64,000 bases of DNA. Source: Natrinema mahii (GTDB lineage Archaea; Halobacteriota; Halobacteria; Halobacteriales; Natrialbaceae). A program made the position numbers and the translations under genes. The notes under the pieces are model-generated. The model did no database searches and was not told the DNA's origin. It saw nothing but the letters and a program-made list of their open reading frames with translations. This document shows positions 1 to 64,000 of this stretch, in pieces (the first letter of the stretch is position 1; each line of letters opens with the position of its first letter). The stretch lies in assembly GCA_000690595.2 (NCBI GenBank), contig JHUT02000005.1, positions 61,254 through 125,253 of the forward strand. Direction: 5' to 3'.

Positions 1-133
1 GGCCCGCGCGGACGATCGCGCGAAGCACGTCCGCGAGCATGGCCCGGGCAAACTGCGAGCGCTCGGCCGGGGAGAGGACGGACTCGAGCCGCGTCTTCGG
101 CGTCTCGGCGGCGAACGGAACCACGACGCGCAT
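1..133 (-). CDS. cofC: 2-phospho-L-lactate guanylyltransferase CofC (5' part, cut by window start)
   Basis: Only the first 44 residues are in the window; the gene runs off the left edge. The peptide begins [18 protein letters not shown] and continues with an LSPAER segment, which is the nucleotide-binding N-terminus typical of haloarchaeal CofC. The enzyme activates 2-phospho-L-lactate with GTP in coenzyme F420 biosynthesis in the cytoplasm. The ATG lies 160 nt downstream of the cetZ stop on the same strand, a neighbourhood I recall from other haloarchaea. The family call rests on the N-terminus alone. Confidence 0.8.
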
Positions 134-293
134 GTGAATCTAGTTGCGGTAACCGGGGCGCCCTCAAAAACACGTCGGAGCGAAGATCGAGGGCGGCCGG
201 CGGTGGCCATCGGCGCTCGAGAACGCTGGCGATCGACTGCCCCCTCCCGGCGAGCGCGGCGCTCGCCCCGTCGATCGTCGAAAGAGCGGCGGC

Positions 294-1472
294 CTAGAAC
301 AGCGGCTCGAGTTCGTCCTCGTCGTCCTCGACGAGTTCCTCGAGGTTCTCCTCGCTCTCCTGCTGGATGTCGTCGATGTTGTCCTGTGCTTCGATGGCGA
401 CCTGCTGGAGTCGCTTGATCCGGGGGACGTTGGTCACGCCGGAAAGCAGGATCGCAGCGGACACCTCGGGCTCCGATCGCGGGAAGTCGCCACCGCGAAC
501 TTCCATGCTGCCCGTTTCCTCCTCGAGCCACTTGCGGCCGCGTTCGATGCCTTTCCGGTTGAGATACTCGGAGGGACCGGAGAGGACGAGCAGGGCGCGC
601 TCGGTGCCCTCGATCTCACAGGGGAGCGTGAGCCGGCCGAGCGCGGCCTTGCGGACGAGACTCGTGATGCGGTTGGTCGTGTTCGCGGCGTCGAGATCGT
701 CCTCGCCGCCGCTCTCGCCGGTAAAGCGAGAGAGAAGGCCGCCGCCGGTGTTCATCTCGACCTCCTCGCTCGCGAAGCCGACGGTCGAGACGCCACCGCC
801 GGAGAGCGTGTTGATGATTTCCGAGGAGTCGACGACGCTCTCGGCGACTTCCTGGCCGTCGCCGACCTCGCCGGCGCCAAAGAGGATGCCGAACCGCCGG
901 ACGATCTCCTCGTTGATCTGCTCGTAGCCGCCCTCGACGGACTCGCCGGTCTGTCGCCAGGAGTCGTTGTCGAAGACGAGCAGGTTGTCGACCTCGCGGA
1001 CGAACGTCTGGAACGATCGCGCCGCGTTGAGCGTGTAGATCCCGCCCTCGTCGGTGCCCGGCAGGACGCCGAGGCCGTAGACCGGGATCGTGTAGATCCG
1101 CTGGAGGTGTTTCGCGAGGACCGGCGCGCCGCCGCTCCCGGTGCCGCCGCCCATCCCGGCGACGATGAGGAAGGCGTCGACCTCGTGGGTCGGGATCGCG
1201 TCGATCGCGTTCTGGACCTCGTCGATGTCCTCCTCGGCGACTTCCGCGCCGAGTTCGTTGTCAGCACCCACGCCGTGGCCCTTTACGCGGGCCTGGCCGA
1301 TGAGTACGCGATTCTCCTGTGGAATATTCTCCAGGCCCATGAGGTCCGCTTTCGCGGAGTTGACAGCGATCGCTGCCCGGACGATCCCGCTTCCCGTCCG
1401 ATCGTCGTAATCGAGGAACCGATCGACGATTTTGCCACCGGCCTGTCCGAATCCGATCATCGCCAGCTTCAT
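294..1472 (-). CDS. cetZ: CetZ-family tubulin/FtsZ-like GTPase
   Basis: A 392-residue cytoskeletal GTPase of the CetZ group, which in haloarchaea controls cell shape and the rod transition needed for motility. The N-terminus MKLAMIGFGQAGGKIVDRFL is the first nucleotide-binding loop. The tubulin signature GGGTGSGGAP is near residue 110, and the synergy-loop region sits in the C-terminal half. The last 35 residues form a very acidic Glu-rich tail, as usual for CetZ. The strict sequence style resembles CetZ1 rather than the more divergent paralogues, but the number is an inference. A TATA box lies about 48 nt upstream, giving a short leader. Confidence 0.93.
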   Translation of the reverse strand: MKLAMIGFGQAGGKIVDRFLDYDDRTGSGIVRAAIAVNSAKADLMGLENIPQENRVLIGQARVKGHGVGADNELGAEVAEEDIDEVQNAIDAIPTHEVDAFLIVAGMGGGTGSGGAPVLAKHLQRIYTIPVYGLGVLPGTDEGGIYTLNAARSFQTFVREVDNLLVFDNDSWRQTGESVEGGYEQINEEIVRRFGILFGAGEVGDGQEVAESVVDSSEIINTLSGGGVSTVGFASEEVEMNTGGGLLSRFTGESGGEDDLDAANTTNRITSLVRKAALGRLTLPCEIEGTERALLVLSGPSEYLNRKGIERGRKWLEEETGSMEVRGGDFPRSEPEVSAAILLSGVTNVPRIKRLQQVAIEAQDNIDDIQQESEENLEELVEDDEDELEPLF

Positions 1473-1517
1473 TGTTTATCAGGGGGCTCCGTTGGATTGG
1501 TAACAGTGGGATAGAGG

Positions 1518-1523
1518 ATATAA
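1518..1523 (-). promoter_or_regulatory. TATA box of cetZ
   Basis: On the minus strand CTTATATC is centred about 48 nt before the cetZ ATG. At the usual 25 nt spacing, transcription would start near 1495 and leave a leader of about 23 nt that contains a weak GGAG element. Confidence 0.5.
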
Positions 1524-1713
1524 GTCTTGTGCTAATCTGAAATTCTCGATTAATACACTATTGCTCGAGAGCGCCGCGTAGAAGCAGCGAAACACCCGAT
1601 ATTACGAGGTGTGAATGAGATTTTACCTCGCCCAATGATGTTTTTTATATTACGTTTCGGGCGTGATCGCCGCCGCACGGGACCGGGGCTGACCCGGTCG
1701 AGGAGGCACGCGA

Positions 1714-2634
1714 TCAGGCAGTTCCCGCCGGCCGCTCTCGGCGGCCGGTTCCCGCGAGGCCGAGATACGAGGCGAGCGTCGTCAGGTCGGCCGGATCGCG
1801 ACCGAACGCGGTCACGTCGTTGTCGGTGACGGTGTTGTCGAACGACAGCGACCGGGCCTGATCGGGACCGAACGGCAGGAACGGGACCGGTCCGATCGCC
1901 GAGAGGCCGACCGTGGCCAGTCCCATCGGGATCGGGACGATCCGAACGCCCTTGCCCTCGGCCGCGTAGGCCAGTTCGGTCACGTCCGCGAGGGTCAGCA
2001 CGTCCGGCCCCGCGAGGTCGTAGGTCTCGCCGGCGTGGGCCTCGTCCTCGAGCGCGTCGGCGAGCATCGGGACGAGGTCGCCGACCCAGATCGGCTGGAA
2101 CCGCGTCTTCCCGCCGCCGGGGAGCCCGGTCACGTACGGCGTGGTCAGCGCCTTCGTGAAGTCGACGAACTCGCCGCCGTCCCCGAAGACCACGGAGGGG
2201 CGGGCGATCGTCCACTCGAGGTCGGACGACCGGACGACCCCCTCGGCCCGCCCTTTCGCGCGGATGTAGGCGGTCGGCCCGTCGGGGTCCGCTCCGAGCG
2301 CGCTCAACTGGAGGAATCGGTCGACGTCACCGTCCTCGGCGGCTCGTACGAGGTTCTCGGTGCCGCCGAGATGGACCGCTTCGTGGCTTTTCCCACCGCG
2401 GGGCTTGAACAGCGGCGAGAGCGCGACGAGGTTGACGACCGCGTCGTGGCCCGCGACGGTGTCGGCGATCGAGTCGTAGGCGCTGACGTCGCCTATCGCG
2501 ACCTCGACGCCGTCTGGTAGGCCGCCGCCGTCGGGCGAGCGCGACAGCGCCGTCACCTCGTGATCGCGCTCGGCCAGTTCCGCACACAGGTTCGTCCCGA
2601 TGAAGCCGGTGCCGCCGGCGACGAGGATCTTCAT
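1714..2634 (-). CDS. NAD(P)-binding SDR, NDUFA9-like epimerase/dehydratase family
   Basis: A 306-residue extended-type Rossmann protein. The dinucleotide-binding motif GGTGFIG is at residues 7-13 and a YIRAK motif near residue 142 supplies the SDR Tyr and Lys. The central QPIWVGDL segment is typical of the complex I NDUFA9-like subgroup, which binds NADPH and is often not a conventional metabolic enzyme. The C-terminal third is hydrophobic around PIPMGLATVGLSAIGPVPFL, suggesting membrane association. It is divergent from tmk. A TATA-like element (ATTTATC, about 2659-2668) sits 29 nt upstream, so a leaderless mRNA is likely. The substrate cannot be told from sequence. Confidence 0.85.
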   Translation of the reverse strand: MKILVAGGTGFIGTNLCAELAERDHEVTALSRSPDGGGLPDGVEVAIGDVSAYDSIADTVAGHDAVVNLVALSPLFKPRGGKSHEAVHLGGTENLVRAAEDGDVDRFLQLSALGADPDGPTAYIRAKGRAEGVVRSSDLEWTIARPSVVFGDGGEFVDFTKALTTPYVTGLPGGGKTRFQPIWVGDLVPMLADALEDEAHAGETYDLAGPDVLTLADVTELAYAAEGKGVRIVPIPMGLATVGLSAIGPVPFLPFGPDQARSLSFDNTVTDNDVTAFGRDPADLTTLASYLGLAGTGRRERPAGTA

Positions 2635-2733
2635 ACCCGAAACGTGATCCCGGAGCGATAAATACCTAGTCGGCTACGCAGTAAGGTCGCCCGTCTCGAC
2701 AGATTGTAGTAGCCGTCACGCTCACGTCCGGGC

Positions 2734-3339
2734 ATGCTCGTCACGCTCGAGGGGTTAGACGGCAGCGGCAAGACGACGCTCGTGGAGGCCTTGCGCGAGC
2801 GCTATCCGGACGCCACGTTCACGCGCGAGCCGACCGACGACTCCTGGTACGGCGAGGCCGTCTACCGCTCGATCGCGGACGACGACGCCGACCCCCTCGC
2901 GGAACTCTTTCTCTACACCGCCGACCACGCCGACCATCTCTCGCGGGTGATCCGACCCGCCCTCGAGGCCGGCGACCTCGTGATCTCCGACCGATACGCC
3001 GATTCCCGCTTTGCCTATCAGGGCGCGACCCTCGAGACCGCCTCGGCCTACGACTTCACGGACCCGCTCGAGTACGTCGTCGACCTCCACCGGCCGTTCT
3101 CGATCGAGCCGGACCTGACGATCTATCTCGATCTCGACCCCGAGACCGCCGCCGAGCGCGCCGGGACGACGAACAAGTTCGAGCGCGCCGCCTACCTCGA
3201 GTCGGTTCGGGACAACTACGAACGCCTGCTCGAGCGCGACCCCGACCGGTTCGTCCGCGTCGACGCGACCCGATCGCCCGATGCGGTCCTCGCGGCCGTC
3301 GTCGACGCGCTCGAGGATGCGCGGTCGAACGACCGCTGA
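2734..3339 (+). CDS. tmk: Thymidylate kinase (dTMP kinase)
   Basis: A 201-residue P-loop kinase that phosphorylates dTMP to dTDP for DNA synthesis. The Walker [11 protein letters not shown] is at residues 6-15. A DR(Y) motif in [14 protein letters not shown] near residue 90 is the nucleoside-monophosphate site. [14 protein letters not shown] followed by a lid segment completes the family pattern. Length matches the family. It is a monocistronic gene transcribed away from the SDR gene; the spacer before the next gene is about 70 nt. Confidence 0.95.
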
Positions 3340-3408
3340 CCGGGCGCGACCGCGTCTCGGTGGATTCGGGCAAAGGCTTTAGTCGTGCCAGAGTGTACCA
3401 CACCGCCG

Positions 3409-3639
3409 ATGGTCCACGCCTTCATCATGGTGAAGACGGCCGCCGGGAAGTCCGAGCGCCTGCTCGCGGAGATCGGCGACCTCGAGTCGATCACCGACGC
3501 CCACATCGTCGCGGGCAACTACGACATCATCGCCGAGGTAGACACCCCGGAGGTCTACGACGTCCTCCAGACCGTTTCCTCGGGCCTGCAGGCCCTCGAC
3601 GGCGTCACTGACACGAAAACGTACATCGCGATGGGCTAG
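3409..3639 (+). CDS. Stand-alone RAM (Lrp/AsnC ligand-binding) domain protein
   Basis: A 76-residue protein consisting only of an Lrp/AsnC effector-binding (RAM) domain, with no helix-turn-helix. The diagnostic stretch SITDAHIVAGNYDIIAEV is followed by a C-terminal VTDTKTYIAMG. An upstream in-frame ATG at 3385 exists, but the TATA-like CTTTAG at 3377-3382 places the start at 3409 as a leaderless gene. It is closely similar to the gene at 4526, and the two flank a TrkA-type protein. Such single-domain proteins typically bind amino acids or other small ligands and act on a partner; here the partner is probably the K+ uptake regulator. Confidence 0.85.
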   Translation: MVHAFIMVKTAAGKSERLLAEIGDLESITDAHIVAGNYDIIAEVDTPEVYDVLQTVSSGLQALDGVTDTKTYIAMG

Positions 3640-3779
3640 GGCCACGCGAGCGCCGTCCGTCTCGTGGGCCAGTCGCCGTTTCTCGCCGCCCTCGCACCGC
3701 GCCCTCGAGTCAGCCGGCCGAACGCATGCCATGGTAATCGGGGGCAAACTTATTCACCGGGGCCGGCGTATCCCCCTGC

Positions 3780-4526
3780 ATGCGGTTCGTGATTATCGGG
3801 GCCGGACGGGTTGGGCTGCGCACCGCGCGCGTCCTGCGCGACGAGGACCACGAGGTGACGATGGTCGAGCGCGACGAGCCGACGCGCAGACGCGCCCGTG
3901 AGCAAGGGTTTACCGTCGTCGACGGTGACGGCTCCCGCGAGGACGTCCTCGAGGCGGCCGGGATCGCCGACGCCGACGCTCTCGGCGCGTTGACCGGCGA
4001 TCTGAACGTCAACTTCACCGCCTGCATGATCGGGAACCACCACGGTTGTCGGACGGTGATGCGGATCGACGAGGCCTACCGCGAGGGCATCTACCGCAAG
4101 TACGCCGATCAGGTCGACGAGGTGATCTACCCCGAACGACTCGGCGCGATCGGCGCGAAAAACGCCTTACTGGGCGGAACGATCCGCGCCATCGCCGACG
4201 TTGCCCCACACCTGCAGGTGGTCGAACTCACGGTCACCGCCGACGCCCCCGTCAACGGCTACACGATCAGCGAACTGCACCTGCCCGCCGACGCGACCGT
4301 CCTCGCGTTCGGCAAGGGCGAGGGCTCCCTCGAGATCCCCTCCGAGGATCTCTCGCTCGAGGCCGACGACCGACTCGTCGTCCTCGCGGACTTCGACGTG
4401 TTGAGCGAGGTCCGCCAGCTGCTGGTGGGCGAGACCGCTGACCGGGCGGCCGCCAACGCCGGGACGGGGACGAGTTCGGCCGCGACCGAATTGCTCGAGG
4501 GCGATTCCGACGGAGGTGCCAACTGA
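3780..4526 (+). CDS. TrkA-family potassium channel/transporter regulatory protein (RCK_N + RCK_C)
   Basis: A 248-residue cytoplasmic protein with one RCK_N (TrkA_N) Rossmann domain, GAGRVG at residues 8-13 and an acidic residue closing strand 2. It is followed from about residue 140 by one RCK_C (TrkA_C) ligand domain containing VNGYTISELHLP. It would gate a K+ transporter in response to NAD(H), nucleotide or similar ligands; no transporter membrane subunit is in the window. A low-complexity Ala/Thr/Ser tail ends the protein. The stop overlaps the next ATG (TGATG), so it is translationally coupled to the second RAM protein. Confidence 0.9.
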   Translation: MRFVIIGAGRVGLRTARVLRDEDHEVTMVERDEPTRRRAREQGFTVVDGDGSREDVLEAAGIADADALGALTGDLNVNFTACMIGNHHGCRTVMRIDEAYREGIYRKYADQVDEVIYPERLGAIGAKNALLGGTIRAIADVAPHLQVVELTVTADAPVNGYTISELHLPADATVLAFGKGEGSLEIPSEDLSLEADDRLVVLADFDVLSEVRQLLVGETADRAAANAGTGTSSAATELLEGDSDGGAN

Positions 4527-4756
4527 TGGTTACAGCATTCGTCATGATCAAGGCGAACACGGGCGAGGCGGATCGGCTCAGAGACAGCATCGAATCGATC
4601 GCGGGCGTGGAGTCGGCCCACATCGTCGCCGGCGATGTCGATCTCATCGCCAAGGCCAGCGTCGAGACGCCCGCGAAGGTCAAGGAGATCGCCGCCACCC
4701 ACATTCAGGCCATCGAGGGCGTCGAGGACACGCAGACGTACATCGCGATGGACTAG
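4526..4756 (+). CDS. Stand-alone RAM (Lrp/AsnC ligand-binding) domain protein
   Basis: A 76-residue RAM-only protein paralogous to the one at 3409: both have MV(T/H)AFxM, the (A/D)AHIVAG core and end in TQTYIAMD or TKTYIAMG. Its ATG shares one base with the TGA of the TrkA-like gene, so it is in the same operon. The arrangement RAM-TrkA-RAM suggests that a small-molecule signal feeds into potassium homeostasis; that role is inferred from context only. The 3' end runs straight into a multi-hairpin repeat. Confidence 0.85.
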   Translation: MVTAFVMIKANTGEADRLRDSIESIAGVESAHIVAGDVDLIAKASVETPAKVKEIAATHIQAIEGVEDTQTYIAMD

Positions 4757-4762
4757 AGACGA

Positions 4763-4867
4763 AGTTTTGCGCTGTCGTTCGAGAGAGCTTCGCTCTCTCG
4801 TGATGACGAAAGGCGCGTAGCGCCTTTCGAACCACGGGCGCGGCGGAGCCGCGCCCTCGGCAAAAAT
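4763..4867 (+). repeat. Three-hairpin repeat, left arm
   Basis: Just after the RAM gene stop. Three successive stems each have a 3-nt loop: CGAGAGAGC with loop TTC, CGAAAGGCGC with loop GTA, and GGGCGCGGC with loop GGA. The element ends in GGCAAAAATT. A nearly identical copy lies in opposite orientation at 5213-5316, so each of the two convergent genes is followed by the same element reading in gene direction. Confidence 0.85.
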
Positions 4868-5212
4868 TCGATTAAAAGCACTCCTCCTTCCGTTCGTTCC
4901 TTTCAGTCACTCACATCAGTCGTCGGCCCGCTCGCTCCCTGCGGTCGCTCGCGGTGAGTATGGGTAAGGGCCTGCCCTCCCCCGGGTCGCGGGGCTCTCG
5001 CGTCTGCTCGAGCCCCGCTCCCGGCCCCTACACTACACTGAACCGTTCCACGAATAGTATATCGGCGAGTGAGCGGTTCGGAGAACCCGAGCGATGCCGT
5101 TCACCGAGCGCTGCGCGCTCGGGCCGACGAGCGACCAAGGCGTGGCGCGAAGCGCCACGGGATGGCGAACGGCGATAGCCGTGAGCCCGGGAGCGAGGAG
5201 GCTTTTATACTA
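4868..5212. other. Gene-free spacer with further triloop hairpins
   Basis: No credible coding frame. It holds two more 8-bp stems with 3-nt loops (CCGAGCGC/TGC at 5104-5122 and CGTGGCGC/GAA at 5141-5159), a smaller CGGC/GCCG hairpin near 5171-5182, and GC-rich low-complexity sequence. It lies between the two inverted repeat arms. Confidence 0.6.
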
Positions 5213-5316
5213 AATTTTGCCGAGGGCCGCCTACGGCGGCCCGTGGTTCGAAAGGCGCGAAGCGCCTTTCGTCATCACGAGAGAGCTTCGCTCTCTCGAA
5301 CGACAGAGCAAAATTC
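5213..5316 (-). repeat. Three-hairpin repeat, right arm (inverted copy)
   Basis: The reverse complement matches the left arm through the first two hairpins almost base for base. The third stem is GGGCCGCC with loop GTA instead of GGGCGCGGC with loop GGA, so the sequence changed but the pairing is kept. It sits immediately downstream of the convergent gene at 5321-5848 and ends in a run ATTTTGC as seen from that gene. Confidence 0.85.
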
Positions 5317-5320
5317 AGGT

Positions 5321-5848
5321 TTACATCGGCATTCCGCCGCTGCCGTCGCCGTCCGCGGCCTGTTGACCCCTGTTCTGGGCGTTCTCGAGCAGCGTCGCCG
5401 CTTCGCCGCGGTAGTCGTAGCCGGGGATGATCCCCTGTGCGAACGTGCCTTCGACGAACTCGATGAGGGCCTTGGCGTCCGCGACGCCCTCGGCGGCGTC
5501 CCAGGCGGTATACTCGAGGCGGACCCTGACTTCGTCGTCGTCGCGGTCGACGACGGGCTCGTCGTGGGTGTCCGTGTGGGCGACGGTGAAGACATCGTCG
5601 AGTCGGCGCTCGAGCGTTTCGAACCAGCCGTCCTCGACGGGAGGCGCGACGACTTCGCCGGCGACGGCCGCGTCTAGCGTCGGGAGGACGACGGTGATCG
5701 CGAACCGGCCGTCGCGTTTTCCGTCGGCGTCGTCGGCCGTGACGGTCGTCTCGAAGACGGTCGTCTCGAGGTCGTAGGCGTCCTCGCTCGGGGTAAACGC
5801 GTCGTGGGACTCGAGCGCGCCGGCGACGGGGTCGGGAAGATCGGTCAT
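5321..5848 (-). CDS. Conserved haloarchaeal protein (DUF5813-like)
   Basis: A 175-residue acidic soluble protein with no signal peptide or membrane segment. It starts MTDLPDPVAGALESHDAF and has the block GYDYRGEAATLLENAQNRG near the end, then a Gly/Ser/Asp tail closing in GGMPM. I believe this is the haloarchaeal DUF5813 family, function unknown, but cannot confirm the number. The ATG is preceded by a clear spacer and the stop is followed within 5 nt by the three-hairpin repeat. Confidence 0.75.
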   Translation of the reverse strand: MTDLPDPVAGALESHDAFTPSEDAYDLETTVFETTVTADDADGKRDGRFAITVVLPTLDAAVAGEVVAPPVEDGWFETLERRLDDVFTVAHTDTHDEPVVDRDDDEVRVRLEYTAWDAAEGVADAKALIEFVEGTFAQGIIPGYDYRGEAATLLENAQNRGQQAADGDGSGGMPM

Positions 5849-6031
5849 TGGGGAACCAACGGGCGTGGCGGAAAAGGGTGTTACGTTGTCCGACGCGGCG
5901 CGGTCGACGGCTCGGAGACAGTTTCGAACGAAACCGCACGACAGCGCGTGGATCGTTTCACGCGGGAAGCGCGGCGTTTCGAGCGCAAACGGCCCCTATT
6001 ACTACAAGGGACTCCCCCATCTGTCGTCGGC

Positions 6032-6220
6032 ATGAGTCTCGATAGACACGCCGCCGATCGCCGTCGCTTCGCTCGCCTCCTCGGGACGGACGGTGACCGC
6101 GGCTCCGGCCTGCCGATCGGCGGCGACGACAGCGACGGCGCGGATGCCGACCCCGATGCGGACGCGGACGACCCGTCCGAGGCCGAGGATACTGCCGCCG
6201 ACGACTCGAGCGCGGATTAG
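6032..6220 (+). CDS. Small acidic hypothetical protein
   Basis: A 62-residue protein. A basic head (MSLDRHAADRRRFARLLG) is followed by an extremely acidic Asp/Ala-rich tail, probably disordered. The ATG at 6032 is chosen because a TATA-like TATTACTAC lies about 30 nt upstream; the longer open frame from 5804 has no support. Its TAG overlaps the opposing gene's TAA through a shared TTAG. No function can be assigned. Confidence 0.6.
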   Translation: MSLDRHAADRRRFARLLGTDGDRGSGLPIGGDDSDGADADPDADADDPSEAEDTAADDSSAD

Positions 6221-6606
6221 TCGATTTCGCGCTCGCTGAGGAACGTATCGAGCGCCGTCGCGACTTCTTCGAAGTCCTTGACCGTGAGGCCATCAGTCGT
6301 GGCGAAGACTCCCTCGCTGTCGTTCGTCACGCGGATGAGAAACCCGTTCTCGAAGACCCGGATCGTGTAGTCGTACCCGCCCAGTTCCGACCCCTCGTAG
6401 GCTGTCTGGGTCGTCTTGAAGCCGCGCCACTCGTGGCCGATGAACGTCGAGAGGTCGGCGTCACGCTCTAAGTCCTCCCGCAGGTAGAGCTGCTCGAAGT
6501 CGTCGCGCGTGAAGTAGGTGACCGACCGGAGACTGTCGCCGATGGCCGTCCGACAGGTCGCGACGATCTGCTCCGCTGCATCGTCCGTGAGTATCCCGGT
6601 TGCCAT
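6217..6606 (-). CDS. Conserved haloarchaeal protein of unknown function
   Basis: A 129-residue soluble protein: an N-terminal helical part (MATGILTDDAAEQIVATCRTAIGDSLRSVTYF split here only for reference) leads into an alpha/beta region with HEWRGF and TIRVFENGFLIRV, ending in a helix that contains FEEVATALDTFL. I recognise it as a haloarchaea-restricted family (probably DUF7522) without a known role. It converges on the small acidic gene, sharing 4 nt at the stops. Confidence 0.7.
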   Translation of the reverse strand: MATGILTDDAAEQIVATCRTAIGDSLRSVTYFTRDDFEQLYLREDLERDADLSTFIGHEWRGFKTTQTAYEGSELGGYDYTIRVFENGFLIRVTNDSEGVFATTDGLTVKDFEEVATALDTFLSEREID

Positions 6607-6692
6607 GTCCGACCAGTCGAACGCCGATCCCTTAACCGCGGGGGCTAGTCGTGGCGCAGTGAAAACGCCGGCCGGCTACAGGTGGCGGTCGC

Positions 6693-7985
6693 TTACGCTT
6701 GCTCGATCGCGCGATCGAGGTCCGCGATCACGTCGTCGACGTCCTCGATCCCAACCGAGAGTCGCACGAGGTCGTCGGTGACGCCGCCGGCCAGCTTCTC
6801 CTCCTCGGTGAGCTGCTGGTGGGTCGTACTCGCAGGGTGGATGATCAGCGTCTTCGCGTCGCCGACGTTTGCCAGCAGGCTCGCGAGGTTCACTTCGTTA
6901 CAGACCGTTTCGGCGGCGTCGTAGCCGCCCTCGAGCCCGAACGTGATCATGCCGCCGTAGCCGCCCTCGAGGTATTTTTCGGCGTTCTCGTGCGTCTCGT
7001 GGCTCTCGAGGCCGGGGTAGTTGACCCACGCGACCTTCTCGTGGTCCGCTAAGTACTCCGCGACAGCCATGGCGTTCTCGCAGTGTTTCTCCATGCGCAG
7101 GGGCAGGGACTCGAGTTTCTGCAGCGTGACCCAGGCGTCGAACGGCGACTGCTGGTTGCCCAGGTCGCGCAGTCCGCGGGTCCGAGCGGCGAAGGCGAAC
7201 GCCGCGTCGCCGAACGCCTCGCGGAAGTTGATGCCGTGATAGGCCGGGTTCGGCTCGGTGATCTCGGGGAAGTCGCCGTCCTCCCAGGGGAAGGAACCGC
7301 CGTCGACCAAGATTCCGCCGACGGTCGAGCCCGCGCCGTGGATCCACTTGGTCGTCGAGTTCCAGACGAGGTCGGCGCCGTGTTCGAGCGGCCGGCAGAG
7401 ATACGGCGTCGCGAAGGTGTTGTCGACGAACAGCGGCACGTCGTGATCGTGGGCGATGTCGGCGATGCGTTCGATATCCGGCGTCACCAAGGCGGGGTTA
7501 CCGATCGTCTCGAGGTGGACGAAGGCGGTGTCGTCGTCGATCGCTTCGTCGTAGGCCTCGTAGTCCAGCGTGTCGACGAACTTGGTCTCGACGCCGCGTT
7601 TCGCGACGGTGTGGGTGAGGTAGGTGTAGGTCCCGCCGTACAGCGCCGACGAGGAGACGATGTTGTCGCCGACGTCGGCGAGGATGAACGTCGCGAGGTC
7701 GAAGGCGGCCATCCCCGACGCGGTCGCGAGGGCACCGACACCGCCCTCGAGCGTCGCGATGCGTTCCTCTAACATCGCGTTCGTCGGGTTCATGATCCGC
7801 GAGTAGATGTTCCCCGTCTCCTCTAAGCCGAACAGCGCGGCGGCGTGGTCGGTGTCCTCGAACTCGTAGGAGGTGGTCTGATACAGCGGCGGCGCGCGGG
7901 CCCCGGTCGTCGGATCGGGTTCCTGCCCGGCGTGGATGCTGTCGGTGGCGAATCGGTTCCCCTCGGAGTCTGAATCGTCGCTCAT
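6693..7985 (-). CDS. metY: O-acetylhomoserine aminocarboxypropyltransferase/cysteine synthase MetY
   Basis: A 430-residue PLP enzyme of the Cys/Met metabolism family. It makes homocysteine from O-acetylhomoserine and sulfide in the cytoplasm. The N-terminal [13 protein letters not shown] and [13 protein letters not shown] are MetY hallmarks. The PLP lysine is Lys213 in the [10 protein letters not shown] motif, and [16 protein letters not shown] provides phosphate-binding residues. The C-terminal [15 protein letters not shown] matches the family. The partner homoserine acetyltransferase (MetX), often adjacent in haloarchaea, is not next to it here. Confidence 0.94.
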
Positions 7986-8061
7986 ACCCGCCCCGTCGCA
8001 GGCGGCCTAAGTAAAACCACTAGACGTGTGGCTTCGGCTGGGATACCGTGGGCCGTCCCCG

Positions 8062-9072
8062 TTAGAGAACGCTGACGACGCCGAGACTCTCGACGAGCAG
8101 CCAGCAGACGAACGCTCCGTACAGCCCCAAGAGCAGCCACCCCTCGCGTCTGGTGAGGGCCATTCCGGTTCGAGAAATCGCGAAGAACGCGACCGTCGCC
8201 AGGACGAGAAACCCCATCATCGGGACGATGTTGGCGAAGTTGACCGTCAGTGCCCCCTTGACGACGACGCCGACTGGCACGGCCACGAGCAGGTCGAACG
8301 TGTTGCTGCCCAAGACGTTCGCCAGCGTGACAGTCGGTCGGTTGGCCCGCGCGGCCGTCAGGCTGACGAACGTGTCCGGCAGACTCGAGCCGGCGGCGAC
8401 GACGGTCATTCCCCAGAGAAAGGAGGGGGTCCCGAAGGCGTCCCCAAGGCCGATCGCCGCCCGAACGAGCGCTTCCACGCCGACGACGATGAACGCCAGC
8501 CCGACGACGAACCAGAACCACGTGCGCGCGAGTGCGATCGATCCGTCTGCCTGCTGTTCCGACTCCGCGGCGTCTAAGTACTGCGTGAACAGGTAGAGGC
8601 CGTACAGGCCGAGCGGGAACAGGGCGAGCGGTCTCGAGACGGAACCTCCGATGCGGACGCCGGCCTCGTCGACGGGGTTGTAGATGACCGCCAGTGAGAA
8701 CGTCAGCAGCAGGGCGGCGACCGCGAGCATGTAAAACAGCGACTCCTTGTAGACCAGTTCCCGCGTGGTGTCGACCACGCCGCCGGCGACGACGACCGCG
8801 AGCCCCGGAATCACGAGGAGGTTGAACACCGCCGAGCCGACGATCGATCCGACCCCGAGTTCGAACTCCCCGTGTACCAGCGTCGCGAGCAACACGCTCG
8901 CCAGTTCCGGCGCACTCGAGCCGACCGCGGCGATGACGGCACCCTGGACGACCGCCGGCAGCCCGTACGCGATCGCGAGTTTGTTCGCCGAATCCTCGAG
9001 CCAGCTGCTGCCTTTCCAGACGATCGCCGTGCCGACGGCGGCAAGTCCCAGCAGCGTCGCGACCGCGAACAT
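8062..9072 (-). CDS. Sodium/calcium exchanger family (CaCA) membrane protein
   Basis: A 336-residue integral membrane antiporter with about ten hydrophobic segments in two inverted halves. Each half has an alpha-repeat: AVGSSAPELASVL near residue 50 and AAGSSLPDTFVSL near residue 225, the latter followed by NVLGSNTFDLL. These carry the acidic cation-binding residues of YrbG/CaX-type exchangers. I chose the ATG at 9072 because an upstream start at 9138 adds 22 charged residues before the first membrane helix. It likely exports Ca2+ in exchange for Na+ or H+. The first hydrophobic stretch contains VVQGAVIAAVG. Confidence 0.9.
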   Translation of the reverse strand: MFAVATLLGLAAVGTAIVWKGSSWLEDSANKLAIAYGLPAVVQGAVIAAVGSSAPELASVLLATLVHGEFELGVGSIVGSAVFNLLVIPGLAVVVAGGVVDTTRELVYKESLFYMLAVAALLLTFSLAVIYNPVDEAGVRIGGSVSRPLALFPLGLYGLYLFTQYLDAAESEQQADGSIALARTWFWFVVGLAFIVVGVEALVRAAIGLGDAFGTPSFLWGMTVVAAGSSLPDTFVSLTAARANRPTVTLANVLGSNTFDLLVAVPVGVVVKGALTVNFANIVPMMGFLVLATVAFFAISRTGMALTRREGWLLLGLYGAFVCWLLVESLGVVSVL

Positions 9073-9144
9073 GATCGATAGTTCAGACGACCGACTGATA
9101 AAACGATCGACGGCTCGGTCGGGTCCGACGTGGGGCATCGACCG

Positions 9145-9954
9145 TCAGCGCGTCCGAGCGAGCAGGGCGGCCGCGAGGGCTGCGAGCGCGAGCAGCGCGG
9201 CCCCGCCCGCGAAGCCGGGGATCGACTCCGAGTCGGTCGACGTCGGTTCGTCGTCGGTTCCCGTCTCGTCATCGCCGTCGTTCGCGGCCGCTTCGGCGCT
9301 CCCGCCGTCGTCCGATTCGCCCGCCGATTCCGACCCGTTTCCGCCGTCCGCGACGGTGACCGTCCCCGTCTCGAGCGCCGGTTCGATCCGGCTGCCGCCG
9401 TCGGCGTCGAGCCGGGCGTCGGTCACCGCGAGCGCCGCCGTACCGGGCTCGGTCCCGCCGACCGTGACCGTCGCGAGCGTGACGTCGCTCGCGCCGGGGG
9501 TGACCGCGTCGTCGAGATCGACGGCTTCGACGGTGACCGACTCCCCATCGTCGCTCACGACGGGGTCGGTCGTCAGCCGGTACTCGTCGGGGTAGCTGGC
9601 GTTCTCGATCGTCGCCGCGTCGCCCGACAGCTCGAGGCTGAGTTCGAAGCCGGCGAGCCCGTTCGGCGCGTCGGTGAGCGCGACGCGGTGGACGGCGGTT
9701 CCGTCGGGTTCGACCGTCGCGTCGGTGACGACGATACTCCCGGACGACGCGGACGACCCGCCGGCCGCCGTCGCGGAGACCGTCCCCGCGCTCGCGGCCG
9801 TCGCAAGCGCCGACGCCGGCACGAGTGCCGCCCCGATCGCGAGGGCAGCGACGAGCGCGACGGCGGGCCGTCGCCACGATCGCTGTCGGGGCGCCGACGC
9901 CGCAGCGTCGACCGGGTCGCACGGACTCGTCGCATCGGTGTCGTCTGCGCCCAT
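9145..9954 (-). CDS. Surface-anchored cohesin-like protein with PGF-CTERM-type tail
   Basis: A 269-residue exported protein. A basic stretch (RQRSWRRP) precedes a hydrophobic signal segment at about residues 30-55. A cohesin-like beta-sandwich follows (about 70-195; GLAGFELSLELSG, PGASDVTLATVTVGG), then an Asp/Glu/Ser-rich wall-spanning linker, and SIPGFAGG plus a hydrophobic helix ending in ARTR. The last part is the pattern recognised by archaeosortase ArtA. Its beta-sandwich aligns with the penultimate module of the PhoX-like protein encoded immediately upstream (3-nt gap, same operon). I infer a cell-surface receptor or scaffold role; no enzymatic motif is seen. Confidence 0.75.
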   Translation of the reverse strand: MGADDTDATSPCDPVDAAASAPRQRSWRRPAVALVAALAIGAALVPASALATAASAGTVSATAAGGSSASSGSIVVTDATVEPDGTAVHRVALTDAPNGLAGFELSLELSGDAATIENASYPDEYRLTTDPVVSDDGESVTVEAVDLDDAVTPGASDVTLATVTVGGTEPGTAALAVTDARLDADGGSRIEPALETGTVTVADGGNGSESAGESDDGGSAEAAANDGDDETGTDDEPTSTDSESIPGFAGGAALLALAALAAALLARTR

Positions 9955-9957
9955 CGG

Positions 9958-12594
9958 TTACAGCTCGTCGGACAGCTCGACGATATCGTCGTAGTCGATG
10001 CGGCCGTTGTCGTTGAAGTCGTACGCGTCGACGGTCAGCGAGCTGGAGTCGTCCTCAATCTCCTCGAACAGGAGGACGATGTCGTCGTAGTCGAGCCGCC
10101 CGTTCCCGTTGACGTCCTCGTAGCGGCCGTCGCCGTCGGGATCGGTCGGAGCGCGTCCGCCCGAGCCGCCGGACCCGCCGCCGACCGGCGGCGGCCCGGT
10201 GACCACGACGCCCGTGTGCGGCCGGGAATCGATCGGTTCGCCGTCGTCGTCGTCGAGCGAGTCGACCGTCACCGAGATGTCGGTCGTCCCCATGCTCGCG
10301 CCCTCGAGTTCGATCGTCGCCACCGACACGTCGGTCGCGCCGGGCTGGATCGCCTCGTCGATGTCGGCGAACCGGAACTCGACCGTCGAGCCGTCGTCGC
10401 TGACCGTCGGGCCGGCGGTGAGCTCGAGCGCGTCGTGGTAGGTCGCGCCGGTGATCTCGGCGATGTCGGTGTGCTCGACCGAGACGGACACCGTCCCGCC
10501 GGCGAGCCCGTCCGGCACCGCGGACAGGGTCAGGTCGGCCGCAGCGGTCGCGTCCTGTCGCATCGCGACGGAGTCGATACGCAGCGAGGTCGGCGGCTCG
10601 TAGACCCACAGCGCGTCGTTGGGGTACGAGCGGCCGAAACTGCCCTTGTCCTCACAGAGGAGGACGCGGCCGTCGTCGAGCACCATGACGTTGTCCACGT
10701 TGATCGGCGCGGCGTCGACGATCGACTCGCGGTCGGTCGCGTCGGGGCCGACGACCGCCGGCTCGAGCGTCGAGACGTCGTAGTTCTCCTCGAGTTCGGC
10801 CCGGTAGACGACGCCGCCGTCGACCCGGTCCATCCGAATATCGCCCTCGTCGTCGCCCATGCCGTCGTTGAGTTCCGAGATGCCGAGATAGAGGAAGTCG
10901 CCGGGCTCGGCGTCGTCGAGCGAGTCGATCCCCTCGGCCTTGCGGAACTCGACGCTGGCTCCGATCTCCTTCGCGGCGGCGCGGGTCTCGAGGAACGGGA
11001 CCCGACGCAGGTCCTCGTCGACGCCGTCGGGGCCGTACTCTTCGTACTGGCGGGCCCACTCGACGATCTCCGCGTCGGTGATGTAGTCTTGGTTGCCGTT
11101 GCTCGCGACTTCCTCGTCGGCCGCCGCCAGCGCCGCCTCGAGGTCCTCCTCCCAGTCGATGTCCGCGTGGGTCTCGAGGTAGTCGATCTGCGTGATGTCG
11201 TCGTAGTCGGCGATCCAGGACGCGACCTCGGCGTTGCTCGCGGTGCCGAGTTCGACCCACTCGATCTCGAGGTCGACCTCGGCCGGCGGGCGGTTCTTCG
11301 CGGCCTCCTCGTTCGTGACGCGGGCGGCGAACAGCGTCCCGCGGACGTCCGTCCGGTCGTCGTAGCTCGGGATCGGTTCCTCGGCGACGAACTTGTAGAG
11401 CCCCTTGCTCGCGCCGTCGGAGGCGAGGTAGACGGTCCGCTCGTCGGGCATGAACTCGGGACACTCGAATGCCGCCCGGCCCATGACGTAGTGTTTGACC
11501 GGGGTTGGCTCCGCGGCCGTCGGCTCGGTGACCTCGACGATGTGACCGTATCGGTAGCGGTTGGGGTAGCCCTCGCCGATCGGGTCGATCGTGTTGGTGT
11601 CGCCGTCCTGATCGACCGGCTCGGCCCCGAGGTAGTAGGCCTGCATCTCGACGCCGCCCAGCGCCCAGGTCCCCTGCGGGTACCAGCTTTCCTCGAACAG
11701 GTCGCCGTCGTCGCCCAGCACGCCCTGAATCTCGGTCGGGTTCGGGCGGTTCCAGAACGCCGCCGCGCCCCGGATCCCCACGCCGCTTTCGGCCTCGATT
11801 ACGTCGCCGACCGTCGCAGACCCGGACACGCGCGGGTGGCTGTAGTCCTCCTCGGCGGACATCGGCGTCCCCCACGGGCTCAGGTCGCCGTAGCAGTTGA
11901 TCCGCGTGCCGCCGATCTCGCGGAACGACTCGAGGTTCTCGAGTTCCATCGCGTTTGCCGCGTCGGCGCTCCAGCCGTCCTCGCCGCGGCCGATCGGCGT
12001 CCGCGTGATACAGCCGGGGCTCGTCTCGTTGTTCGTAAAGAGGTATCCCTCGAGCCCCGCGTCGTCGGTCGGGACGAAGAAGTTCATGTCGGGGTTGTAG
12101 CCGACGTCGCCGTACCGGCTCCCGACGAACTCGGTGAGGTCGGTGCCGTCGGGCGTCTGCGGGTGGCCCCACCGCTCGTCACCGCCGTTGATCTCCTCGC
12201 CTTCCTGGGCCAGGATGTCGTACTCGCCGCCGGCCACCTGGACCCGCTCCTGTGCCGCTGCCGACCGCGGGGCCTCGAGTTCGTCGAACTCGTCGTTGCG
12301 GCCGTTGAACTCGAACTGGTGGCCGGCGAGGACGCCGACCGCCGCCGTGTCGTAGGGGGCGGCGTTTTCCCGGCTCGGGTGCTGGAGGCTGAACAACACT
12401 TCGCCGTTCTCGAAGACGAACGGGCCGGTGACCTCGGCCCCGCGGGCCGTGGTCGCGAGCCGGTCGATGTCCCCCCGGATCGTCGGAGCGCCCGGCGTGT
12501 CCGTATCGTCCGCACTCGTCGTTCCGATCGCGCCGATGCCGATCGCCGCCGCCGCGGACGACGCCATCAGCTTCCGCCTGGTGAATTCGACCAT
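9958..12594 (-). CDS. Tat-exported PhoX-type (DUF839) phosphatase with cohesin-like and dockerin-like C-terminus
   Basis: An 878-residue secreted protein. The Tat signal TRRKLMASS is at residues 5-13 with an Ala-rich hydrophobic core. Residues about 40-690 are the PhoX/DUF839 domain, with blocks such as SPWGTPMSAEED, DGASKGLYKFVAEE and DFLYLGISELND, a family of Ca2+/Fe-dependent extracellular alkaline phosphatases. Then comes a cohesin-like beta-sandwich (about 690-800), a Gly/Ser linker, and two Ca-binding loops DVNGNGRLDYDDI and DFNDNGRIDYDDI typical of type I dockerin. The ATG at 12594 gives a Tat signal directly at the N-terminus; a longer frame to 12795 has no signal. A TATA box lies 38 nt upstream. 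The combination of modules is unusual. Confidence 0.88.
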   Translation of the reverse strand: MVEFTRRKLMASSAAAAIGIGAIGTTSADDTDTPGAPTIRGDIDRLATTARGAEVTGPFVFENGEVLFSLQHPSRENAAPYDTAAVGVLAGHQFEFNGRNDEFDELEAPRSAAAQERVQVAGGEYDILAQEGEEINGGDERWGHPQTPDGTDLTEFVGSRYGDVGYNPDMNFFVPTDDAGLEGYLFTNNETSPGCITRTPIGRGEDGWSADAANAMELENLESFREIGGTRINCYGDLSPWGTPMSAEEDYSHPRVSGSATVGDVIEAESGVGIRGAAAFWNRPNPTEIQGVLGDDGDLFEESWYPQGTWALGGVEMQAYYLGAEPVDQDGDTNTIDPIGEGYPNRYRYGHIVEVTEPTAAEPTPVKHYVMGRAAFECPEFMPDERTVYLASDGASKGLYKFVAEEPIPSYDDRTDVRGTLFAARVTNEEAAKNRPPAEVDLEIEWVELGTASNAEVASWIADYDDITQIDYLETHADIDWEEDLEAALAAADEEVASNGNQDYITDAEIVEWARQYEEYGPDGVDEDLRRVPFLETRAAAKEIGASVEFRKAEGIDSLDDAEPGDFLYLGISELNDGMGDDEGDIRMDRVDGGVVYRAELEENYDVSTLEPAVVGPDATDRESIVDAAPINVDNVMVLDDGRVLLCEDKGSFGRSYPNDALWVYEPPTSLRIDSVAMRQDATAAADLTLSAVPDGLAGGTVSVSVEHTDIAEITGATYHDALELTAGPTVSDDGSTVEFRFADIDEAIQPGATDVSVATIELEGASMGTTDISVTVDSLDDDDGEPIDSRPHTGVVVTGPPPVGGGSGGSGGRAPTDPDGDGRYEDVNGNGRLDYDDIVLLFEEIEDDSSSLTVDAYDFNDNGRIDYDDIVELSDEL

Positions 12595-12625
12595 GCGTAT
12601 GGAGGAAGCCACCCGTATATGGTTA

Positions 12626-12636
12626 GATTTTATAAT
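12626..12636 (-). promoter_or_regulatory. TATA box of the PhoX-cohesin operon
   Basis: The minus-strand sequence ATTATAAAATC is centred about 38 nt before the PhoX-like ATG, in a locally AT-rich stretch, implying a leader of roughly 12 nt. No Pho-box-like direct repeat was recognised. Confidence 0.55.
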
Positions 12637-12784
12637 ATTCGTACTTACCTGAACGAAAATCTCGGCGACATTTCGTACCGATCCTAGAAAAATGAACGGA
12701 GATGGACCGCTCCGGATAGCTATTGAGACGGTGGCCGAACGCGGGACGCCGTCGTGCAGGAGACGGGTCGAAAAGAGCGCGACT

Positions 12785-12866
12785 ATAGGAGCCACTGACA
12801 GTCACTGCACACCTGATCGCACGACAGCGTTGCGATCAGTGTGTGACTCGTTTCAGTGGCTCCTAT
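12785..12866. repeat. MITE-like palindromic repeat, copy 1
   Basis: An 82-bp near-palindrome with perfect 14-bp ends ATAGGAGCCACTGA and its complement. The interior CTGATCGCA/CGACAGCGT/TGCGATCAG forms the central stem. It shares order and sequence with copies at 21701-21785 and 40347-40432. It lies between the PhoX operon promoter and the 3' end of the next gene; no coding capacity. Confidence 0.85.
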
Positions 12867-12898
12867 CGTTCGAAACCGAGGCGCTACGGACGAACTGC

Positions 12899-13312
12899 CT
12901 ACTCGAGGCCGCGGGCGTCGGCCCGGGAGCGGATTTCGTCGGCGCGGTCGCGGACCCACGAGCAGTAGCGGTCGATCTCCTCGGGGGTCGTCCCGTAGAA
13001 GGAAGCGACCCAGTTGACGTCCGCCCACGGGCAGGTCACGAGGTAGGCCGCGAGCGTGTCCTTGCCGGCCTGGACGACCTCCGGCGGGACGCCGCGGGAG
13101 CCGGTGTCTTCCTCGACGAAGCCGTTGACGTCGTAGTAGACGGCCGCGTAGAGCCGGGCCGTCTCGAGGTCGGCGAAGTCGATGTCGGTGTGGTTCGGTG
13201 CGACGAACTCATACCGCGGGTCGCCGTCGGCCGACTCGGTTTCGACGATCCGCACGCCGAGGACGTACTCGTCGACGACCGACTCCGGCCGGGTGGTGGC
13301 TGACTGGGTCAT
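12899..13312 (-). CDS. Conserved haloarchaeal hypothetical protein
   Basis: A 137-residue soluble acidic protein with the conserved-looking core RLYAAVYYDVNGFVEEDTG and the end WASFYGTT...YCSWVRDRADEIR (given in pieces). The start at 13312 is preferred over 13345 because a TATA box (CTATATAC near 13368) would place the transcript start close to 13342, just inside the longer version. No known domain recognised; probably a haloarchaeal DUF. It stands alone, with the palindromic repeat 33 nt beyond its stop. Confidence 0.7.
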   Translation of the reverse strand: MTQSATTRPESVVDEYVLGVRIVETESADGDPRYEFVAPNHTDIDFADLETARLYAAVYYDVNGFVEEDTGSRGVPPEVVQAGKDTLAAYLVTCPWADVNWVASFYGTTPEEIDRYCSWVRDRADEIRSRADARGLE

Positions 13313-13526
13313 GGCGTTCGGCTGCACGCAGGCGTGTCGACCCATTGAACCTTGGTATGTGGCGTATATAGCGCTCGGGACCGGACAGTTCCGTCCCGGT
13401 CGATTCGGGACGCCGACTTACCGCGACCGAGCCGCGCTCGAGGACGGCGAGTTCGCGGTCCGGACTCTCCGGCCGTCGTCGCGGACGGCGGTCAGGTCGT
13501 TTTGGAGGGTGTGACAAGCCTCGCCG

Positions 13527-15104
13527 CTACTCGAGCAGCGACTCGCCGGTCATCTCAGGGGGCTGGTCGAGGTCGATGACCTCGAGGATGCTGGGTGCGA
13601 TGTCGGCGAGCGTGCCACCCTCGCGGACGGTTCGGCCCCCGTCGGTACCGTCGCTCACGGGTCGTTCCTCCCCGTTTGCATCTCCGAGGTCGCTTTGTGA
13701 CCTCGCTCCCGGCGAGAGATAGACGAGCGGCACCTCGTTGTAGGTGTGAGCCGTGTGGGGATCGTCTTCGGTCCCCATGTCGTCGGCGTTGCCGTGGTCG
13801 GCGGTGATGAAGACGTGTGCGCCGGCGTTCTCGAGCGTCTCGACGAGCCGACCCAGTTGCGCGTCGACGGCTTCGACGGCCTCGATCGCCGCCTCGTAGT
13901 CGCCCGTGTGCCCGACCATGTCGGGGTTGGCGTAGTTGAGAACGAGGACGTCCGGATCGTCCGATTCGATGGTGTCGACGGCGGTGTCGGTCACTTCGGC
14001 CGCGCTCATCTCCGGCTGTAGGTCGTAGGTCGGCACGTCGGGGCTCTCGACGATTTCCCGGCTCTCGCCCTCGAACTCGACCTCGCGGCCGCCGTTCAGG
14101 AAGTAGGTGACGTGGGCGTACTTCTCGGACTCGGCGATCCGCAGTTGGGTTCGGCCCGCGTCGGCCAGTACTTCACCCAGCACCTGCTCGGGCTGGTTCG
14201 GCGGGTAGGCCACGGGGAGGTCGAACGTCTTGTCGTACTGGGTCATCATCACGACCTCGGCGTCCGGTGGGCTGGTGTCGACTTCGTCGCCCCAGTCCTC
14301 CGGGCGGATGTCAGCGAGCATCCGGGTCAGCTGCCGCGCTCGATCGGAGCGGAAATTGAACCAGACGACCGAATCGCCGTCCTCGAGCGCGGGCGCTCCC
14401 TCTATCAAGGTCGGTTCGACGAACTCGTCGGTGACGTCGCGGTCGTAGGACTGTTCGACCGCCTCGACTGCGGAATCGGCGGTCCACTCGGCCTCGCGGT
14501 CGACGATGGCGTCGTAAGCTCGCTTCGTCCGCTCCCAGTTCTGGTCGCGATCCATCGCGTAGTAACGACCCGACACCGTCGCGACGTGGCCGGTGCCGTG
14601 GTCGTCGACGACGTCCTCGAGCGTCGCGAGGTAGTCCCGACCGCCGGTCGGCGAGGTGTCGCGGCCGTCCGTGATCGCGTGGGTGACCGCCTCGACGCCG
14701 CGGTCGCCGGCGAGTTCGATCAGCGCGTGCAGGTGTTTCTGGTCCGAGTGGACGCCGCCGTCGCTGACGAGGCCGACGAAGTGGACGCGACCATCGTTGT
14801 CCCTCGCGCGGTCGAAGGCCGTGTTGATCGCGTCGTTCTCCCGGAAGGAGCCGTCCGCGATCGAGTCCGAGATGCGGGTGTACTCCTGATAGACGACCCG
14901 CCCCGCGCCGATGTTCAAGTGGCCGACCTCGCTGTTGCCCATCTGGCCCTCGGGGAGGCCGACGCGTCGGCCCGCGACCTCGAGTCGACCGTATGCGCCC
15001 GACTCCGCGAGCCGGTCGAAGACCGGCGTCTCGGCCGCCGCGACCGCGTCTCTGCCGCCGTCACCGAGTCCCCAGCCGTCGAGGACGATCAGCGCAGCTT
15101 CCAT
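13527..15104 (-). CDS. gpmI: 2,3-bisphosphoglycerate-independent phosphoglycerate mutase
   Basis: A 525-residue cytoplasmic enzyme of the alkaline-phosphatase superfamily that interconverts 3- and 2-phosphoglycerate using two Mn2+ ions. The N-terminal LIVLDGWG holds the first metal aspartate (Asp9). The phosphoserine nucleophile is Ser58 in GQMGNSEVGH. Later metal motifs DMVGHTGDYEA and FITADHGNAD are in the C-terminal half. An internal acidic Gly/Ser insertion around SDLGDANGEERPVSDG near residue 475 is a haloarchaeal addition. The ATG at 15104 is used; the upstream MRFR extension is short and unsupported. Confidence 0.95.
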   Translation of the reverse strand: MEAALIVLDGWGLGDGGRDAVAAAETPVFDRLAESGAYGRLEVAGRRVGLPEGQMGNSEVGHLNIGAGRVVYQEYTRISDSIADGSFRENDAINTAFDRARDNDGRVHFVGLVSDGGVHSDQKHLHALIELAGDRGVEAVTHAITDGRDTSPTGGRDYLATLEDVVDDHGTGHVATVSGRYYAMDRDQNWERTKRAYDAIVDREAEWTADSAVEAVEQSYDRDVTDEFVEPTLIEGAPALEDGDSVVWFNFRSDRARQLTRMLADIRPEDWGDEVDTSPPDAEVVMMTQYDKTFDLPVAYPPNQPEQVLGEVLADAGRTQLRIAESEKYAHVTYFLNGGREVEFEGESREIVESPDVPTYDLQPEMSAAEVTDTAVDTIESDDPDVLVLNYANPDMVGHTGDYEAAIEAVEAVDAQLGRLVETLENAGAHVFITADHGNADDMGTEDDPHTAHTYNEVPLVYLSPGARSQSDLGDANGEERPVSDGTDGGRTVREGGTLADIAPSILEVIDLDQPPEMTGESLLE

Positions 15105-15280
15105 ACGAAATCGCAACTCGGCGTCCCGTAACTAGCTGTCGTTGTTCGTCGTCGCCGCGACGCCGATATCGACGGACCACCCAGAACAGTGTCATTCGAT
15201 AGCGCCGACTCGAGCGGACGGCGTCCGCTTCCGCCCCGCGTCGGATCGACGCCGGACTCGAGCGGCCCACGACCGTCCGC

Positions 15281-15544
15281 TCAGTCCCGCATGGCGTGAT
15301 CGAACGCCGTGCCGCAGTCGCCACAGACCGTACCGTTGCCGGGTTTGCTCCGCTGGGCGAACACCGCGCCACACTCGTCACAGACCATGAACAGCCGGTG
15401 TTCGGGGTCGATTCCCGCCTCGAACTCGGCGTGGATCCAGGCGTCGGCGTTGCCCTCCTCGTAGAGGGTGACGCCGGACCCGTTCTGTCGCCAGTTGACT
15501 GGACTGTCCCCGCGGTCGACCGCCGCCGACTCTCGCTCGGACAT
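15281..15544 (-). CDS. Small zinc-ribbon protein, haloarchaeal
   Basis: An 87-residue protein with a C-terminal zinc ribbon: CDECG (near residue 57) and CGDCG (near 77), separated by FAQRSKPGNGTV. The middle contains NADAWIHAEFEAGI. I associate it with the haloarchaeal putative zinc-binding family DUF7129; role unknown. An alternative ATG at 15577 adds 11 residues, but the TATA-like TAAATTAC near 15593 favours 15544 with a short leader. It diverges from nurA. Confidence 0.7.
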   Translation of the reverse strand: MSERESAAVDRGDSPVNWRQNGSGVTLYEEGNADAWIHAEFEAGIDPEHRLFMVCDECGAVFAQRSKPGNGTVCGDCGTAFDHAMRD

Positions 15545-15669
15545 CGAGATATGCCGACCCTCGAACCGCCCATACATACGCTTTCTGATAGTAATTTACA
15601 CGGGCTCGAGTGAACGTCTGCGCCGCTGTGACCACTGGCTTTTTGCCGGTCGGGTCGGTCCCACCGTGC

Positions 15670-16947
15670 ATGACGCTCGATCCGGTCCACTTCGACGGTA
15701 TCGCGCGACTCGCCGGACGGATCGACCACGGGACCGACGAGCGCGACCGCCGCGCCTTCGCCGAGACCGTCTGGACGGAGTTTCTCGACCCGCTGGTCGT
15801 CGACGGCCGGCCGATCCTCGAGCCCCTCGACGAGCGAGCGCGGCGAGTCGTCGACTGCGAGGCCGTCGCCTTGCGCGACCGGGAGTTCCCGACCGAACAC
15901 GGCCTCGACGCGGGGACGATCAATCCGACGACGTTCAAGAACGGGCTCGTGATCGACATCGCGCAGGCGGCGATGAGCGCCACCCCGAGTGACCTCGACC
16001 TCCACCGGTCGCGGACGACCGTGATGACGGTCCACTCCAACGACGAGACGATGACCGTCGACGAGTCCTGGGGGAAATTCGACGCGGGATACAGCCGGAG
16101 CCGGGCCGTCAAGGTCCCGCCGCTGCCGCGCTTTGCCGAGGGGGTCGTCCACGCGCTGGCGCTCTATCTCGCCGAGAGCAAACACGCTCGCGACCACGCC
16201 GACGCGGTCTCGGACCTGCTCGTCCTCGACGGCCCGCTCTACCCCCGCGGCTTGTTGCGCTGGGCCGACCAACACCCCGACCTCGCGGACTTCCTGCTCG
16301 AGGACCCCCGGCCGACGACGGTGCTGGAGAACTACGTCCGGCTGGTCGAGGAGTTCGTCGACCGCTCGGTGCCGCTGGTCGGTTTCGTCAAGAACCCCGC
16401 GACGCGGGTCATCACGCGCTCGCTCAAGTCGAACCGCGACGTCGACGTCAGCGTCCCGTGGGCCGACGATTCGGCGCTGTTCACCCGCCTGCTCGAGCGC
16501 GGCGAGTATGTCGACGACGTCGACGGCGACCGCTGGGAACGGGACGACTCGGCGCTTTCCTACACCAACTGGTTCCGATCGCGGGGCGGCGTCGACCGGC
16601 CGCTGTCGACCGACGGCGACGCCCTCGGCGTCGAGCGCCGCCTCGAGCGCGCGGCCTACGAGGTCACGTTCTTCGTGATCTACGATCCCCGCGACGACCT
16701 GCTGTATCGGATCGAGGCACCCTATGCGTTCACGAAGGATCCCGACACCCGCGAGCGGCTGACGATGCAGTTGTTACAGGACGTCGCCGTCGCCCACGGC
16801 CCGCCGACCATCGTCGAGAAGGCCGACGAACTCGCCCGGATCAGCAACGCCGAGAAAGCGTCGCTCCGGGACACCCTCGAGGAGCGGTTCGACGCCGCTC
16901 AGGACCGAACGTACGACGACCACCGGTGGGACGAGCAACCCTATTGA
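15670..16947 (+). CDS. nurA: DNA double-strand break repair nuclease NurA
   Basis: A 425-residue RNase H-fold nuclease. NurA resects 5' ends at DNA breaks with the hexameric translocase HerA. Motifs: the TFKNGLVIDIAQAAM block near residue 90 holds the first catalytic Asp, LLVLDGPLYPRG near 180 is the second NurA motif, and KNPATRVITRSLKSN and ITFFVIYDP-like segments follow. The C-terminal HGPPTIVEKADELARIS is typical. The ATG at 15670 gives the expected N-terminus; the 20-residue upstream extension is not conserved-looking. A HerA-like ATPase gene lies 2.4 kb downstream on the same strand. Confidence 0.88.
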   Translation: MTLDPVHFDGIARLAGRIDHGTDERDRRAFAETVWTEFLDPLVVDGRPILEPLDERARRVVDCEAVALRDREFPTEHGLDAGTINPTTFKNGLVIDIAQAAMSATPSDLDLHRSRTTVMTVHSNDETMTVDESWGKFDAGYSRSRAVKVPPLPRFAEGVVHALALYLAESKHARDHADAVSDLLVLDGPLYPRGLLRWADQHPDLADFLLEDPRPTTVLENYVRLVEEFVDRSVPLVGFVKNPATRVITRSLKSNRDVDVSVPWADDSALFTRLLERGEYVDDVDGDRWERDDSALSYTNWFRSRGGVDRPLSTDGDALGVERRLERAAYEVTFFVIYDPRDDLLYRIEAPYAFTKDPDTRERLTMQLLQDVAVAHGPPTIVEKADELARISNAEKASLRDTLEERFDAAQDRTYDDHRWDEQPY

Positions 16948-16964
16948 GCCGCTCGAGGCGGGCC

Positions 16965-17297
16965 CTAGCCGTCGCTCTTCTCGACTTCGAGGTCGACGTC
17001 TTCGGGATCGACGCCGATCCGGGCGAACTGCGTCCGGACGTGTTCTTTGGCTCCCTCGAGGGCCTGCTCGCGGGTATCGAACCCCCGCGGCATCGGCGAC
17101 TCGAAGGCGAGGTTGACCTCTCGGCCGTCGACCAGTTGGGTCGTTCCGCCGCTGTCGACCTCGTAGAACTCGTCACAGACCCAGACGTACGCGGCGTCCT
17201 CGTCGGGCGCACCGCTGAAGGTCGGGGCCCGCTCACCCCGTTCGTACAGCGTCCCGGTGAGTTCCGTCCCGCCCGCGCGACCGCGTACCAGTAACAT
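16965..17297 (-). CDS. Conserved haloarchaeal protein (DUF7113-like)
   Basis: A 110-residue small soluble protein beginning MLLVRGRAGGTELTGTLYER, with the core DAAYVWVCDEFYEVDSGG and a C-terminal helix EQALEGAKEHVRTQFARIG. I think this is the haloarchaeal DUF7113 family; function unknown. The start at 17297 matches the family N-terminus better than the frame extending to 17330. It converges on nurA with a 17-nt gap. Confidence 0.75.
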   Translation of the reverse strand: MLLVRGRAGGTELTGTLYERGERAPTFSGAPDEDAAYVWVCDEFYEVDSGGTTQLVDGREVNLAFESPMPRGFDTREQALEGAKEHVRTQFARIGVDPEDVDLEVEKSDG

Positions 17298-17712
17298 GAC
17301 CGACTCTAGGGTTCGTGGCGGCAAAAACACGGTGCATCGGGAGTCGGCTCGAACCGCTCGAGCGCCGTCCGCCCTCGCGAGCGGCCGGCCGAGGACGGCC
17401 CTCGAGCGACCGCTGGCGGGTCGACCACGTCACCGGGCTCGGTAATACTGTGCTGTGGTGACACTGGTCTTGGGACGAACGGCGTAATACTCCTGTACCG
17501 TTCTATTCGATCGACAGTAACCGGTTCGTGAGACTGCCGGTGCGGTGATGGTTTTTGGATCCGTAGACTCGCATTTTCACTGTAGATCCGTTTTATCCGC
17601 TGTGATCGGCCTTTTCAGCCCAGTACTATGAGGTTACGGGAGTAACGGCTGACTTGCGGCCCAAATCGTTTTGGAAACGGGCTTATCCCCGTTGCAGGGG
17701 TTGGTGTGGGTA
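17298..17712. other. Intergenic region, about 415 bp, no gene seen
   Basis: Divergent promoter region between the DUF7113-like gene and the DUF7344-like regulator. The part after about 17450 is clearly more AT-rich than its surroundings and contains the sequence GTAATACT twice (near 17441 and 17484). No coding frame, hairpin or RNA gene was recognised. Confidence 0.5.
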
Positions 17713-18339
17713 ATGAGTTCGGACGCTCACCTCGGCGACGACGTATCCCACCCACTCGCGAACGTCCCGACGGAGTGCTACGAGATCCTTCGTCACCCCC
17801 GTCGACTTCGCCTCCTCGAGATTCTCGGCTCTCACGAGACGCGACTCTCCCTGTCGGAACTGACGACCGCGCTGATCGAGCGGGCCGCGACGGACGGCCA
17901 CGTCGATCGACGGCGACGCGAGGTCCGGATCAGCCTCGTCCACAACCACCTGCCGCGGCTCGCGGACTACGACATCCTCGAGTGGGACGGCGACGGCGTC
18001 GCACTCGTCGACGAGTCGCCGGTTCACCCCGCCGACCTCTCCGTGTTGCTCGATCTCTGCGGGGACGGCGACGGTGCGGAACTGCTCGAGACGCTCGTCG
18101 ACCCCGTCCGGATGCGCCTGCTGTCGGTCCTCGCCGACGGCGACCGTCCGCAGTCAGTCGAGCAGTTGGCGGGCCGACTCGCCACCCCCGACGGCGGCCC
18201 CTTCGCCGACCCCGACCGCGCGGCGATCGCGCTGCATCACTCCCATCTCCCCGCGATGGCGGCGGTCGGCGTCCTCAACTACGACCCCGACTCCGGGCTG
18301 GTGACCCGGTACGACGACGCCGTCTCGATCGTCCAGTAA
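17713..18339 (+). CDS. Tandem DUF7344-type winged-helix regulator
   Basis: A 208-residue cytoplasmic protein made of two similar halves. Each half reads CYEILRHPRRLRLLEIL or LLETLVDPVRMRLLSVL, then an ELTTAL/QLAGRL helix and VRISLVHNHLPRLADYDIL or AIALHHSHLPAMAAVGVL. This helix-loop plus (H/N)(S/N)HLP signature is the haloarchaeal DUF7344 helix-turn-helix domain, here duplicated. It is a likely DNA-binding regulator. The ATG at 17713 is used because the upstream extension from 17671 is not domain-like. It reads in the direction of the cohesin protein and HerA-like gene. Confidence 0.8.
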   Translation: MSSDAHLGDDVSHPLANVPTECYEILRHPRRLRLLEILGSHETRLSLSELTTALIERAATDGHVDRRRREVRISLVHNHLPRLADYDILEWDGDGVALVDESPVHPADLSVLLDLCGDGDGAELLETLVDPVRMRLLSVLADGDRPQSVEQLAGRLATPDGGPFADPDRAAIALHHSHLPAMAAVGVLNYDPDSGLVTRYDDAVSIVQ

Positions 18340-18496
18340 CCGCCGATTCGGCCGCGTCCGATCCGACCGTTTCTCACCGTTTCTGCTGCGTATCGATTGC
18401 TTTCCAGCCGTCGAGCGGCGTTTCGTCGCGCTCCGTACTGCCGGCCGCGATATCCGGAACCTGTAAGCGGGTCTCGACCGTAGCCCCGGTCGCTTC

Positions 18497-19285
18497 ATGA
18501 CGCCGACCGACGACGGCGACCGCGCTCGTGGACCGCCGAGCGACGCCCGCAGGGCCGTCGCCGTCCTCGTCGTCGCGGTCGTCCTCTCGCTCACGTCGAT
18601 CACCGCCGTTGCGAGCGTCGCCGCGATCGATCAGGTCGCGTTCGTCTCTCCGGACCGGACCGACCTCGAGGCCGATCCCGGCGAGACGGTCGAACTCACC
18701 GTCGCGCTCGAGAGCCAGGGCGGCCACGGCGGCGAGGGCGTCACGGCGGTCGCGCTGATCGCCCAGTACGACCCCGAGTACCTCTCCGTCACCGACGTCG
18801 AACGGGGGCCGTGGCTCGAGGGCGAGGGCACCGAGGTCGAAGCGGCGGCGACGATCGCCGACGACGCGGGGACGGCGATCCTCGAACAGCGCCGCGAGCC
18901 GGCCGCCGGCGGGACGACTGGCTCGGGGACGATCGCGACGCTGACGGTGCGGGTCGCCGAGGACGCCCCGGCGGGAACCACGCCGATCTCGTTCGGCGAG
19001 ACCGACGTGACGCTGACCGGCGACTATCCGCCCGCCGTCGCCGACGAGTCCGCGACCGTCGCCATCGCCGGCGGGAACGAATCGCTCGGCTCGTTCGATC
19101 ACCCCGACCCCGACGGCCTTGAGCGCGACGGCGAGGTCGACTCGAGCGGAGACGCGGACGATACCGACGCCGCCGCGAGCGACGGCGGCGCGCCGATTCC
19201 GGGCATGACTGTCGGGACCGCACTCGCGGCCCTCGCGCTGGGAACGGCGGCTCTGGCGGTCGCCCGTGACCGTCGGCGCGGATAA
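18497..19285 (+). CDS. Secreted cohesin-domain protein with PGM/PGF-type C-terminal anchor
   Basis: A 262-residue exported protein. The signal peptide has a basic start (DARR) and hydrophobic core at about residues 18-38. A cohesin domain follows (about 45-195): the LEADPGETVELTVALES strand, YDPEYLSVTDVERGPWL, and GTIATLTVRVAEDAPAGTTPISF are characteristic cohesin strands. A Ser/Asp-rich linker leads to IPGMTVGTALAALALG and ARDRRRG, an archaeosortase-type tail with PGM in place of PGF. It lies 57 nt before the HerA-like gene, though functional linkage is doubtful. A dockerin partner exists in this window (PhoX-like protein). Confidence 0.78.
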   Translation: MTPTDDGDRARGPPSDARRAVAVLVVAVVLSLTSITAVASVAAIDQVAFVSPDRTDLEADPGETVELTVALESQGGHGGEGVTAVALIAQYDPEYLSVTDVERGPWLEGEGTEVEAAATIADDAGTAILEQRREPAAGGTTGSGTIATLTVRVAEDAPAGTTPISFGETDVTLTGDYPPAVADESATVAIAGGNESLGSFDHPDPDGLERDGEVDSSGDADDTDAAASDGGAPIPGMTVGTALAALALGTAALAVARDRRRG

Positions 19286-19341
19286 CCAGTCCGTCCGACC
19301 GGAGGGAAACGCGTTTGGGGACCCGGTCTGATGGACGTGGT

Positions 19342-21165
19342 ATGAGCGATCTGGGAGACTTCGGCGATTTCGATGCCGCCGCCGACACCGACGACGGCGC
19401 GGCCGACACCGCGGACTCGTCGGACGGCGAGCGCGCGGCGACGAGTTCGACGACCGACGAGTTCGAACCGACGAGCGTCGAGCCCAGCGGCGAGGACGTC
19501 GGCATCGGGACCATCTGCGTCTCGCAGGGGCTGCGCGTCGCCGAGGACGGCGACGACACCACCCTCCGGGCCTACGTCACCCGCGGCAACCGCTCGTCGG
19601 TCCGCATCGGGAGCTACCTGCTCGCGCCCTACCCCGACGGCGAGACACTGTTCTGTCGGATCGTCGGCCTCGAGTACGCCCAGCAGTACCACGCCGACGA
19701 CGCGACCGAGATCCACGCCCGGCGTGCGATGCGGGCCGACGAGATCGACGAGTCCGACTACAAGTTCGTCGCCGAACTCGAGCCCGTCGCGGTGCTGTAC
19801 GACGATGATGGGGAACTCAAACGGCGGATGACCGACCGCGTACCCAAGCCCCAGACGGTGATCCGGCAGGCCGACGACACCGCCGAGATCAAGACCGGGC
19901 TGAAGATGCCCGACGACGGGGTCTTCCTGGGCCACCTCTCGGTCGGTGGCGAGAAGGTCCGGACCGCCGCCTCGCCGCCCACGATCGATTACCGGCTCAA
20001 AGACGACTACGACGCGGGTGATCCGCTCGTCTTCCGGCACACGCTGATCGCCGGCGGGACCGGATCGGGGAAGACCCACGGCGCGAAGAACATCCTGCGC
20101 CAGTACCTCGCGGACGAGCGGACCTACCCGATGGCCGACGGCCGCGAGGTCACCCCCGCCGTCGTCCAGTTCGACCCCCAGGACGAGTACGCCCAGATGC
20201 ACGACGACAACCCCGACCTGGACGACGAGTTCGCGCGCCGCCTCGAGCGCGAGGGGATCGCCTACGGCGGCCACGACGACACGACCGCCTTTATTCCGAA
20301 GGTCGGGTCGGCGTCGTACGCGGCGGGACATCACCGCGCGAAGCAGGTCGAGTTCACGATTCCGTTCGCGATGGTCCACGACAACCCGTGGCTGGTCGCG
20401 GGCAGCGGGTTAAACGACAACCAGTACGGCGCGTTAGTCAGCGTCCTCCTGCCCAGGTTCCGGAAGCAGTACGGCGCGGACGGTACCTACGACGAGTTCA
20501 CGACCTTCCTCGACGACCCCGCCCTGCGCGAGGAACTCGACGAGTCCGGCCGGGTCCACGAGGCGACCTTCGACGCCGTCCGCCGGCGCGTGCTGGGCTT
20601 CGATAACGTCTTCGATCAGGACGCCCGCCCCATCACCGAACTGGTTAGTGACTTCGTCCGCCCCGGCGGGCTGACCGTCGTCCCGACCTACCACATCAAC
20701 GACAGCCGGGCGACGGAGACGATCGTCCTCGCGGTCTCCTCGCTGCTCATCGACCAGAAGCTCTCGAACGATCCCGACTACGACCGGATCAAGGAGACCC
20801 CGCTCCTACTGGGGATGGACGAGGCCCACAACTTCCTGACCGACGCCGACTCGGTCCAGGCGGGCAAGGTCATCAGCAAGTTCACCGAGGCCGCCAAACA
20901 GGGCCGCAAGGAGCGACTCGGCCTCTTTCTCATCACCCAGGACCCACAGGACATCCACGACGCCGTCTTCAAACAGATCAACACCACCGTCGTCCTCAAC
21001 CTCGGCGACGAGGACGCCATCAAGAGCGTGAACATTCCGAGCAACCTCGAGTCCAAGGTCCCCTACATGGAGAAAGGACAGATGGTCGTCTACTCGCCCG
21101 ACAACTCCGAACCGGTCGAACTGATCGGGCTCCCGAACTGTCTGACCCGGCACGGCAGGGACTGA
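19342..21165 (+). CDS. HerA-like DNA translocase ATPase (DUF87 family)
   Basis: A 607-residue cytoplasmic P-loop ATPase. An acidic disordered N-terminus (to about 50) leads to a HAS-barrel-like domain (about 50-200). The RecA-like motor has Walker A AGGTGSGKTH with Lys244 and Walker B LLGMDEAHNFL with Asp493-Glu494. An arginine-bearing AAKQGRKERLGLFLITQDPQD segment follows. HerA hexamers feed DNA to the nuclease NurA during end resection; nurA is 2.4 kb upstream on the same strand. The ATG at 19342 is chosen over 19315 for the family-like start. Haloarchaea carry several HerA-like paralogues, so identity as the NurA partner is inferred. Confidence 0.85.
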   Translation: MSDLGDFGDFDAAADTDDGAADTADSSDGERAATSSTTDEFEPTSVEPSGEDVGIGTICVSQGLRVAEDGDDTTLRAYVTRGNRSSVRIGSYLLAPYPDGETLFCRIVGLEYAQQYHADDATEIHARRAMRADEIDESDYKFVAELEPVAVLYDDDGELKRRMTDRVPKPQTVIRQADDTAEIKTGLKMPDDGVFLGHLSVGGEKVRTAASPPTIDYRLKDDYDAGDPLVFRHTLIAGGTGSGKTHGAKNILRQYLADERTYPMADGREVTPAVVQFDPQDEYAQMHDDNPDLDDEFARRLEREGIAYGGHDDTTAFIPKVGSASYAAGHHRAKQVEFTIPFAMVHDNPWLVAGSGLNDNQYGALVSVLLPRFRKQYGADGTYDEFTTFLDDPALREELDESGRVHEATFDAVRRRVLGFDNVFDQDARPITELVSDFVRPGGLTVVPTYHINDSRATETIVLAVSSLLIDQKLSNDPDYDRIKETPLLLGMDEAHNFLTDADSVQAGKVISKFTEAAKQGRKERLGLFLITQDPQDIHDAVFKQINTTVVLNLGDEDAIKSVNIPSNLESKVPYMEKGQMVVYSPDNSEPVELIGLPNCLTRHGRD

Positions 21166-21210
21166 CCCTCCGAGCGCGTCGTTCCGGATCTGTGTGTCGT
21201 GAAACTACAC

Positions 21211-21498
21211 TTACGCTTCCGTGGCGGCCTCGAGTTCGTCGGAGTCACTTGCCTCGTCCGGTTCGGAAGCGACCCGTTCCATGGCGAAGCCGGCGATCCC
21301 GGCAGCGGCCAGGCCGATCCCGAGTGCCCGAAGCTGTCGGAGATACGCTGGTTTCGCACTGAGCGTCGCCGCGTTCTCGAAGTTCTTCCCGATCATTCGC
21401 TTTATCATCCGTACGCAGAGCTGTGGGACGAGCGCGGTCAACAGCCCCTGTCCGATCATCCATAGCGCTCCGAATCTGCGGCATTTCGAACTGTCCAT
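21211..21498 (-). CDS. Small membrane protein, hypothetical
   Basis: A 95-residue protein with two hydrophobic segments (FGALWMIGQGLLTALVPQLC near 9-28 and LGIGLAAAGIAGFAMERV near 61-78) and an acidic tail. A Lys/Arg-rich loop (RMIKRMIGKNFENA) lies between them, so both ends are probably outside. The ATG at 21498 starts just before the first helix; the longer frame to 21738 runs into the palindromic repeat and is not credible. Function unknown. Confidence 0.65.
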   Translation of the reverse strand: MDSSKCRRFGALWMIGQGLLTALVPQLCVRMIKRMIGKNFENAATLSAKPAYLRQLRALGIGLAAAGIAGFAMERVASEPDEASDSDELEAATEA

Positions 21499-21700
21499 AC
21501 CGAACGTTGGGAAGTGTGGACGAATGAACCTTCCGTCGGCTCCTATCCGTTGAGACCGTCGGCCGACCCTCGACGGCGTCATCGCCCGGTGATGAACTCG
21601 CATCCCGTCTCGAGCGCGCCGTTTCTGACGAAAAGCGTCGATATCACGTGCTGTCGCGATCATCCGACGCCCGTCCGTCTCGCCGGAGTCCCTCACGAGC

Positions 21701-21785
21701 CGTAGTAGCCGTTGAAACGATTTACATACTGATCGCAACGCTGTCGTGCGAATCAGATGTGCAATGACTGTCAGCGGCTACTACG
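21701..21785. repeat. MITE-like palindromic repeat, copy 2
   Basis: An 85-bp near-palindrome, arms CGTAGTAGCCG(T/C)TGA, orientation reversed relative to copies 1 and 3. Read on the minus strand, its core GACAGTCATTGCACA...CGCACGACAGCG...TTGCGATCAGT matches copy 1 closely. It occupies the space between two divergently read minus/other genes, 16 nt from the stop of the hydrolase gene. Confidence 0.85.
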
Positions 21786-21801
21786 GTTTCGATTCCACCC
21801 G

Positions 21802-22416
21802 TCAGGTCGCCTCGCACAGCGTTCGCTCGAAGAACGACCGAACCGCGGTCGCGATCTCGTCGCGCGTGCCGAGGAAGAAGTGGTCGGCGGGCAGCGACGT
21901 GGTCTCGTCGCCGCGTTCCCGCGCCCGTTCCACGACCGGCTCCCAGTCGACGGTGGTGTCGCGTTCGCCGTAGAGGACGTGAGCCGGGCGCTCGATCCGG
22001 TCCAGCGCCGCGAGCGCGTCGAGATCGTCGGCAAGTTGCGCGGTCGGCGCGAGGACGGCGACGGCGTCGGGGTCGGCCTCGGCCGCGGCGAGCAGGGCCA
22101 GCGACGCGCCGAAGCTGTAGCCGAAGAGCCCGACGGGAAGCCCGCCGCCGTCGTACTCCTCGCGGGCCCACCGGACGGCGTTGCGGACGTCTTCCCGCTC
22201 GCCGTCGCCCTCGTCCCACGAGCCGTAGTCGAACCGCAGGCAGGCGATGTCGGCCTCGACAAGCGCCTCCGAGACCGCGCGGAGCCGCCCGTCGCTGCGC
22301 GAGCCGCCCTGCTGTGGGTGGGGCGGGCAGGCGACGACGATCGCCCGCGGCTCCGTTGTCGGTTCCTCGAGCGTGCCCCGGACGTCGCGACCGCCGGGAA
22401 CTAAGACGTCGCTCAT
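21802..22416 (-). CDS. Alpha/beta hydrolase, dienelactone-hydrolase-like
   Basis: A 204-residue soluble hydrolase of the small KANL3/Tex30 or DLH-like type. HPQQGGSRSDGR forms the oxyanion region. The nucleophile is in GYSFGASLAL (GxSxG, near residue 100). The acid is in LYGERDTTVDWEP and the catalytic His in LPADHFFLG near the C-terminus, so the triad is complete. The start at 22416 is the conventional MSDVLVPGG. Substrate unknown; probably an ester or lipid. The preceding minus-strand gene (M23 protein) is 75 nt upstream. Confidence 0.85.
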   Translation of the reverse strand: MSDVLVPGGRDVRGTLEEPTTEPRAIVVACPPHPQQGGSRSDGRLRAVSEALVEADIACLRFDYGSWDEGDGEREDVRNAVRWAREEYDGGGLPVGLFGYSFGASLALLAAAEADPDAVAVLAPTAQLADDLDALAALDRIERPAHVLYGERDTTVDWEPVVERARERGDETTSLPADHFFLGTRDEIATAVRSFFERTLCEAT

Positions 22417-22491
22417 GTGGGTCCGTTCCGAACCGGCGTTAATCAATCCCCGGCGTCGGTGGCGCCCTCGAGCCGGCGGTCCGGGGCGCGC

Positions 22492-24024
22492 TCAGGACCG
22501 GATCCGCAAAGCGGGGAACGACTCGCGCAGGCGGTACCGTTCGAGCTCGCCGAGGGCGGCGTAGGTGACGAAGCCGCCGAGGATGGCGAGAGCGCCGAGC
22601 GACTGGGTGCCGACCTCGAGAGGCGTGCCGGCCCCGGTGGCCCGGACGGCCGCGGCGACGAGTCCGAGGCCGATCGCGACCCCGAGGCCGCCGGGACGGC
22701 GCTCGGCGCTCCGACGGACCGCGACCCAGCCGCGCCAGCCCACCGCGAGCGCGACCCCGGCGACCAGCAGGAGCGCGACGGCGGCCCGTGAAACGACGAT
22801 CGGCCCCAGAACGGCGACGGCGCCGCCGACGCAGGTCCCGAACGCGGCGCGTTGCACCGCGGCGAGTCGCCCGTCGCTCCCGGTGGCCGACCGCGCCGCG
22901 TCGCTCGTGGTCACGGTATCGAGCCCGTCACTCCGATCCGGACTCGAGGCCGGATCGGCCGGCTCGAGGTGGGCGACGCGCTGGCCGGCGCTGAGGTGTG
23001 CTCGGCCGTCTTCGGGAGCGGCCCCGGTGCCGTCGGGGCGTGGTTCGTCGATGTCCGCTCGAGCGCCCGGCCACTCGGCGTCGACGGCGTCGAAGGCGAT
23101 CGGGAGCCCCGCCGCGAGTTCGAAGCGGGGGTGATCCTGCAGCTGGAAGTGGAGGTGCGGCTCCGAGGAGTTCCCGGAGTGACCACAGCGGCCGATCTCC
23201 TGGCCCTGCTCGACGCGGTCTCCGGGGGCGACCGCCGCGCTGCCGGGGACCAGATGCGCGAGACAGCTGTACTCGTCGGGGGCGTGCTGGATCACGACGT
23301 AGCTCCCCCGGATGTCCCGTTTCAGCGGGTGGGAGAGACCGCCGCCGCGGGGCGACTCGAAGTCGGTGTCGAAAACGTCGACGACGACCCCGTCGGCGGG
23401 AGCGAGGATCGGCTCGTCGTAGCAGTAGTACGAGTCCACCGCCGATCCGGAGCCGGCGGGGGAGGTCCGGCCGTCCGCGTCGGTGATCACGAAGTCGTAG
23501 GCGTAGCGCTGGGTGGCCGGGAACCACGAGTGGGAGTAATCGTGGTCGTAGCTGCCGTTAACGACGGTCCAGGTCCCGTCGAACGGGAGCCGGTAGGAGG
23601 CCCGCTGGTCGTAGTTCTCGGGGTCGGGGAACGTCCCGCGATGGCGGACGAACGCGACGCCGGTCCCGAACCACTGCGAGAGGTCCTGTGCCAGCACGAG
23701 CGGGTTGACGAACGTCAGCGGCATCGTCAGGAACCACGCCGCGTACTCCCGCCAGTTCCCCATGTGGAGCCAGTCAGTCGGCTCCGCGCGCTCCGCCTCG
23801 GTCCCGCGTCGCAACACCAGATCCAACAGCGGCGAGACGAGCGGCCAGAGCAAAAAGAGGAAAAAGACCTCGAAGACCTCGAGGACGGCCAGCGAGTCGA
23901 CGACGTAGCTGGGGACCGCAAGCAGGCCGAGCAGGGCCAGATACAGCGGCTCGACGGATCGCAGCCGACGCCGAACGCGTGCGGCGACCGTCGTCGGTTC
24001 GGTGGCGCGGGTCCGTTCAGTCAT
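22492..24024 (-). CDS. Polytopic membrane protein with M23 (LytM-like) peptidase domain
   Basis: A 510-residue protein. Two or more hydrophobic segments occupy residues about 25-65 and 95-125. An extracytoplasmic M23 metallopeptidase-like domain at about 170-320 includes APADGVVVDVFDTDF, GSYVVIQHAPDEYSCLAHLVPGS (in pieces), GQEIGRCGHSGNSSEPHLHFQ with the HxH zinc motif. The C-terminal third has four or five further hydrophobic helices. M23 enzymes usually cut peptidoglycan, which archaea lack, so the role is unclear. The ATG at 24024 is used. It is divergent from a zinc-ribbon winged-helix regulator with a 14-bp palindrome between them. Confidence 0.85.
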   Translation of the reverse strand: MTERTRATEPTTVAARVRRRLRSVEPLYLALLGLLAVPSYVVDSLAVLEVFEVFFLFLLWPLVSPLLDLVLRRGTEAERAEPTDWLHMGNWREYAAWFLTMPLTFVNPLVLAQDLSQWFGTGVAFVRHRGTFPDPENYDQRASYRLPFDGTWTVVNGSYDHDYSHSWFPATQRYAYDFVITDADGRTSPAGSGSAVDSYYCYDEPILAPADGVVVDVFDTDFESPRGGGLSHPLKRDIRGSYVVIQHAPDEYSCLAHLVPGSAAVAPGDRVEQGQEIGRCGHSGNSSEPHLHFQLQDHPRFELAAGLPIAFDAVDAEWPGARADIDEPRPDGTGAAPEDGRAHLSAGQRVAHLEPADPASSPDRSDGLDTVTTSDAARSATGSDGRLAAVQRAAFGTCVGGAVAVLGPIVVSRAAVALLLVAGVALAVGWRGWVAVRRSAERRPGGLGVAIGLGLVAAAVRATGAGTPLEVGTQSLGALAILGGFVTYAALGELERYRLRESFPALRIRS

Positions 24025-24062
24025 GGCAGTAACGATGGCTCCGGGAGTACGTAATCGCTTTG

Positions 24063-24076
24063 TGAACTGCAGTTCA
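24063..24076. promoter_or_regulatory. 14-bp perfect palindrome, candidate operator
   Basis: TGAACTGCAGTTCA is a perfect inverted repeat in the divergent spacer between the M23 membrane protein (ATG 24024) and the winged-helix regulator (24150). It lies just upstream of the TATA-like GCGATTACG of the membrane gene, where a dimeric regulator would be expected. Confidence 0.5.
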
Positions 24077-24149
24077 TGAGGCATAGTGACATAGAAATTC
24101 CGGCGGCGCGTCCGGAACGGTCAATGGGGTGTCGAGAGAACGTGAAGAC

Positions 24150-25016
24150 ATGCGTCCGGACGACGAGTCGGCGGCCGCGGTTCGGGACGCGTTCTCCCTG
24201 CTTGGCCACGAGATCCGTCTCGAGATCCTGCTCGCCTTGCTCGAGGATTGGCACGCGGTCTACACGGAGCCGCGGTCGTACGCGGAGCTGATGGACGCGG
24301 TGGGCATGCGCGACAGCGGAAAGTTCAACTACCACCTCGACAAGCTCCGGGGGGTCTACGTCCGCGAGGTCGAGGACGGCTACGTCCCGACGGCGGCCGT
24401 GACGGCGCTGTACCGGGCCGTCCTCGCCCACCGGCCGTCCGAAGGGGGCAGGGACTGGACGCCGCCCGAGCCGACGCCGATCGACTCCGAGTGCCCGCAG
24501 TGTGGTGCGGAGGCGGTTCTGCGGTACGAACGGGGGTTCGTCACCGTCGCGTGTCCGGACTGCGAGGCGTGGCCCGGCTTCACGTACCCGTTCCCGACGA
24601 ACGGCTTCGCGGGGCGGAGTGCGGACGCCGTCGCGCGCGAAACCGCGCGCCGCGCCCGCTTTCACGTCGGGCTGGCCCGCACCGGCCAGTGTCCCTTCTG
24701 TGCCGGGACGACGACCGTCGATCCGCGCCTCGAGCCCGAGAGCGAGGACATCGTCGAGATCACGTGTGACACCTGTACGTTCCTCGTCGGCGTGGACCCG
24801 CTCTCGCCGCTGCTTCGTGACGGTCGCGTCGCCGCGGCCCTTGCCGACGTCGGGATCGACCTCGAGCGCCCGGACTGGGAACTCCCCGCGCCGACAACCC
24901 GGGTCGAGTCCCGGGACCCGGTCCGGTTCGTGCTCGCGGTCGAGGGCGACACGGGGACGGCGACGATCGTCGTCGACGACTCGCTGTCCGTCCGATCAGT
25001 CGCCGTCGATCGATAG
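24150..25016 (+). CDS. Winged-helix transcriptional regulator with two zinc ribbons (DUF7351-like)
   Basis: A 288-residue protein. An ArsR-type winged helix (about 5-85) includes AFSLLGHEIRLEILLALLE, SYAELMDAVGMRDSGKFNYHLDKL and a wing GVYVREVEDGYV. Then follow two zinc-ribbon pairs: CPQCG/CPDCE and CPFCAG/CDTCT. The Cys pairs suggest Zn2+ as structural or sensory. An upstream GTG at 24129 would add 7 residues. It diverges from the M23 gene and is the natural candidate to bind the 24063-24076 palindrome. PspA lies 100 nt downstream but has its own promoter. Confidence 0.85.
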   Translation: MRPDDESAAAVRDAFSLLGHEIRLEILLALLEDWHAVYTEPRSYAELMDAVGMRDSGKFNYHLDKLRGVYVREVEDGYVPTAAVTALYRAVLAHRPSEGGRDWTPPEPTPIDSECPQCGAEAVLRYERGFVTVACPDCEAWPGFTYPFPTNGFAGRSADAVARETARRARFHVGLARTGQCPFCAGTTTVDPRLEPESEDIVEITCDTCTFLVGVDPLSPLLRDGRVAAALADVGIDLERPDWELPAPTTRVESRDPVRFVLAVEGDTGTATIVVDDSLSVRSVAVDR

Positions 25017-25085
25017 CCCGAGCGCGCTCCCTCGATAGAACCACCGAGCCCGCGCTCGCGAACATTGGATATTCCTGAAGTGACA

Positions 25086-25094
25086 TTTTTAAGG
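25086..25094 (+). promoter_or_regulatory. TATA box of pspA
   Basis: TTTTTAAGG is centred about 28 nt before the pspA ATG, so the transcript should be leaderless and independent of the upstream regulator gene. Confidence 0.55.
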
Positions 25095-25117
25095 CCCGCG
25101 AGCAATACGTAGCGAGT

Positions 25118-25948
25118 ATGGGCATCCTCTCTCGGGCTTCCTACGTCATCCGGTCGAAACTCAACTCGGTCCTCAACCGGGCCGAGGATCCGACCGAGAC
25201 GCTCGACTACTCCTACGAGCAGATGCGCGACCAGCTCCAGCAGGTCAAACGCGGCATCGCCGATCTCACCACGCAGAAAAAGCGCCTCGAGATGCAGAAG
25301 CGCCGCCTCGAGGAGAACGTCGAGAAACACAACGATCAGGCACGCACGGCGGTCCAGCAGGGTCGGGAGGATCTGGCGCGACGCGCCTTAGAGAAGAAGA
25401 AGACGAAGATGAACCAGATCGAGGACTTGGAGCGCCAGATCTCGGACCTGCAGAACCAGCAGGACCGGCTGATCGAACAGAAGAACGAACTCCAGAGCCG
25501 CATCGAGGAGTTCCGCACGAAAAAGGAGACGATGAAGGCCCGCCACGAGGCCGCCAAGGCCAGCTCCACGGTGTCGGAGGCCATGACCGCGACCGGGGAA
25601 GAGTTCGAGGACGTCGGCCGCGCCATCGAACGCGCCGAGGAGCAGACCGAGGACATGGAGGCCCGGGCCGCCGCGATGGACGAACTCCACGAGTCGGGCG
25701 CGTTCGACGACGTCCTCTCGGACAAGGACAACATCGACCGCGAACTCGAGCAGCTCTCGACCGACAGCGGCGTCGAGGCCGAACTCGAGACGCTGAAGTC
25801 CGACGTGGGGGGCGACGAGTCCGACACCGATTCGGAGGCCGAGGCGGCCAGCGAGGTCGACGAGTCGGAACTGACCGACCTCGAGGGCGAGGACCAAGAC
25901 GAGGTCGAGGCCGAACTCGCGGAGTTGCAGGACGAAGAGAGCGCTTGA
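25118..25948 (+). CDS. pspA: PspA/IM30 (Vipp1) family membrane-stress protein
   Basis: A 276-residue peripheral membrane protein, archaeal member of the ESCRT-III-like PspA superfamily that coats and repairs the cytoplasmic membrane. The short amphipathic start MGILSRASYVIRSKLNSVLNRAEDP is the expected helix 0/1, followed by DYSYEQMRDQLQQVKRGIADL. A long coiled coil of Lys/Glu/Gln heptads runs to about residue 165. The C-terminal 80 residues are Asp/Glu-rich and specific to halophiles. It is a leaderless gene. Salt or envelope stress control is known for homologues; no operator was seen here. Confidence 0.92.
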   Translation: MGILSRASYVIRSKLNSVLNRAEDPTETLDYSYEQMRDQLQQVKRGIADLTTQKKRLEMQKRRLEENVEKHNDQARTAVQQGREDLARRALEKKKTKMNQIEDLERQISDLQNQQDRLIEQKNELQSRIEEFRTKKETMKARHEAAKASSTVSEAMTATGEEFEDVGRAIERAEEQTEDMEARAAAMDELHESGAFDDVLSDKDNIDRELEQLSTDSGVEAELETLKSDVGGDESDTDSEAEAASEVDESELTDLEGEDQDEVEAELAELQDEESA

Positions 25949-26060
25949 GCAACGGGGAGTCGACAGCGGTACCGCGACCGCGAGCGCCTCGAGCCGACGC
26001 TTGGTCTCCGCTGCTGTAGTCGGGAGAAACTGTTACCATCGTTCACGATCAAAGACCGGT

Positions 26061-26408
26061 ATGAGCAACGCCTCGCGGTTCGAATCGATTTCCCTGACCA
26101 ATCAGGCCGTCCTGCTGGGGCTCGCCGACCTCGCCACCGAGGGGGAGACACCGGTCCAGACCCACAACGTGAGACAACACTGTAAACAGCGGCTCTCGGG
26201 CGTCGATACGGAGGTCGTCGGGACGATCTCCGAGGCCGACGTCATCCGCTCGCTCTACCGGCTCGAGGAGGCGGAACTGGTCGAGGAAGTCCCGCCCGCG
26301 GAGACGTCACCGACGGGGAAGGGACGACCGGCCTACGCGCTCGCCGTCGAGTCCGACACGGTCTACGACGGCGTCGCCGACGAACTGGTCGAGGGGGCTC
26401 GGGACTGA
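26061..26408 (+). CDS. Small winged-helix-like haloarchaeal protein
   Basis: A 115-residue protein whose layout resembles a minimal winged helix: SLTNQAVLLGLADLA, QTHNVRQHCKQRLSG, EADVIRSLYRLEEAELVEEV, then a wing-like GKGRPAYALAVE hairpin. It may bind DNA, but no family was recognised with certainty. The ATG at 26061 is preferred to the 60-nt longer frame. It stands alone after pspA, 112 nt away, and converges on the FxLYD lipoprotein gene. Confidence 0.7.
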   Translation: MSNASRFESISLTNQAVLLGLADLATEGETPVQTHNVRQHCKQRLSGVDTEVVGTISEADVIRSLYRLEEAELVEEVPPAETSPTGKGRPAYALAVESDTVYDGVADELVEGARD

Positions 26409-26540
26409 GACGAGTTCCTGTCAGTCATTGCCGGTGCACCCGCGACCCGGGTGGCGGGTGCGCCGGGACATCGGGACAGCAATCCGCATGACGCCGCGGC
26501 GATCGGGGGAAGACGTCGCGGTCGCCGGCTCCGACGCCGG

Positions 26541-27050
26541 TCACGAGGGGGTTCCAAGCACCGTGATGTCGTAGTCGGCCACGTCGCCGGGTGCCTCGAG
26601 GACGACGACCTGAAACTCCCAGGCGTCGCCGGCCCCGAGGTCGCCGGTGCTGGCGAAATACCGGCCGAGGAGGTTGCCGGCGGCGTTGTAGATCCGGGTC
26701 CGGACCTCGACGATCTGGAGTCGGTCCGATCCCGTGTTGGTCACGACCCCTTGGACCGTCGAGCCGAGGTAGCCGTCCTCGAGGACGAACTCGTGTTCGA
26801 CCAACTCGAGGGAATCGAGCGGCGTCACCGAGTTCGTCGGTTGCTGTTGGGCCAGCGACGAGGCCGTGGACATCTCGCTTGCGTTCCTGCTCGAGGCGTT
26901 GCTGGCGTTTATCGGACCGACGTTACCGCTCTCGTAGCTGGGATCGCCGCCGAGCGCGTCGCTGCCGGTGCAGCCGGCGGCCGCGGTCGCCATCCCGACG
27001 CCAAGCGACGCAAGCAGTCGCCGTCTGCTCGTCGTCTCCGAGCGCGTCAT
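26541..27050 (-). CDS. Tat lipoprotein with FxLYD domain
   Basis: A 169-residue secreted lipoprotein. The Tat motif SRRRLLASLG is at residues 8-17 and a lipobox with cysteine at residue 27 (ATAAAGC) follows. An Asn/Ser-rich linker precedes an FxLYD beta-sandwich (about 80-169), seen in LELVEHEFVLEDG, VQGVVTNTGSDRLQIVEV and RIYNAAGNLLGRYFASTGDL. Such domains usually mediate binding at the cell surface. The ATG at 27050 starts the signal peptide; the long frame upstream to 27740 is antisense to the next gene. Confidence 0.85.
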   Translation of the reverse strand: MTRSETTSRRRLLASLGVGMATAAAGCTGSDALGGDPSYESGNVGPINASNASSRNASEMSTASSLAQQQPTNSVTPLDSLELVEHEFVLEDGYLGSTVQGVVTNTGSDRLQIVEVRTRIYNAAGNLLGRYFASTGDLGAGDAWEFQVVVLEAPGDVADYDITVLGTPS

Positions 27051-27272
27051 CGCGACCTGCCCGTCGTCCGCGAGTCGATTCCGGTGCCGAGCATATCTTC
27101 GGGGACACCGCCGACGCATTTCAGTGTAGGCCCTGAAGCGACAGCGCTCGGACCGCTCGGGTCCCGCCACGGACCGGCCCGCCCGGCTCGAGGGCGGCCG
27201 TGACGGCGGGAGCGGCGCTCGGCGGTGTATGCAACGCAGGCCCTTATTGTCGGGTCGATTGAACGTGTCTCC

Positions 27273-28319
27273 ATGTCCGCCGAGACCGACGAGACGCTCG
27301 AGTCCTACGGGGCCGACGTGGACGGCCGAGGGGGGCCGTTGGCGCGGCTTCGCGAGTGGGTGCTGATTCGGGGGAACCGGTTGACCGTCGCGGCGTTGCT
27401 CTCGATCGCCGTCTTCGCGCTTGTCGTCGGCCTGTACGAACTCGGCGTGATCAACTTCGTCAACGGGAGTTCCGTGACGAGCGTGGCAAGCGGCATGATC
27501 GCGGGCACGTTCTCGCTGGTGACGCTCGTCGTCTCGGTCAACCAGCTCATCCTCTCCCAGGAGTTCGGCGCGGCGGGGAAGACCCGCGACCGATTCGAGG
27601 GCGTCGTGGCGTTCCGCGAGGACGTCGCCGAGACGGCGGCCGTTTCCGCGACGCCGACCGCGCCCACGAGTGTCCTCGAACTGCTCATCGAGTCGGTCCG
27701 ACGCGACGCGGCCGAACTCGCCGACATCGTCGCCGATCACGACGACGAGGTCCGGGAGACGGTCGTTCGGTACACGAACAGCGTCAGGGAGCGGGCCGAC
27801 CGGGTCGACGAGACGCTCGAGCGCTCGGACTCCGACACCTTTGCGGCCGTCTGGGCGGCAATCAACTACGACGAGGCCTGGCAGCTGTACGTCGCGACTC
27901 AGTTGCGCAACGACTACAACGAGTCGCTGTCGCCGACGGCGAAAGAGCAGTTCGACGACCTGATCGGCACGTTGAAACTGTTCAGGGTGGCCCGCGAGCA
28001 GTTCAAGACGACCTATCTGCAGCGAGAACTCACCCGGTTCTCGCAGCTGACGGTCTACTGCGGCGTCCCGTCGATCCTGTCGGCGATCGTCGTCGGCCTT
28101 CTCTACGCCGACTTCGCCGGGCCGAGTCTCAGCGTCGTTGCGCTCCCCTACGTCGTCGCCGTCCTGATCGTCGTCGTCCTCTCGCCGCTTTCCCTGCTGG
28201 TCTCCTACATCCTCCGGACCGCGACCGTCACCCGCCGGACCGCGTCGGTCGGCCCGTTCATCCCGCAGAAAGACCCCGACGAGGGTCCCTTCGACGTGAC
28301 CGACGGCGAGGACCGCTGA
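27273..28319 (+). CDS. Four-helix membrane protein with coiled cytoplasmic domain, haloarchaeal
   Basis: A 348-residue protein with two N-terminal membrane helices (VAALLSIAVFALVVGLYELG near 38-57 and MIAGTFSLVTLVVSVNQLIL near 73-92), a charged helical domain of about 170 residues, and two C-terminal helices (YCGVPSILSAIVVGLLYADF and a long VVALPYVVAVLIVVVLS stretch). The tail FIPQKDPDEGPFD is acidic. No transporter or enzyme motif was seen. I recognise it only as a conserved haloarchaeal membrane family. The ATG at 27273 is used, since 16 residues upstream are not credible. Confidence 0.7.
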   Translation: MSAETDETLESYGADVDGRGGPLARLREWVLIRGNRLTVAALLSIAVFALVVGLYELGVINFVNGSSVTSVASGMIAGTFSLVTLVVSVNQLILSQEFGAAGKTRDRFEGVVAFREDVAETAAVSATPTAPTSVLELLIESVRRDAAELADIVADHDDEVRETVVRYTNSVRERADRVDETLERSDSDTFAAVWAAINYDEAWQLYVATQLRNDYNESLSPTAKEQFDDLIGTLKLFRVAREQFKTTYLQRELTRFSQLTVYCGVPSILSAIVVGLLYADFAGPSLSVVALPYVVAVLIVVVLSPLSLLVSYILRTATVTRRTASVGPFIPQKDPDEGPFDVTDGEDR

Positions 28320-28503
28320 TCACTCCCGGTCCGCGTCGGCTCCGCGACCGGTCTCCCGGCGGGAGTGGCAGGCACGGATCCGGGAACGCGGCGGGGGCCG
28401 ATTCGTCCGCCTGACCGCGACCCTCGAGGTCGACATCGATCGCCGCGGCCCCGACGCGGCGGCCGATCGGGTCGCGGCCGCGATCGAGGGCTGGCTCGAG
28501 TGA
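28300..28503 (+). pseudogene. Coding-like fragment without a start codon
   Basis: This frame is open from the TGA at 28297 to the TGA at 28501. Its last 45 codons have G or C in nearly every third position and read like a haloarchaeal protein end: REWQARIRERGGGRF, LTATLEVDIDRRG, RVAAAIEGWLE. No ATG, GTG or TTG is available. It may be the 3' remnant of a lost gene, or a small protein with an unusual start. It sits between a membrane-protein gene and a convergent Tat-substrate gene. Confidence 0.35.
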
Positions 28504-28528
28504 CGGCGCTCGAGTCGTCTCGAGACGA

Positions 28529-29425
28529 TCACAGCCCGAGATCGACGCCGAACGGGTCGAAGCCGGACGGATCGACCGGGGCGAGGTCGGCGGGCAGTTC
28601 GTCGGGGACGACCGCCTCGGGCAGGGCGTCCCAGCCGAGGTCGTCCTCGCCGGGGACCGCGTCGGTGTCGAACGTCGGCTCGTCGGCGGGGTCGACGTCG
28701 CGGTCCTCCCGTGGCGGCGCGTCGTGGGCGTAGACGCTCTCGGGGTGGTCGACGGTCCAGACGTGGAGCATACAGGGGGTCCGACAGGGGAACTCGAGGT
28801 CGCCGTCCGCGAACTCCCGGTCGTAGGTCTGCAGATAGAACCACCACGCGAACCGCCCGGGGAGACCGGTGTGGGCGTGCCACGGCGAACACCGGTCGGC
28901 GGCGGCTCCGTCGTCGCCGTACACCGCCGGCGGCTCGACGGGTGCGCCCGCCCGCGTCGCGACGAACATGACGCCGATCGAGCGCCACGTCTCGTTGTCG
29001 ACCAGCACCGCTTCCGGCCGCTCCGGAGCCAGGAGATCGCCGTCGCCGATGAACGTCGGGTTGAGCCAGTGCGACCAGCTGTCGTCGCCGGTCTCGAGCG
29101 TATCGAAGTACGGTTTGTAGCCCGCCTCGAGCAGTGCGTCGACGTCCGGATATCGGGTCTCGAGGGCCTCGTCGACTGCGGACCGTAACTCGACCGTCGC
29201 CGGGTGGTCGTCCGCACAGCCCTCCGTGCTCGTCCCCTCGCAGTGGGCCATGTCGGGTTCGATCGTCGCGTCGGGACAGTCGCGACCGAACCGTCGGGCG
29301 AGGTCGGTCGTCCGATCGCCGTCGGCGGCGCGAGCGCTGCCGACGGCTGAGAGCGCGGCCGTTCCGGCCGAGGCCTGCAAGAGCCGTCGTCGAGACACGG
29401 TCCGTTTATCGTCGCTATCAGACAT
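28529..29425 (-). CDS. Tat-exported protein of unknown function
   Basis: A 298-residue secreted protein. The Tat signal SRRRLLQASAG is at residues 11-21 with cleavage likely after ARA near 34. The mature part has paired cysteines (CPDATIEPDMAHC, CADD) and His/Trp-rich blocks: WSHWLNPTFIGDGDLL, CSPWHAHTGLPGRFAWWFYL, and CRTPCMLHVWTVDHPESVYAHDAP. These could bind metal, but I know no activity for this family. The ATG at 29425 sets the Tat motif at its usual distance. No cluster partner is evident. Confidence 0.78.
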   Translation of the reverse strand: MSDSDDKRTVSRRRLLQASAGTAALSAVGSARAADGDRTTDLARRFGRDCPDATIEPDMAHCEGTSTEGCADDHPATVELRSAVDEALETRYPDVDALLEAGYKPYFDTLETGDDSWSHWLNPTFIGDGDLLAPERPEAVLVDNETWRSIGVMFVATRAGAPVEPPAVYGDDGAAADRCSPWHAHTGLPGRFAWWFYLQTYDREFADGDLEFPCRTPCMLHVWTVDHPESVYAHDAPPREDRDVDPADEPTFDTDAVPGEDDLGWDALPEAVVPDELPADLAPVDPSGFDPFGVDLGL

Positions 29426-29529
29426 CCTCACGTCCCACACCGACGACCGGTATGAAACCCCGTTGCGGGTTCCCCTGACAGTCGCCGACAGTGGGGAGAC
29501 GAGTCAGTTGAACGCGGACTCGAGGGCAG

Positions 29530-30576
29530 TTACGCCGAGCCGAAACCGGCACCCGTCCCGGGCCGCTCGAGGGCGGCGAGGTCGATCCGACCGTTCGCGA
29601 GGGGGACGCCGTCGACGGGGTCGTCGGCGAGCAACAGCGAGCCGTCGAGGTCGGCGTAGTCCAGCAGCGGCGCGAGGTGACAGGCCGCGGCGATCGAGGC
29701 GTTCGATTCGGTCATACAGCCACACATGACCTCGAGGCCGTGGGCGCGGGCGGCGCTGATCAGCCGTCTCGCCTCCCGGAGTCCGCCGCATTTCATCAGT
29801 TTCAGGTTCGCGATGTCACAGCGGTCCGCGATGCGGGGGATGTCCGCGAGCGTCCGGCAGGACTCGTCGGCGGCGATCGGCAGCGCCGAGCGCTCGGAGA
29901 CGAACCGCAGTCCCTCGGGGTCCTCGGCGGCGACCGGCTGCTCGACGAACGCGGGGTCGTACTCGGCGAGCCGGTCGATCTTTCGGACCGCCTCGCGCGG
30001 GGTCCAAGCCTCGTTCGCGTCGACGAACAGCCGCACGTCGGGCGCGACCGACCGGATCGTCCGGACGATCTCGAGGTCGCGATCGGTGCCGAGTTTGACC
30101 TTGAGAGTGTCGAACCCGCGCTCGAGGGCCGTTTCGGTCTTCGCTTGCATCGTCTCCGTATCGTCGAGCCCGATCGTATACGAGGTCGAGAGCGTCTCGG
30201 TCGGGTCGAGCCCCCAGTAGCGATAGAGGGGCACCTCGAGTCGCTTCGTGACGAGGTCGTGGAGCGCGATGCTCACCGCGGCGCGGGCGGCCGGGTTCTT
30301 CCGGACCGTCTCGCGCATGCGGCGTTCGATCCGCTCGAGGTGGTGGGGGTCGCCGACCGACTCGACGACCGCAAGCAGGTCGGGCAGGACGGCGGCGACG
30401 GTGGCCGCGGTCTCGCCGTAGTGTGTCGCCGGGGCGGCGGCGCCGAGGCCGGTCGTCCCCTCGTCGTCCTCGATCCGGACGTAGACGACCTCGGTCTCGG
30501 TCGTCGTGCCGCGGGCGATTCCGAACGGGTACTCGAGGGGCAGCGACCGCCGCTCGAACGAGGTCTCGAGGCTCAT
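29530..30576 (-). CDS. dgcA: N-acetyl-D-glutamate racemase DgcA (dipeptide-epimerase-like enolase superfamily)
   Basis: A 348-residue enolase-superfamily enzyme formerly named dipeptide epimerase. The catalytic lysines are in LKVKLG (near 160) and ANLKLMKCGG (near 260). The metal acids are in FVDANEAW, FVEQPV and IAADESC. In the DgcN-DgcA route described for marine Proteobacteria and halophilic archaea it converts N-acetyl-D-glutamate to the L form. The ATG overlaps the dgcN stop by 4 nt (ATGA), so the two are coupled. Without that neighbour, Ala-Glu epimerase would be the default call. Confidence 0.85.
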   Translation of the reverse strand: MSLETSFERRSLPLEYPFGIARGTTTETEVVYVRIEDDEGTTGLGAAAPATHYGETAATVAAVLPDLLAVVESVGDPHHLERIERRMRETVRKNPAARAAVSIALHDLVTKRLEVPLYRYWGLDPTETLSTSYTIGLDDTETMQAKTETALERGFDTLKVKLGTDRDLEIVRTIRSVAPDVRLFVDANEAWTPREAVRKIDRLAEYDPAFVEQPVAAEDPEGLRFVSERSALPIAADESCRTLADIPRIADRCDIANLKLMKCGGLREARRLISAARAHGLEVMCGCMTESNASIAAACHLAPLLDYADLDGSLLLADDPVDGVPLANGRIDLAALERPGTGAGFGSA

Positions 30577-31592
30577 AGCAGCGCCTCGAGGACCGCGTCG
30601 GTTCCGAACCGGATGACGTCGTCGGCCGGCGCGCCGAGGGTGTCGGCGTATTCGGCGACCGCGTCGCTGGCGGCCGCGTCGTCTGCCAGCCCCGACGTGT
30701 TGAGCGCGCCGGCGACGACCCGACCGTCGGCGACCGGCGCGGCGACGCTCTCGTAGAGGTCGACGTAGGTCGGGATCGACGGCAGCGCGAACGACTCGTA
30801 GCCGTGGATCGCCTCCCGGCCGGCCTCGTGACAGAGGACGAGCTTGTCGGCCATCGAGCCGTGGAGAATGCCCAGCGTGACCGGCGAGTACGCCGGGTGG
30901 ACGATGCTGCCCTGCCCCTCGACGAAGAGGTAGTCGTGGTCGTCGCCGATCTCGAGGAGCATCTCCTCGACCGCGCCGGCGGTGAAGTCGCTGACGACGC
31001 GGTCGATCGGGGTGCCCCAGCCCTCGATCATGATGCCGGTCTGGCCGGTCGGGACGACGGCGGCGTCGTGGCCGGCCGCGCGGGCGTCCCGGGCCAGCTC
31101 CATCGTCGTCGTCATCTTGCCGACCGAGCAGTCCGTACCGACGGTGAGGATCACTTCGGCGTCGACCTCGTCGGCGACGCCGTCGGCCACCGTGAGGCCC
31201 TCGGGCGGGTTCCGGACGTCCCGCAACTCGCAGTCGTGTTCCGCTGCCAGTCGGGCGAACTCCTCGTCGTCGGCCAGGAAGTAGTGCAGCCCCGAAATCA
31301 CGTCACAGCCGTGCTCGAGCGCGGTTCGGATGTCGCCACGCCAACTCTCTTCTAAGCCGCCGCCGATCGGTGCGATCCCGATCAGTAAGGCGTCGACGGC
31401 GTCGGACTCGAGGTCGTCCATGCCCGCGACGATCGGCGCGTCCTGAACGTCCGGGACGAAGTCCGAGACCCGTCGGCCGGCGCGGTCGCGGTCGAGGACG
31501 GCGACGACGTCGTGGTCGGCGTACCGGAGGACTCCGAGGGCGGTCTTGGCTCGGTCGGGAAACTGTTCGTGGGCAAGAATTGCGACGCGCAT
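30573..31592 (-). CDS. dgcN: D-glutamate N-acetyltransferase DgcN (DUF1611 family)
   Basis: A 339-residue DUF1611 protein with an N-terminal Rossmann-like domain (MRVAILAHEQF) and a C-terminal P-loop domain, Walker A-like GTDCSVGKMTTT near residue 155. VPTGQTGIMIEGWG and FVEGQGSIVHPAYS follow. The family acetylates D-glutamate using acetyl-CoA as the first step of D-Glu use. It is the first gene of a two-gene operon with dgcA. The ATG at 31592 is selected; the longer frame to 31988 crosses noncoding and a degenerate zinc-finger fragment. D-Glu would come from bacterial walls in the brine. Confidence 0.85.
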   Translation of the reverse strand: MRVAILAHEQFPDRAKTALGVLRYADHDVVAVLDRDRAGRRVSDFVPDVQDAPIVAGMDDLESDAVDALLIGIAPIGGGLEESWRGDIRTALEHGCDVISGLHYFLADDEEFARLAAEHDCELRDVRNPPEGLTVADGVADEVDAEVILTVGTDCSVGKMTTTMELARDARAAGHDAAVVPTGQTGIMIEGWGTPIDRVVSDFTAGAVEEMLLEIGDDHDYLFVEGQGSIVHPAYSPVTLGILHGSMADKLVLCHEAGREAIHGYESFALPSIPTYVDLYESVAAPVADGRVVAGALNTSGLADDAAASDAVAEYADTLGAPADDVIRFGTDAVLEALL

Positions 31593-31737
31593 ACCGGGAC
31601 CTAGACGGGGGCGAAGTAAAGTGGCGCGATCGGCGGACGGAAATTGGTACCGGCCGGCAAACAGCAGGACTTGACGGGTCGCGGGTAAGCGACTCCTCGA
31701 TTCGAGTGTGGGCAAAAACGCCCCGATCGGGGTCAGT

Positions 31738-31851
31738 TCACCTCGAGCGCCAGGCTGGACTGCAGAACCCGCGTTCGGTCGCGTTGAAGTCCGGATACGC
31801 CGTGAAATCGCCACGACATTGCTCATACGTGACGGTTTCGAAGTCGGACAT
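31738..31851 (-). pseudogene. Degenerate small zinc-finger protein (37 aa)
   Basis: ATG to TGA, 37 codons with coding-like third positions. The peptide contains YEQCRGDFTAYP and ATERGFCSPAW. This fits the common haloarchaeal finger pattern CxxCGxxF...FCSxxC except that the first and last cysteines are Tyr and Trp, each explained by one base change (TGT to TAT, TGC to TGG). It is probably a decayed copy, though a functional divergent peptide is possible. The rest of the 438-nt gap between dgcN and the next gene shows nothing. Confidence 0.4.
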
Positions 31852-32030
31852 ACCCGACCGGGACTACGGCTTCGAACCCGAAAAGGATTGGAACGGCCCG
31901 GTGACCGCCCCAGTAAGCCGTCCTTTCGCCCGCAGTCTCGTTCGCGGACTGACCGTTCCGTTTTCCGGGCCGACCGATCGATCGACAACGGTCGGTAGAC
32001 TTATGTCTGTGGGGTGTGGCACCGTGTGTC

Positions 32031-32216
32031 ATGAACGGCGTCCTCAACGAGACGACGAACAAGATCCACAAGCACGAACACGGTCGTTCGGACTTCCAGA
32101 CGACCTGTGGCGCGACCGCCCACGTCGCCCACGACGACCTCCGGCTGGTCCCCGTCGAACAGGCCGACGACGCGAACCGCTGTGGCCGCTGCTTCGAGGA
32201 CGGCGGCGGCTACTGA
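32031..32216 (+). CDS. Small Cys-containing haloarchaeal protein
   Basis: A 61-residue protein with a His/Lys-rich N-terminus (NKIHKHEHGRSDF) and two Cys sites, TTCGATAHVAHDDL and NRCGRCFEDGGG, that could together bind one metal ion. It is leaderless: TATA-like ACTTATGT is centred 28 nt before the ATG at 32031. Small zinc-finger-like proteins of this size are numerous in haloarchaea; role unknown. Confidence 0.7.
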   Translation: MNGVLNETTNKIHKHEHGRSDFQTTCGATAHVAHDDLRLVPVEQADDANRCGRCFEDGGGY

Positions 32217-32299
32217 CTCAGACGGATTGTTGTCACCGTCTCCCAGGACGTCCGCGGGACGGTCGCGGGTGTCCCGGCAACGACTGACAGTAACCCGTA

Positions 32300-33220
32300 T
32301 CACAGGATTCGCAGTTCCGTCGTCCAGAACGACCGATAGGCGTCCGCGAGCGCGGATTCGGGATCGCCGGTCGCGTCGACCGCGGCGGTTCCCGCCGGCT
32401 CGAGGCCGGCCTCTGCGACGAGCGTGTCGACGACGCCGCGCTGGCCGACGACGAACAGGCGGTCGACCTCGTCGCGGGCCGTCGCGACGGCGTCGCGACA
32501 GCGCTCGAGGTGGTCGTCGATCTGTTCGTCACGGATCCGTTCGAACCGGGCCTGTGAGAACCCGCCTTTCGAGTGACTGCCCTTGACGTCGCTTTCGAAC
32601 CCGCGGTAGTCGACCCGCTCGTCGCCGTCGTAGACCCCGAGCGCGAACAGGTCCGTCCGGACCAGCGCGAGGGCGTGGCGGCCGGTCGGCAGGAAGTGCT
32701 CGCGATCGATGGCGAACCCGTCGTCCCACGTCGGCTCGCGGGTCGGCTCGACCGGCGGCGACAGGGCCACTGCGATCAGGCCGGCGTCGTCGACACAGCA
32801 CAGACACGGCGCGGCATCCTCGAGCAGCGCGACCCGGTCGCCCAGCGGCTCCGCGAGATCGGACCGGACCGATTCGGGCAGCCCCGCCTCGTCGACCGCG
32901 GCGGTCAGCGCGCCCTCCGGCTCCGTCCGGAACGACTCCAGTCGCTCGAGGACCGCCTCGAGACGCCGTCCCCGTACCTGCACGCGGCGACGGACGGCGA
33001 CGCCGTCGTCGGCGTCGTCGACCTGCTCGAGTTCGCCCTCGAGCTGGGCGATCCGGTCCTCGAGGCGGTTGACCCGCTGTTCGGCCTCCTGTCTCGCCGT
33101 GGCCGCCTCGGCCCGGCGGTCGGACTCGGCCTCGTAACGCTTGCGTAACCGCTCGTTTTCGTCCTCGAGATCGTCGATCCGCTCTTTGAGCGACGCGCGG
33201 CCGAGCAACTCGTCGATCAT
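32300..33220 (-). CDS. Vms1/Ankzf1-family release factor-like protein (peptidyl-tRNA hydrolase)
   Basis: A 306-residue protein. An N-terminal coiled coil (about 5-70) is rich in Arg/Glu heptads. A Vms1/eRF1-like domain follows, with RTDLFALGVYDGDERVDY and GSHSKGGFSQARFERIRDEQ; the GGFSQ-xxFxR loop is the Vms1 catalytic loop with its glutamine. The C-terminal part has DRLFVVGQRGVVDTLV. Vms1/Ankzf1 proteins release peptides from tRNA on stalled ribosomes, so a ribosome-rescue role is likely. It stands alone and is followed on the other side by a DUF5802-like gene on the same strand. Confidence 0.85.
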   Translation of the reverse strand: MIDELLGRASLKERIDDLEDENERLRKRYEAESDRRAEAATARQEAEQRVNRLEDRIAQLEGELEQVDDADDGVAVRRRVQVRGRRLEAVLERLESFRTEPEGALTAAVDEAGLPESVRSDLAEPLGDRVALLEDAAPCLCCVDDAGLIAVALSPPVEPTREPTWDDGFAIDREHFLPTGRHALALVRTDLFALGVYDGDERVDYRGFESDVKGSHSKGGFSQARFERIRDEQIDDHLERCRDAVATARDEVDRLFVVGQRGVVDTLVAEAGLEPAGTAAVDATGDPESALADAYRSFWTTELRIL

Positions 33221-33249
33221 TCGGCGGAAAACGAGAAGCGAGCCTACTT

Positions 33250-33633
33250 TTAGGTTCCGGCGTTGGACCGGCCCGCACCGGCCGAGTCGGACCGCCAGCC
33301 GCCGGCGAACTCGAGCAACTGCCGGGCGCGGTCGCGCCGGGCGAGAAACACTTCCCGGAGCGACGGCGGGTTCCTGACGTCGGTCCCCTCGAGCATCGAT
33401 TCGGGAAGCGCGAGCGTGTTCGTCGGGACGTTTGCGCCCCCGTGAACCGCGAAGTGTCGCGACTCGAGTTTCATTACGAGCGGGGTATCGAGCGGCTCGA
33501 GGCCTTCGCCGCTGGCGTACACTTCCTCGTTGAGCCGCTCGTGTTGCTCGCTGTGCATGAGTGCGTGCTCCCCGTCGGTGGGAGTCACGTAGAGTCGTCC
33601 GAGATAGTAGCTCCGCGAAAACACCTCGAACAT
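33250..33633 (-). CDS. Conserved haloarchaeal protein (DUF5802-like)
   Basis: A 127-residue protein that starts MFEVFSRSYYLGRLYVTP and contains HSEQHERLNEEVYASGEG and LDTPLVMKLESRHFAVHGG, which I recognise as haloarchaeal DUF5802. No enzymatic motif is known. It is the first gene of a probable two-gene unit with the Vms1-like gene (29-nt gap). A Ser/Gly tail ends the protein. Confidence 0.75.
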   Translation of the reverse strand: MFEVFSRSYYLGRLYVTPTDGEHALMHSEQHERLNEEVYASGEGLEPLDTPLVMKLESRHFAVHGGANVPTNTLALPESMLEGTDVRNPPSLREVFLARRDRARQLLEFAGGWRSDSAGAGRSNAGT

Positions 33634-33946
33634 GGTATTTGGTGACAGGGGACGCAGTGGTATAACCCTTTTCGGATAGGTTTAAACCGTCGCGCTAACA
33701 GACCGTTTCGTCGGCGACGCGTGGTGCGATCTCGGGTCGCGTCCGCTCCGCGATTCGAGCGGGGTATCGACGCCGACGGTGGCCGGGTCCGTGAAACGGT
33801 TCGAACGGTCGGTAACCGAACCGTTCGTGCCACCGGATCGATGGCGGCGACCGACCGAAAACGACGACAACTCCGACCGCCTTGAACGCTCAAACGGAAT
33901 CTCGGCCGTCGATGCGGTCGAGTGAACGGTCCGAACGAAGGTCCGT

Positions 33947-33955
33947 CTTTTTAGT
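33947..33955 (+). promoter_or_regulatory. TATA box of secreted coiled-coil protein gene
   Basis: CTTTTTAGT is centred 29 nt before the ATG at 33980. This rules out the in-frame ATG at 33956, which would lie upstream of the transcript start. Confidence 0.5.
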
Positions 33956-33979
33956 ATGTTCTCACAGACGACACACACG

Positions 33980-34759
33980 ATGACAACCACTCGGTCGGTC
34001 GCCCTTGTGGTGGCCCTCGCAGTCGGCCTCACGGTCGCGCCGCTCGCGAGCGGTGCCGGCGTGAGTCCGTTCGCCGAGTCCGCTGCCGGGCAGAACGAGT
34101 CGACAGCGGGGAACGCCTCCGTCGGCACCCTCCTGCAGGCGAGCGCGGCCGATACGGAAAGCACAGTCGATTCCGAGCAGTTCGAGGCCGCTATCGAGAA
34201 CGCTGACAACGAAACCCGGTTGCTCACCGACCGGACCACCGAACTCGAGTCGCGGTTAGCCGATCTCGAGGCCGAACGCGAGCGCCTCGAGGCCGCCCGC
34301 GAGAACGACTCCGTCACGAAGGGGGCCTACCGGTCCCGGATGGCGAAGCTGACGGTCGAGATCGCCAGCCTCGAGCGGTCGGTCGAACGGACCGAACGCC
34401 ACGCGGCCGAGGTCGGTGTCGCGGCGGACCGCCTCGCGACACTCCGCGGAAACGCCGCTGCGGCCCGGCAGAACGCGTCGAAACGTGGCGGCCCCGGTGT
34501 CAGCGGCGTCGCTCGTGGACTGGCCAACGGCGGTGGGCCGCCGGCCGACGCCGGCCCGCCGGACGACCGCGGCGGTTCGAACGGTCCGTCGGCCGACCCG
34601 GGCAAGGGGGCACCGGGAAACGGACCGGATAACGCGGGCTCCGAGGGCAACCCGGCTGCGAACGGGTCCGCCAGTGCCGGCTCGGGCGGGCAGTCCGCCG
34701 GGTCCGGCTCCGACGGCAAGCCATCGGGCACGACGCCACCGGCAGCCGGTTCGACGTAA
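33980..34759 (+). CDS. Secreted coiled-coil protein with disordered C-terminus
   Basis: A 259-residue exported protein. A Sec-type signal (TRSVALVVALAVGLTVAPLASGAG in the first 30 residues, here named in pieces) is followed by an acidic region, a coiled coil at about 65-155 (TELESRLADLEAERERLEAA, VEIASLERSVERTERH), and a Gly/Pro/Ser-rich disordered tail of 90 residues with no membrane anchor. The start is placed at 33980 by the TATA box. Function unknown; possibly a surface-associated structural or chaperone protein. The ArsR-type regulator gene follows after 136 nt. Confidence 0.75.
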   Translation: MTTTRSVALVVALAVGLTVAPLASGAGVSPFAESAAGQNESTAGNASVGTLLQASAADTESTVDSEQFEAAIENADNETRLLTDRTTELESRLADLEAERERLEAARENDSVTKGAYRSRMAKLTVEIASLERSVERTERHAAEVGVAADRLATLRGNAAAARQNASKRGGPGVSGVARGLANGGGPPADAGPPDDRGGSNGPSADPGKGAPGNGPDNAGSEGNPAANGSASAGSGGQSAGSGSDGKPSGTTPPAAGST

Positions 34760-34895
34760 CCGCTCGACAAGGAAGCCGGCGGCGAGTCGGAGCCGACCGG
34801 TTCCGACGACCGAGTGTCATCGCTCCGTCTGCTCTCCCCGTCTCGGATGCGGCGAGCAGACACGCTTTTCAGCGGTGACCACTTACCCACGCTCG

Positions 34896-35555
34896 ATGGA
34901 TTCCGCCGCGTTGTTGGACTTACTCGGGAACGAAAACCGGAGACGGATCCTTCGGTTGCTCGCCCGCAAACCGTGTTACGTGACCGAGATTTCGGAGTAC
35001 ATCGGCGTGAGTCCCAAGGCGGTCATCGAACACCTGCGGAAACTCGAGGAGGCGGGGTTAGTCGAGAGCCGGGTCGACGACCAGCGGCGGAAGTACTTTC
35101 ATATCGCGCGGAACGTTCGGCTGGAAGTCAACGTCTCCCCGTACGGCTTCGCCAGCAAGAGCGCGTATCCGGCCAACAGCAGCTTCGATATCACGACCTG
35201 TCGGCACCTCTCGACGGACGTCTCCTGGGACGACACGGACGACCTCGACGAGTTGCTCGCGACGCTCGAGGACCTCGAGCAACTGGAGAACGAACTGTCG
35301 CTGGCCCAGCGCTGGGTGCAGGGCCAGCTCTGTGAGGTCCTCGATCACGTCTCGGAAACCGTCGGTGCCGGCCCGGAGAGTCGGATCTACGCCGACCTGC
35401 TCGCGAGCATCCGGACCGAACCCAAGTCGGTCGGCGAACTCAGCGACGCCATCGACGCCCCACGGGAGGTCGTCGCCGAACTCCTCGAGGTGATGGCCGA
35501 CAACGGCGTCGTCCGGCGGACCGAACGCGGCTGGGAGCTGACGACCACCAGTTAG
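34896..35555 (+). CDS. ArsR-family winged-helix transcriptional regulator
   Basis: A 219-residue DNA-binding protein. The N-terminal ArsR-type HTH (1-75) reads LLDLLGNENRRRILRLLARK, TEISEYIGVSPKAVIEHLRKLEEAGLV and a DDQRRKYFHIA wing. The middle binds an unknown ligand, with a coiled region DLEQLENELSLAQRWVQGQL. The C-terminus carries a second winged-helix-like unit (SVGELSDAIDAPREVVAELLEVMADNGVV). The stop overlaps the convergent gene through a shared TTAG. The target may be the neighbouring secreted protein, which is only a guess. Confidence 0.85.
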   Translation: MDSAALLDLLGNENRRRILRLLARKPCYVTEISEYIGVSPKAVIEHLRKLEEAGLVESRVDDQRRKYFHIARNVRLEVNVSPYGFASKSAYPANSSFDITTCRHLSTDVSWDDTDDLDELLATLEDLEQLENELSLAQRWVQGQLCEVLDHVSETVGAGPESRIYADLLASIRTEPKSVGELSDAIDAPREVVAELLEVMADNGVVRRTERGWELTTTS

Positions 35556-36184
35556 ACGTCCCGTGCGAGCCCGTCGCGCAGGTCACGGCCGAAGTAATAG
35601 CCCACGACGGCCGCGAGCAGCCCGACGGTCGCGCCGACGGCGACCAGCGACTGGCCCGAGCCGATCGCCGCGAGAACGGCGTTGTTCAGCACCGCAGCGA
35701 CGCCGCCGACCGAGACACCGGCGATTCCCACCTCGAGGTAGCGCCGCTTCGACGCGACGAGGCCGACGAGGAAGGCGACGCCGAACATCCCGATCAGTCG
35801 GCCGGCGACGGGCAGCACGGTCGCACCGCCCAGCAGGCCGGTCCCAAGCAGCGCGACGAGCGCGAGGTATTCCTTCGGCGAGAAGTACCGGCCCAGCGAG
35901 AGCCGCGACGTGATCGGCGCGAGCCACGACCGCGAGTCGTCGCCGTCGTCGGCCGCCTGCTCGGCGTCGGCGGCGTGGTCGACCTCGGTTCCGGACCCGA
36001 ACCCGGACTCGCCGAGCGGGTCGTCGATCGGAGCCGACGGCTCGTTCCCGGCGGCGTCGCCCGCCGCCCGCGCGTCGCCGGCGTCCGCGCCCGAGTCCGA
36101 GAGCAGTCGGTCCGTCTCCTCGAGGAGGTCGTCCGTGGCGGCGGGGTCCCGGCTCTCGGTCACCTCGTCCGAGCGATCGCTCAT
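35552..36184 (-). CDS. Haloarchaeal membrane protein with acidic N-terminal domain
   Basis: A 210-residue protein. Residues 1-95 are a disordered Asp/Ala/Glu-rich cytoplasmic part. Four hydrophobic segments follow: YLALVALLGTGLLGGATVLP, IGMFGVAFLVGLVAS, VGIAGVSVGGVAAVLNNAVL and VAVGATVGLLAAVVGYYFG. The tail is GRDLRDGLARDV. No transport signature was seen. The start at 36184 is preferred over 36211. Its role is unknown. Confidence 0.7.
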   Translation of the reverse strand: MSDRSDEVTESRDPAATDDLLEETDRLLSDSGADAGDARAAGDAAGNEPSAPIDDPLGESGFGSGTEVDHAADAEQAADDGDDSRSWLAPITSRLSLGRYFSPKEYLALVALLGTGLLGGATVLPVAGRLIGMFGVAFLVGLVASKRRYLEVGIAGVSVGGVAAVLNNAVLAAIGSGQSLVAVGATVGLLAAVVGYYFGRDLRDGLARDV

Positions 36185-36424
36185 AGCCGACCGAAGGGCG
36201 GCCGTCGGCATGGGCCTTTCCCCGGCCGCCCCAGCGGACCCACGAGCTGGTTCGGTCCGTCGATCGCCGGCCTGTGTGCCCTCGGAGTCGGCCTCGGCTT
36301 CCTCGTCATCGCGGGGCAGGCGTACTCGTGGTAACGGCGGCCGGTGGGGACTGCGGCGGGGCTACTGGAGACGACTCGAGGTGCAGGCGACCGAAAAACG
36401 AGCGTAAGCGACCGATCGGGGCCG

Positions 36425-38761
36425 TTAGCGGACCGAATCGAGCAGGAGCTTCTGTTCGACGCGTTTGACCTCGTGTTGGACGTCGCGAACGGCGTCGATG
36501 TTCGCGGAGATCGACGTAATGCCCTCCTTGGCCAGGAATGTGACCATCTCGGGCTTGGAGCCGGCCTGTCCGCAGATGCTCGTGTCGACGCCGTGTTCGC
36601 GGCAGGTCTCGATGACGTCGCCGATCAGGCGCAAGACGGCGGGGTGGAGCTCGTCGAATCGGTCGGCGACGTTCTCGTTGTTCCGGTCGACCGCGAGCGT
36701 ATACTGGGTGAGGTCGTTCGTCCCGAAGGAGGCGAAGTCGATGCCGGCCTCGGCCAACTCCTCGACCGACAGCGCGGCCGCGGGCGTCTCGATCATCGCC
36801 CCCCACTTGCGCTTCTCGGGGTCGATGCCGGCCTCTCTCATGCACGCTTTGGCCCGATAGACGTCCTCGGCGTCGTTGACCAGCGGCAGCATGATCTCGA
36901 CGTTATCGTAGCCCATCTCGTAGAGCCGGCGGAACGCCTCGAGTTCGTGAGCGAAGACGTCGGTGCGATCGAGCGAGCGCCGGATGCCCCGATACCCCAG
37001 CATCGGGTTGTGTTCGTCGGGCTCGTCGGCCCCGCCCTCGAGCTGGCGGAACTCGTCGGTGGGGGCGTCGAGGGTGCGCACGCGGACGGGACGTGGGTAG
37101 AACTCGTCGGCGACGCCGCGGATGCCCTCGACGAGCTCCTTCGTGTAGGCGTCCGTGCCGTTTTCCTCGATGAACTTCTCGGGGGTCTGGTTCAGCGAGA
37201 GGATCATGTGTTCCGTCCGAAGGAGGCCGACGCCGTCGGCACCCGTCGCGGCCGCGCGTTCGGCGGCTTCCGGAATCGAGACGTTGACCTTCACCTCGGT
37301 CGCGGTCATCGGCTTGACCGGCGACTGTGGGCGAACCTCCTCGACCGGTTCGGTCTCCTCCTCGGGTTCGACCGCCGACCCCTCGAGGACCGAGCCCTTG
37401 TCGCCGTCGAGGGTGACGACCTGCCCGTCCTCCAAGACGGTCGTGGCGTTGGTCGTGCCGACGATGGCGGGCACGCCCAGTTCGCGCGAGACGATGGCGG
37501 CGTGGCTGGTCATGCCGCCCTCGTCGGTGATGATCCCCGAGGCCCGCTTCATCGCGGGCACCATGTCGGGCATCGTCATCTCGGTGACGATGATGTCACC
37601 CTCGCCGACCTTCGCCAGGTCGTCGAGCTTGGTAACGATCTTCGCGGGGCCGCTGACCGTCCCCGGGCTCGAGCCGAGTCCGTCGACCAGCACCTCGCTC
37701 GAGCCGTTCGCGTCCGCGCCGGCGCTCGCGCCGTCGGCGCTCTGGACGCTCCCGCTGCCGTCGGTCAGTCCGGCCGCGGCGTCGACGCCGCCGGCCGCGT
37801 CGGCTCCGTTGCTGGAACTCTCGTCGATGGTCGTGATCGGCCGGGACTGGAGCATGTAGACGTCGCCCCCGACGATGGCCCACTCGACGTCTTGGGGCTC
37901 GTCGTAGTGGTCCTCGACGCGCTCACCGAGGTCCATCAGCGCGTCGATCTCGTCGTCCGACAGCACTCGCTGGTTGCGCTTGTCCTGGGGCACCTCTCGC
38001 TCGACGGTCTCGCCGGTCGCCTCGTCTTTCTCGTGTTTAACCTTCTTTTCGGCGACGGTGACGTCGATGTCGCGGTCCTCGCGATCGACGACGTAGTTGT
38101 CCGGCGAGACGGCGCCGGAGACGACGGCCTCACCGAGTCCCCACGCGGCCTCGATGATCATCGTCGGGTCGCCCGTCGAGGGGTGGCTCGTGAACATCAC
38201 GCCCGATTTCTCGGCGTCGACCATCTGCTGGACGACGACGGCGATGTTGACCGCCGAATGGTCGAAGCCCTGCTCCTGTCGGTAGTAGATCGCTCGCTGG
38301 GTAAAGAGCGAGGCCCAACACTCCCGGACCCGGTCGAGCAGGTCCGCTTCGGTGACGTTGAGGAACGTCTCCTGTTGCCCGGCGAAGGAGGCGTCGGGCA
38401 GGTCCTCGGCCGTCGCCGAGGAGCGAACGGCGACGAACGCCTCGCCGTCGCCGACCTCGCCGTAGCTCTCGAGGATCTCCGCGCGAAGCTCGTCGGGGAA
38501 AGGCGTCTCGAGAATGAGTTCCTGTGCGCGGTCGGCGGCCTCGGCCAGCGCACTGGAGTCGTCGACGTCGACGTCGACGGCCGCGAACAGTTCCTCGTCG
38601 ATTTCGGCCTCTTCGATGAACGATCGATAGGTCCCGGCAGTTACGACGAATCCCGGCGGAACGGGCAGCCCCGCACCCGTCAGCTCGCCCAGGGAAGCAC
38701 CTTTACCGCCGACCTTCTCGAGGTCGCCGGCACTGATCTCGTCCAGCCAGAGTACAGCCAT
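36425..38761 (-). CDS. ppsA: Phosphoenolpyruvate synthase
   Basis: A 778-residue three-domain enzyme making PEP, AMP and phosphate from pyruvate and ATP for gluconeogenesis. The N-terminal ATP-grasp domain begins LDEISAGDLEKVGGKGASLGEL and has VAVRSSATAEDLPDASFAGQQE. The phosphohistidine swivel carries His420 in GGMTSHAAIVSRELG. The C-terminal TIM barrel holds the PEP site, with GVGLLRTEHM, EIMLPLVNDAED, SFGTNDLTQYTLAVDRN and SICGQAG. A 45-residue Ala/Gly/Ser/Asp-rich linker (about 330-375) separates the ATP-grasp and swivel domains and is longer than usual. The start at 38761 gives the family N-terminus. A TATA-like TCTTTATC lies about 30 nt upstream. Confidence 0.95.
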   Translation of the reverse strand: MAVLWLDEISAGDLEKVGGKGASLGELTGAGLPVPPGFVVTAGTYRSFIEEAEIDEELFAAVDVDVDDSSALAEAADRAQELILETPFPDELRAEILESYGEVGDGEAFVAVRSSATAEDLPDASFAGQQETFLNVTEADLLDRVRECWASLFTQRAIYYRQEQGFDHSAVNIAVVVQQMVDAEKSGVMFTSHPSTGDPTMIIEAAWGLGEAVVSGAVSPDNYVVDREDRDIDVTVAEKKVKHEKDEATGETVEREVPQDKRNQRVLSDDEIDALMDLGERVEDHYDEPQDVEWAIVGGDVYMLQSRPITTIDESSSNGADAAGGVDAAAGLTDGSGSVQSADGASAGADANGSSEVLVDGLGSSPGTVSGPAKIVTKLDDLAKVGEGDIIVTEMTMPDMVPAMKRASGIITDEGGMTSHAAIVSRELGVPAIVGTTNATTVLEDGQVVTLDGDKGSVLEGSAVEPEEETEPVEEVRPQSPVKPMTATEVKVNVSIPEAAERAAATGADGVGLLRTEHMILSLNQTPEKFIEENGTDAYTKELVEGIRGVADEFYPRPVRVRTLDAPTDEFRQLEGGADEPDEHNPMLGYRGIRRSLDRTDVFAHELEAFRRLYEMGYDNVEIMLPLVNDAEDVYRAKACMREAGIDPEKRKWGAMIETPAAALSVEELAEAGIDFASFGTNDLTQYTLAVDRNNENVADRFDELHPAVLRLIGDVIETCREHGVDTSICGQAGSKPEMVTFLAKEGITSISANIDAVRDVQHEVKRVEQKLLLDSVR

Positions 38762-39293
38762 CTCTAGTGAGTCACTCGCTGGAACCGATAAAGAAGGTTG
38801 CGAACAGCCGCGCTCAATCCAAACTCGTACTCGAGTAGTATTCTCTGCGACAGTCAAAAATAACAAGACGATCCAAGGAGCAGAGCGGAGATGGGATTTC
38901 AACAGGTAAATGAGGAAAATCATCGCTCGCGACCATAGTTTAAAAGGGTTAACGCTTTATCTGGTGGGTCGTTGGCAGGTGCGTTCCGAAAAGCCTGCGT
39001 TTCATTCAATGGAGGCATTTCCAAAGCCACCAGTACAATAGTTTGATACCTCTCTAGATTGAGCGGTTTCAGATAATATCCATCGCCGTGAGCTGAGACT
39101 AGAGTACGTCGGCAAGAACAACTGGAAGCGAAACCACCGTCATGATCATTGTGTCTCTGTTTTGACGTGTGCGAGTTGATGTGCAGTCACGGCTGCCAAT
39201 CCGTCCCTCTCGTTGCAGTCTAAATAAATATCTTCAGTAGATTATTCTAAGTCAGAATACAGTCAGAGGGTTAATTAAGATGTGCCGTAACTT
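38762..39293. other. AT-rich intergenic region, about 530 bp, no gene seen
   Basis: From about 38920 the base composition drops visibly relative to flanking genes and stays low to about 40450. No credible coding frame, RNA or terminal repeat was found. The first 60 nt hold the ppsA promoter. A partial palindrome GTACTCGAGTA lies near 38825. Confidence 0.5.
39271..39279 (+). promoter_or_regulatory. TATA box of the halocin-like pseudogene
   Basis: TTAATTAAG sits 20-25 nt before the in-frame ATG (39294) and GTG (39300) starts, so the promoter is intact and would give a leaderless message; spacing fits the GTG slightly better. Confidence 0.5.
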
Positions 39294-39932
39294 ATGCCTG
39301 TGGAGAAAGATAATAGCAATCGGCTATCCAGGTGAAATGTTATCCGATCAACAGCAGGTCTATCCAGTCTCGGTCTCGCCCCTCTCTTTGCCTCTGGTAC
39401 GGGAGCAGCGGCATCGGGTACTCGAGGGAAATACGGCTACGAGATCGACGACAGTGGCCATCTCGTCTACGAGGGCGACGACGACGCTATCCTCGCTACG
39501 GTAGAGGGGATGAACAAGGCGCACGACGACGGAGAACTCGATTTCGCAATGGAGAATGGCGTAGTCGTGACTCAGTCGCAATCACAGTTTAAAAGCGGTG
39601 AGATGACCACTATGGGCTGCGCTGGTAAGAACAAATACAAGAAATCCATCACGGGTGGCGGATTCAGGCATAAATTCTGGATGGATCACTGCAACTGTAA
39701 CGACATCATAGATATGCTTAGTGTCGGTGTTGAGCTGGGTGTGCTTTCCGCAGCGATTAGCGCGATCTACGGTAATATCCCGGCTGCGGTTGCCAGTGCG
39801 GTCGCTATATTCCTCATGCGAACTGCTAAGGCTCTAATCAGTAATAACGATGAGGGCGAGGGTATCGTAATCGGCATTACTATGGGCTTTGTGGGCGGGG
39901 GTCTCAAGGGCGGAGGAATCGAACCTCAGTAA
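39294..39932 (+). pseudogene. Tat-exported halocin-like small protein interrupted by one in-frame TGA
   Basis: Read from ATG 39294 (or GTG 39300), the frame is continuous for 212 codons except TGA at 39333-39335. The N-terminus reads NRLSR*NVIRSTAG followed by a hydrophobic GLSSLGLAPLF and a likely AxA cleavage site. One C-to-T change (CGA to TGA) would account for the stop, and CGA would complete a perfect SRRNVI Tat motif. The mature part has DHCNCND, two hydrophobic stretches (MLSVGVELGVLSAAI; IPAAVASAVAIFLM) and a Gly-rich end. This layout resembles secreted haloarchaeal bacteriocin-like peptides, but I recognise no named family. A shorter ATG at 39510 remains intact but lacks a signal. 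Confidence 0.6.
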
Positions 39933-39963
39933 TCTACTGAACCCACCGAACCATCATACCACA

Positions 39964-39974
39964 AAATATTTATG
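39964..39974 (+). promoter_or_regulatory. TATA box of the two-helix membrane protein gene
   Basis: AAATATTTATG is centred 28 nt before the ATG at 39997, giving an independent leaderless promoter for this short gene. Confidence 0.55.
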
Positions 39975-39996
39975 TTTACTTGTAACTAAAACAACA

Positions 39997-40206
39997 ATGG
40001 TATTTGAAACAGGATTCACGAAAGACCCGAGAATATCCGTGTTCATGCTCGTACTTTCGATCTTTGTCATGGCCTCATCCGTTTACTTTCAAGGTATTGA
40101 TGGAATCTTACGTGTAGATGATTTTTGGGAAACGCTCATATTCTTCACTGGAGGTGCGCTTGGGCTGATTTCGCTGTTTTCTCTGGTCTGGGTTGCTTTG
40201 CGTTAG
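39997..40206 (+). CDS. Two-helix membrane protein, candidate immunity protein
   Basis: A 69-residue protein with a charged start (FETGFTKDPRI) and two membrane helices, VFMLVLSIFVMASSVYF and LIFFTGGALGLISLFSLVWV, joined by an acidic loop GIDGILRVDDFWE. Codon use is AT-rich, unlike the neighbouring core genes. It lies 64 nt after the halocin-like frame with its own TATA box. Small two-helix proteins encoded beside secreted peptides often give self-protection; that role is inferred from size, topology and context only. Confidence 0.6.
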   Translation: MVFETGFTKDPRISVFMLVLSIFVMASSVYFQGIDGILRVDDFWETLIFFTGGALGLISLFSLVWVALR

Positions 40207-40346
40207 GGGTCAGAATCAGTATCGGCAAATTCGATTTTTGAGATTGCGTACTCGAGTACATCTATCATTCAAAATAAAAGAAATACTCCCCGAGTGATAT
40301 CTCCGCCTGCAGGGACAGTTGCCAGCTAGTTAGCTATCCGAACCAT
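40207..40346. other. AT-rich noncoding stretch
   Basis: Continuation of the low-GC island after the membrane protein. It contains a perfect 12-bp palindrome GTACTCGAGTAC near 40247-40258. The stretch 40433-40627 beyond the repeat is also gene-free and grades back to high GC before the phzF-like gene. Confidence 0.4.
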
Positions 40347-40432
40347 CTATAGTAGCCACTGAAAGTCAATAAACACCTGCTCGCGCGATAGCTTGCCGAT
40401 CAGTGTGTAAATCGTTTCAGTGACTACTATAG
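40347..40432. repeat. MITE-like palindromic repeat, copy 3
   Basis: An 86-bp near-palindrome whose ends CTATAGTAGCCACTGAAA and its complement pair at 17 of 18 positions. The interior (CACCTGCTCG...CGATCAGTGTGTAAATCG) corresponds to copies 1 and 2. It closes the right side of the low-GC island that holds the halocin-like locus. Confidence 0.85.
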
Positions 40433-40627
40433 CTTGATTTGAAAGTGAAGATCAGTGCTCTGACTGGACACCAATGGGCACGAGTTCCCAAAATTGGAAC
40501 GTGGTTCATCGTCTGAACGATACCACTGCCGGCCTCGAGCCTGAAGCATCCCAGGGACGCCGGCGACAGTCGCACTGATCACAGCACCGACGGCAACGGC
40601 CTGCTCACCTAATCGATTCGGCCAATA

Positions 40628-41527
40628 TCAGGCCTCGAGGATGTCGTCCTCGTCGGCGGCGGGGACGGCGATCGAGCCGTCGAGGACGGTCACACCGCGG
40701 CCCCCCACCTGCACGCCGTCCGCGAGCCGCACGCGGACCGCGCCGGGCCGGTCGACGTAGTGGCCCTGCTCGAGGCGGAGTTCGTCGGGGAGGTCGCCGT
40801 CGAACGCGCCGAACCGATCGAGGTAGGCGGCGACGGCCCCGCTCGCGGTGCCGGTGACCGGGTCCTCCGGGACGCCGGCCCCCGGCGCGAACATGCGGCC
40901 GTGCAGCGTCGATTCGGGCTCGAGCGCGTCGAAGGTAAAGAGATAGACGCCGGTCGCGTCGACGTCGTCGGTCAGCGCTTCGATCGCGGCCATGTCGGGG
41001 TCCGCGTCCCCGACGTCCGAGAGGTACGTGATCGGGACGATCAGGAACGGCAGTCCCGTCGAGGCGACCGCGAGTGGGATGTCGGCGCTCGCCCCCTCGA
41101 GCGCGGCCCGATCGACGCCGAGCGCGTCGGCCACTCGGTCGTAGCCCACGTCGACCTCGCGGATCGTCGGCGCGTCCTGTCGCATCCAGACCGTGCTGTC
41201 CTCGTCGAGGTCGATCTCGAGGACGCCGACGTTCGTCTCGAGGGTCGTCGTGCCGGGCTCGAGCCCCTCGTCGCGCAGATGGGCGAACGTCCCGATCGTC
41301 GCGTGGCCGCAGAGATCGACCTCCTGCGTGGGCGTGAAGTACTTGATTCGGCGATCGGCGGTCTCGCTCGAGCGCAGGAAGGCGGTCTCGCTGACGGCCA
41401 TCTCCGCGGCGATCGCTTGCATCTGGTCGGCCGAGAGGCCGTCGGCGTCGGGGACGACACCCGCCGGGTTCCCCGTGTGCGGTTCGTCGGTGAAGGCATC
41501 GACCTGCAAGACTCGCGTCGTCTCCAT
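40628..41527 (-). CDS. PhzF-family isomerase
   Basis: A 299-residue enzyme of the PhzF/DAP-epimerase fold. The N-terminus VLQVDAFTDEPHTGNPAGVV is diagnostic, and the catalytic Glu is in SETAFL near residue 47. CGHATIGTFAHL and EDPVTGTASGAVAAYL carry the two Gly-rich loops. In phenazine producers the family isomerises DHHA; outside those clusters its substrate is unknown, as here. It is monocistronic at the edge of the AT-rich island, with a complete C-terminus. Confidence 0.9.
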   Translation of the reverse strand: METTRVLQVDAFTDEPHTGNPAGVVPDADGLSADQMQAIAAEMAVSETAFLRSSETADRRIKYFTPTQEVDLCGHATIGTFAHLRDEGLEPGTTTLETNVGVLEIDLDEDSTVWMRQDAPTIREVDVGYDRVADALGVDRAALEGASADIPLAVASTGLPFLIVPITYLSDVGDADPDMAAIEALTDDVDATGVYLFTFDALEPESTLHGRMFAPGAGVPEDPVTGTASGAVAAYLDRFGAFDGDLPDELRLEQGHYVDRPGAVRVRLADGVQVGGRGVTVLDGSIAVPAADEDDILEA

Positions 41528-41575
41528 ACGACGTGGGTCGGGCGAGCGGCGTATGAATCCTCGGACCCGCGGCGG

Positions 41576-42913
41576 CTACAGTCCGCGCACCCACGTCGCG
41601 ACGTCGTCGACGACCGCTTCGTCGACGTTGTTCCGAACGGCGTAGGCGACCGCCACCGGCTCGCCTTCGCCGGGCATGAACAGGTGATTGAGAGCCGCGT
41701 AGGTCTCGACGGTGGTCGCGCCCGCGAACGCGCCGTCCCACTGCTCGAGGGCGTCGGACGCGGACACCTGAAAGTCCCGTTCACCCTGACACAGCAGGAC
41801 CGGGACGTCGGTCTCGGCCGCGGTCTCGAGGTGATCGTAGCTGCCGATGCTGTCCCAGAACGCGCCGGGTTTGCCGAGGAGCCGCTCGGCGGGTTCGTAC
41901 TCGCCCGCTCGGACCCGGTCGATCTCGTCGCCCCAGGCCTCGTAGGTGGCCGTCAGGTCCGCCCACTCGTGGGTTCCGACCGAGGTCTTGTACTCGAGTT
42001 GCGAGAAGGTAAACTCCGGGTAGGGCCGCGCCGGCGCTGCGAGCCCGACGACGCCGGCCAGGTCCCCGTCTCGATTCGCGATTCGCGGGGCGGCCCGGCC
42101 GCCGAGTCCGTGGCCGGCGACGACGATCCGATCCGGATCGACGCCGTCGACGTTCCGGAGTCGCTCGATCGCGACCGCGGCGTCGTCGACGGTGACGCGA
42201 TCGAGGGTGTACGCCTCGGGCGCGACCTCACAGGCCGGGACGCGCTTGTCGTAGCGCAGCGTCGCGACGCCCTCGGTCGCGAGCCCCTCGGCCAGATCGG
42301 CGAACGTTTTGGTCCCGCCGCGGGGGGTATCGGCCGTCATCGGGCCGTCGTCGTGGACGAGGACGACCCCCGGAACGCCGTCGCCCTCTGCGGGCGTCGT
42401 CACCGTCCCCGGAAGCGAGCAGTCGGGCACCGAGAGGGTCACCGACCGCGTCGTTATCGCGTCCGGATCGACGTACGACGGCCGCTCGTACTCGTCGCTC
42501 AGCCCGTAGTTTCGCACCCGCGACTCGCCGTCGACGACGACGGTACAGTCGTGATCGCCGCGTTCGAACGCCGCGGTCACCTCGACCGCTCGCAGCTGCT
42601 GGCCCTCCGTCACCGACGTCCCGCGGATCTCCTCGAACGAACCGCCGGTCGTCGTCAGCGCCAGCCAGAGCCGCTCGAGGCGGCCGGGGTCGCCGTATCT
42701 CGAGCGCTGGTCCGACCGGAACCGCTCGCTCGCGCGCTCGAACCGCTCGTTCGCGAGGTCCTCGACGAGCGCCGTCGCGACGTCGGTCGCGGCCGCCGGC
42801 TCGTCCCCGTCGTCGCCGCTCGTTTCGTCGGTGAGGAAGCCAGCACAGCCGGCCACCGCCGACGCTGTCGCAGTCGATACCGCCGCCAGTACGGTCCGCC
42901 GTCGGGGTGCCAT
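41576..42913 (-). CDS. Lipoprotein DUF3887-alpha/beta hydrolase lacking the nucleophile serine
   Basis: A 445-residue exported protein with a Tat-like start (APRRRTVLAAV), lipobox ending AVAGC at residue 23, a DUF3887-like domain (about 45-130) and an alpha/beta hydrolase fold (about 165-445). LVHDDGPMTADTPRGGTKTF is the oxyanion region. The nucleophile elbow reads VVAGHGLGGRAAPR: GHGLG instead of GHSLG, codon GGA. The later acid (LLCQGERDFQV) and His (ALNHLFMPGEGEP) are still present. It is probably catalytically inactive as a serine hydrolase, or recently inactivated. The start at 42913 is used. Confidence 0.85.
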   Translation of the reverse strand: MAPRRRTVLAAVSTATASAVAGCAGFLTDETSGDDGDEPAAATDVATALVEDLANERFERASERFRSDQRSRYGDPGRLERLWLALTTTGGSFEEIRGTSVTEGQQLRAVEVTAAFERGDHDCTVVVDGESRVRNYGLSDEYERPSYVDPDAITTRSVTLSVPDCSLPGTVTTPAEGDGVPGVVLVHDDGPMTADTPRGGTKTFADLAEGLATEGVATLRYDKRVPACEVAPEAYTLDRVTVDDAAVAIERLRNVDGVDPDRIVVAGHGLGGRAAPRIANRDGDLAGVVGLAAPARPYPEFTFSQLEYKTSVGTHEWADLTATYEAWGDEIDRVRAGEYEPAERLLGKPGAFWDSIGSYDHLETAAETDVPVLLCQGERDFQVSASDALEQWDGAFAGATTVETYAALNHLFMPGEGEPVAVAYAVRNNVDEAVVDDVATWVRGL

Positions 42914-42987
42914 CGATACCGAACCGACCACGGTCCGTCGGATAAGCACACTGTCGATTCTCCGTGACTGTAACGGACCCCGAGGGT

Positions 42988-44430
42988 TCAGTCGTCGCCC
43001 GGCTCCTCGAGGAGGGCGCCCTCGTGATCGGCCATCGGCGGCAGGTCGCCCGATCGGTGGGTTCCCACGGGCGGGCGGTTGACCTCGGCGGCCGGCGAGG
43101 TCTCGAGGTCGGTCCCGTCCTCGCCCTCGATGGCTTCCATCTCGCCGTCCTCGCGAGCGTCCTGATCGATCCGCATCGAGCAGAACTCAGCGCCGCACAT
43201 CGAGCAGAATCGAGCCTCCTTGTAGTTGTCCCCGGGCAGGGTCTGATCGTGGAAGGATCGGGCCCGATCGGGATCGAGCGCGAGGTCGAACTGCTCGCGC
43301 CAGTCGAACGCGTAGCGCGCCTCCGAGAGCGCGTCGTCCCAGTCGCGCGCGCCCGGCCGTTCGTTCCCCACGTCGGCGGCGTGGGCGGCGATCCGATAGG
43401 CCGCGAGGCCGTCGCGAACGTCTTCCTCCTCGGGGAGCCCGAGGTGTTCTTTGGGTGTGACATAACACAGCATCGCCGCCCCCGCTTGCGCGGCCATGGC
43501 GGCACCGATGGCGCTGGTGATGTGGTCGTAGCCCGGCGCGACGTCGGTCACCAGCGGCCCGAGGACGTAGAAGGGCGCGCCGTCACAGACCTCCTGCTGG
43601 CGCTTGACGTTCTCCGCTACCTTGTGCATCGGGACGTGGCCCGGCCCTTCGACCATCACCTGCACGCCGTGGTCCCAGCCGACGCGGGTCAGTTCGCCCA
43701 GCGTGTCGAGTTCGGCGTACTGGGCCTCGTCGCAGGCGTCCGCCAGCGACCCCGGACGGAGGCTGTCGCCGAGGCTGAACGTGACATCGTGTTCGGCAAA
43801 GATCTCGCAGATCTCGGGGAAGACCTGATACAGCGGGTTCTGCTCGCCGTGTTCCTCCATCCACTTGGCCATGATCGACCCGCCCCGCGAGACGATGCCG
43901 GTCTTGCGGCCGTCGGTCAACGGCAAGTGTTCGGCAAGAATGCCCGCGTGGATCGTCATGTAGTCGACACCCTGCTCGGCCTGTTTTTCGATGATCTCGA
44001 GCAGCAAGTCCGTCGTCATGGCCTCGGGGCTGCCCGCTTGCTTGACCGCCTCGTACAGCGGCACCGTCCCGATCGGCACGGGCGAGTGCTCGACGTGCGC
44101 CTCGCGGATCTCGTCGAGATCGCTTCCGGTGCCCAGGTCCATCACCGTGTCCGCGCCGTAGTGGACCGCGGTGTGGAGCTTTGCGAGTTCCGTCTCGAGG
44201 TCGCTGGTCGTCTCGCTGTTGCCGATGTTGGCGTTGACCTTGGTCGCGAACTCGCGACCGATGATCATCGGATCGAGGGCGTCGTGGTGTCGGTTGGCCG
44301 GGACGACGGCCTGTCCCGCGGCGACCTGCTGGCGGACGTACTCCGGATCGCGGTTCTCCCGTTCGGCGACCCGTTCCATCTCGGGCGTGACCGTCCCGTC
44401 GCGGGCGGCCTGAAGCTGCGTCTGCGGCAT
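42988..44430 (-). CDS. thiC: Phosphomethylpyrimidine synthase ThiC
   Basis: A 480-residue radical-SAM-type enzyme converting aminoimidazole ribotide to HMP-phosphate for thiamine. The C-terminal iron-sulfur motif is [12 protein letters not shown], near residue 420. Other family blocks: [43 protein letters not shown] and [11 protein letters not shown]. The length is typical of archaeal ThiC. It is leaderless, with a TATA box centred 28 nt upstream. No TPP riboswitch was seen in the short upstream region, in line with protein-based thiamine control (ThiR) in haloarchaea. Confidence 0.95.
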
Positions 44431-44452
44431 CGATAACTAGGTTGTACTACTG

Positions 44453-44464
44453 GATTATAAAACT
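44453..44464 (-). promoter_or_regulatory. TATA box of thiC
   Basis: The minus strand reads AGTTTTATAATC, centred 28 nt before the ATG. The transcript should have almost no leader, so there is no room for a riboswitch. Confidence 0.6.
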
Positions 44465-44658
44465 CTCCCGGTCCCGACGGGTCGGTGCGGTCGTCCGTCG
44501 CCCACCGCTCGCTGAGGGCCGCCCCCGTCGCGTTCCTCGATCCGCTCGATGCTCGCGCGGGTCCCGGTCACGGGGTCGCAGTTCCGCGATCGGGTATGGA
44601 ACCGGTTTCAGCCGACTTAAGGGGCGCGGGCTCGAGGGGTCGCGTAGGTGGCCACCAA

Positions 44659-45354
44659 ATGTCCGACCTACCGGACGACTTCGACTGTACGATAACCAAC
44701 TGGGAGTACATCTACGGGCTGTGTCGGGACGTCGCCGACGACGTCCGCGACGACGAGTTCGAGCCCGACGTGGTCGTCGCGCTGGCTCGCGGCGGCTGGT
44801 TCGCGGGCCGGTGTCTCTGTGACTTCCTCGGGCTCGACGACCTGACGAGCCTGAAGATGGAACACTACGTCGGTGCCGCCGAGAAGTCCGACGAGCCGAG
44901 CGTCCGCTACCCGATGCCCGAAGGCAGCGTCGAGGGCAAGGACGTGCTGATCATCGACGACATCGCCGACACCGGCGGTTCGATCAGTCGCGCCTACGAG
45001 TACGTCGACGACCGCGACGCCGGCGAGGTCCGCACCGCGACACTGCAGTTGCTCGGCACCAGCGAGTTCCAACCGGACTACGTTGGCGAACGCCTAGAGG
45101 AGTGGACCTGGGTCGTCTACCCGTGGAACTTCATCGAGGACATGGTCGATCTGATCGCCGGCGCCATGGAGGCCAGCGACCGCGAGACGTTCACGGACGA
45201 GGAGATCCGCCGCGCGCTGACCGACCACCACGGTATCGAACGCATCGAGATGGAGATCGCCCAGCCCGACCGCCTGCCCGAGGTCCTCGCCGAGATGGAA
45301 CGCCGCGAGGTCCTCGAGTCGGTCGGCGACGGCCAGTGGGCGCTGGCCGAGTAA
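44659..45354 (+). CDS. Phosphoribosyltransferase (Gpt/xanthine-type PRTase family)
   Basis: A 231-residue PRTase. The PRPP-binding motif VLIIDDIADTGGS is near residue 100, and the N-terminal VVVALARGGWFAGR loop binds pyrophosphate. The C-terminal region (EEIRRALTDHHGIERIEME) is an added helical domain. It likely salvages a purine base, xanthine or guanine being the best guess, but the base specificity is not evident. The ATG at 44659 fits the family; the upstream frame crosses the thiC promoter. It converges on the MATE transporter gene with an 11-nt gap. Confidence 0.85.
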   Translation: MSDLPDDFDCTITNWEYIYGLCRDVADDVRDDEFEPDVVVALARGGWFAGRCLCDFLGLDDLTSLKMEHYVGAAEKSDEPSVRYPMPEGSVEGKDVLIIDDIADTGGSISRAYEYVDDRDAGEVRTATLQLLGTSEFQPDYVGERLEEWTWVVYPWNFIEDMVDLIAGAMEASDRETFTDEEIRRALTDHHGIERIEMEIAQPDRLPEVLAEMERREVLESVGDGQWALAE

Positions 45355-45364
45355 CGCCCTCGAT

Positions 45365-46801
45365 TCACTCCGCGGCCGATTCCGAATCGGCCGGCCGCTC
45401 CGTCCCGTCCTCGCGGTCGACGAGCGACGTTTTCCAGGTCCCGCGAGCGAACCACGCGACGGCCGCGAGCGCGCCGACGATGTCGCCGACGAGGATCCCG
45501 GTCCAGACGCCGGTCGGCCCCCAGTCGGCGACGAAGACCAGATAGCAGGTGACCGGAACGCGCACCAGCCACAGCCCGATCACCGCGAAGGCGAGTGCCG
45601 TCTTCGTGTTGCCGGCCCCGCGGAACGCCCCCTGAACGACCTGCAACACGCCCATGAACGCGAAGCCGACCGCGGCGACCCGCAGGTAGGCCACGCCGTA
45701 ATCGATCGTCGCGGCCGCTCCCGCCGCGTCGGCCGTGACGAACACCGAGACGAACGGCCGCGGGAAGGCCACCGCGAGGGCGCTCGCGGCGAGCATCACG
45801 GCCGCGATCACCCCCGCCGCGAGCCGGACCGCCCGCGCCGCGCGGTCGGGTTCGCCCGCGCCGAGGTTCTGACCGACGATCGTGTCCGTCGCCTGCCCGA
45901 GCCCCAGCGCCGGCAGGAAGGCAAGCGAGATCAGCCGGTTGCCCAGCCCGTAGGCCGCGACGACCGCCGGCGGGAAGGTCACGACGACCGCCGTCATCGC
46001 GACCAGCGCCAGCGCGGTCATCGACTGCTCGAGGGCCGTCGGCACGCCCAGTCGCGTGATCTTCGCGACGTACTCCCGGCGCGGCCGGAGGTGGGCCAAC
46101 TCGACGTCGGGCCCCACGGGAGTGTAGTACAGCAGGTAGAAGCCGATTCCCGTCGCGAGGCCCCGCGAGACCAGCGTCGCGACCGCCGCGCCGACCACCT
46201 CGAGGCGGGGAAGCGGGCCGACGCCGAAGATCAGCAGGGGATCGAGCGCGAGGTTGATCACGACGCTGACGAGCATGACGCGCATCGGGACGCGGGTGCT
46301 GCCGTGGCCCCGCATGAGCGCGACGAAGACGAAGAAGCCAAAGAGGAAGGGGAGCCCGAGGAAAAACACCCGCAGGTAGTCGGCGGCCAGCGGCAGGATC
46401 ACGGCCCGCGTCTCGGCGTCGGCGGGCAGCGCCGCGAGCATCGGCCCGGTCGCGAAAAAGCCGAGCGCGCTCAGGCCGACGGCGACCAGCGAGACGAACG
46501 AGAGCGTCTGGCCGGCGATCAGTCCCGTCTCGTCGCTTTTCGCCCCGGTGTGCTGGGCGACCAGGATCGCGCCGGCGGTCGTGAACCCGCTGCCGACTGC
46601 GATCAACAGAAAGAGGAGGGGGAAAGCGAGGCTCACCGCCCCGACTGCCGCCGGGGAGAGCGCGCCCAGCCAGAAGGTGTCGCCGACGTTGTAGGCGACC
46701 TGCAGGAGTTGGATGACGACCAGCGGCCACGCCAGCCGGACCATCGGCCGGACGAGGGGCCCCTCCGTGAGCGTCCCGTCGGTCGACCCCTCGAGTGCCA
46801 T
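45365..46801 (-). CDS. MATE-family multidrug/metabolite exporter
   Basis: A 478-residue membrane transporter with 12 hydrophobic segments in two halves, of the DinF/NorM type. N-terminal RPMVRLAWPLVVIQLLQVAYN and GQALS-like motifs are typical, and VPTALEQSMTALALVAM starts the second half. It probably exports organic cations or drugs using Na+ or H+. Length and topology are complete. No regulator adjacent. Confidence 0.9.
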   Translation of the reverse strand: MALEGSTDGTLTEGPLVRPMVRLAWPLVVIQLLQVAYNVGDTFWLGALSPAAVGAVSLAFPLLFLLIAVGSGFTTAGAILVAQHTGAKSDETGLIAGQTLSFVSLVAVGLSALGFFATGPMLAALPADAETRAVILPLAADYLRVFFLGLPFLFGFFVFVALMRGHGSTRVPMRVMLVSVVINLALDPLLIFGVGPLPRLEVVGAAVATLVSRGLATGIGFYLLYYTPVGPDVELAHLRPRREYVAKITRLGVPTALEQSMTALALVAMTAVVVTFPPAVVAAYGLGNRLISLAFLPALGLGQATDTIVGQNLGAGEPDRAARAVRLAAGVIAAVMLAASALAVAFPRPFVSVFVTADAAGAAATIDYGVAYLRVAAVGFAFMGVLQVVQGAFRGAGNTKTALAFAVIGLWLVRVPVTCYLVFVADWGPTGVWTGILVGDIVGALAAVAWFARGTWKTSLVDREDGTERPADSESAAE

Positions 46802-46967
46802 ACTCGACCCCTCTCGGCGGCCCCACTTGGGCTCTCCTGAGATGTGATACCGACGGCCACTGACACCGGCACCTCCGAGACGCGGACGGCGAGGTCACGC
46901 TCGAGGCGGTCCGCGAGAGCGCCGCGGCGGAGCGGGTGTATTCGGATCGTCTCGATCCGACCGACGC

Positions 46968-48011
46968 TCAGTCCGCGATCGCCTCGCTCGCGTCCGCTTC
47001 CACCGCGGCCTCCTTGACCCAGAGGTCGCCGAACAGGTCGTCCTGCTCGAGGGTCACCCGACCGCGATGGGCCAGAAAGAGCAGCGCCAGATAGCTCATC
47101 ACGCGCGAGCCGCCGACCGAATCGATCTCGGCGAACAGCACCTCCTCGCGCCCGTTCTCGTAGTGGGTCTCGAGTTCGCCCTCGACGTCGTCGATGACCG
47201 CCTCGATGTCCTCCTCGTGGGTGGTGTGGGTGACGTCGTCGCTGGTCGGCTCGTCGTCGACCCGGAAATCGTCACCCGAGCGGTAGTCCAGTTCCTGCAC
47301 GCCGCGGTCGTACCCCGACGGCGAGTCGCTGGTGTCGTAACTGCGCGACTCCTTCCACCAGGTGTCCCGCTCGGCGGTCCGGAGCTCCCGGACGAGTTCG
47401 TCCAGCGTCTCCGGCTTCCCGCGGGCGTGTTTGCGCTCGAGGCGCCGTTCCATCTCCGCCTCGAGGCTCTCGACGGGGTCGAAGTCCGGCGGGTGGTCCG
47501 CCTCGCTATCGGCGTCCATCGCGGGGTCGTCGGCGAACGGCGCTTCCCACGGCGGGAGTTCCTCCTCCTCGGGCTCGTCGGTCGCGAACAGTTCGTCGCT
47601 TTTCATCCGTAAGAGGACGCTCGCGTAGAACAGCGCCCGGCCCGACGTCCGGAGGTCGGCGTCCTCGATCGCCTCGAGGAACTTGTCGGTGACCCGGACG
47701 ACGTCGATGTCCCATGGATCGATCTCGCCCTCCTCGGCCAACTGGACCAGCAGTTCGACGGGTTCGACCTCCTCGTCGCTTCCGGCCCCGTCGGAACCAG
47801 CGGCGACGTCTGCGTCCACCTCGTCCTCGGCGAACTCGAGGACGGCGTCGCCGGTCCCGGGTGCCGGGGTTCCGTCGTCGTCCCCGCTCGAGTCCGCGTC
47901 GCCGGGCCGCTCCCGGTCCTCGTGGCCCGCGATGTCGAGGGGGATCTCGTCGCCGCCGTCGGTGTAGAACGCGTCGCGATCGGCGTCGTCGCTTCGCGAC
48001 TCACTAGTCAC
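46968..48011 (-). CDS. scpA: Segregation and condensation protein ScpA (kleisin)
   Basis: A 347-residue kleisin that bridges the SMC heads. A long acidic disordered N-terminus (to about 75) precedes the conserved VELLVQLAEEGEIDPWDIDVVRVTDKFLEAI block, here named in parts, and RALFYASVLLRMKSDELF. The C-terminal winged helix includes SRVMSYLALLFLAHRGRVTLEQDDLFGDLWV in parts. The start is GTG at 48009-48011 and overlaps the smc stop by 8 nt, so translation is coupled. ScpB is absent nearby, as common in archaea. Confidence 0.9.
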   Translation of the reverse strand: MTSESRSDDADRDAFYTDGGDEIPLDIAGHEDRERPGDADSSGDDDGTPAPGTGDAVLEFAEDEVDADVAAGSDGAGSDEEVEPVELLVQLAEEGEIDPWDIDVVRVTDKFLEAIEDADLRTSGRALFYASVLLRMKSDELFATDEPEEEELPPWEAPFADDPAMDADSEADHPPDFDPVESLEAEMERRLERKHARGKPETLDELVRELRTAERDTWWKESRSYDTSDSPSGYDRGVQELDYRSGDDFRVDDEPTSDDVTHTTHEEDIEAVIDDVEGELETHYENGREEVLFAEIDSVGGSRVMSYLALLFLAHRGRVTLEQDDLFGDLWVKEAAVEADASEAIAD

Positions 48012-51000
48012 TCACGGGCACCTCCTCACCGCCGTCGCCGCCGTCGCTGAGATCGATCCCGGTCACCGCGCTGACGTTGTCCTGTTGCATCGTCACGCCG
48101 ATGGCCCGCTCGGAGCGATCGAGCATGGCCGAGCGGTGGGAAACGACGACGAACTGGGCCTCGCCGGCCAGTTCCTCGACCATCTCGCCGACCCGCTCGG
48201 CGTTGACCGCGTCGAGGAAGGCGTCGATCTCGTCTAACGCGTAGAAGGGGGCGGGGTTGTGTCGCTGGATCGCGAAGATGAAGGCCAGCGCCGTCAGCGA
48301 CTTCTCACCGCCGGACATCGCGTCCAGTCGCTGGATGGGCTTGTCGCCCGGCTGGGCCTTCATCGTCAGTCCGCCGTCGAAGGGATCGTCCTCGTTCTCG
48401 AGATGGAGGCTCCCGGTGCCCTCCGAGAGCTGCTCGAAGATCTCGGTGAAGTGGCCGGCGATCCCCTCGTAGGCGTCCATGAACGTCCGTTTCTTCTGGG
48501 TCTCGTACTGTTCGATCCGGTCGCGGATGCCGTCGGCCTCCTCGACCAGCGTCTCCCTGCCCGCCTCGAGGTCGTCGAGATCGTCCCTGACCTCGTCGTA
48601 CTCCTCGATCGCGAGCATGTTGACCGGCTCCATCGCGTCCATGTCGGCCTGCAACAACTCGATGGTCTCGAGGACGGTCTCGTGATCGGGCACGTCCTCG
48701 GGGTCGTAGTCGCCGACCGCCGATTCCAGCGACTCGATCTCCCACTCGAGGCTGTCGGCCCGCTCGCGGGCGTCCTCGAGCTTGCTCTCGACGGTGTTGA
48801 CCCGGTCCTGTTGTTTGTCCCGTTCGGTCCGCGCTTCCGAGAGCTCCTCCTTCAGGTCGCTGCGATCGGCTTTCAGCTCCGTCAGCTCCTCCTCGAGTTC
48901 CGCGACGGCCGCGCGTTTGGCCTCGAGCTCCTCGCGCTTGCCCTCGATGTCGGCCTCGTACTCCTCGATTCGCTCCTCGTGGTCGGCCTTGCGGTTCTGG
49001 GCCGCCTCGATGTCGTCGTGGCGGTCCTCGATGGCGTCCTCGGCGTACTCCTTCTCGAGGGCGAGTTCGTTGATCTCGCTGTCGATCTCGGCGATGCGGT
49101 CCTCGCGCTCGTCGATCTCGGCCTCGAGGGCCTCGATCCGATCGGTCAGTTCGGGGATCTTCGAGTCCGCGAGTTCGGCCTCGAGGTCGTCGATCTCCGC
49201 TTCGATCGCCTCGATTTCGGCCGTCTGCTCGTCGATCTCCGCGGAGATCTCGTTCATCCGCTCGTCGACCGACTCCCGCTCCGCTCGCAGCTCTTCGAGT
49301 TCGCTCTCGAGGTCGTCGATCTCGCTCTCGACGCGCTCGCGTTTCTCGTCGAGGCCCTCGAGTTCGGCCTCGATCGAGCGCACCTCGTCGGCGGCGTCGG
49401 TCTTGCGGTCGCGGGCGTCGTCGAGTCGTTCCTCGACGCCGCGCAGTTCCTCGCGCAGTTCCTCGCGTTCCTCCTGGAGTTCCGTGATCCGTTTGGCGAC
49501 GCGCTCGAGTTGGCCCTCGCCGCCGCCGGTAAAGGAGTACCGGGAGCCGCCGCCGGAGCCGCCGGTCATCGCGCCGCTTTTCTCGACCAAGTCGCCGTCG
49601 ACGGTGACCATCCGGTAGTCGCCCATATAGGAGCGGGCGGTCTCGATGTCCTCGACGACCAGCGTGTCTCCGAGGACATACGAGAAGACGCCGGCATACT
49701 CCTCGTCGAAGTCGACGAGGTTGTACGCGAAGTCGACGACGCCCGGATCGCTGGGGGCGTTGGGCAGCCGACGCTGGCTCATGTCCGTCAGTGGCAGGAA
49801 CGTCGCCCGACCGGCGTTGCGCGATTTGAGGTGTTCGATACACTGCTGGCCGACGACGTCGTCGTCGACGACCACGTTCGCCAGCCGCCCGCCGGCGGCG
49901 GTCTCGCAGGCGACGGCGTACTCGCCGGGCACCGTGCCGAGTTGGGCGACTGCGCCGTGGACGCCGTTGATCCCCGAATTGAGGATCGTCGTCACCGCAC
50001 GGCCGAACGAGGAGTCACCGCTCTCGCCGGCCTTTGCCTCGAGTTCGGCGTACTCCTGCTGTTTGGCCTGAATGTCGTCGTCTAACTCGTCGAGGTCCGA
50101 CTGGAGCCGGCGTTTCTCGCCTTTCAGATCGTCGACGACGTCGGCGATGTTCGCCCGGTTCTGCTCGGCTTTCTCGAGTTCCCGCTCTAAGTCGGCCCGC
50201 TGGTTCTCGATCTCGGGCAGCGTCTCCTGCTTTTCCGCGATCGTCTCCTCGGTCTCCTCGATGGTGGTCGAGCGGCGCCGGGCCTCGTCGAGCAGGCGGT
50301 CCTGCTCGCGCTGGCGGTCGTTCTTCTCGGTTTTGGCCGCCTCGAGGTCGTCCTTGCGCTCGGCGAGATCGGCCTTGAGTTCGTCGAACTCGGTGTCGAC
50401 CGCGTCGATCTCGGCCTCGAGATCGTCGCGTTCGGCCTTGCGCTCTTGGATCTCGGTCTTGATCGATGCCTTCTCCAGTTTGTGTTCGCGGATCTCGGCC
50501 TCGAGGTCGTCGATCTGCTCTTGCTTGCGGTCGATCTCGACGAAGGCCTCGCGGCGGTCGGCCTCGGCGGCCTCGATCTCGGCCTCGCTGGACTCGATCT
50601 TGTCCTCGAGTCGCGAGATATCGCCTTTGAGCTCCTCGATCTCGCTTTTGATCCGCAGTTGTTCGTCCTCGCCTTTGCGCTCGATCTCGTCGTTGATGTC
50701 CGCGAGGTCCTCCTGGAGCCGGACGACTTTCCCCTCGCGTTCGTCGAGTTCGCGCTGCAGTTCCCGGAGTTCGTCCTCGCGGTCGTCGATCTCGCCCGCG
50801 ACCGACTCGAGTTCGTCGCGTTTCTCCTCGAGTTCGCTGGCTTTCTTGTAGCCCTCGTACTCCTCTTTCTCGCGGCGCAGGCGGCGATACCGCATCGCCT
50901 CGCGGCGCTCGTCGGCGAGTTGCTCGAGCCGGTCGCGTTTCTCCTCGATGCGGAGTTCGGCCTCGTCGATTCGTTCTTGGACCGTCTCGAGTTCCGCGAA

Positions 51001-51594
51001 GGCGTCTTCTTTCTTGGCGTCGAACTCGGCGACGCCCGCGATCTCGTCGATGATCTCCCGGCGGGCGTGGGGGGTCATGTTGATGATCTCGGTGACGTCG
51101 CCCTGCATGACGACGTTGTATCCCTCAGGGGTAATCCCGGCCTGGGCCAACAGGTCCTGAATGTCCGAGAGGTTGACCGAGCGGTCGTTGAGATAGTAGT
51201 AGGAGTAGTAGTTGTCCTCGGTCTCTTTGACCCGGCGACGGATGCGGATCTCGTCGACGTCGCCGACGTCCTCGCTGCCCGCGGCGTTGACGACCTGCGA
51301 GCGGGTCAGCGTCCCGTCGGCGTTGTCGAGGACGACCTCGACGGTCGCCTCCCGTGGGCCGCTGGAGTCGCCGTCGCCGTCCTCGTGGCCGGGGTTGTAG
51401 ATGAGGTCGGTCAGCTTCTCCGCGCGAATCCCACGCGTTCGAGCCAATCCGAGCGCGAACAACACGGCGTCGATGATGTTGGACTTGCCGGAGCCGTTGG
51501 GCCCGGTTACGACCGTGAAGTCCTCGTAGAACGGGATCTTCGTCTTTCGGCCGAAGCTCTTGAAATTATCGAGAACGATCGACTTGATGTACAT
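48004..51594 (-). CDS. smc: Chromosome segregation ATPase SMC
   Basis: An 1196-residue SMC protein organising the chromosome with ScpA. The N-terminal head has YIKSIVLDNFKSFG and Walker A GPNGSGKSNIIDA. Two coiled coils (about 165-505 and 670-1030) flank the hinge, with GVHGAVAQLGTV near 525 and MTGGSGGGSRYSF near 655. The C-terminal head carries the signature MSGGEKSLTALAF and Walker B YALDEIDAFLDA. The coiled coils are extremely Glu/Asp-rich. It is the first gene of an smc-scpA operon; a small coiled-coil gene lies 74 nt upstream. Confidence 0.96.
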   Translation of the reverse strand: MYIKSIVLDNFKSFGRKTKIPFYEDFTVVTGPNGSGKSNIIDAVLFALGLARTRGIRAEKLTDLIYNPGHEDGDGDSSGPREATVEVVLDNADGTLTRSQVVNAAGSEDVGDVDEIRIRRRVKETEDNYYSYYYLNDRSVNLSDIQDLLAQAGITPEGYNVVMQGDVTEIINMTPHARREIIDEIAGVAEFDAKKEDAFAELETVQERIDEAELRIEEKRDRLEQLADERREAMRYRRLRREKEEYEGYKKASELEEKRDELESVAGEIDDREDELRELQRELDEREGKVVRLQEDLADINDEIERKGEDEQLRIKSEIEELKGDISRLEDKIESSEAEIEAAEADRREAFVEIDRKQEQIDDLEAEIREHKLEKASIKTEIQERKAERDDLEAEIDAVDTEFDELKADLAERKDDLEAAKTEKNDRQREQDRLLDEARRRSTTIEETEETIAEKQETLPEIENQRADLERELEKAEQNRANIADVVDDLKGEKRRLQSDLDELDDDIQAKQQEYAELEAKAGESGDSSFGRAVTTILNSGINGVHGAVAQLGTVPGEYAVACETAAGGRLANVVVDDDVVGQQCIEHLKSRNAGRATFLPLTDMSQRRLPNAPSDPGVVDFAYNLVDFDEEYAGVFSYVLGDTLVVEDIETARSYMGDYRMVTVDGDLVEKSGAMTGGSGGGSRYSFTGGGEGQLERVAKRITELQEEREELREELRGVEERLDDARDRKTDAADEVRSIEAELEGLDEKRERVESEIDDLESELEELRAERESVDERMNEISAEIDEQTAEIEAIEAEIDDLEAELADSKIPELTDRIEALEAEIDEREDRIAEIDSEINELALEKEYAEDAIEDRHDDIEAAQNRKADHEERIEEYEADIEGKREELEAKRAAVAELEEELTELKADRSDLKEELSEARTERDKQQDRVNTVESKLEDARERADSLEWEIESLESAVGDYDPEDVPDHETVLETIELLQADMDAMEPVNMLAIEEYDEVRDDLDDLEAGRETLVEEADGIRDRIEQYETQKKRTFMDAYEGIAGHFTEIFEQLSEGTGSLHLENEDDPFDGGLTMKAQPGDKPIQRLDAMSGGEKSLTALAFIFAIQRHNPAPFYALDEIDAFLDAVNAERVGEMVEELAGEAQFVVVSHRSAMLDRSERAIGVTMQQDNVSAVTGIDLSDGGDGGEEVPVSD

Positions 51595-51668
51595 TCTTTG
51601 TCCGAGTCCTCCTCACGCACGCGGCCGCCGGAGGCCGCCGTGTCCCCCGATCGCGGCCGCCGCTGCAG

Positions 51669-51974
51669 TTATGCGACGATGATGTCGTCGCTACCTGAGT
51701 CTTCCGTTTCCTCGTCGGCCGTCTCCCCGTCGCCCTCGGCGTCGGCCGCCGCCTCGGCGACCTCGTCGGGCTCGGCCTCCGGCGTCTCGTCCGCCGCCGC
51801 TCCCGCCTCGTCGCCCCGGCGGTCGGGGACCCGGGTCGGCGTCTCGGCGTCGAGTTCGGCCTCGAGGACCCGAATCCGTTCCTTGGCCTCGATGAGTTCG
51901 TCCGTCAGGCCCTCTACCGTCGACTCGAGTTCCGCGACCGTCGATTCGAGCTGCTCGACGCGATCGTTCGACAT
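51669..51974 (-). CDS. Small acidic coiled-coil protein upstream of smc
   Basis: A 101-residue protein. A 50-residue N-terminal coiled coil (RVEQLESTVAELESTVEGL, DELIEAKERIRVLEAEL) is followed by an Asp/Glu/Ala-rich disordered tail ending DDIIVA. I think it is the haloarchaeal DUF7518 family, which I recall next to smc. It is on the same strand as smc with a 74-nt gap, so co-transcription is possible. The ATG at 51974 is used. Function unknown. Confidence 0.72.
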   Translation of the reverse strand: MSNDRVEQLESTVAELESTVEGLTDELIEAKERIRVLEAELDAETPTRVPDRRGDEAGAAADETPEAEPDEVAEAAADAEGDGETADEETEDSGSDDIIVA

Positions 51975-52121
51975 ATCAACTAGGGGCCCGGCCGGCCACA
52001 TAAACGTACGTCAGACTCATATCTAGAATCTCATATGTGGATCGGCCCCAGAAGCCGCCGGTCGTCTCTCGGTCCGACGACGACCGCAACACTGTTGGAA
52101 ACACGGTATCGAACTGACAGT

Positions 52122-53255
52122 ATGGCGCTCTCGCCGGATCGACGGCTCCAGTTCCGGATCGTCGGTGCCCTCGCGCTGGTGGTCGGCGTCAACGTCGGCG
52201 TCCTCTCGATTCTCGCCTGGAGCGGGCTCCGCGTGGCGGCGGCGAGCGGCTGGTCCCGCCCGGCCGTCGTCGGCGTTCCGTTCGTCGTCGGAGCGGTCCT
52301 CCTCGGTGCGGTCGGTCTCGTCGCCCTGCAGGCGCGATACGGCTCGCGATCCGCCGTCGCCGGGCTCGAGCTGACGGCGCCCGAGGGGGACGGCCCGAGA
52401 AACGTCGCCGGACGCGTCCGACGGCTGGCGACGCAGGCGGCCGTCCCGGTTCCCTCGGTGGCCATCGCCGACCGTGCCGAACCGACCTGTCTGACCGTCG
52501 GGAGCCGCCGCTCGCCGACGATCGTAGTGACGAGGGGGCTGCTCGCGGAACTCGACGACGACGAACTCGACGCGGCCCTCGCCCACGAGGTCGCACACGT
52601 CGCAAACCGGGACCTCCCGGTCGTTACGGCCGTCGCCGCGACCGTCGCGATCGGTGATCGATTGCTCGAGCGCGAACGGTTGCTGCGTCGCGTCCTCGAG
52701 AACGCGGTGCTGCTCGGTCTCTTCACCGGGGTCGGTATTTTCATCCTCGCGGTGCCGATCCTCGTGATCGGGGTCGTGTACCTCGTCGTGAGCGCGGTCG
52801 CACGGGCGCTGCTCGGCGTGAACGCGATCGCACTCGGCCTGTTCGCGAAGACCCGCGAGTACGCCGCCGACCGCGGCGCGAGTCAACTCCTCGGCGACCC
52901 GGCTGCGCTGGCGAGCGCCCTCGAGACGCTCGCGGATCCGCGGCCCGAACGGGACGCCCGACTGCACGCGAGCGCGACGCTGGGGATCGTGTCGCGGCCG
53001 TTGCCCGTCGCGGAAGACGATGACGGCGGCGAGGTCCACTGGGTCGAACGGTATCTGCCGCCGGTCTCGCTCGAGGGGCCGGCGGAACCGCGCGGGCTGA
53101 ACCGGGGGCTGGTGTGGTTCCACGTGCGCGTCGTCCGCCCGACGGCCGCGGCCGTCCGTCGGCTGCTCCGGTGGCGGCCCGCGACGCATCCGTCGACCGA
53201 GGCCCGGGTCGAGGAGCTACGGGCGCTCGAGCGGCGTCGGCGGGAGGACACGTGA
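52122..53255 (+). CDS. M48-family (HtpX-like) membrane metalloprotease
   Basis: A 377-residue zinc endopeptidase anchored by two N-terminal helices (FRIVGALALVVGVNVGVLSI and VGVPFVVGAVLLGAVGLVAL) and a further hydrophobic pair at about 190-230. The active site is AALAHEVAHVANRD (HEXXH, near residue 155) and the third zinc ligand is Glu in KTREYAADRGA near residue 250. It likely removes damaged membrane proteins. The start at 52122 is supported by a direct run into the first helix. It converges on the histidine kinase gene with a 3-nt gap. Confidence 0.9.
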   Translation: MALSPDRRLQFRIVGALALVVGVNVGVLSILAWSGLRVAAASGWSRPAVVGVPFVVGAVLLGAVGLVALQARYGSRSAVAGLELTAPEGDGPRNVAGRVRRLATQAAVPVPSVAIADRAEPTCLTVGSRRSPTIVVTRGLLAELDDDELDAALAHEVAHVANRDLPVVTAVAATVAIGDRLLERERLLRRVLENAVLLGLFTGVGIFILAVPILVIGVVYLVVSAVARALLGVNAIALGLFAKTREYAADRGASQLLGDPAALASALETLADPRPERDARLHASATLGIVSRPLPVAEDDDGGEVHWVERYLPPVSLEGPAEPRGLNRGLVWFHVRVVRPTAAAVRRLLRWRPATHPSTEARVEELRALERRRREDT

Positions 53256-53258
53256 GAC

Positions 53259-56200
53259 TCACTCGGCGTCCGCCGCGGGCAACACGACCGAAAACGTCGC
53301 CCCTTCGCCCGGCTCGGAATCGACGCGGATCTCGCCGCCGTGGCGTTCGACGATGCGTTGACAGAGCGCGAGCCCGATCCCGGTACCGGAGTGGGTCTCG
53401 CGGCTGTGGAGTCGCTCGAAGACTTCGAAGATGCGGTCCTGATCGTCCGGGTCGATTCCGATCCCCTCGTCGCGGATCGAAATCACCTGCTGCTCGCCGC
53501 GTCGTTCGGCCGAGATCTCGATCCGCGGCGGCCCGTCGCCGCTGTACTCGAGGGCGTTACTCAGGAGGTTCTGGAACACCTGCCGGAGTTGACTGGCATC
53601 GCCCTCGACGCGGGGCAACTCCCCGACCTCGAGCGCCGCGTCGGTCTCCTCGAGCCGCAACTGCAGGTCCTCGAGGACGTCGTCGAAGACGGTCTCGAGG
53701 GCGACGGGCTCGAGCGGGTCGCCCTGGGTTTCGACCCGCGAGTACGCAAGCAGCCCGTTGATCATGTCGCGCATCCGTTCGGCACCGTCGACGGCGTACG
53801 CGAGGAACTCCCGGCCGTCCGCATCGAGGGCCTCGGCGTAGCGGCCCTCGATCAGCTGGAGGTAGCTCGAGACCATCCGCAGGGGTTCCTGTAAGTCGTG
53901 GGAGGCGGCGTAGGCGAACTGCTCGAGGCGTTTGTTCGACTCCTCGAGTCGGTCGACGGTCTCCTCGAGTCTGCGCTGGTACTCCTTGCGCTCGGTGATG
54001 TCGTGGGCCATCGTCACGCCGGCGAAGACGTCGCCGCGGGTGTCGGTGATCGGGACCGTGTAGACGACCCACTCGCGGCCGGCGTACTCGAGTTCGACCG
54101 TCCGCTGCTCGCCCGCGAGCGCGCCCCGGAGCGCCGGCTCGAGCGCGTCGCCGGTCGTCTCGCCCCAGGCGTCCCTGTAGTGGTTACCCTCGATGTCGGC
54201 CGGCTCGACCGGGATCTTCTCGAAGCCCTGGCCCGCCGCCAGCGTGTACTCGAGGTCGTGGTCGAACAGCGTGACGACGCCGTTCGGAAAGTTCTCGGCC
54301 AGGGTGCGATAGCGCTGTTCGGACTCCTCGAGTTCGCGCTCGCGTTTCTTGCGCTCCGTGATGTCCCGGTCCGAGACGACGATCGAGACGACGTCGCCGT
54401 CGTCGTCCGTGACCGGCCGGAAGACGCCCTTGAGGGTGTATCGCTCCCCGTCCGGTCGGGCGAGATCGGCCTCGAAGGTGACGTACTCGCCGTCGGCGGC
54501 CCGTTCGGTCCACTCCCTGACGTCTTCCCGAACGTCGGCGGACTCGCCGCCCCACCACGGCGTCTCATAGAACTGTTCGCCGATCACGTCCGTCAGGTCC
54601 GCGTCGACGTACTCCATGGCCGTTCCGTTGATGTCGATCACCGTCCCGTTCGGTTCCAGCAGCCCCACGAGAATGTTCGGGTCCTCGAAGATGGCCTCGA
54701 AGCGCCGCTCGGTCCGCTCGAGTTCGCGTTCCCGTTTGCGGCGTTCGGTGACATCCCGGAAGTAGACCGAGATCCCGGTTTCGGAGGGGTAGAGGTTCGC
54801 CTCGACGCGGAAATCGAGCGTGTCGTAGTAGAGCTCGTAGCTGGTCGGCTCCTGGGTCTCCAGGGCCGCGTGGAAGGCGTCCCAGACCTCGTCGATCTCG
54901 TGGAGGTCGGGGAACACGTCCCAGAGACGCTCGCCGAGCAGTTCCTCCTCGGAGCGTTGCAGCAACTCCGCGGCGCGGTCGTTGACGTGGGTGAACCGGA
55001 ACTCGTCGTCGACCGCGTAGAAGGCGTCGGAGATCCGCCCGAGGATGCGCTGGAGTTCGCTCTCGAGTTCGCGTTCGCGCTCCCGGCGGTCAGTCATGTC
55101 GCGGGTCACCTTCAGATAGCCCCGATGGGTGCCGTCGTCGTCCCGGACCGACGTGATCGTGACCGTCGCCCAGAACCGCGTGCCATCCGCGCGAACGCGC
55201 CACCCCTCGTCCTCGACGGAGCCGGTCTCGAGGGCCCGCTCGAGGTTCCGCTCGGGAACCCCCGCGGCCCGGTCCGCATCGGTGTAAAACTGCGAGAAGT
55301 GTTCCCCGGTGATCTCGTCGCGCTCGTAGCCTTTGATCTGGCGCGCCCCCTCGTTCCAGCTGACGACGCGCCCGTCCGTATCGAGTCGGAAGATGGCGTA
55401 CTCCTCGACGGCGTCGACCAGCGACCGGAACGCCGCTTCGCTCTCCCGGAGCGCACCCTTCGACTCCTTCTGATCGGTGATGTCGTAGTAGAACTCGACC
55501 CGTCCGCCGGCGAGCTCCCCCGATTCGATCGGCTCGCTCTGGTAGGAGAGCCAGCGACCCTCGCGGTCGCCGTCGCCGGTGACCCGACACTCGAACCCGT
55601 CGACGTAGCAGTCGTCGTCGTACGACGAGCGGACCGCCGCCGCGAACGATTCGGGGTCCTCGACGCTGGACGCGAGATCGTCGCCGACGACCGCTCGGCC
55701 GTCCCGCCCGATGAGGGTCGCGCGATCGACGCCGAAGTACTCCTCGACGCTCTCGTCGGCCCACTCGACCTCGCCCCCGTCGTCGAGGACGACGACGCCG
55801 ATGTCGGCGGTGTCGATGACGCTCGTGATCGACTCGTAGGACGCGATCGCGGACGCGAGCGTGTCCTGACGACGATACGTCTCGGAGCGGTCGCGGGCGA
55901 CGCCGATGGTCCCTCGAAACTCGCCGTCCTCGAGCAGCAGGTTGACGCGGAGTTCGAAGGGGATCGCGTCGCCGTCGGCAGTTCGAACGGCGAGTTCGAA
56001 CGTTGCGATCTCGTCGTCGTCCGCGGCGATCCGGGTCGCGATTTCGCGTTCGACACGGGCCACGTCGTCGTCGGCGAGAACGAGCGAGACGTGTTCGCCG
56101 AGGAGGTCCTCGCGGGCGTAGCCGGTCGCCTCGACGATGCCGTCGTTGACCGCGACGAAGCAACCGTCGGTGTCGAGCTGGTAGATCGCGTCGTCGATCG

Positions 56201-56291
56201 TGTTGACGAGCGTCCGATAGCGCTCGAGCGCGACATCGTCGTCGGCGTCGCCCCAGAAGGCGTCCCCGTCCGCACCCGCTCGCGTACTCAT
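53259..56291 (-). CDS. Multi-PAS sensor histidine kinase
   Basis: A 1010-residue soluble kinase with six PAS-type modules, roughly at 25-140, 150-260, 290-390, 415-525, 540-650 and 665-780 (for example FRSLVDAVEEYAIFRLDTDG and FEAIFEDPNILVGLLEPNG). The kinase core has the phosphoacceptor His798 in AASHDLQEPLRM. The ATPase domain includes NLLSNALEYSG, IRDEGIGIDPDDQDRIFEVF and GTGIGLALCQRIVERHGG. No membrane segment or receiver domain. No response regulator is adjacent; such orphan PAS kinases are numerous in haloarchaea. The input signal is unknown. The longer frame to 57206 is antisense to the next gene and is rejected. Confidence 0.92.
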   Translation of the reverse strand: MSTRAGADGDAFWGDADDDVALERYRTLVNTIDDAIYQLDTDGCFVAVNDGIVEATGYAREDLLGEHVSLVLADDDVARVEREIATRIAADDDEIATFELAVRTADGDAIPFELRVNLLLEDGEFRGTIGVARDRSETYRRQDTLASAIASYESITSVIDTADIGVVVLDDGGEVEWADESVEEYFGVDRATLIGRDGRAVVGDDLASSVEDPESFAAAVRSSYDDDCYVDGFECRVTGDGDREGRWLSYQSEPIESGELAGGRVEFYYDITDQKESKGALRESEAAFRSLVDAVEEYAIFRLDTDGRVVSWNEGARQIKGYERDEITGEHFSQFYTDADRAAGVPERNLERALETGSVEDEGWRVRADGTRFWATVTITSVRDDDGTHRGYLKVTRDMTDRRERERELESELQRILGRISDAFYAVDDEFRFTHVNDRAAELLQRSEEELLGERLWDVFPDLHEIDEVWDAFHAALETQEPTSYELYYDTLDFRVEANLYPSETGISVYFRDVTERRKRERELERTERRFEAIFEDPNILVGLLEPNGTVIDINGTAMEYVDADLTDVIGEQFYETPWWGGESADVREDVREWTERAADGEYVTFEADLARPDGERYTLKGVFRPVTDDDGDVVSIVVSDRDITERKKRERELEESEQRYRTLAENFPNGVVTLFDHDLEYTLAAGQGFEKIPVEPADIEGNHYRDAWGETTGDALEPALRGALAGEQRTVELEYAGREWVVYTVPITDTRGDVFAGVTMAHDITERKEYQRRLEETVDRLEESNKRLEQFAYAASHDLQEPLRMVSSYLQLIEGRYAEALDADGREFLAYAVDGAERMRDMINGLLAYSRVETQGDPLEPVALETVFDDVLEDLQLRLEETDAALEVGELPRVEGDASQLRQVFQNLLSNALEYSGDGPPRIEISAERRGEQQVISIRDEGIGIDPDDQDRIFEVFERLHSRETHSGTGIGLALCQRIVERHGGEIRVDSEPGEGATFSVVLPAADAE

Positions 56292-56402
56292 GCTACGTCG
56301 AACGCCGTAGAACGGCAAAAGACGTTCGCCGGCTCGAGCGGCCAGCGAACCGCGGCCGCGGGTACTTTTATGTCCGTCCGCGGTGAGTGGCAGACGAAAA
56401 AC

Positions 56403-57260
56403 ATGTCCCAGACGAAAGTCACGGCACCGACGGTCGACGACGACGAGATCTACCGGTTCCCCGACGATTCGTTCACCGACCGCAACGTCTGTCTCGTGAC
56501 GGGTGCGGCCTCCGGCATCGGCCGAGCGACCGCGCTGGCCGCCGCCGGCAACGGCCTGACCGTCGCGGCGACCGACGTCGACGAGGACGGCCTCGCCGGG
56601 ACGATAGCCCGCGGCGAGGAACTCGGCCTCGAGGGGGAGGTCGAGGCGATCTCCGGCGATCTCACGGTCGACGACGACCTCGAGCGGATCGTCGACGAGG
56701 CCGCGCAGGTTGGCGATCTCAAGTACCTCGCGAACGTCGCCGGGATGCAACACATCGACCCCATCGACGAGTTTCCGATGGAGACCTACGATCTGATGCA
56801 TCGGATCATGCTCCGGGCACCGCTGTATCTCTCGAAGCTGTGTCTCCCGCACTTCCGGGAGACCGCGGACGGCCGGGGCTGTGTCGGCAACATGGCGTCG
56901 GTCCACGGCCACTACGTCACCAGCGACAAGGTCGCGTACAACGTCTCGAAGTTCGGCCTCCGGGGGCTGACGCAGTCGATCGCCGCCGAGGGCGACGGGC
57001 TGATTCGCGCGTTCTCGCTCAGCACCGGCTACGTGAAGACGCCGCTGGTGACCGCCCAGCTCGAGGACACTGCCGAACAGCGCGGCATCTCGGTCGACGA
57101 GGTGATCGAGGACGTGATGCTCGGCCAGTCCCGGGTCACGGAGATGATGGAACCGATCGACGTCGCCAACCTCTTTTTGCTCGGCTTCTCGGATCTCGGC
57201 CGGCATCTCGACGGCGGCGACCTGTTGTTTGATGGTGGCATGACGCTAACCTACGAGTGA
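56403..57260 (+). CDS. Short-chain dehydrogenase, 3-hydroxybutyrate dehydrogenase-like
   Basis: A 285-residue classical SDR. The cofactor motif TGAASGIGRA is near residue 35, NVAGMQ is the NAG-like motif, and the catalytic Ser (MASVHG), Tyr and Lys (YNVSK, near 182) are all present. GYVKTPLV near 208 is the usual post-active-site block of hydroxybutyrate dehydrogenases. The stop is 2 nt before the ATG of the acyl-CoA synthetase, so they form an operon, which fits oxidation of a short hydroxy acid followed by CoA activation. The exact substrate is inferred only. Confidence 0.85.
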   Translation: MSQTKVTAPTVDDDEIYRFPDDSFTDRNVCLVTGAASGIGRATALAAAGNGLTVAATDVDEDGLAGTIARGEELGLEGEVEAISGDLTVDDDLERIVDEAAQVGDLKYLANVAGMQHIDPIDEFPMETYDLMHRIMLRAPLYLSKLCLPHFRETADGRGCVGNMASVHGHYVTSDKVAYNVSKFGLRGLTQSIAAEGDGLIRAFSLSTGYVKTPLVTAQLEDTAEQRGISVDEVIEDVMLGQSRVTEMMEPIDVANLFLLGFSDLGRHLDGGDLLFDGGMTLTYE

Positions 57261-57262
57261 CA

Positions 57263-59287
57263 ATGTCCGGGAACACGAGCCCCAGCCTCGAGGACATCGA
57301 CGAGATCGCCCACGAACCGAGCCGGGAGTTCGTCGAGTCCACGAACGTCTACGACTTCATGCAGACGTACGGGATCGACGACTACGAGGGACTCATCGAG
57401 CGAACGACGACCGATCTCGAGGGCGAGCCTGAAAGCGGCGTCGACTGGTTCTGGGACGAACTGGTCGACTACCTCGGGATCGAGTTCTACGAGGCCTACG
57501 ACGAGATCCGGGACGACAGCGAGGGCCCGCAGTTCTCCGACTGGTACCCCGGCGGCGAACTGAACATCGCCCACAACGTCGTGGACCGCCACGCCGCCCT
57601 CGACGAGGAGCGCCGAAACAAAGTCGCCACGATCTGGGAAGGCGAACACGGCGAGGTCCGCGAAGTCACGTACCACGAACTCCACCGTGGGGCGAACCAG
57701 GTCGCGAACGCGCTCGAGGAGCGCGGGATCGACACTGGCGACACGGTCGGGCTCTACATGCCGATGGTGCCGGAGGTCGTCTCGATCCTCTATGGCTGTT
57801 TCAAGGTCGGCGCGATCGCGGTGCCGATCTTCTCGGGTTTCGGCGTCGACGCGGCCGCGACCCGGATCGCGGATTCGGAGTGTTCGGTGCTTTTCACCGG
57901 CGACGGCTTCTACCGGCGCGGCGACCCGGTCTTCCTCAAGTCCGCCGCCGACGAGGCGATCGAGGAGGCCGGCCACGTCGAGTCCACCATCGTCTTCGAT
58001 CGACTGGGCTCGAGCGACGACCGGAGCGAACGCGAGATCCCCTGGGACGACGACCGCGACGAGTGGTGGGCCGACGCCATCGAGACGGCCGACGACGAGT
58101 ACGAGACGAAGTCGCTGCCCTCGAGTCAGGAGTCGATGCTGCTGTATTCCTCGGGCACCACGGGCAAACCGAAAGGGATCGTCCACACCCACGCGGGGGT
58201 CCAGGTCCAGTGTCCCAAGGAAGTCTACTTCGGGATGGATCTCGAGCCCGCCGACCGGTTCTTCTGGGTCTCCGACATCGGCTGGATGATGGGGCCCTGG
58301 AGCCTGATCGGGACCCACACCTTCGGCGGCACCGTCTTCATGTACGAGGGCGCGCCGGACTACCCCGAACCGGATCGCTTTTGGGAGATGATCGACCGCC
58401 ACAAGCTCACCCAGTTCGGCATCTCGCCGACCGCGATCCGCGCGCTGCGCAAACACGGGGACGAGTGGCTCGAAGGTCACGACCTCTCCTCGCTGCGGAT
58501 CCTCGGCTCGACGGGCGAGCCCTGGGACCCCGAATCCTGGCACTGGTTCTACGAGAACGTCGGCGACGGCGAGGCCCCGATCATCAACATCTCCGGCGGC
58601 ACCGAGATCTGTGGCTGTTTCCTGATGCCGCTGCCGACCGAGCCACTCAAGCCCTGTACGCTCGGCGGCCCCGGCCTCGGGATGGACATCGACGTCGTCG
58701 ATCGCGAGGGGAATTCAGTCAAAGAGGACAACGAACGCGGCTACCTCGTCGCGCGTGACTCCTGTCCCTCGATGACCAAGTCGCTGTGGTCGGGCGACAA
58801 GCGCTACCTCGAGGAGTACTGGTCGACCTTCGAGGACATGTGGGACCACGGCGACTGGGCCCAGAAGGACGCGGACGGCTTCTGGTTCCTCCACGGCCGG
58901 GCCGACGACACCCTCAACGTGGCCGGCCGCAAGGTCGGCCCCGCGGAGGTCGAGGGCGCGCTCATCGATCACGCAGCCGTCAACCAGGCCGCTGCCATCG
59001 GCGCACCGGACGACACCACCGGCACCGCTGTCGTCGCCTACGTCGTCCTCGAGGACGGAATCGACGAAACGGACGCCCTCCGCGAGGAACTGCGCGCACA
59101 GGTCGGCGAGGAACTGGGCAAGCCGTTCCGCCCGCGCGAGGTCCTGTTCGTCGACGAGTTCCCCAAGACCCAGTCGGGGAAGATCATCCGCCGGGCAATC
59201 CAGGCGACCTACACCGGCGAGGACTTAGGCGACATGAGCAGCATCGAGAACCCCGCAGCACTCGAGGAACTCGAGGACGCGCGGTAG
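57263..59287 (+). CDS. Acetyl-CoA synthetase-like AMP-forming acyl-CoA ligase
   Basis: A 674-residue ANL-superfamily enzyme that activates a short-chain acid with ATP and CoA. The N-terminal GELNIAHNVVDRH is an ACS hallmark. The P-loop YSSGTTGKPKGIVHTH is near residue 295, SGGTEICG is motif A5, and LHGRADDTLNVAGRKVGPAEVE is the hinge. The catalytic lysine is in FPKTQSGKIIRR near residue 640. Cosubstrate may be acetate, acetoacetate or propionate. It follows the SDR gene with a 2-nt gap. Haloarchaea carry many paralogues, so no specific symbol is given. Confidence 0.88.
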   Translation: MSGNTSPSLEDIDEIAHEPSREFVESTNVYDFMQTYGIDDYEGLIERTTTDLEGEPESGVDWFWDELVDYLGIEFYEAYDEIRDDSEGPQFSDWYPGGELNIAHNVVDRHAALDEERRNKVATIWEGEHGEVREVTYHELHRGANQVANALEERGIDTGDTVGLYMPMVPEVVSILYGCFKVGAIAVPIFSGFGVDAAATRIADSECSVLFTGDGFYRRGDPVFLKSAADEAIEEAGHVESTIVFDRLGSSDDRSEREIPWDDDRDEWWADAIETADDEYETKSLPSSQESMLLYSSGTTGKPKGIVHTHAGVQVQCPKEVYFGMDLEPADRFFWVSDIGWMMGPWSLIGTHTFGGTVFMYEGAPDYPEPDRFWEMIDRHKLTQFGISPTAIRALRKHGDEWLEGHDLSSLRILGSTGEPWDPESWHWFYENVGDGEAPIINISGGTEICGCFLMPLPTEPLKPCTLGGPGLGMDIDVVDREGNSVKEDNERGYLVARDSCPSMTKSLWSGDKRYLEEYWSTFEDMWDHGDWAQKDADGFWFLHGRADDTLNVAGRKVGPAEVEGALIDHAAVNQAAAIGAPDDTTGTAVVAYVVLEDGIDETDALREELRAQVGEELGKPFRPREVLFVDEFPKTQSGKIIRRAIQATYTGEDLGDMSSIENPAALEELEDAR

Positions 59288-59405
59288 CGCCACCGACGCG
59301 ACACGGCTCGAGGCGGCCACGACGAGCCCGCACTCTCTGTGACACGCGGTCACGTTCCGAGATCGATCTCGAGTCATTCAAAGCCCTGTCCGAGTATCTA
59401 GGGAT

Positions 59406-60380
59406 ATGACCGACGACGAGTCACGCGATCACGTCGTGCCCGGCAGCGAGGAAGAGCTGTCGACGGCCGACGTTCGCGGCTACGACTTCCGCGGCGAGTT
59501 CGACTTCCGAGAGCTGCTCGAGTCCTACGAGACGACCGGCTTCCAGGCGACCCAGCTCGCGGAAGCGATCGACATCGCAAAGCGAATGCAAGACGAAGAC
59601 GCGACGATCTATCTGACCTGTACGTCGAATATCATCTCCTCGGGGCTGCGCGAGGTCGTCGCGGCGCTCGTCCGCGAGGGGTACGTCGACGTGTTGATCA
59701 CGACCTCCGGATCGCTCACCGAGGACGTCATCAAGACGGCCAAACCGTTCAAGATGGGCGAATGGGACGCCGACGAGGCCGAACTCCGCGATCGCGGGAT
59801 CAACCGCCTCGGCAACATCTTCGTGCCCTCCGATCGGTACGTCTGGCTCGAGGAGTACCTCTATGACTTCTTCGACGACTTCTTCGCGGAGGAGAAGGTC
59901 CGGACCCCGACGGCGTTCGCCCGCGAACTCGGCGAGACGCTCGAGGACGAGGACTCGGTGCTGAAACAGGCCGCCGACAACGACGTCCCGGTGTACTGTC
60001 CGGCGCTGACCGACGCCGAGGTCGGGAACTTCCTGTACTACTACCGGCAGGGGTACGACTCGGAGGTCGGCATCGAAATTCTCGACGACTACGATTCCCT
60101 GATCGAAGACGGCCTGTTGGCCGACACCACCGGTCTCATCGCGGTCGGCGGCGGCGTGCCGAAACACCACGCGATCATGACGAACCTCTTCCGCGGCGGT
60201 GCCGACTACGTCGTCTACATCTCGACCGGCATGGAAGGCGACGGCTCGCTGTCGGGCGCGCCGCCGAACGAGGCCGTCTCGTGGGGCAAGATCAAGGAAG
60301 CCGAGAAGAACTACACCCAGATCGAGGCCGAGGCGACGCTCGTCTTCCCGCTGCTCGTCGCCGGTGCGTTCGACTTCTGA
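59406..60380 (+). CDS. dys: Deoxyhypusine synthase
   Basis: A 324-residue NAD-dependent enzyme that transfers aminobutyl from spermidine (or agmatine-derived precursor) to a lysine of aIF5A. IYLTCTSNIISSGLREVV is the NAD-binding start, VDVLITTSGSLTEDVIK follows, and the active-site lysine is in NEAVSWGKIKEAEKN near residue 298. NVPVYCPALTDAEVGNFLYYY-like segments are conserved. The start at 59406 gives the expected acidic N-terminus. It stands alone upstream of gatB. Confidence 0.95.
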   Translation: MTDDESRDHVVPGSEEELSTADVRGYDFRGEFDFRELLESYETTGFQATQLAEAIDIAKRMQDEDATIYLTCTSNIISSGLREVVAALVREGYVDVLITTSGSLTEDVIKTAKPFKMGEWDADEAELRDRGINRLGNIFVPSDRYVWLEEYLYDFFDDFFAEEKVRTPTAFARELGETLEDEDSVLKQAADNDVPVYCPALTDAEVGNFLYYYRQGYDSEVGIEILDDYDSLIEDGLLADTTGLIAVGGGVPKHHAIMTNLFRGGADYVVYISTGMEGDGSLSGAPPNEAVSWGKIKEAEKNYTQIEAEATLVFPLLVAGAFDF

Positions 60381-60478
60381 GACGCACCGCCGGACGACGA
60401 AACTAACGACGGCGGGCCATGCGAGCGGGCGAGTCCGTCCCGTTACGTTTTACCCCCACGGGCCCGAATCGATCTTCA

Positions 60479-61975
60479 ATGACTGCCCAGACCGTCCAGC
60501 AGGGCGACCTCGTAACCGTCATCGGGCTCGAGGTCCACGTCCAGCTGGAGACCGACACGAAGATCTTCTGTGGCTGTTCGACCGAGCCGACCGACGAGCC
60601 CAACGAGAACGTCTGCCCGGTCTGTCTCGGCCTCCCGGGGGCGCTCCCGGTACTGAACGAGGGCGCCGTCGAAGCCGCCGTCAAGATCGGTAAGGCGATC
60701 GACGCCGACATTCCCGAGGAGACCCGGTTCCACCGGAAGAACTACTACTACCCCGACCTCCCCAAGAACTTCCAGATCACCCAGTACGACGAGCCGATCT
60801 GTCAGGACGGCGCGCTCGAGATCGCCGTCGAGGGCCAGCGCCGGACCGTCGCGATCGAGCGCGCCCACTTGGAGGAGGACCCGGGCAGCCTCCAGCACGT
60901 CGGCGGCGGTGGCGGCATCGACTCCGCGGAGTACACCCTCGTCGACTACAACCGCGCCGGGACGCCGCTGATGGAGATCGTCACCGCGCCGGACTTTCGC
61001 AGTCCCGGCGAGGTCCGGGCGTTCCTCGCGGAACTCGAGGAAGTCCTCGAGTACCTGGGCGTCTTCGACGCCGAACGCGACGGTAGCCTGCGGATCGACG
61101 CCAATCTCTCGATTATCCCCGCCGAGGAGATCGACGGCGACGACACCGACGAGATCGGCACGGCGGCCCTCGAGTCGGCCAACCGCACCGAGGTCAAGAA
61201 CATCTCGAGTCACAAGGGCGCGGAGAAGGCCCTGGCCTACGAGGAGACGCGCCAGAAAAACGCCATCCAGCGGGGCCGCGCGGTCGAGCAGGAGACCCGC
61301 CACTGGGACGAGTCCCGCGGCATCACGGTCTCGATGCGCTCGAAGGAGGAGGAGAAAGATTACCGCTACTTCGAGGAGGCCGACCTGCCGCCGCTGCGGG
61401 TCTCGGACTGGAAAGACGAAATCGAGATTCCCGAACTCCCCTCGGCCCGCCGCGAGCGGTTCCAGGACGAGTACGGCCTGAGCGAGGAGGCAGCCTCGAA
61501 GCTCACCTCCACGAAACAGGTCGCGGACTTCTACGAGGACGTCGCCGGCGAGTTCGACCCCGACCTCGCCGCAACGTGGGTCGCGGACAACCTGCTTGGC
61601 GAACTCAACTACCGCGACATCGAAATCACCGAGATCGAGGGTCGCCTCGAGGAGATCACGCGGCTGGTCGAACTCGTCGCCGAGGACGAGATCACGGCCA
61701 AAAACGCCCGCGAGACCGTCCTGCGGTCGATGCTCGACGACGGGAACGCGCCCGACGAGATCGTCGAGGCCGAAGGGCTGGGCAAGACCGGCGAGGACGA
61801 AGTCCAGCAGGCCGTCGTCGAGGCGATCGACGAGAACCCCGACGCCGTCGACGACTACGAGAACGGCGACGACGGCGCGATCAACTTCCTGGTCGGGCAG
61901 GTGATGCAAAAGACGGGCGGGAGTGCGGACCCGGGCGACGTGAACCAGCTGCTGCGGGCCGAACTCGAGGGATAG
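60479..61975 (+). CDS. gatB: Aspartyl/glutamyl-tRNA(Asn/Gln) amidotransferase subunit B
   Basis: A 498-residue tRNA-dependent amidotransferase subunit that phosphorylates Glu- or Asp-tRNA before amidation. The N-terminus TVIGLEVHVQLETDTKIFCGC and CPVCLGLPGALP form a Cys zinc site. HRKNYYYPDLPKNFQITQYD, HLEEDPGSLQHV and DYNRAGTPLMEIVT are diagnostic. The C-terminal Yqey-like tail binds tRNA (about 355-498). The ATG at 60479 fits the family and a TATA-like GTTTTAC 29 nt upstream; the longer frame from 60419 is not used. GatA and GatC are elsewhere. Confidence 0.96.
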   Translation: MTAQTVQQGDLVTVIGLEVHVQLETDTKIFCGCSTEPTDEPNENVCPVCLGLPGALPVLNEGAVEAAVKIGKAIDADIPEETRFHRKNYYYPDLPKNFQITQYDEPICQDGALEIAVEGQRRTVAIERAHLEEDPGSLQHVGGGGGIDSAEYTLVDYNRAGTPLMEIVTAPDFRSPGEVRAFLAELEEVLEYLGVFDAERDGSLRIDANLSIIPAEEIDGDDTDEIGTAALESANRTEVKNISSHKGAEKALAYEETRQKNAIQRGRAVEQETRHWDESRGITVSMRSKEEEKDYRYFEEADLPPLRVSDWKDEIEIPELPSARRERFQDEYGLSEEAASKLTSTKQVADFYEDVAGEFDPDLAATWVADNLLGELNYRDIEITEIEGRLEEITRLVELVAEDEITAKNARETVLRSMLDDGNAPDEIVEAEGLGKTGEDEVQQAVVEAIDENPDAVDDYENGDDGAINFLVGQVMQKTGGSADPGDVNQLLRAELEG

Positions 61976-61985
61976 AACCCCCGCG

Positions 61986-62813
61986 CTATTGTTCGTCGTC
62001 CGTTCCGCTGCCGTCGGACTGGAGTCGCTTCGTCGTCTGGACGAGCGGGTGCCGGGCGTAGTCGACGACCTCGATGTCGTCGATTCGCTCTAAGTCTTCT
62101 TTCTCGGCCGTCCGGGCCATCCCCAGATCGATCTCGTGATCGATGACGATGACGTAGGCGTCCATCTCGTCGATGTCCAGTCGGTCGGCCGCCAGCACGC
62201 GGTGGTGGCCATCGGCCAGCAGGAGCGTGCCGCCGTTGTCGATGACCACCAGCGGCTCGGCCAGTCCCCGCTCGAGTTCGTACCGGCGGCCCTCGAGTTC
62301 GTCGGCGTAGACCCGGCCCTGGGTGGGCGTGAGATCGGCGAGGGCGACGGTCCGGCGTTCCTCCGTGAGTTCGATCTCGTGGATCTGCTCTAGGGTCCGT
62401 TTGAGTTTCCCGACCTTCTCGGGGGTGGCCCGCTCGATCTGGCTGCGGATGACGTCGGCGTTGGAGATGATCCCCACGAGGTTGCCCGCATCGTCGACGA
62501 CGGGGAGTTTCTGGATGCCCGACCGGAGGATGACCCGGGCGGCGTCGGTCACCTTCATGTCGGGGTGGGCGACCAGCAGATCGGTCGCCATCACGGTAAA
62601 GATCGGATCGTCGTCATCGGCCAGCAACAGGTCGCGGGCGCTAACGAAGCCCTCGACGCGGCGGCGCTCACAGACCGGAAAACCGCTGTGTTCGTCGCTC
62701 TCGGCGATCCGGGTCGAGACCTCGCCGACGGTTTCGTCCGGCGACACCGTCGCGACATCGCGTGTCATGTAGTCTTTGACCTTGGGCTTCGTTCGGTCCG
62801 ACACGACCTCCAT
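61986..62813 (-). CDS. CBS-pair protein with ParB-like nuclease domain
   Basis: A 275-residue soluble protein. Two CBS motifs occupy about 1-125 (KVKDYMTRDVATVSPDETV; LVAHPDMKVTDAARVILRSG). A ParB/sulfiredoxin-like domain follows (about 155-230), seen in LADLTPTQGRVYADELEGR and LLLADGHHRVLAADRL. The acidic end is disordered. CBS pairs bind adenosine nucleotides, and the ParB-like part may bind or cut nucleic acid. I know this fusion from haloarchaea, role undetermined. It converges on gatB with a 10-nt gap. Confidence 0.82.
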   Translation of the reverse strand: MEVVSDRTKPKVKDYMTRDVATVSPDETVGEVSTRIAESDEHSGFPVCERRRVEGFVSARDLLLADDDDPIFTVMATDLLVAHPDMKVTDAARVILRSGIQKLPVVDDAGNLVGIISNADVIRSQIERATPEKVGKLKRTLEQIHEIELTEERRTVALADLTPTQGRVYADELEGRRYELERGLAEPLVVIDNGGTLLLADGHHRVLAADRLDIDEMDAYVIVIDHEIDLGMARTAEKEDLERIDDIEVVDYARHPLVQTTKRLQSDGSGTDDEQ

Positions 62814-62887
62814 ACGCGAACGAACGGCGGCCGAGCGCAAAAGTACTGTCACTGCCGCCCCATCGCGGCCGCCCACCCGTCACGCGC

Positions 62888-64000
62888 TCACGCGGATTCC
62901 CCGCCGTCCGGCTCGCCGCGTTGCGTGAACAGCCACTCGCTGGTCTGGGTGTAGGCCCCGACCGGAACCCCCGGTCGCGTCTCGATCGCCTCGAAGAAGC
63001 GGTTCGTGATTACCTCCTCGACGACGCTGACGATCGACTCGATCTCGGCCTCGTCGTCGGCGCTGCCCAGAATACCGATCTCGAGTTGTGCGCCGGCCAT
63101 GTCGGCGTGACCGCCGGCGCTGCCGATCCGGTCGAACGCGTCCCGAAGCGTCTCGCCGAGATCGACGTCGGCGGCCCGCGAGCGGGCCGACACGTAGACC
63201 ATCTGCTCGTTGAAGCCGAAGACGAGCGTCGTCTCGACGCCCTCCATCGCGAGCAGCTGGTCGGCCGCCTGCGGCAGCGCGTCCCGATCGCCGATCCGGC
63301 CGACGCTTGCCACCGCGACCGAGTCGCGCTGGACCCGATTTTTGATCGCCCGCGCGATCGTCTCGAGGGTGTCGCCCTCGAGCGAGGGCTGCTCGATTTG
63401 GCGTAGGACCGACGCGTCCGCGTGGGGCGACAGCACGGATGCGGCCCGGAAGTCGGCGGGGGAGACCTCTCGGGTGAAGTCGTTCGTGTCGACCCGAATG
63501 CCGTACAACAGCGCCGTCGCCGTCGATGGATCGAACCCCAGATCGAACCGCTCTATGTACTCGGTCAGGACGGTACTGGTCGCGCCCGCACTCTGTCGGA
63601 GGTCGACGAAATCGCCGGGTACCGGGCCGCGCGGCGGGTGATGGTCGATGACGACGTCGACGTGCAGTTCCGTCGGGAGCTGGTCGTTGACCCCCGGCCG
63701 GGAGTGGTCGACCAGCGCGAACGCGGAATACTCCTCGAGCGAGTCGGTCGGGCCCACGTTTCGCAGGTCGAGGTCGAGTAAGTTGACCATCGCCCGGTTC
63801 TCCTGGTGGGAGATATCGCCGAAGTAGCAGGCGTCGGCCGAAACGCCGACGGACTCGGCGATGTCGACCAGCGCGACCGCGCTGGCGATCGCGTCGGGGT
63901 CGGGATTGTCGTGGGCCATGACCGCGAGTCGGCCGTCGATCGCCGCGAGTCGGTCCCGGAGTGCGATCGCCGATTCGGCCGACGGGCTCGCCGCCTCCGC
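62888..64000 (-). CDS. DHH-family phosphoesterase (5' end beyond the window)
   Basis: At least 370 residues; the frame stays open to the right edge, so the start is missing, and haloarchaeal relatives often carry an N-terminal TrkA_N domain there. The DHH domain has MAHDNPDPDAIASAVAL and VVIDHHPPRGPVPG, the metal motifs. The DHHA1 domain in the C-terminal part has SVGRIGDRDALPQAAD and AGGHADMAGAQLEIG. The family hydrolyses short oligonucleotides or cyclic dinucleotides. The end is complete, with an acidic tail. Confidence 0.88.
   Translation of the reverse strand, partial: AEAASPSAESAIALRDRLAAIDGRLAVMAHDNPDPDAIASAVALVDIAESVGVSADACYFGDISHQENRAMVNLLDLDLRNVGPTDSLEEYSAFALVDHSRPGVNDQLPTELHVDVVIDHHPPRGPVPGDFVDLRQSAGATSTVLTEYIERFDLGFDPSTATALLYGIRVDTNDFTREVSPADFRAASVLSPHADASVLRQIEQPSLEGDTLETIARAIKNRVQRDSVAVASVGRIGDRDALPQAADQLLAMEGVETTLVFGFNEQMVYVSARSRAADVDLGETLRDAFDRIGSAGGHADMAGAQLEIGILGSADDEAEIESIVSVVEEVITNRFFEAIETRPGVPVGAYTQTSEWLFTQRGEPDGGESA

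Follow-up and report, generated by a model that had tools for sequence, protein, structure and literature searches.

A candidate halocin-like toxin/immunity cassette in Natrinema mahii, probably reduced to its immunity gene by a nonsense codon

The stretch of Natrinema mahii DNA analysed here (the window, 64,000 nucleotides of contig JHUT02000005.1) contains, between the genes ppsA and phzF, an AT-rich segment at 38828–40627 that carries two genes on the forward strand. One of them, at 39300–39932, encoded a secreted protein of halocin-like appearance and is interrupted by a stop codon, while the other, at 39997–40206, is an intact gene for a 69-aa membrane protein. The first-pass annotation, which had been made from the letters alone, described the interrupted frame but not its intact neighbour; nor did it recognise that the cassette is foreign and mobile, that relatives have repeatedly lost the secreted gene, or that translation probably began at a GTG.

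The interrupted frame, if read from 39294 to 39932, comprises 213 codons, of which 211 are sense codons, one is an internal TGA (39333–39335) and one is the terminal TAA. It translates as MPVEKDNSNRLSR, followed by the stop and then by NVIRSTAG...EPQ up to the terminal codon, so that the stop falls within a twin-arginine (RR) motif. A recount confirmed the earlier statement that this TGA, between NRLSR and NVIRSTAG, is the sole internal stop. The part of the frame after the stop has matches in 15 of 125 genomes of the same taxonomic family, the best one being an intact gene of N. pallidum DSM 3751, which is 76% identical to the window over all 198 post-stop residues (E = 9.6e-97). The homology also reaches upstream of the stop, where N. 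pallidum reads VEKSHSNLLSRRNVIRSTAG and has CGA in place of TGA. Since an intact gene matches both all of the post-stop residues and the upstream part, the frame is not open merely by chance. In addition, the relatives possess residues matching NRLSR upstream of this position, so that the refuting outcome named in the first-pass annotation did not occur, and the codon aligned with the TGA, the second Arg codon of the motif, specifies Arg in all eight relatives compared: it is CGA in five (N. pallidum, G053, G056a, Natrinema sp. SYSU A 869 and G056b) and CGG, AGG or AGA in the others. The earlier proposal of a Tat substrate that is one substitution away from an Arg codon is thus borne out by an orthologue with a complete RR motif, and we regard the secreted gene of the window, as judged from its sequence, as a pseudogene created by a single-substitution nonsense mutation in the RR motif.

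The beginning of the gene has to be revised. Position 39300 of the window corresponds in the alignment to a GTG start in the closest relatives (in G053 it is one codon off), therefore the native start is probably the GTG at this position and not the ATG at 39294 from which the frame had previously been read. A shorter ORF at 39510–39932 (140 aa, no signal) was rejected as a separate gene, because it is open only by virtue of its parent frame and its start has no support. Downstream of the stop, positions 39336–39413 encode what used to be the hydrophobic core and the cleavage region of the signal (NVIRSTAGLSSLGLAPLFASGTGAAA), which are kept in the relatives and are assigned to the Tat class by the motif. 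Likewise, the intact relatives show an RR motif, a hydrophobic stretch and a cleavage region of small residues, a combination that predicts Tat export as far as the motif goes. Next come an acidic pro-region (39414–39617) bearing the V-x-x-x-N-x-A-x-x-x-G block of the family alignment and the C-terminal core (39618–39929), presumably the active part, in which the same alignment places the segment CAGKNKY...DHCNCND..., hydrophobic helices, an N-x-x-G-x-G segment and the PQ end. The entire post-stop frame has three cysteines (residues 95, 119 and 121). In a structure model of the secreted protein, strands flank the helices, but the confidence of the model is low (pLDDT 48.8) and it was not relied on. 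When codon substitutions were assigned to branches, the window branch showed no excess of replacement changes, the counts being too small to reveal relaxed constraint or to date the loss.

Upstream of the secreted gene, an alignment of six cassettes places a TATA-like element, TTAATTAAG, at 39271–39279 (forward strand), about 25 nt before the GTG at 39300, a spacing that would fit a leaderless haloarchaeal transcript. The promoter had been called intact in the first-pass annotation; the element is indeed there, but the window copy has diverged from the version of the relatives, most of which have a CGAAATATTNAATA-like element. The window promoter matches the consensus of the other cassettes in 27 of 40 columns, while those cassettes mostly reach 82–91% (G077, 65%), which is suggestive of promoter decay. 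Further upstream lies an imperfect palindrome, TTCT-N4-CAGAA (39245–39257, forward strand), exact in five of the six aligned cassettes and constant in position across the cassettes carrying it. It occurs once in the window (0.10 copies expected by chance), about 42 nt before the GTG, and may possibly serve as a regulator site. The membrane gene probably has a promoter of its own, CAAAATATTTA at 39962–39972 (forward strand), because an element of the AAAATACTTA type (CAAAATACTTA type) is aligned about 25–30 nt before its ATG in all six cassettes. A scan for sigma-70 promoters and terminators was set aside, as its model does not cover archaea.

The membrane gene at 39997–40206 is modelled as a two-helix protein (pLDDT 73.6). 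It is present in exactly seven of the 125 genomes of the taxonomic family, and in all seven it adjoins the secreted gene or its remnant, a co-occurrence characteristic of a bacteriocin-type pair. It is open in every one of these cassettes, and its pairwise dN/dS values are mostly 0.1–0.4, with dS saturated in some pairs. Most likely, it is the immunity gene of the cassette, as its co-occurrence with the secreted gene and its two-helix model suggest. In G056 (L026, 6927–7932), three tandem candidate immunity genes follow one intact secreted gene, one copy being strongly diverged (46% identity to that of the window).

The interval between ppsA and phzF is without this cassette in all 28 other Natrinema-type genomes. 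The inserted sub-segments have a GC content of 0.33–0.52, lower than anywhere else in the 64 kb (window value, 0.67), and the resemblance of cassettes from different species does not extend beyond the cassette borders. It follows from these three features that the cassette was acquired and has moved between sites. The ppsA–phzF gap itself varies across the genus: it is about 60 bp long in N. pallidum and G051, holds a 2-TM gene of about 170–250 aa in many other genomes, or contains the cassette, and may be an insertion-prone site. Beside the cassette there is a MITE-like inverted repeat (40334–40445; 31-nt arms, 77% complementary, 50 nt apart), which may be unrelated to the cassette movement.

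Comparison of the seven cassettes that have the 69-aa partner reveals an asymmetric loss. The secreted gene is intact in three (N. pallidum, G053 and G056) and lost in four, and the partner is retained in all four disrupted ones. The lesions are a nonsense codon in the window, a 1-nt deletion in N. gelatinilyticum, a frameshift elsewhere in the gene in G077 and a deletion in G051. In the last case, the flanks are 94–96% identical to those of N. pallidum and about 1.6 kb is missing, which reduces the secreted gene to its final ~29 codons and leaves the membrane gene open. No two lesions are alike in both kind and position, hence the losses arose independently, and the same variation in type and location led us to reject programmed frameshifting as an explanation of the frame breaks.

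Furthermore, with a profile built from the intact members of the secreted family, 23 of 392 genomes of the order, belonging to 16 of the 95 genera sampled, gave matches. Common to the members are the RR leader, the pro-region containing the V-x-x-x-N-x-A-x-x-x-G block, the segments C-x-GKN and N-x-x-G-x-G, and hydrophobic helices in which small residues are frequent; the C-terminus is often PQ or SQ. No Pfam or NCBIfam model matched the family at a meaningful score, a search of PDB sequences with the secreted protein gave nothing convincing, and no relatives of the gene were found on the viral contigs searched. Among plasmids a single relative was found, on a plasmid of Natrinema sp. SYSU A 869, where it is annotated as hypothetical. 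This homologue (L133, 20004–20603, NZ_CP082247.1) lacks an obvious in-frame start ahead of the RR motif and is annotated from just past it (WP_222913350.1, hypothetical); it may be defective or mis-annotated.

An ORF predicted to contain two or more TM segments begins no more than 650 nt downstream in 26 of 36 family loci (27 if the transporter beside the strain's own second copy is counted) vs. 2 of 35 control genes, the figures being indicative since the control was small (the 35 annotated genes of one Natrinema plasmid, treated in the same way). The partner types swap between subfamilies, and some members have no evident membrane partner. The search with the G063b-type partner gave low-scoring matches in many genomes and was left out of the co-occurrence evidence. 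As scored by eye from three-frame translations, and hence indicatively, the secreted gene is disrupted in 10 of the 36 loci (the window, N. gelatinilyticum, G077, G051, G353, G203, G077b, G137, G130 and G034), and nine of these ten retain an intact membrane ORF. The genome of the window strain has a second, distant member of 233 aa (G000:C3:6977-7615, L077), which is apparently intact and has no small membrane gene beside it. In two relatives that belong to different families, G018:C2 (L095, ~3496) and G137:C1 (L092, reverse strand, ~3943), the coding sequence is divided at a TAATG into one ORF for the Tat leader with the pro-region and another for the core; in both, a GGAGG lies just ahead of the second start. 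Such an arrangement may be a real two-polypeptide form of the precursor. The second ORF of G137 also holds an in-frame TGA. The locus G018b, initially considered broken, was taken off the broken list on account of its TAATG-coupled ORFs and the GGAGG before the second start.

Taken together, the conserved gene pair, the nonsense codon as compared with intact relatives, the insertion of foreign composition and the asymmetric loss are best accounted for by a halocin-like toxin/immunity cassette that the TGA has made immunity-only in the window strain; we put the probability of this explanation at roughly 0.6, toxicity and immunity being conjectured from analogy. In a complete cassette, the precursor encoded by the first gene would be exported by the Tat pathway, and its hydrophobic, glycine-rich helical C-terminal core would be released outside the cell by proteolysis. 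By analogy with halocin C8 and with halolysin-activated precursors, the released core may act on the membranes of sensitive haloarchaea. The second gene, expressed from its own putative promoter, would provide a two-helix membrane protein shielding the producer, in the manner of class II bacteriocin immunity. In the window strain, one substitution would have changed the codon for the second Arg of the Tat motif to TGA, such that translation should halt after 11–13 residues, inside the motif, and nothing would be exported. With the partner intact, the strain would therefore be a resistant non-producer, and we infer that losses of the first gene have been favoured by selection.

An error of sequencing or assembly, with an intact gene in the strain itself, is an improbable origin of the TGA. 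A single base accounts for the difference from N. pallidum at the stop, the TGA rests on one assembly, and an error would agree with the lack of excess replacement changes on the window branch. But the base-error rates of assembled genomes are ordinarily far below the proportion of disrupted family loci, about a quarter, which gives a true lesion a much higher prior than an error; moreover, the promoter of the secreted gene has diverged too. Still more improbable, to the point of being negligible, is the idea, raised in the first-pass annotation as a read-through switch, that export is turned on and off by regulated read-through or recoding at the TGA. The frame after the stop is open and well conserved, but this is also anticipated after a recent loss; the stop is private to the window genome at a position that is otherwise always Arg, other broken relatives have different lesions at other sites, and no recoding signal was seen.

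The gene pair may also be real without being a toxin with its immunity protein, for instance if the secreted protein is a signal or a surface factor and its partner a receptor or a membrane anchor. We consider this unlikely, yet worth more than passing attention, as the family has no annotation, some members are without a partner and the toxic function itself is deduced by analogy. Against it, the membrane gene outlives the secreted one and the partner types swap, which would be unexpected for a receptor deprived of its ligand, and the GC content and movement suit a conflict cassette. Finally, self-protection might come from the N-terminal region of the precursor, with some other role for the membrane gene. 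The precursor of halocin C8 yields both HalI and the halocin (PMC11509114), and a pro-region is present here as well; it has just ~70 residues, however, and the membrane gene survives when the precursor is lost, making this explanation quite improbable.

We favour the toxin/immunity cassette. A broader proposal, which we make tentatively and at somewhat less than even odds, is that of a new and widespread haloarchaeal family of antimicrobials that leave the cell by the Tat pathway, act on membranes and have membrane immunity partners that can be exchanged, carried by small mobile cassettes that repeatedly become immunity-only. If true, this would be an archaeal counterpart of the producer/resistant/sensitive dynamics studied for colicins. 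To our knowledge, few halocins are known at the gene level, and immunity has been explained mainly for halocin C8. The family is defined by sequence, has candidate dedicated immunity genes and offers a natural set of alleles, some intact and others with nonsense codons, frameshifts or deletions, next to conserved partner genes. Thus, it becomes testable in haloarchaea whether these proteins kill, and whether immunity is kept after the weapon has been lost, as in bacteria.

The earlier label "halocin-like" holds by analogy, given the Tat leader, the pro-region, the hydrophobic helical C-terminal core and the adjacent small membrane gene, but it finds no backing in protein family models, and the halocin C8 layout appears to be lacking. 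Membership in halocin C8, judged on cysteine content and the Pfam and NCBIfam models, is not supported; it fails because of the cysteine content, the HalC8 peptide being Cys-rich whereas the frame described here has few cysteines. What the two have in common is their haloarchaeal origin and a precursor destined for the Tat pathway, in which an N-terminal region precedes a hydrophobic C-terminal peptide. Unlike halocin C8, where a single Tat-exported precursor, ProC8, is the source of the immunity peptide HalI as well as of the halocin HalC8, so that immunity lies inside the precursor, the present system has a separate conserved membrane gene next to it as the immunity candidate (PMC11509114). 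HalH4 and HFX_0892/HapP are, in the part of the source available to us, halolysin-activated secreted haloarchaeal precursors whose helical active fragments are freed by an extracellular protease, and by this description our system is similar in having a secreted haloarchaeal precursor and a helical fragment; that same part describes no dedicated membrane immunity partner for them, whereas a candidate one is found here (PMC12893001). From the class II bacteriocins of bacteria the cassette differs in being archaeal, in its Tat signal as opposed to the class II export route, in a longer pro-region and in having no sequence relation that we could find. Nevertheless, the arrangement is alike: a small secreted helical effector is encoded beside a gene for a small membrane immunity protein, and the immunity proteins CbnZ, LagC and LciM are likewise small, with 1–4 TM segments and a very variable length (PMC6957408). 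Orphan immunity genes are discussed for bacteriocins too.
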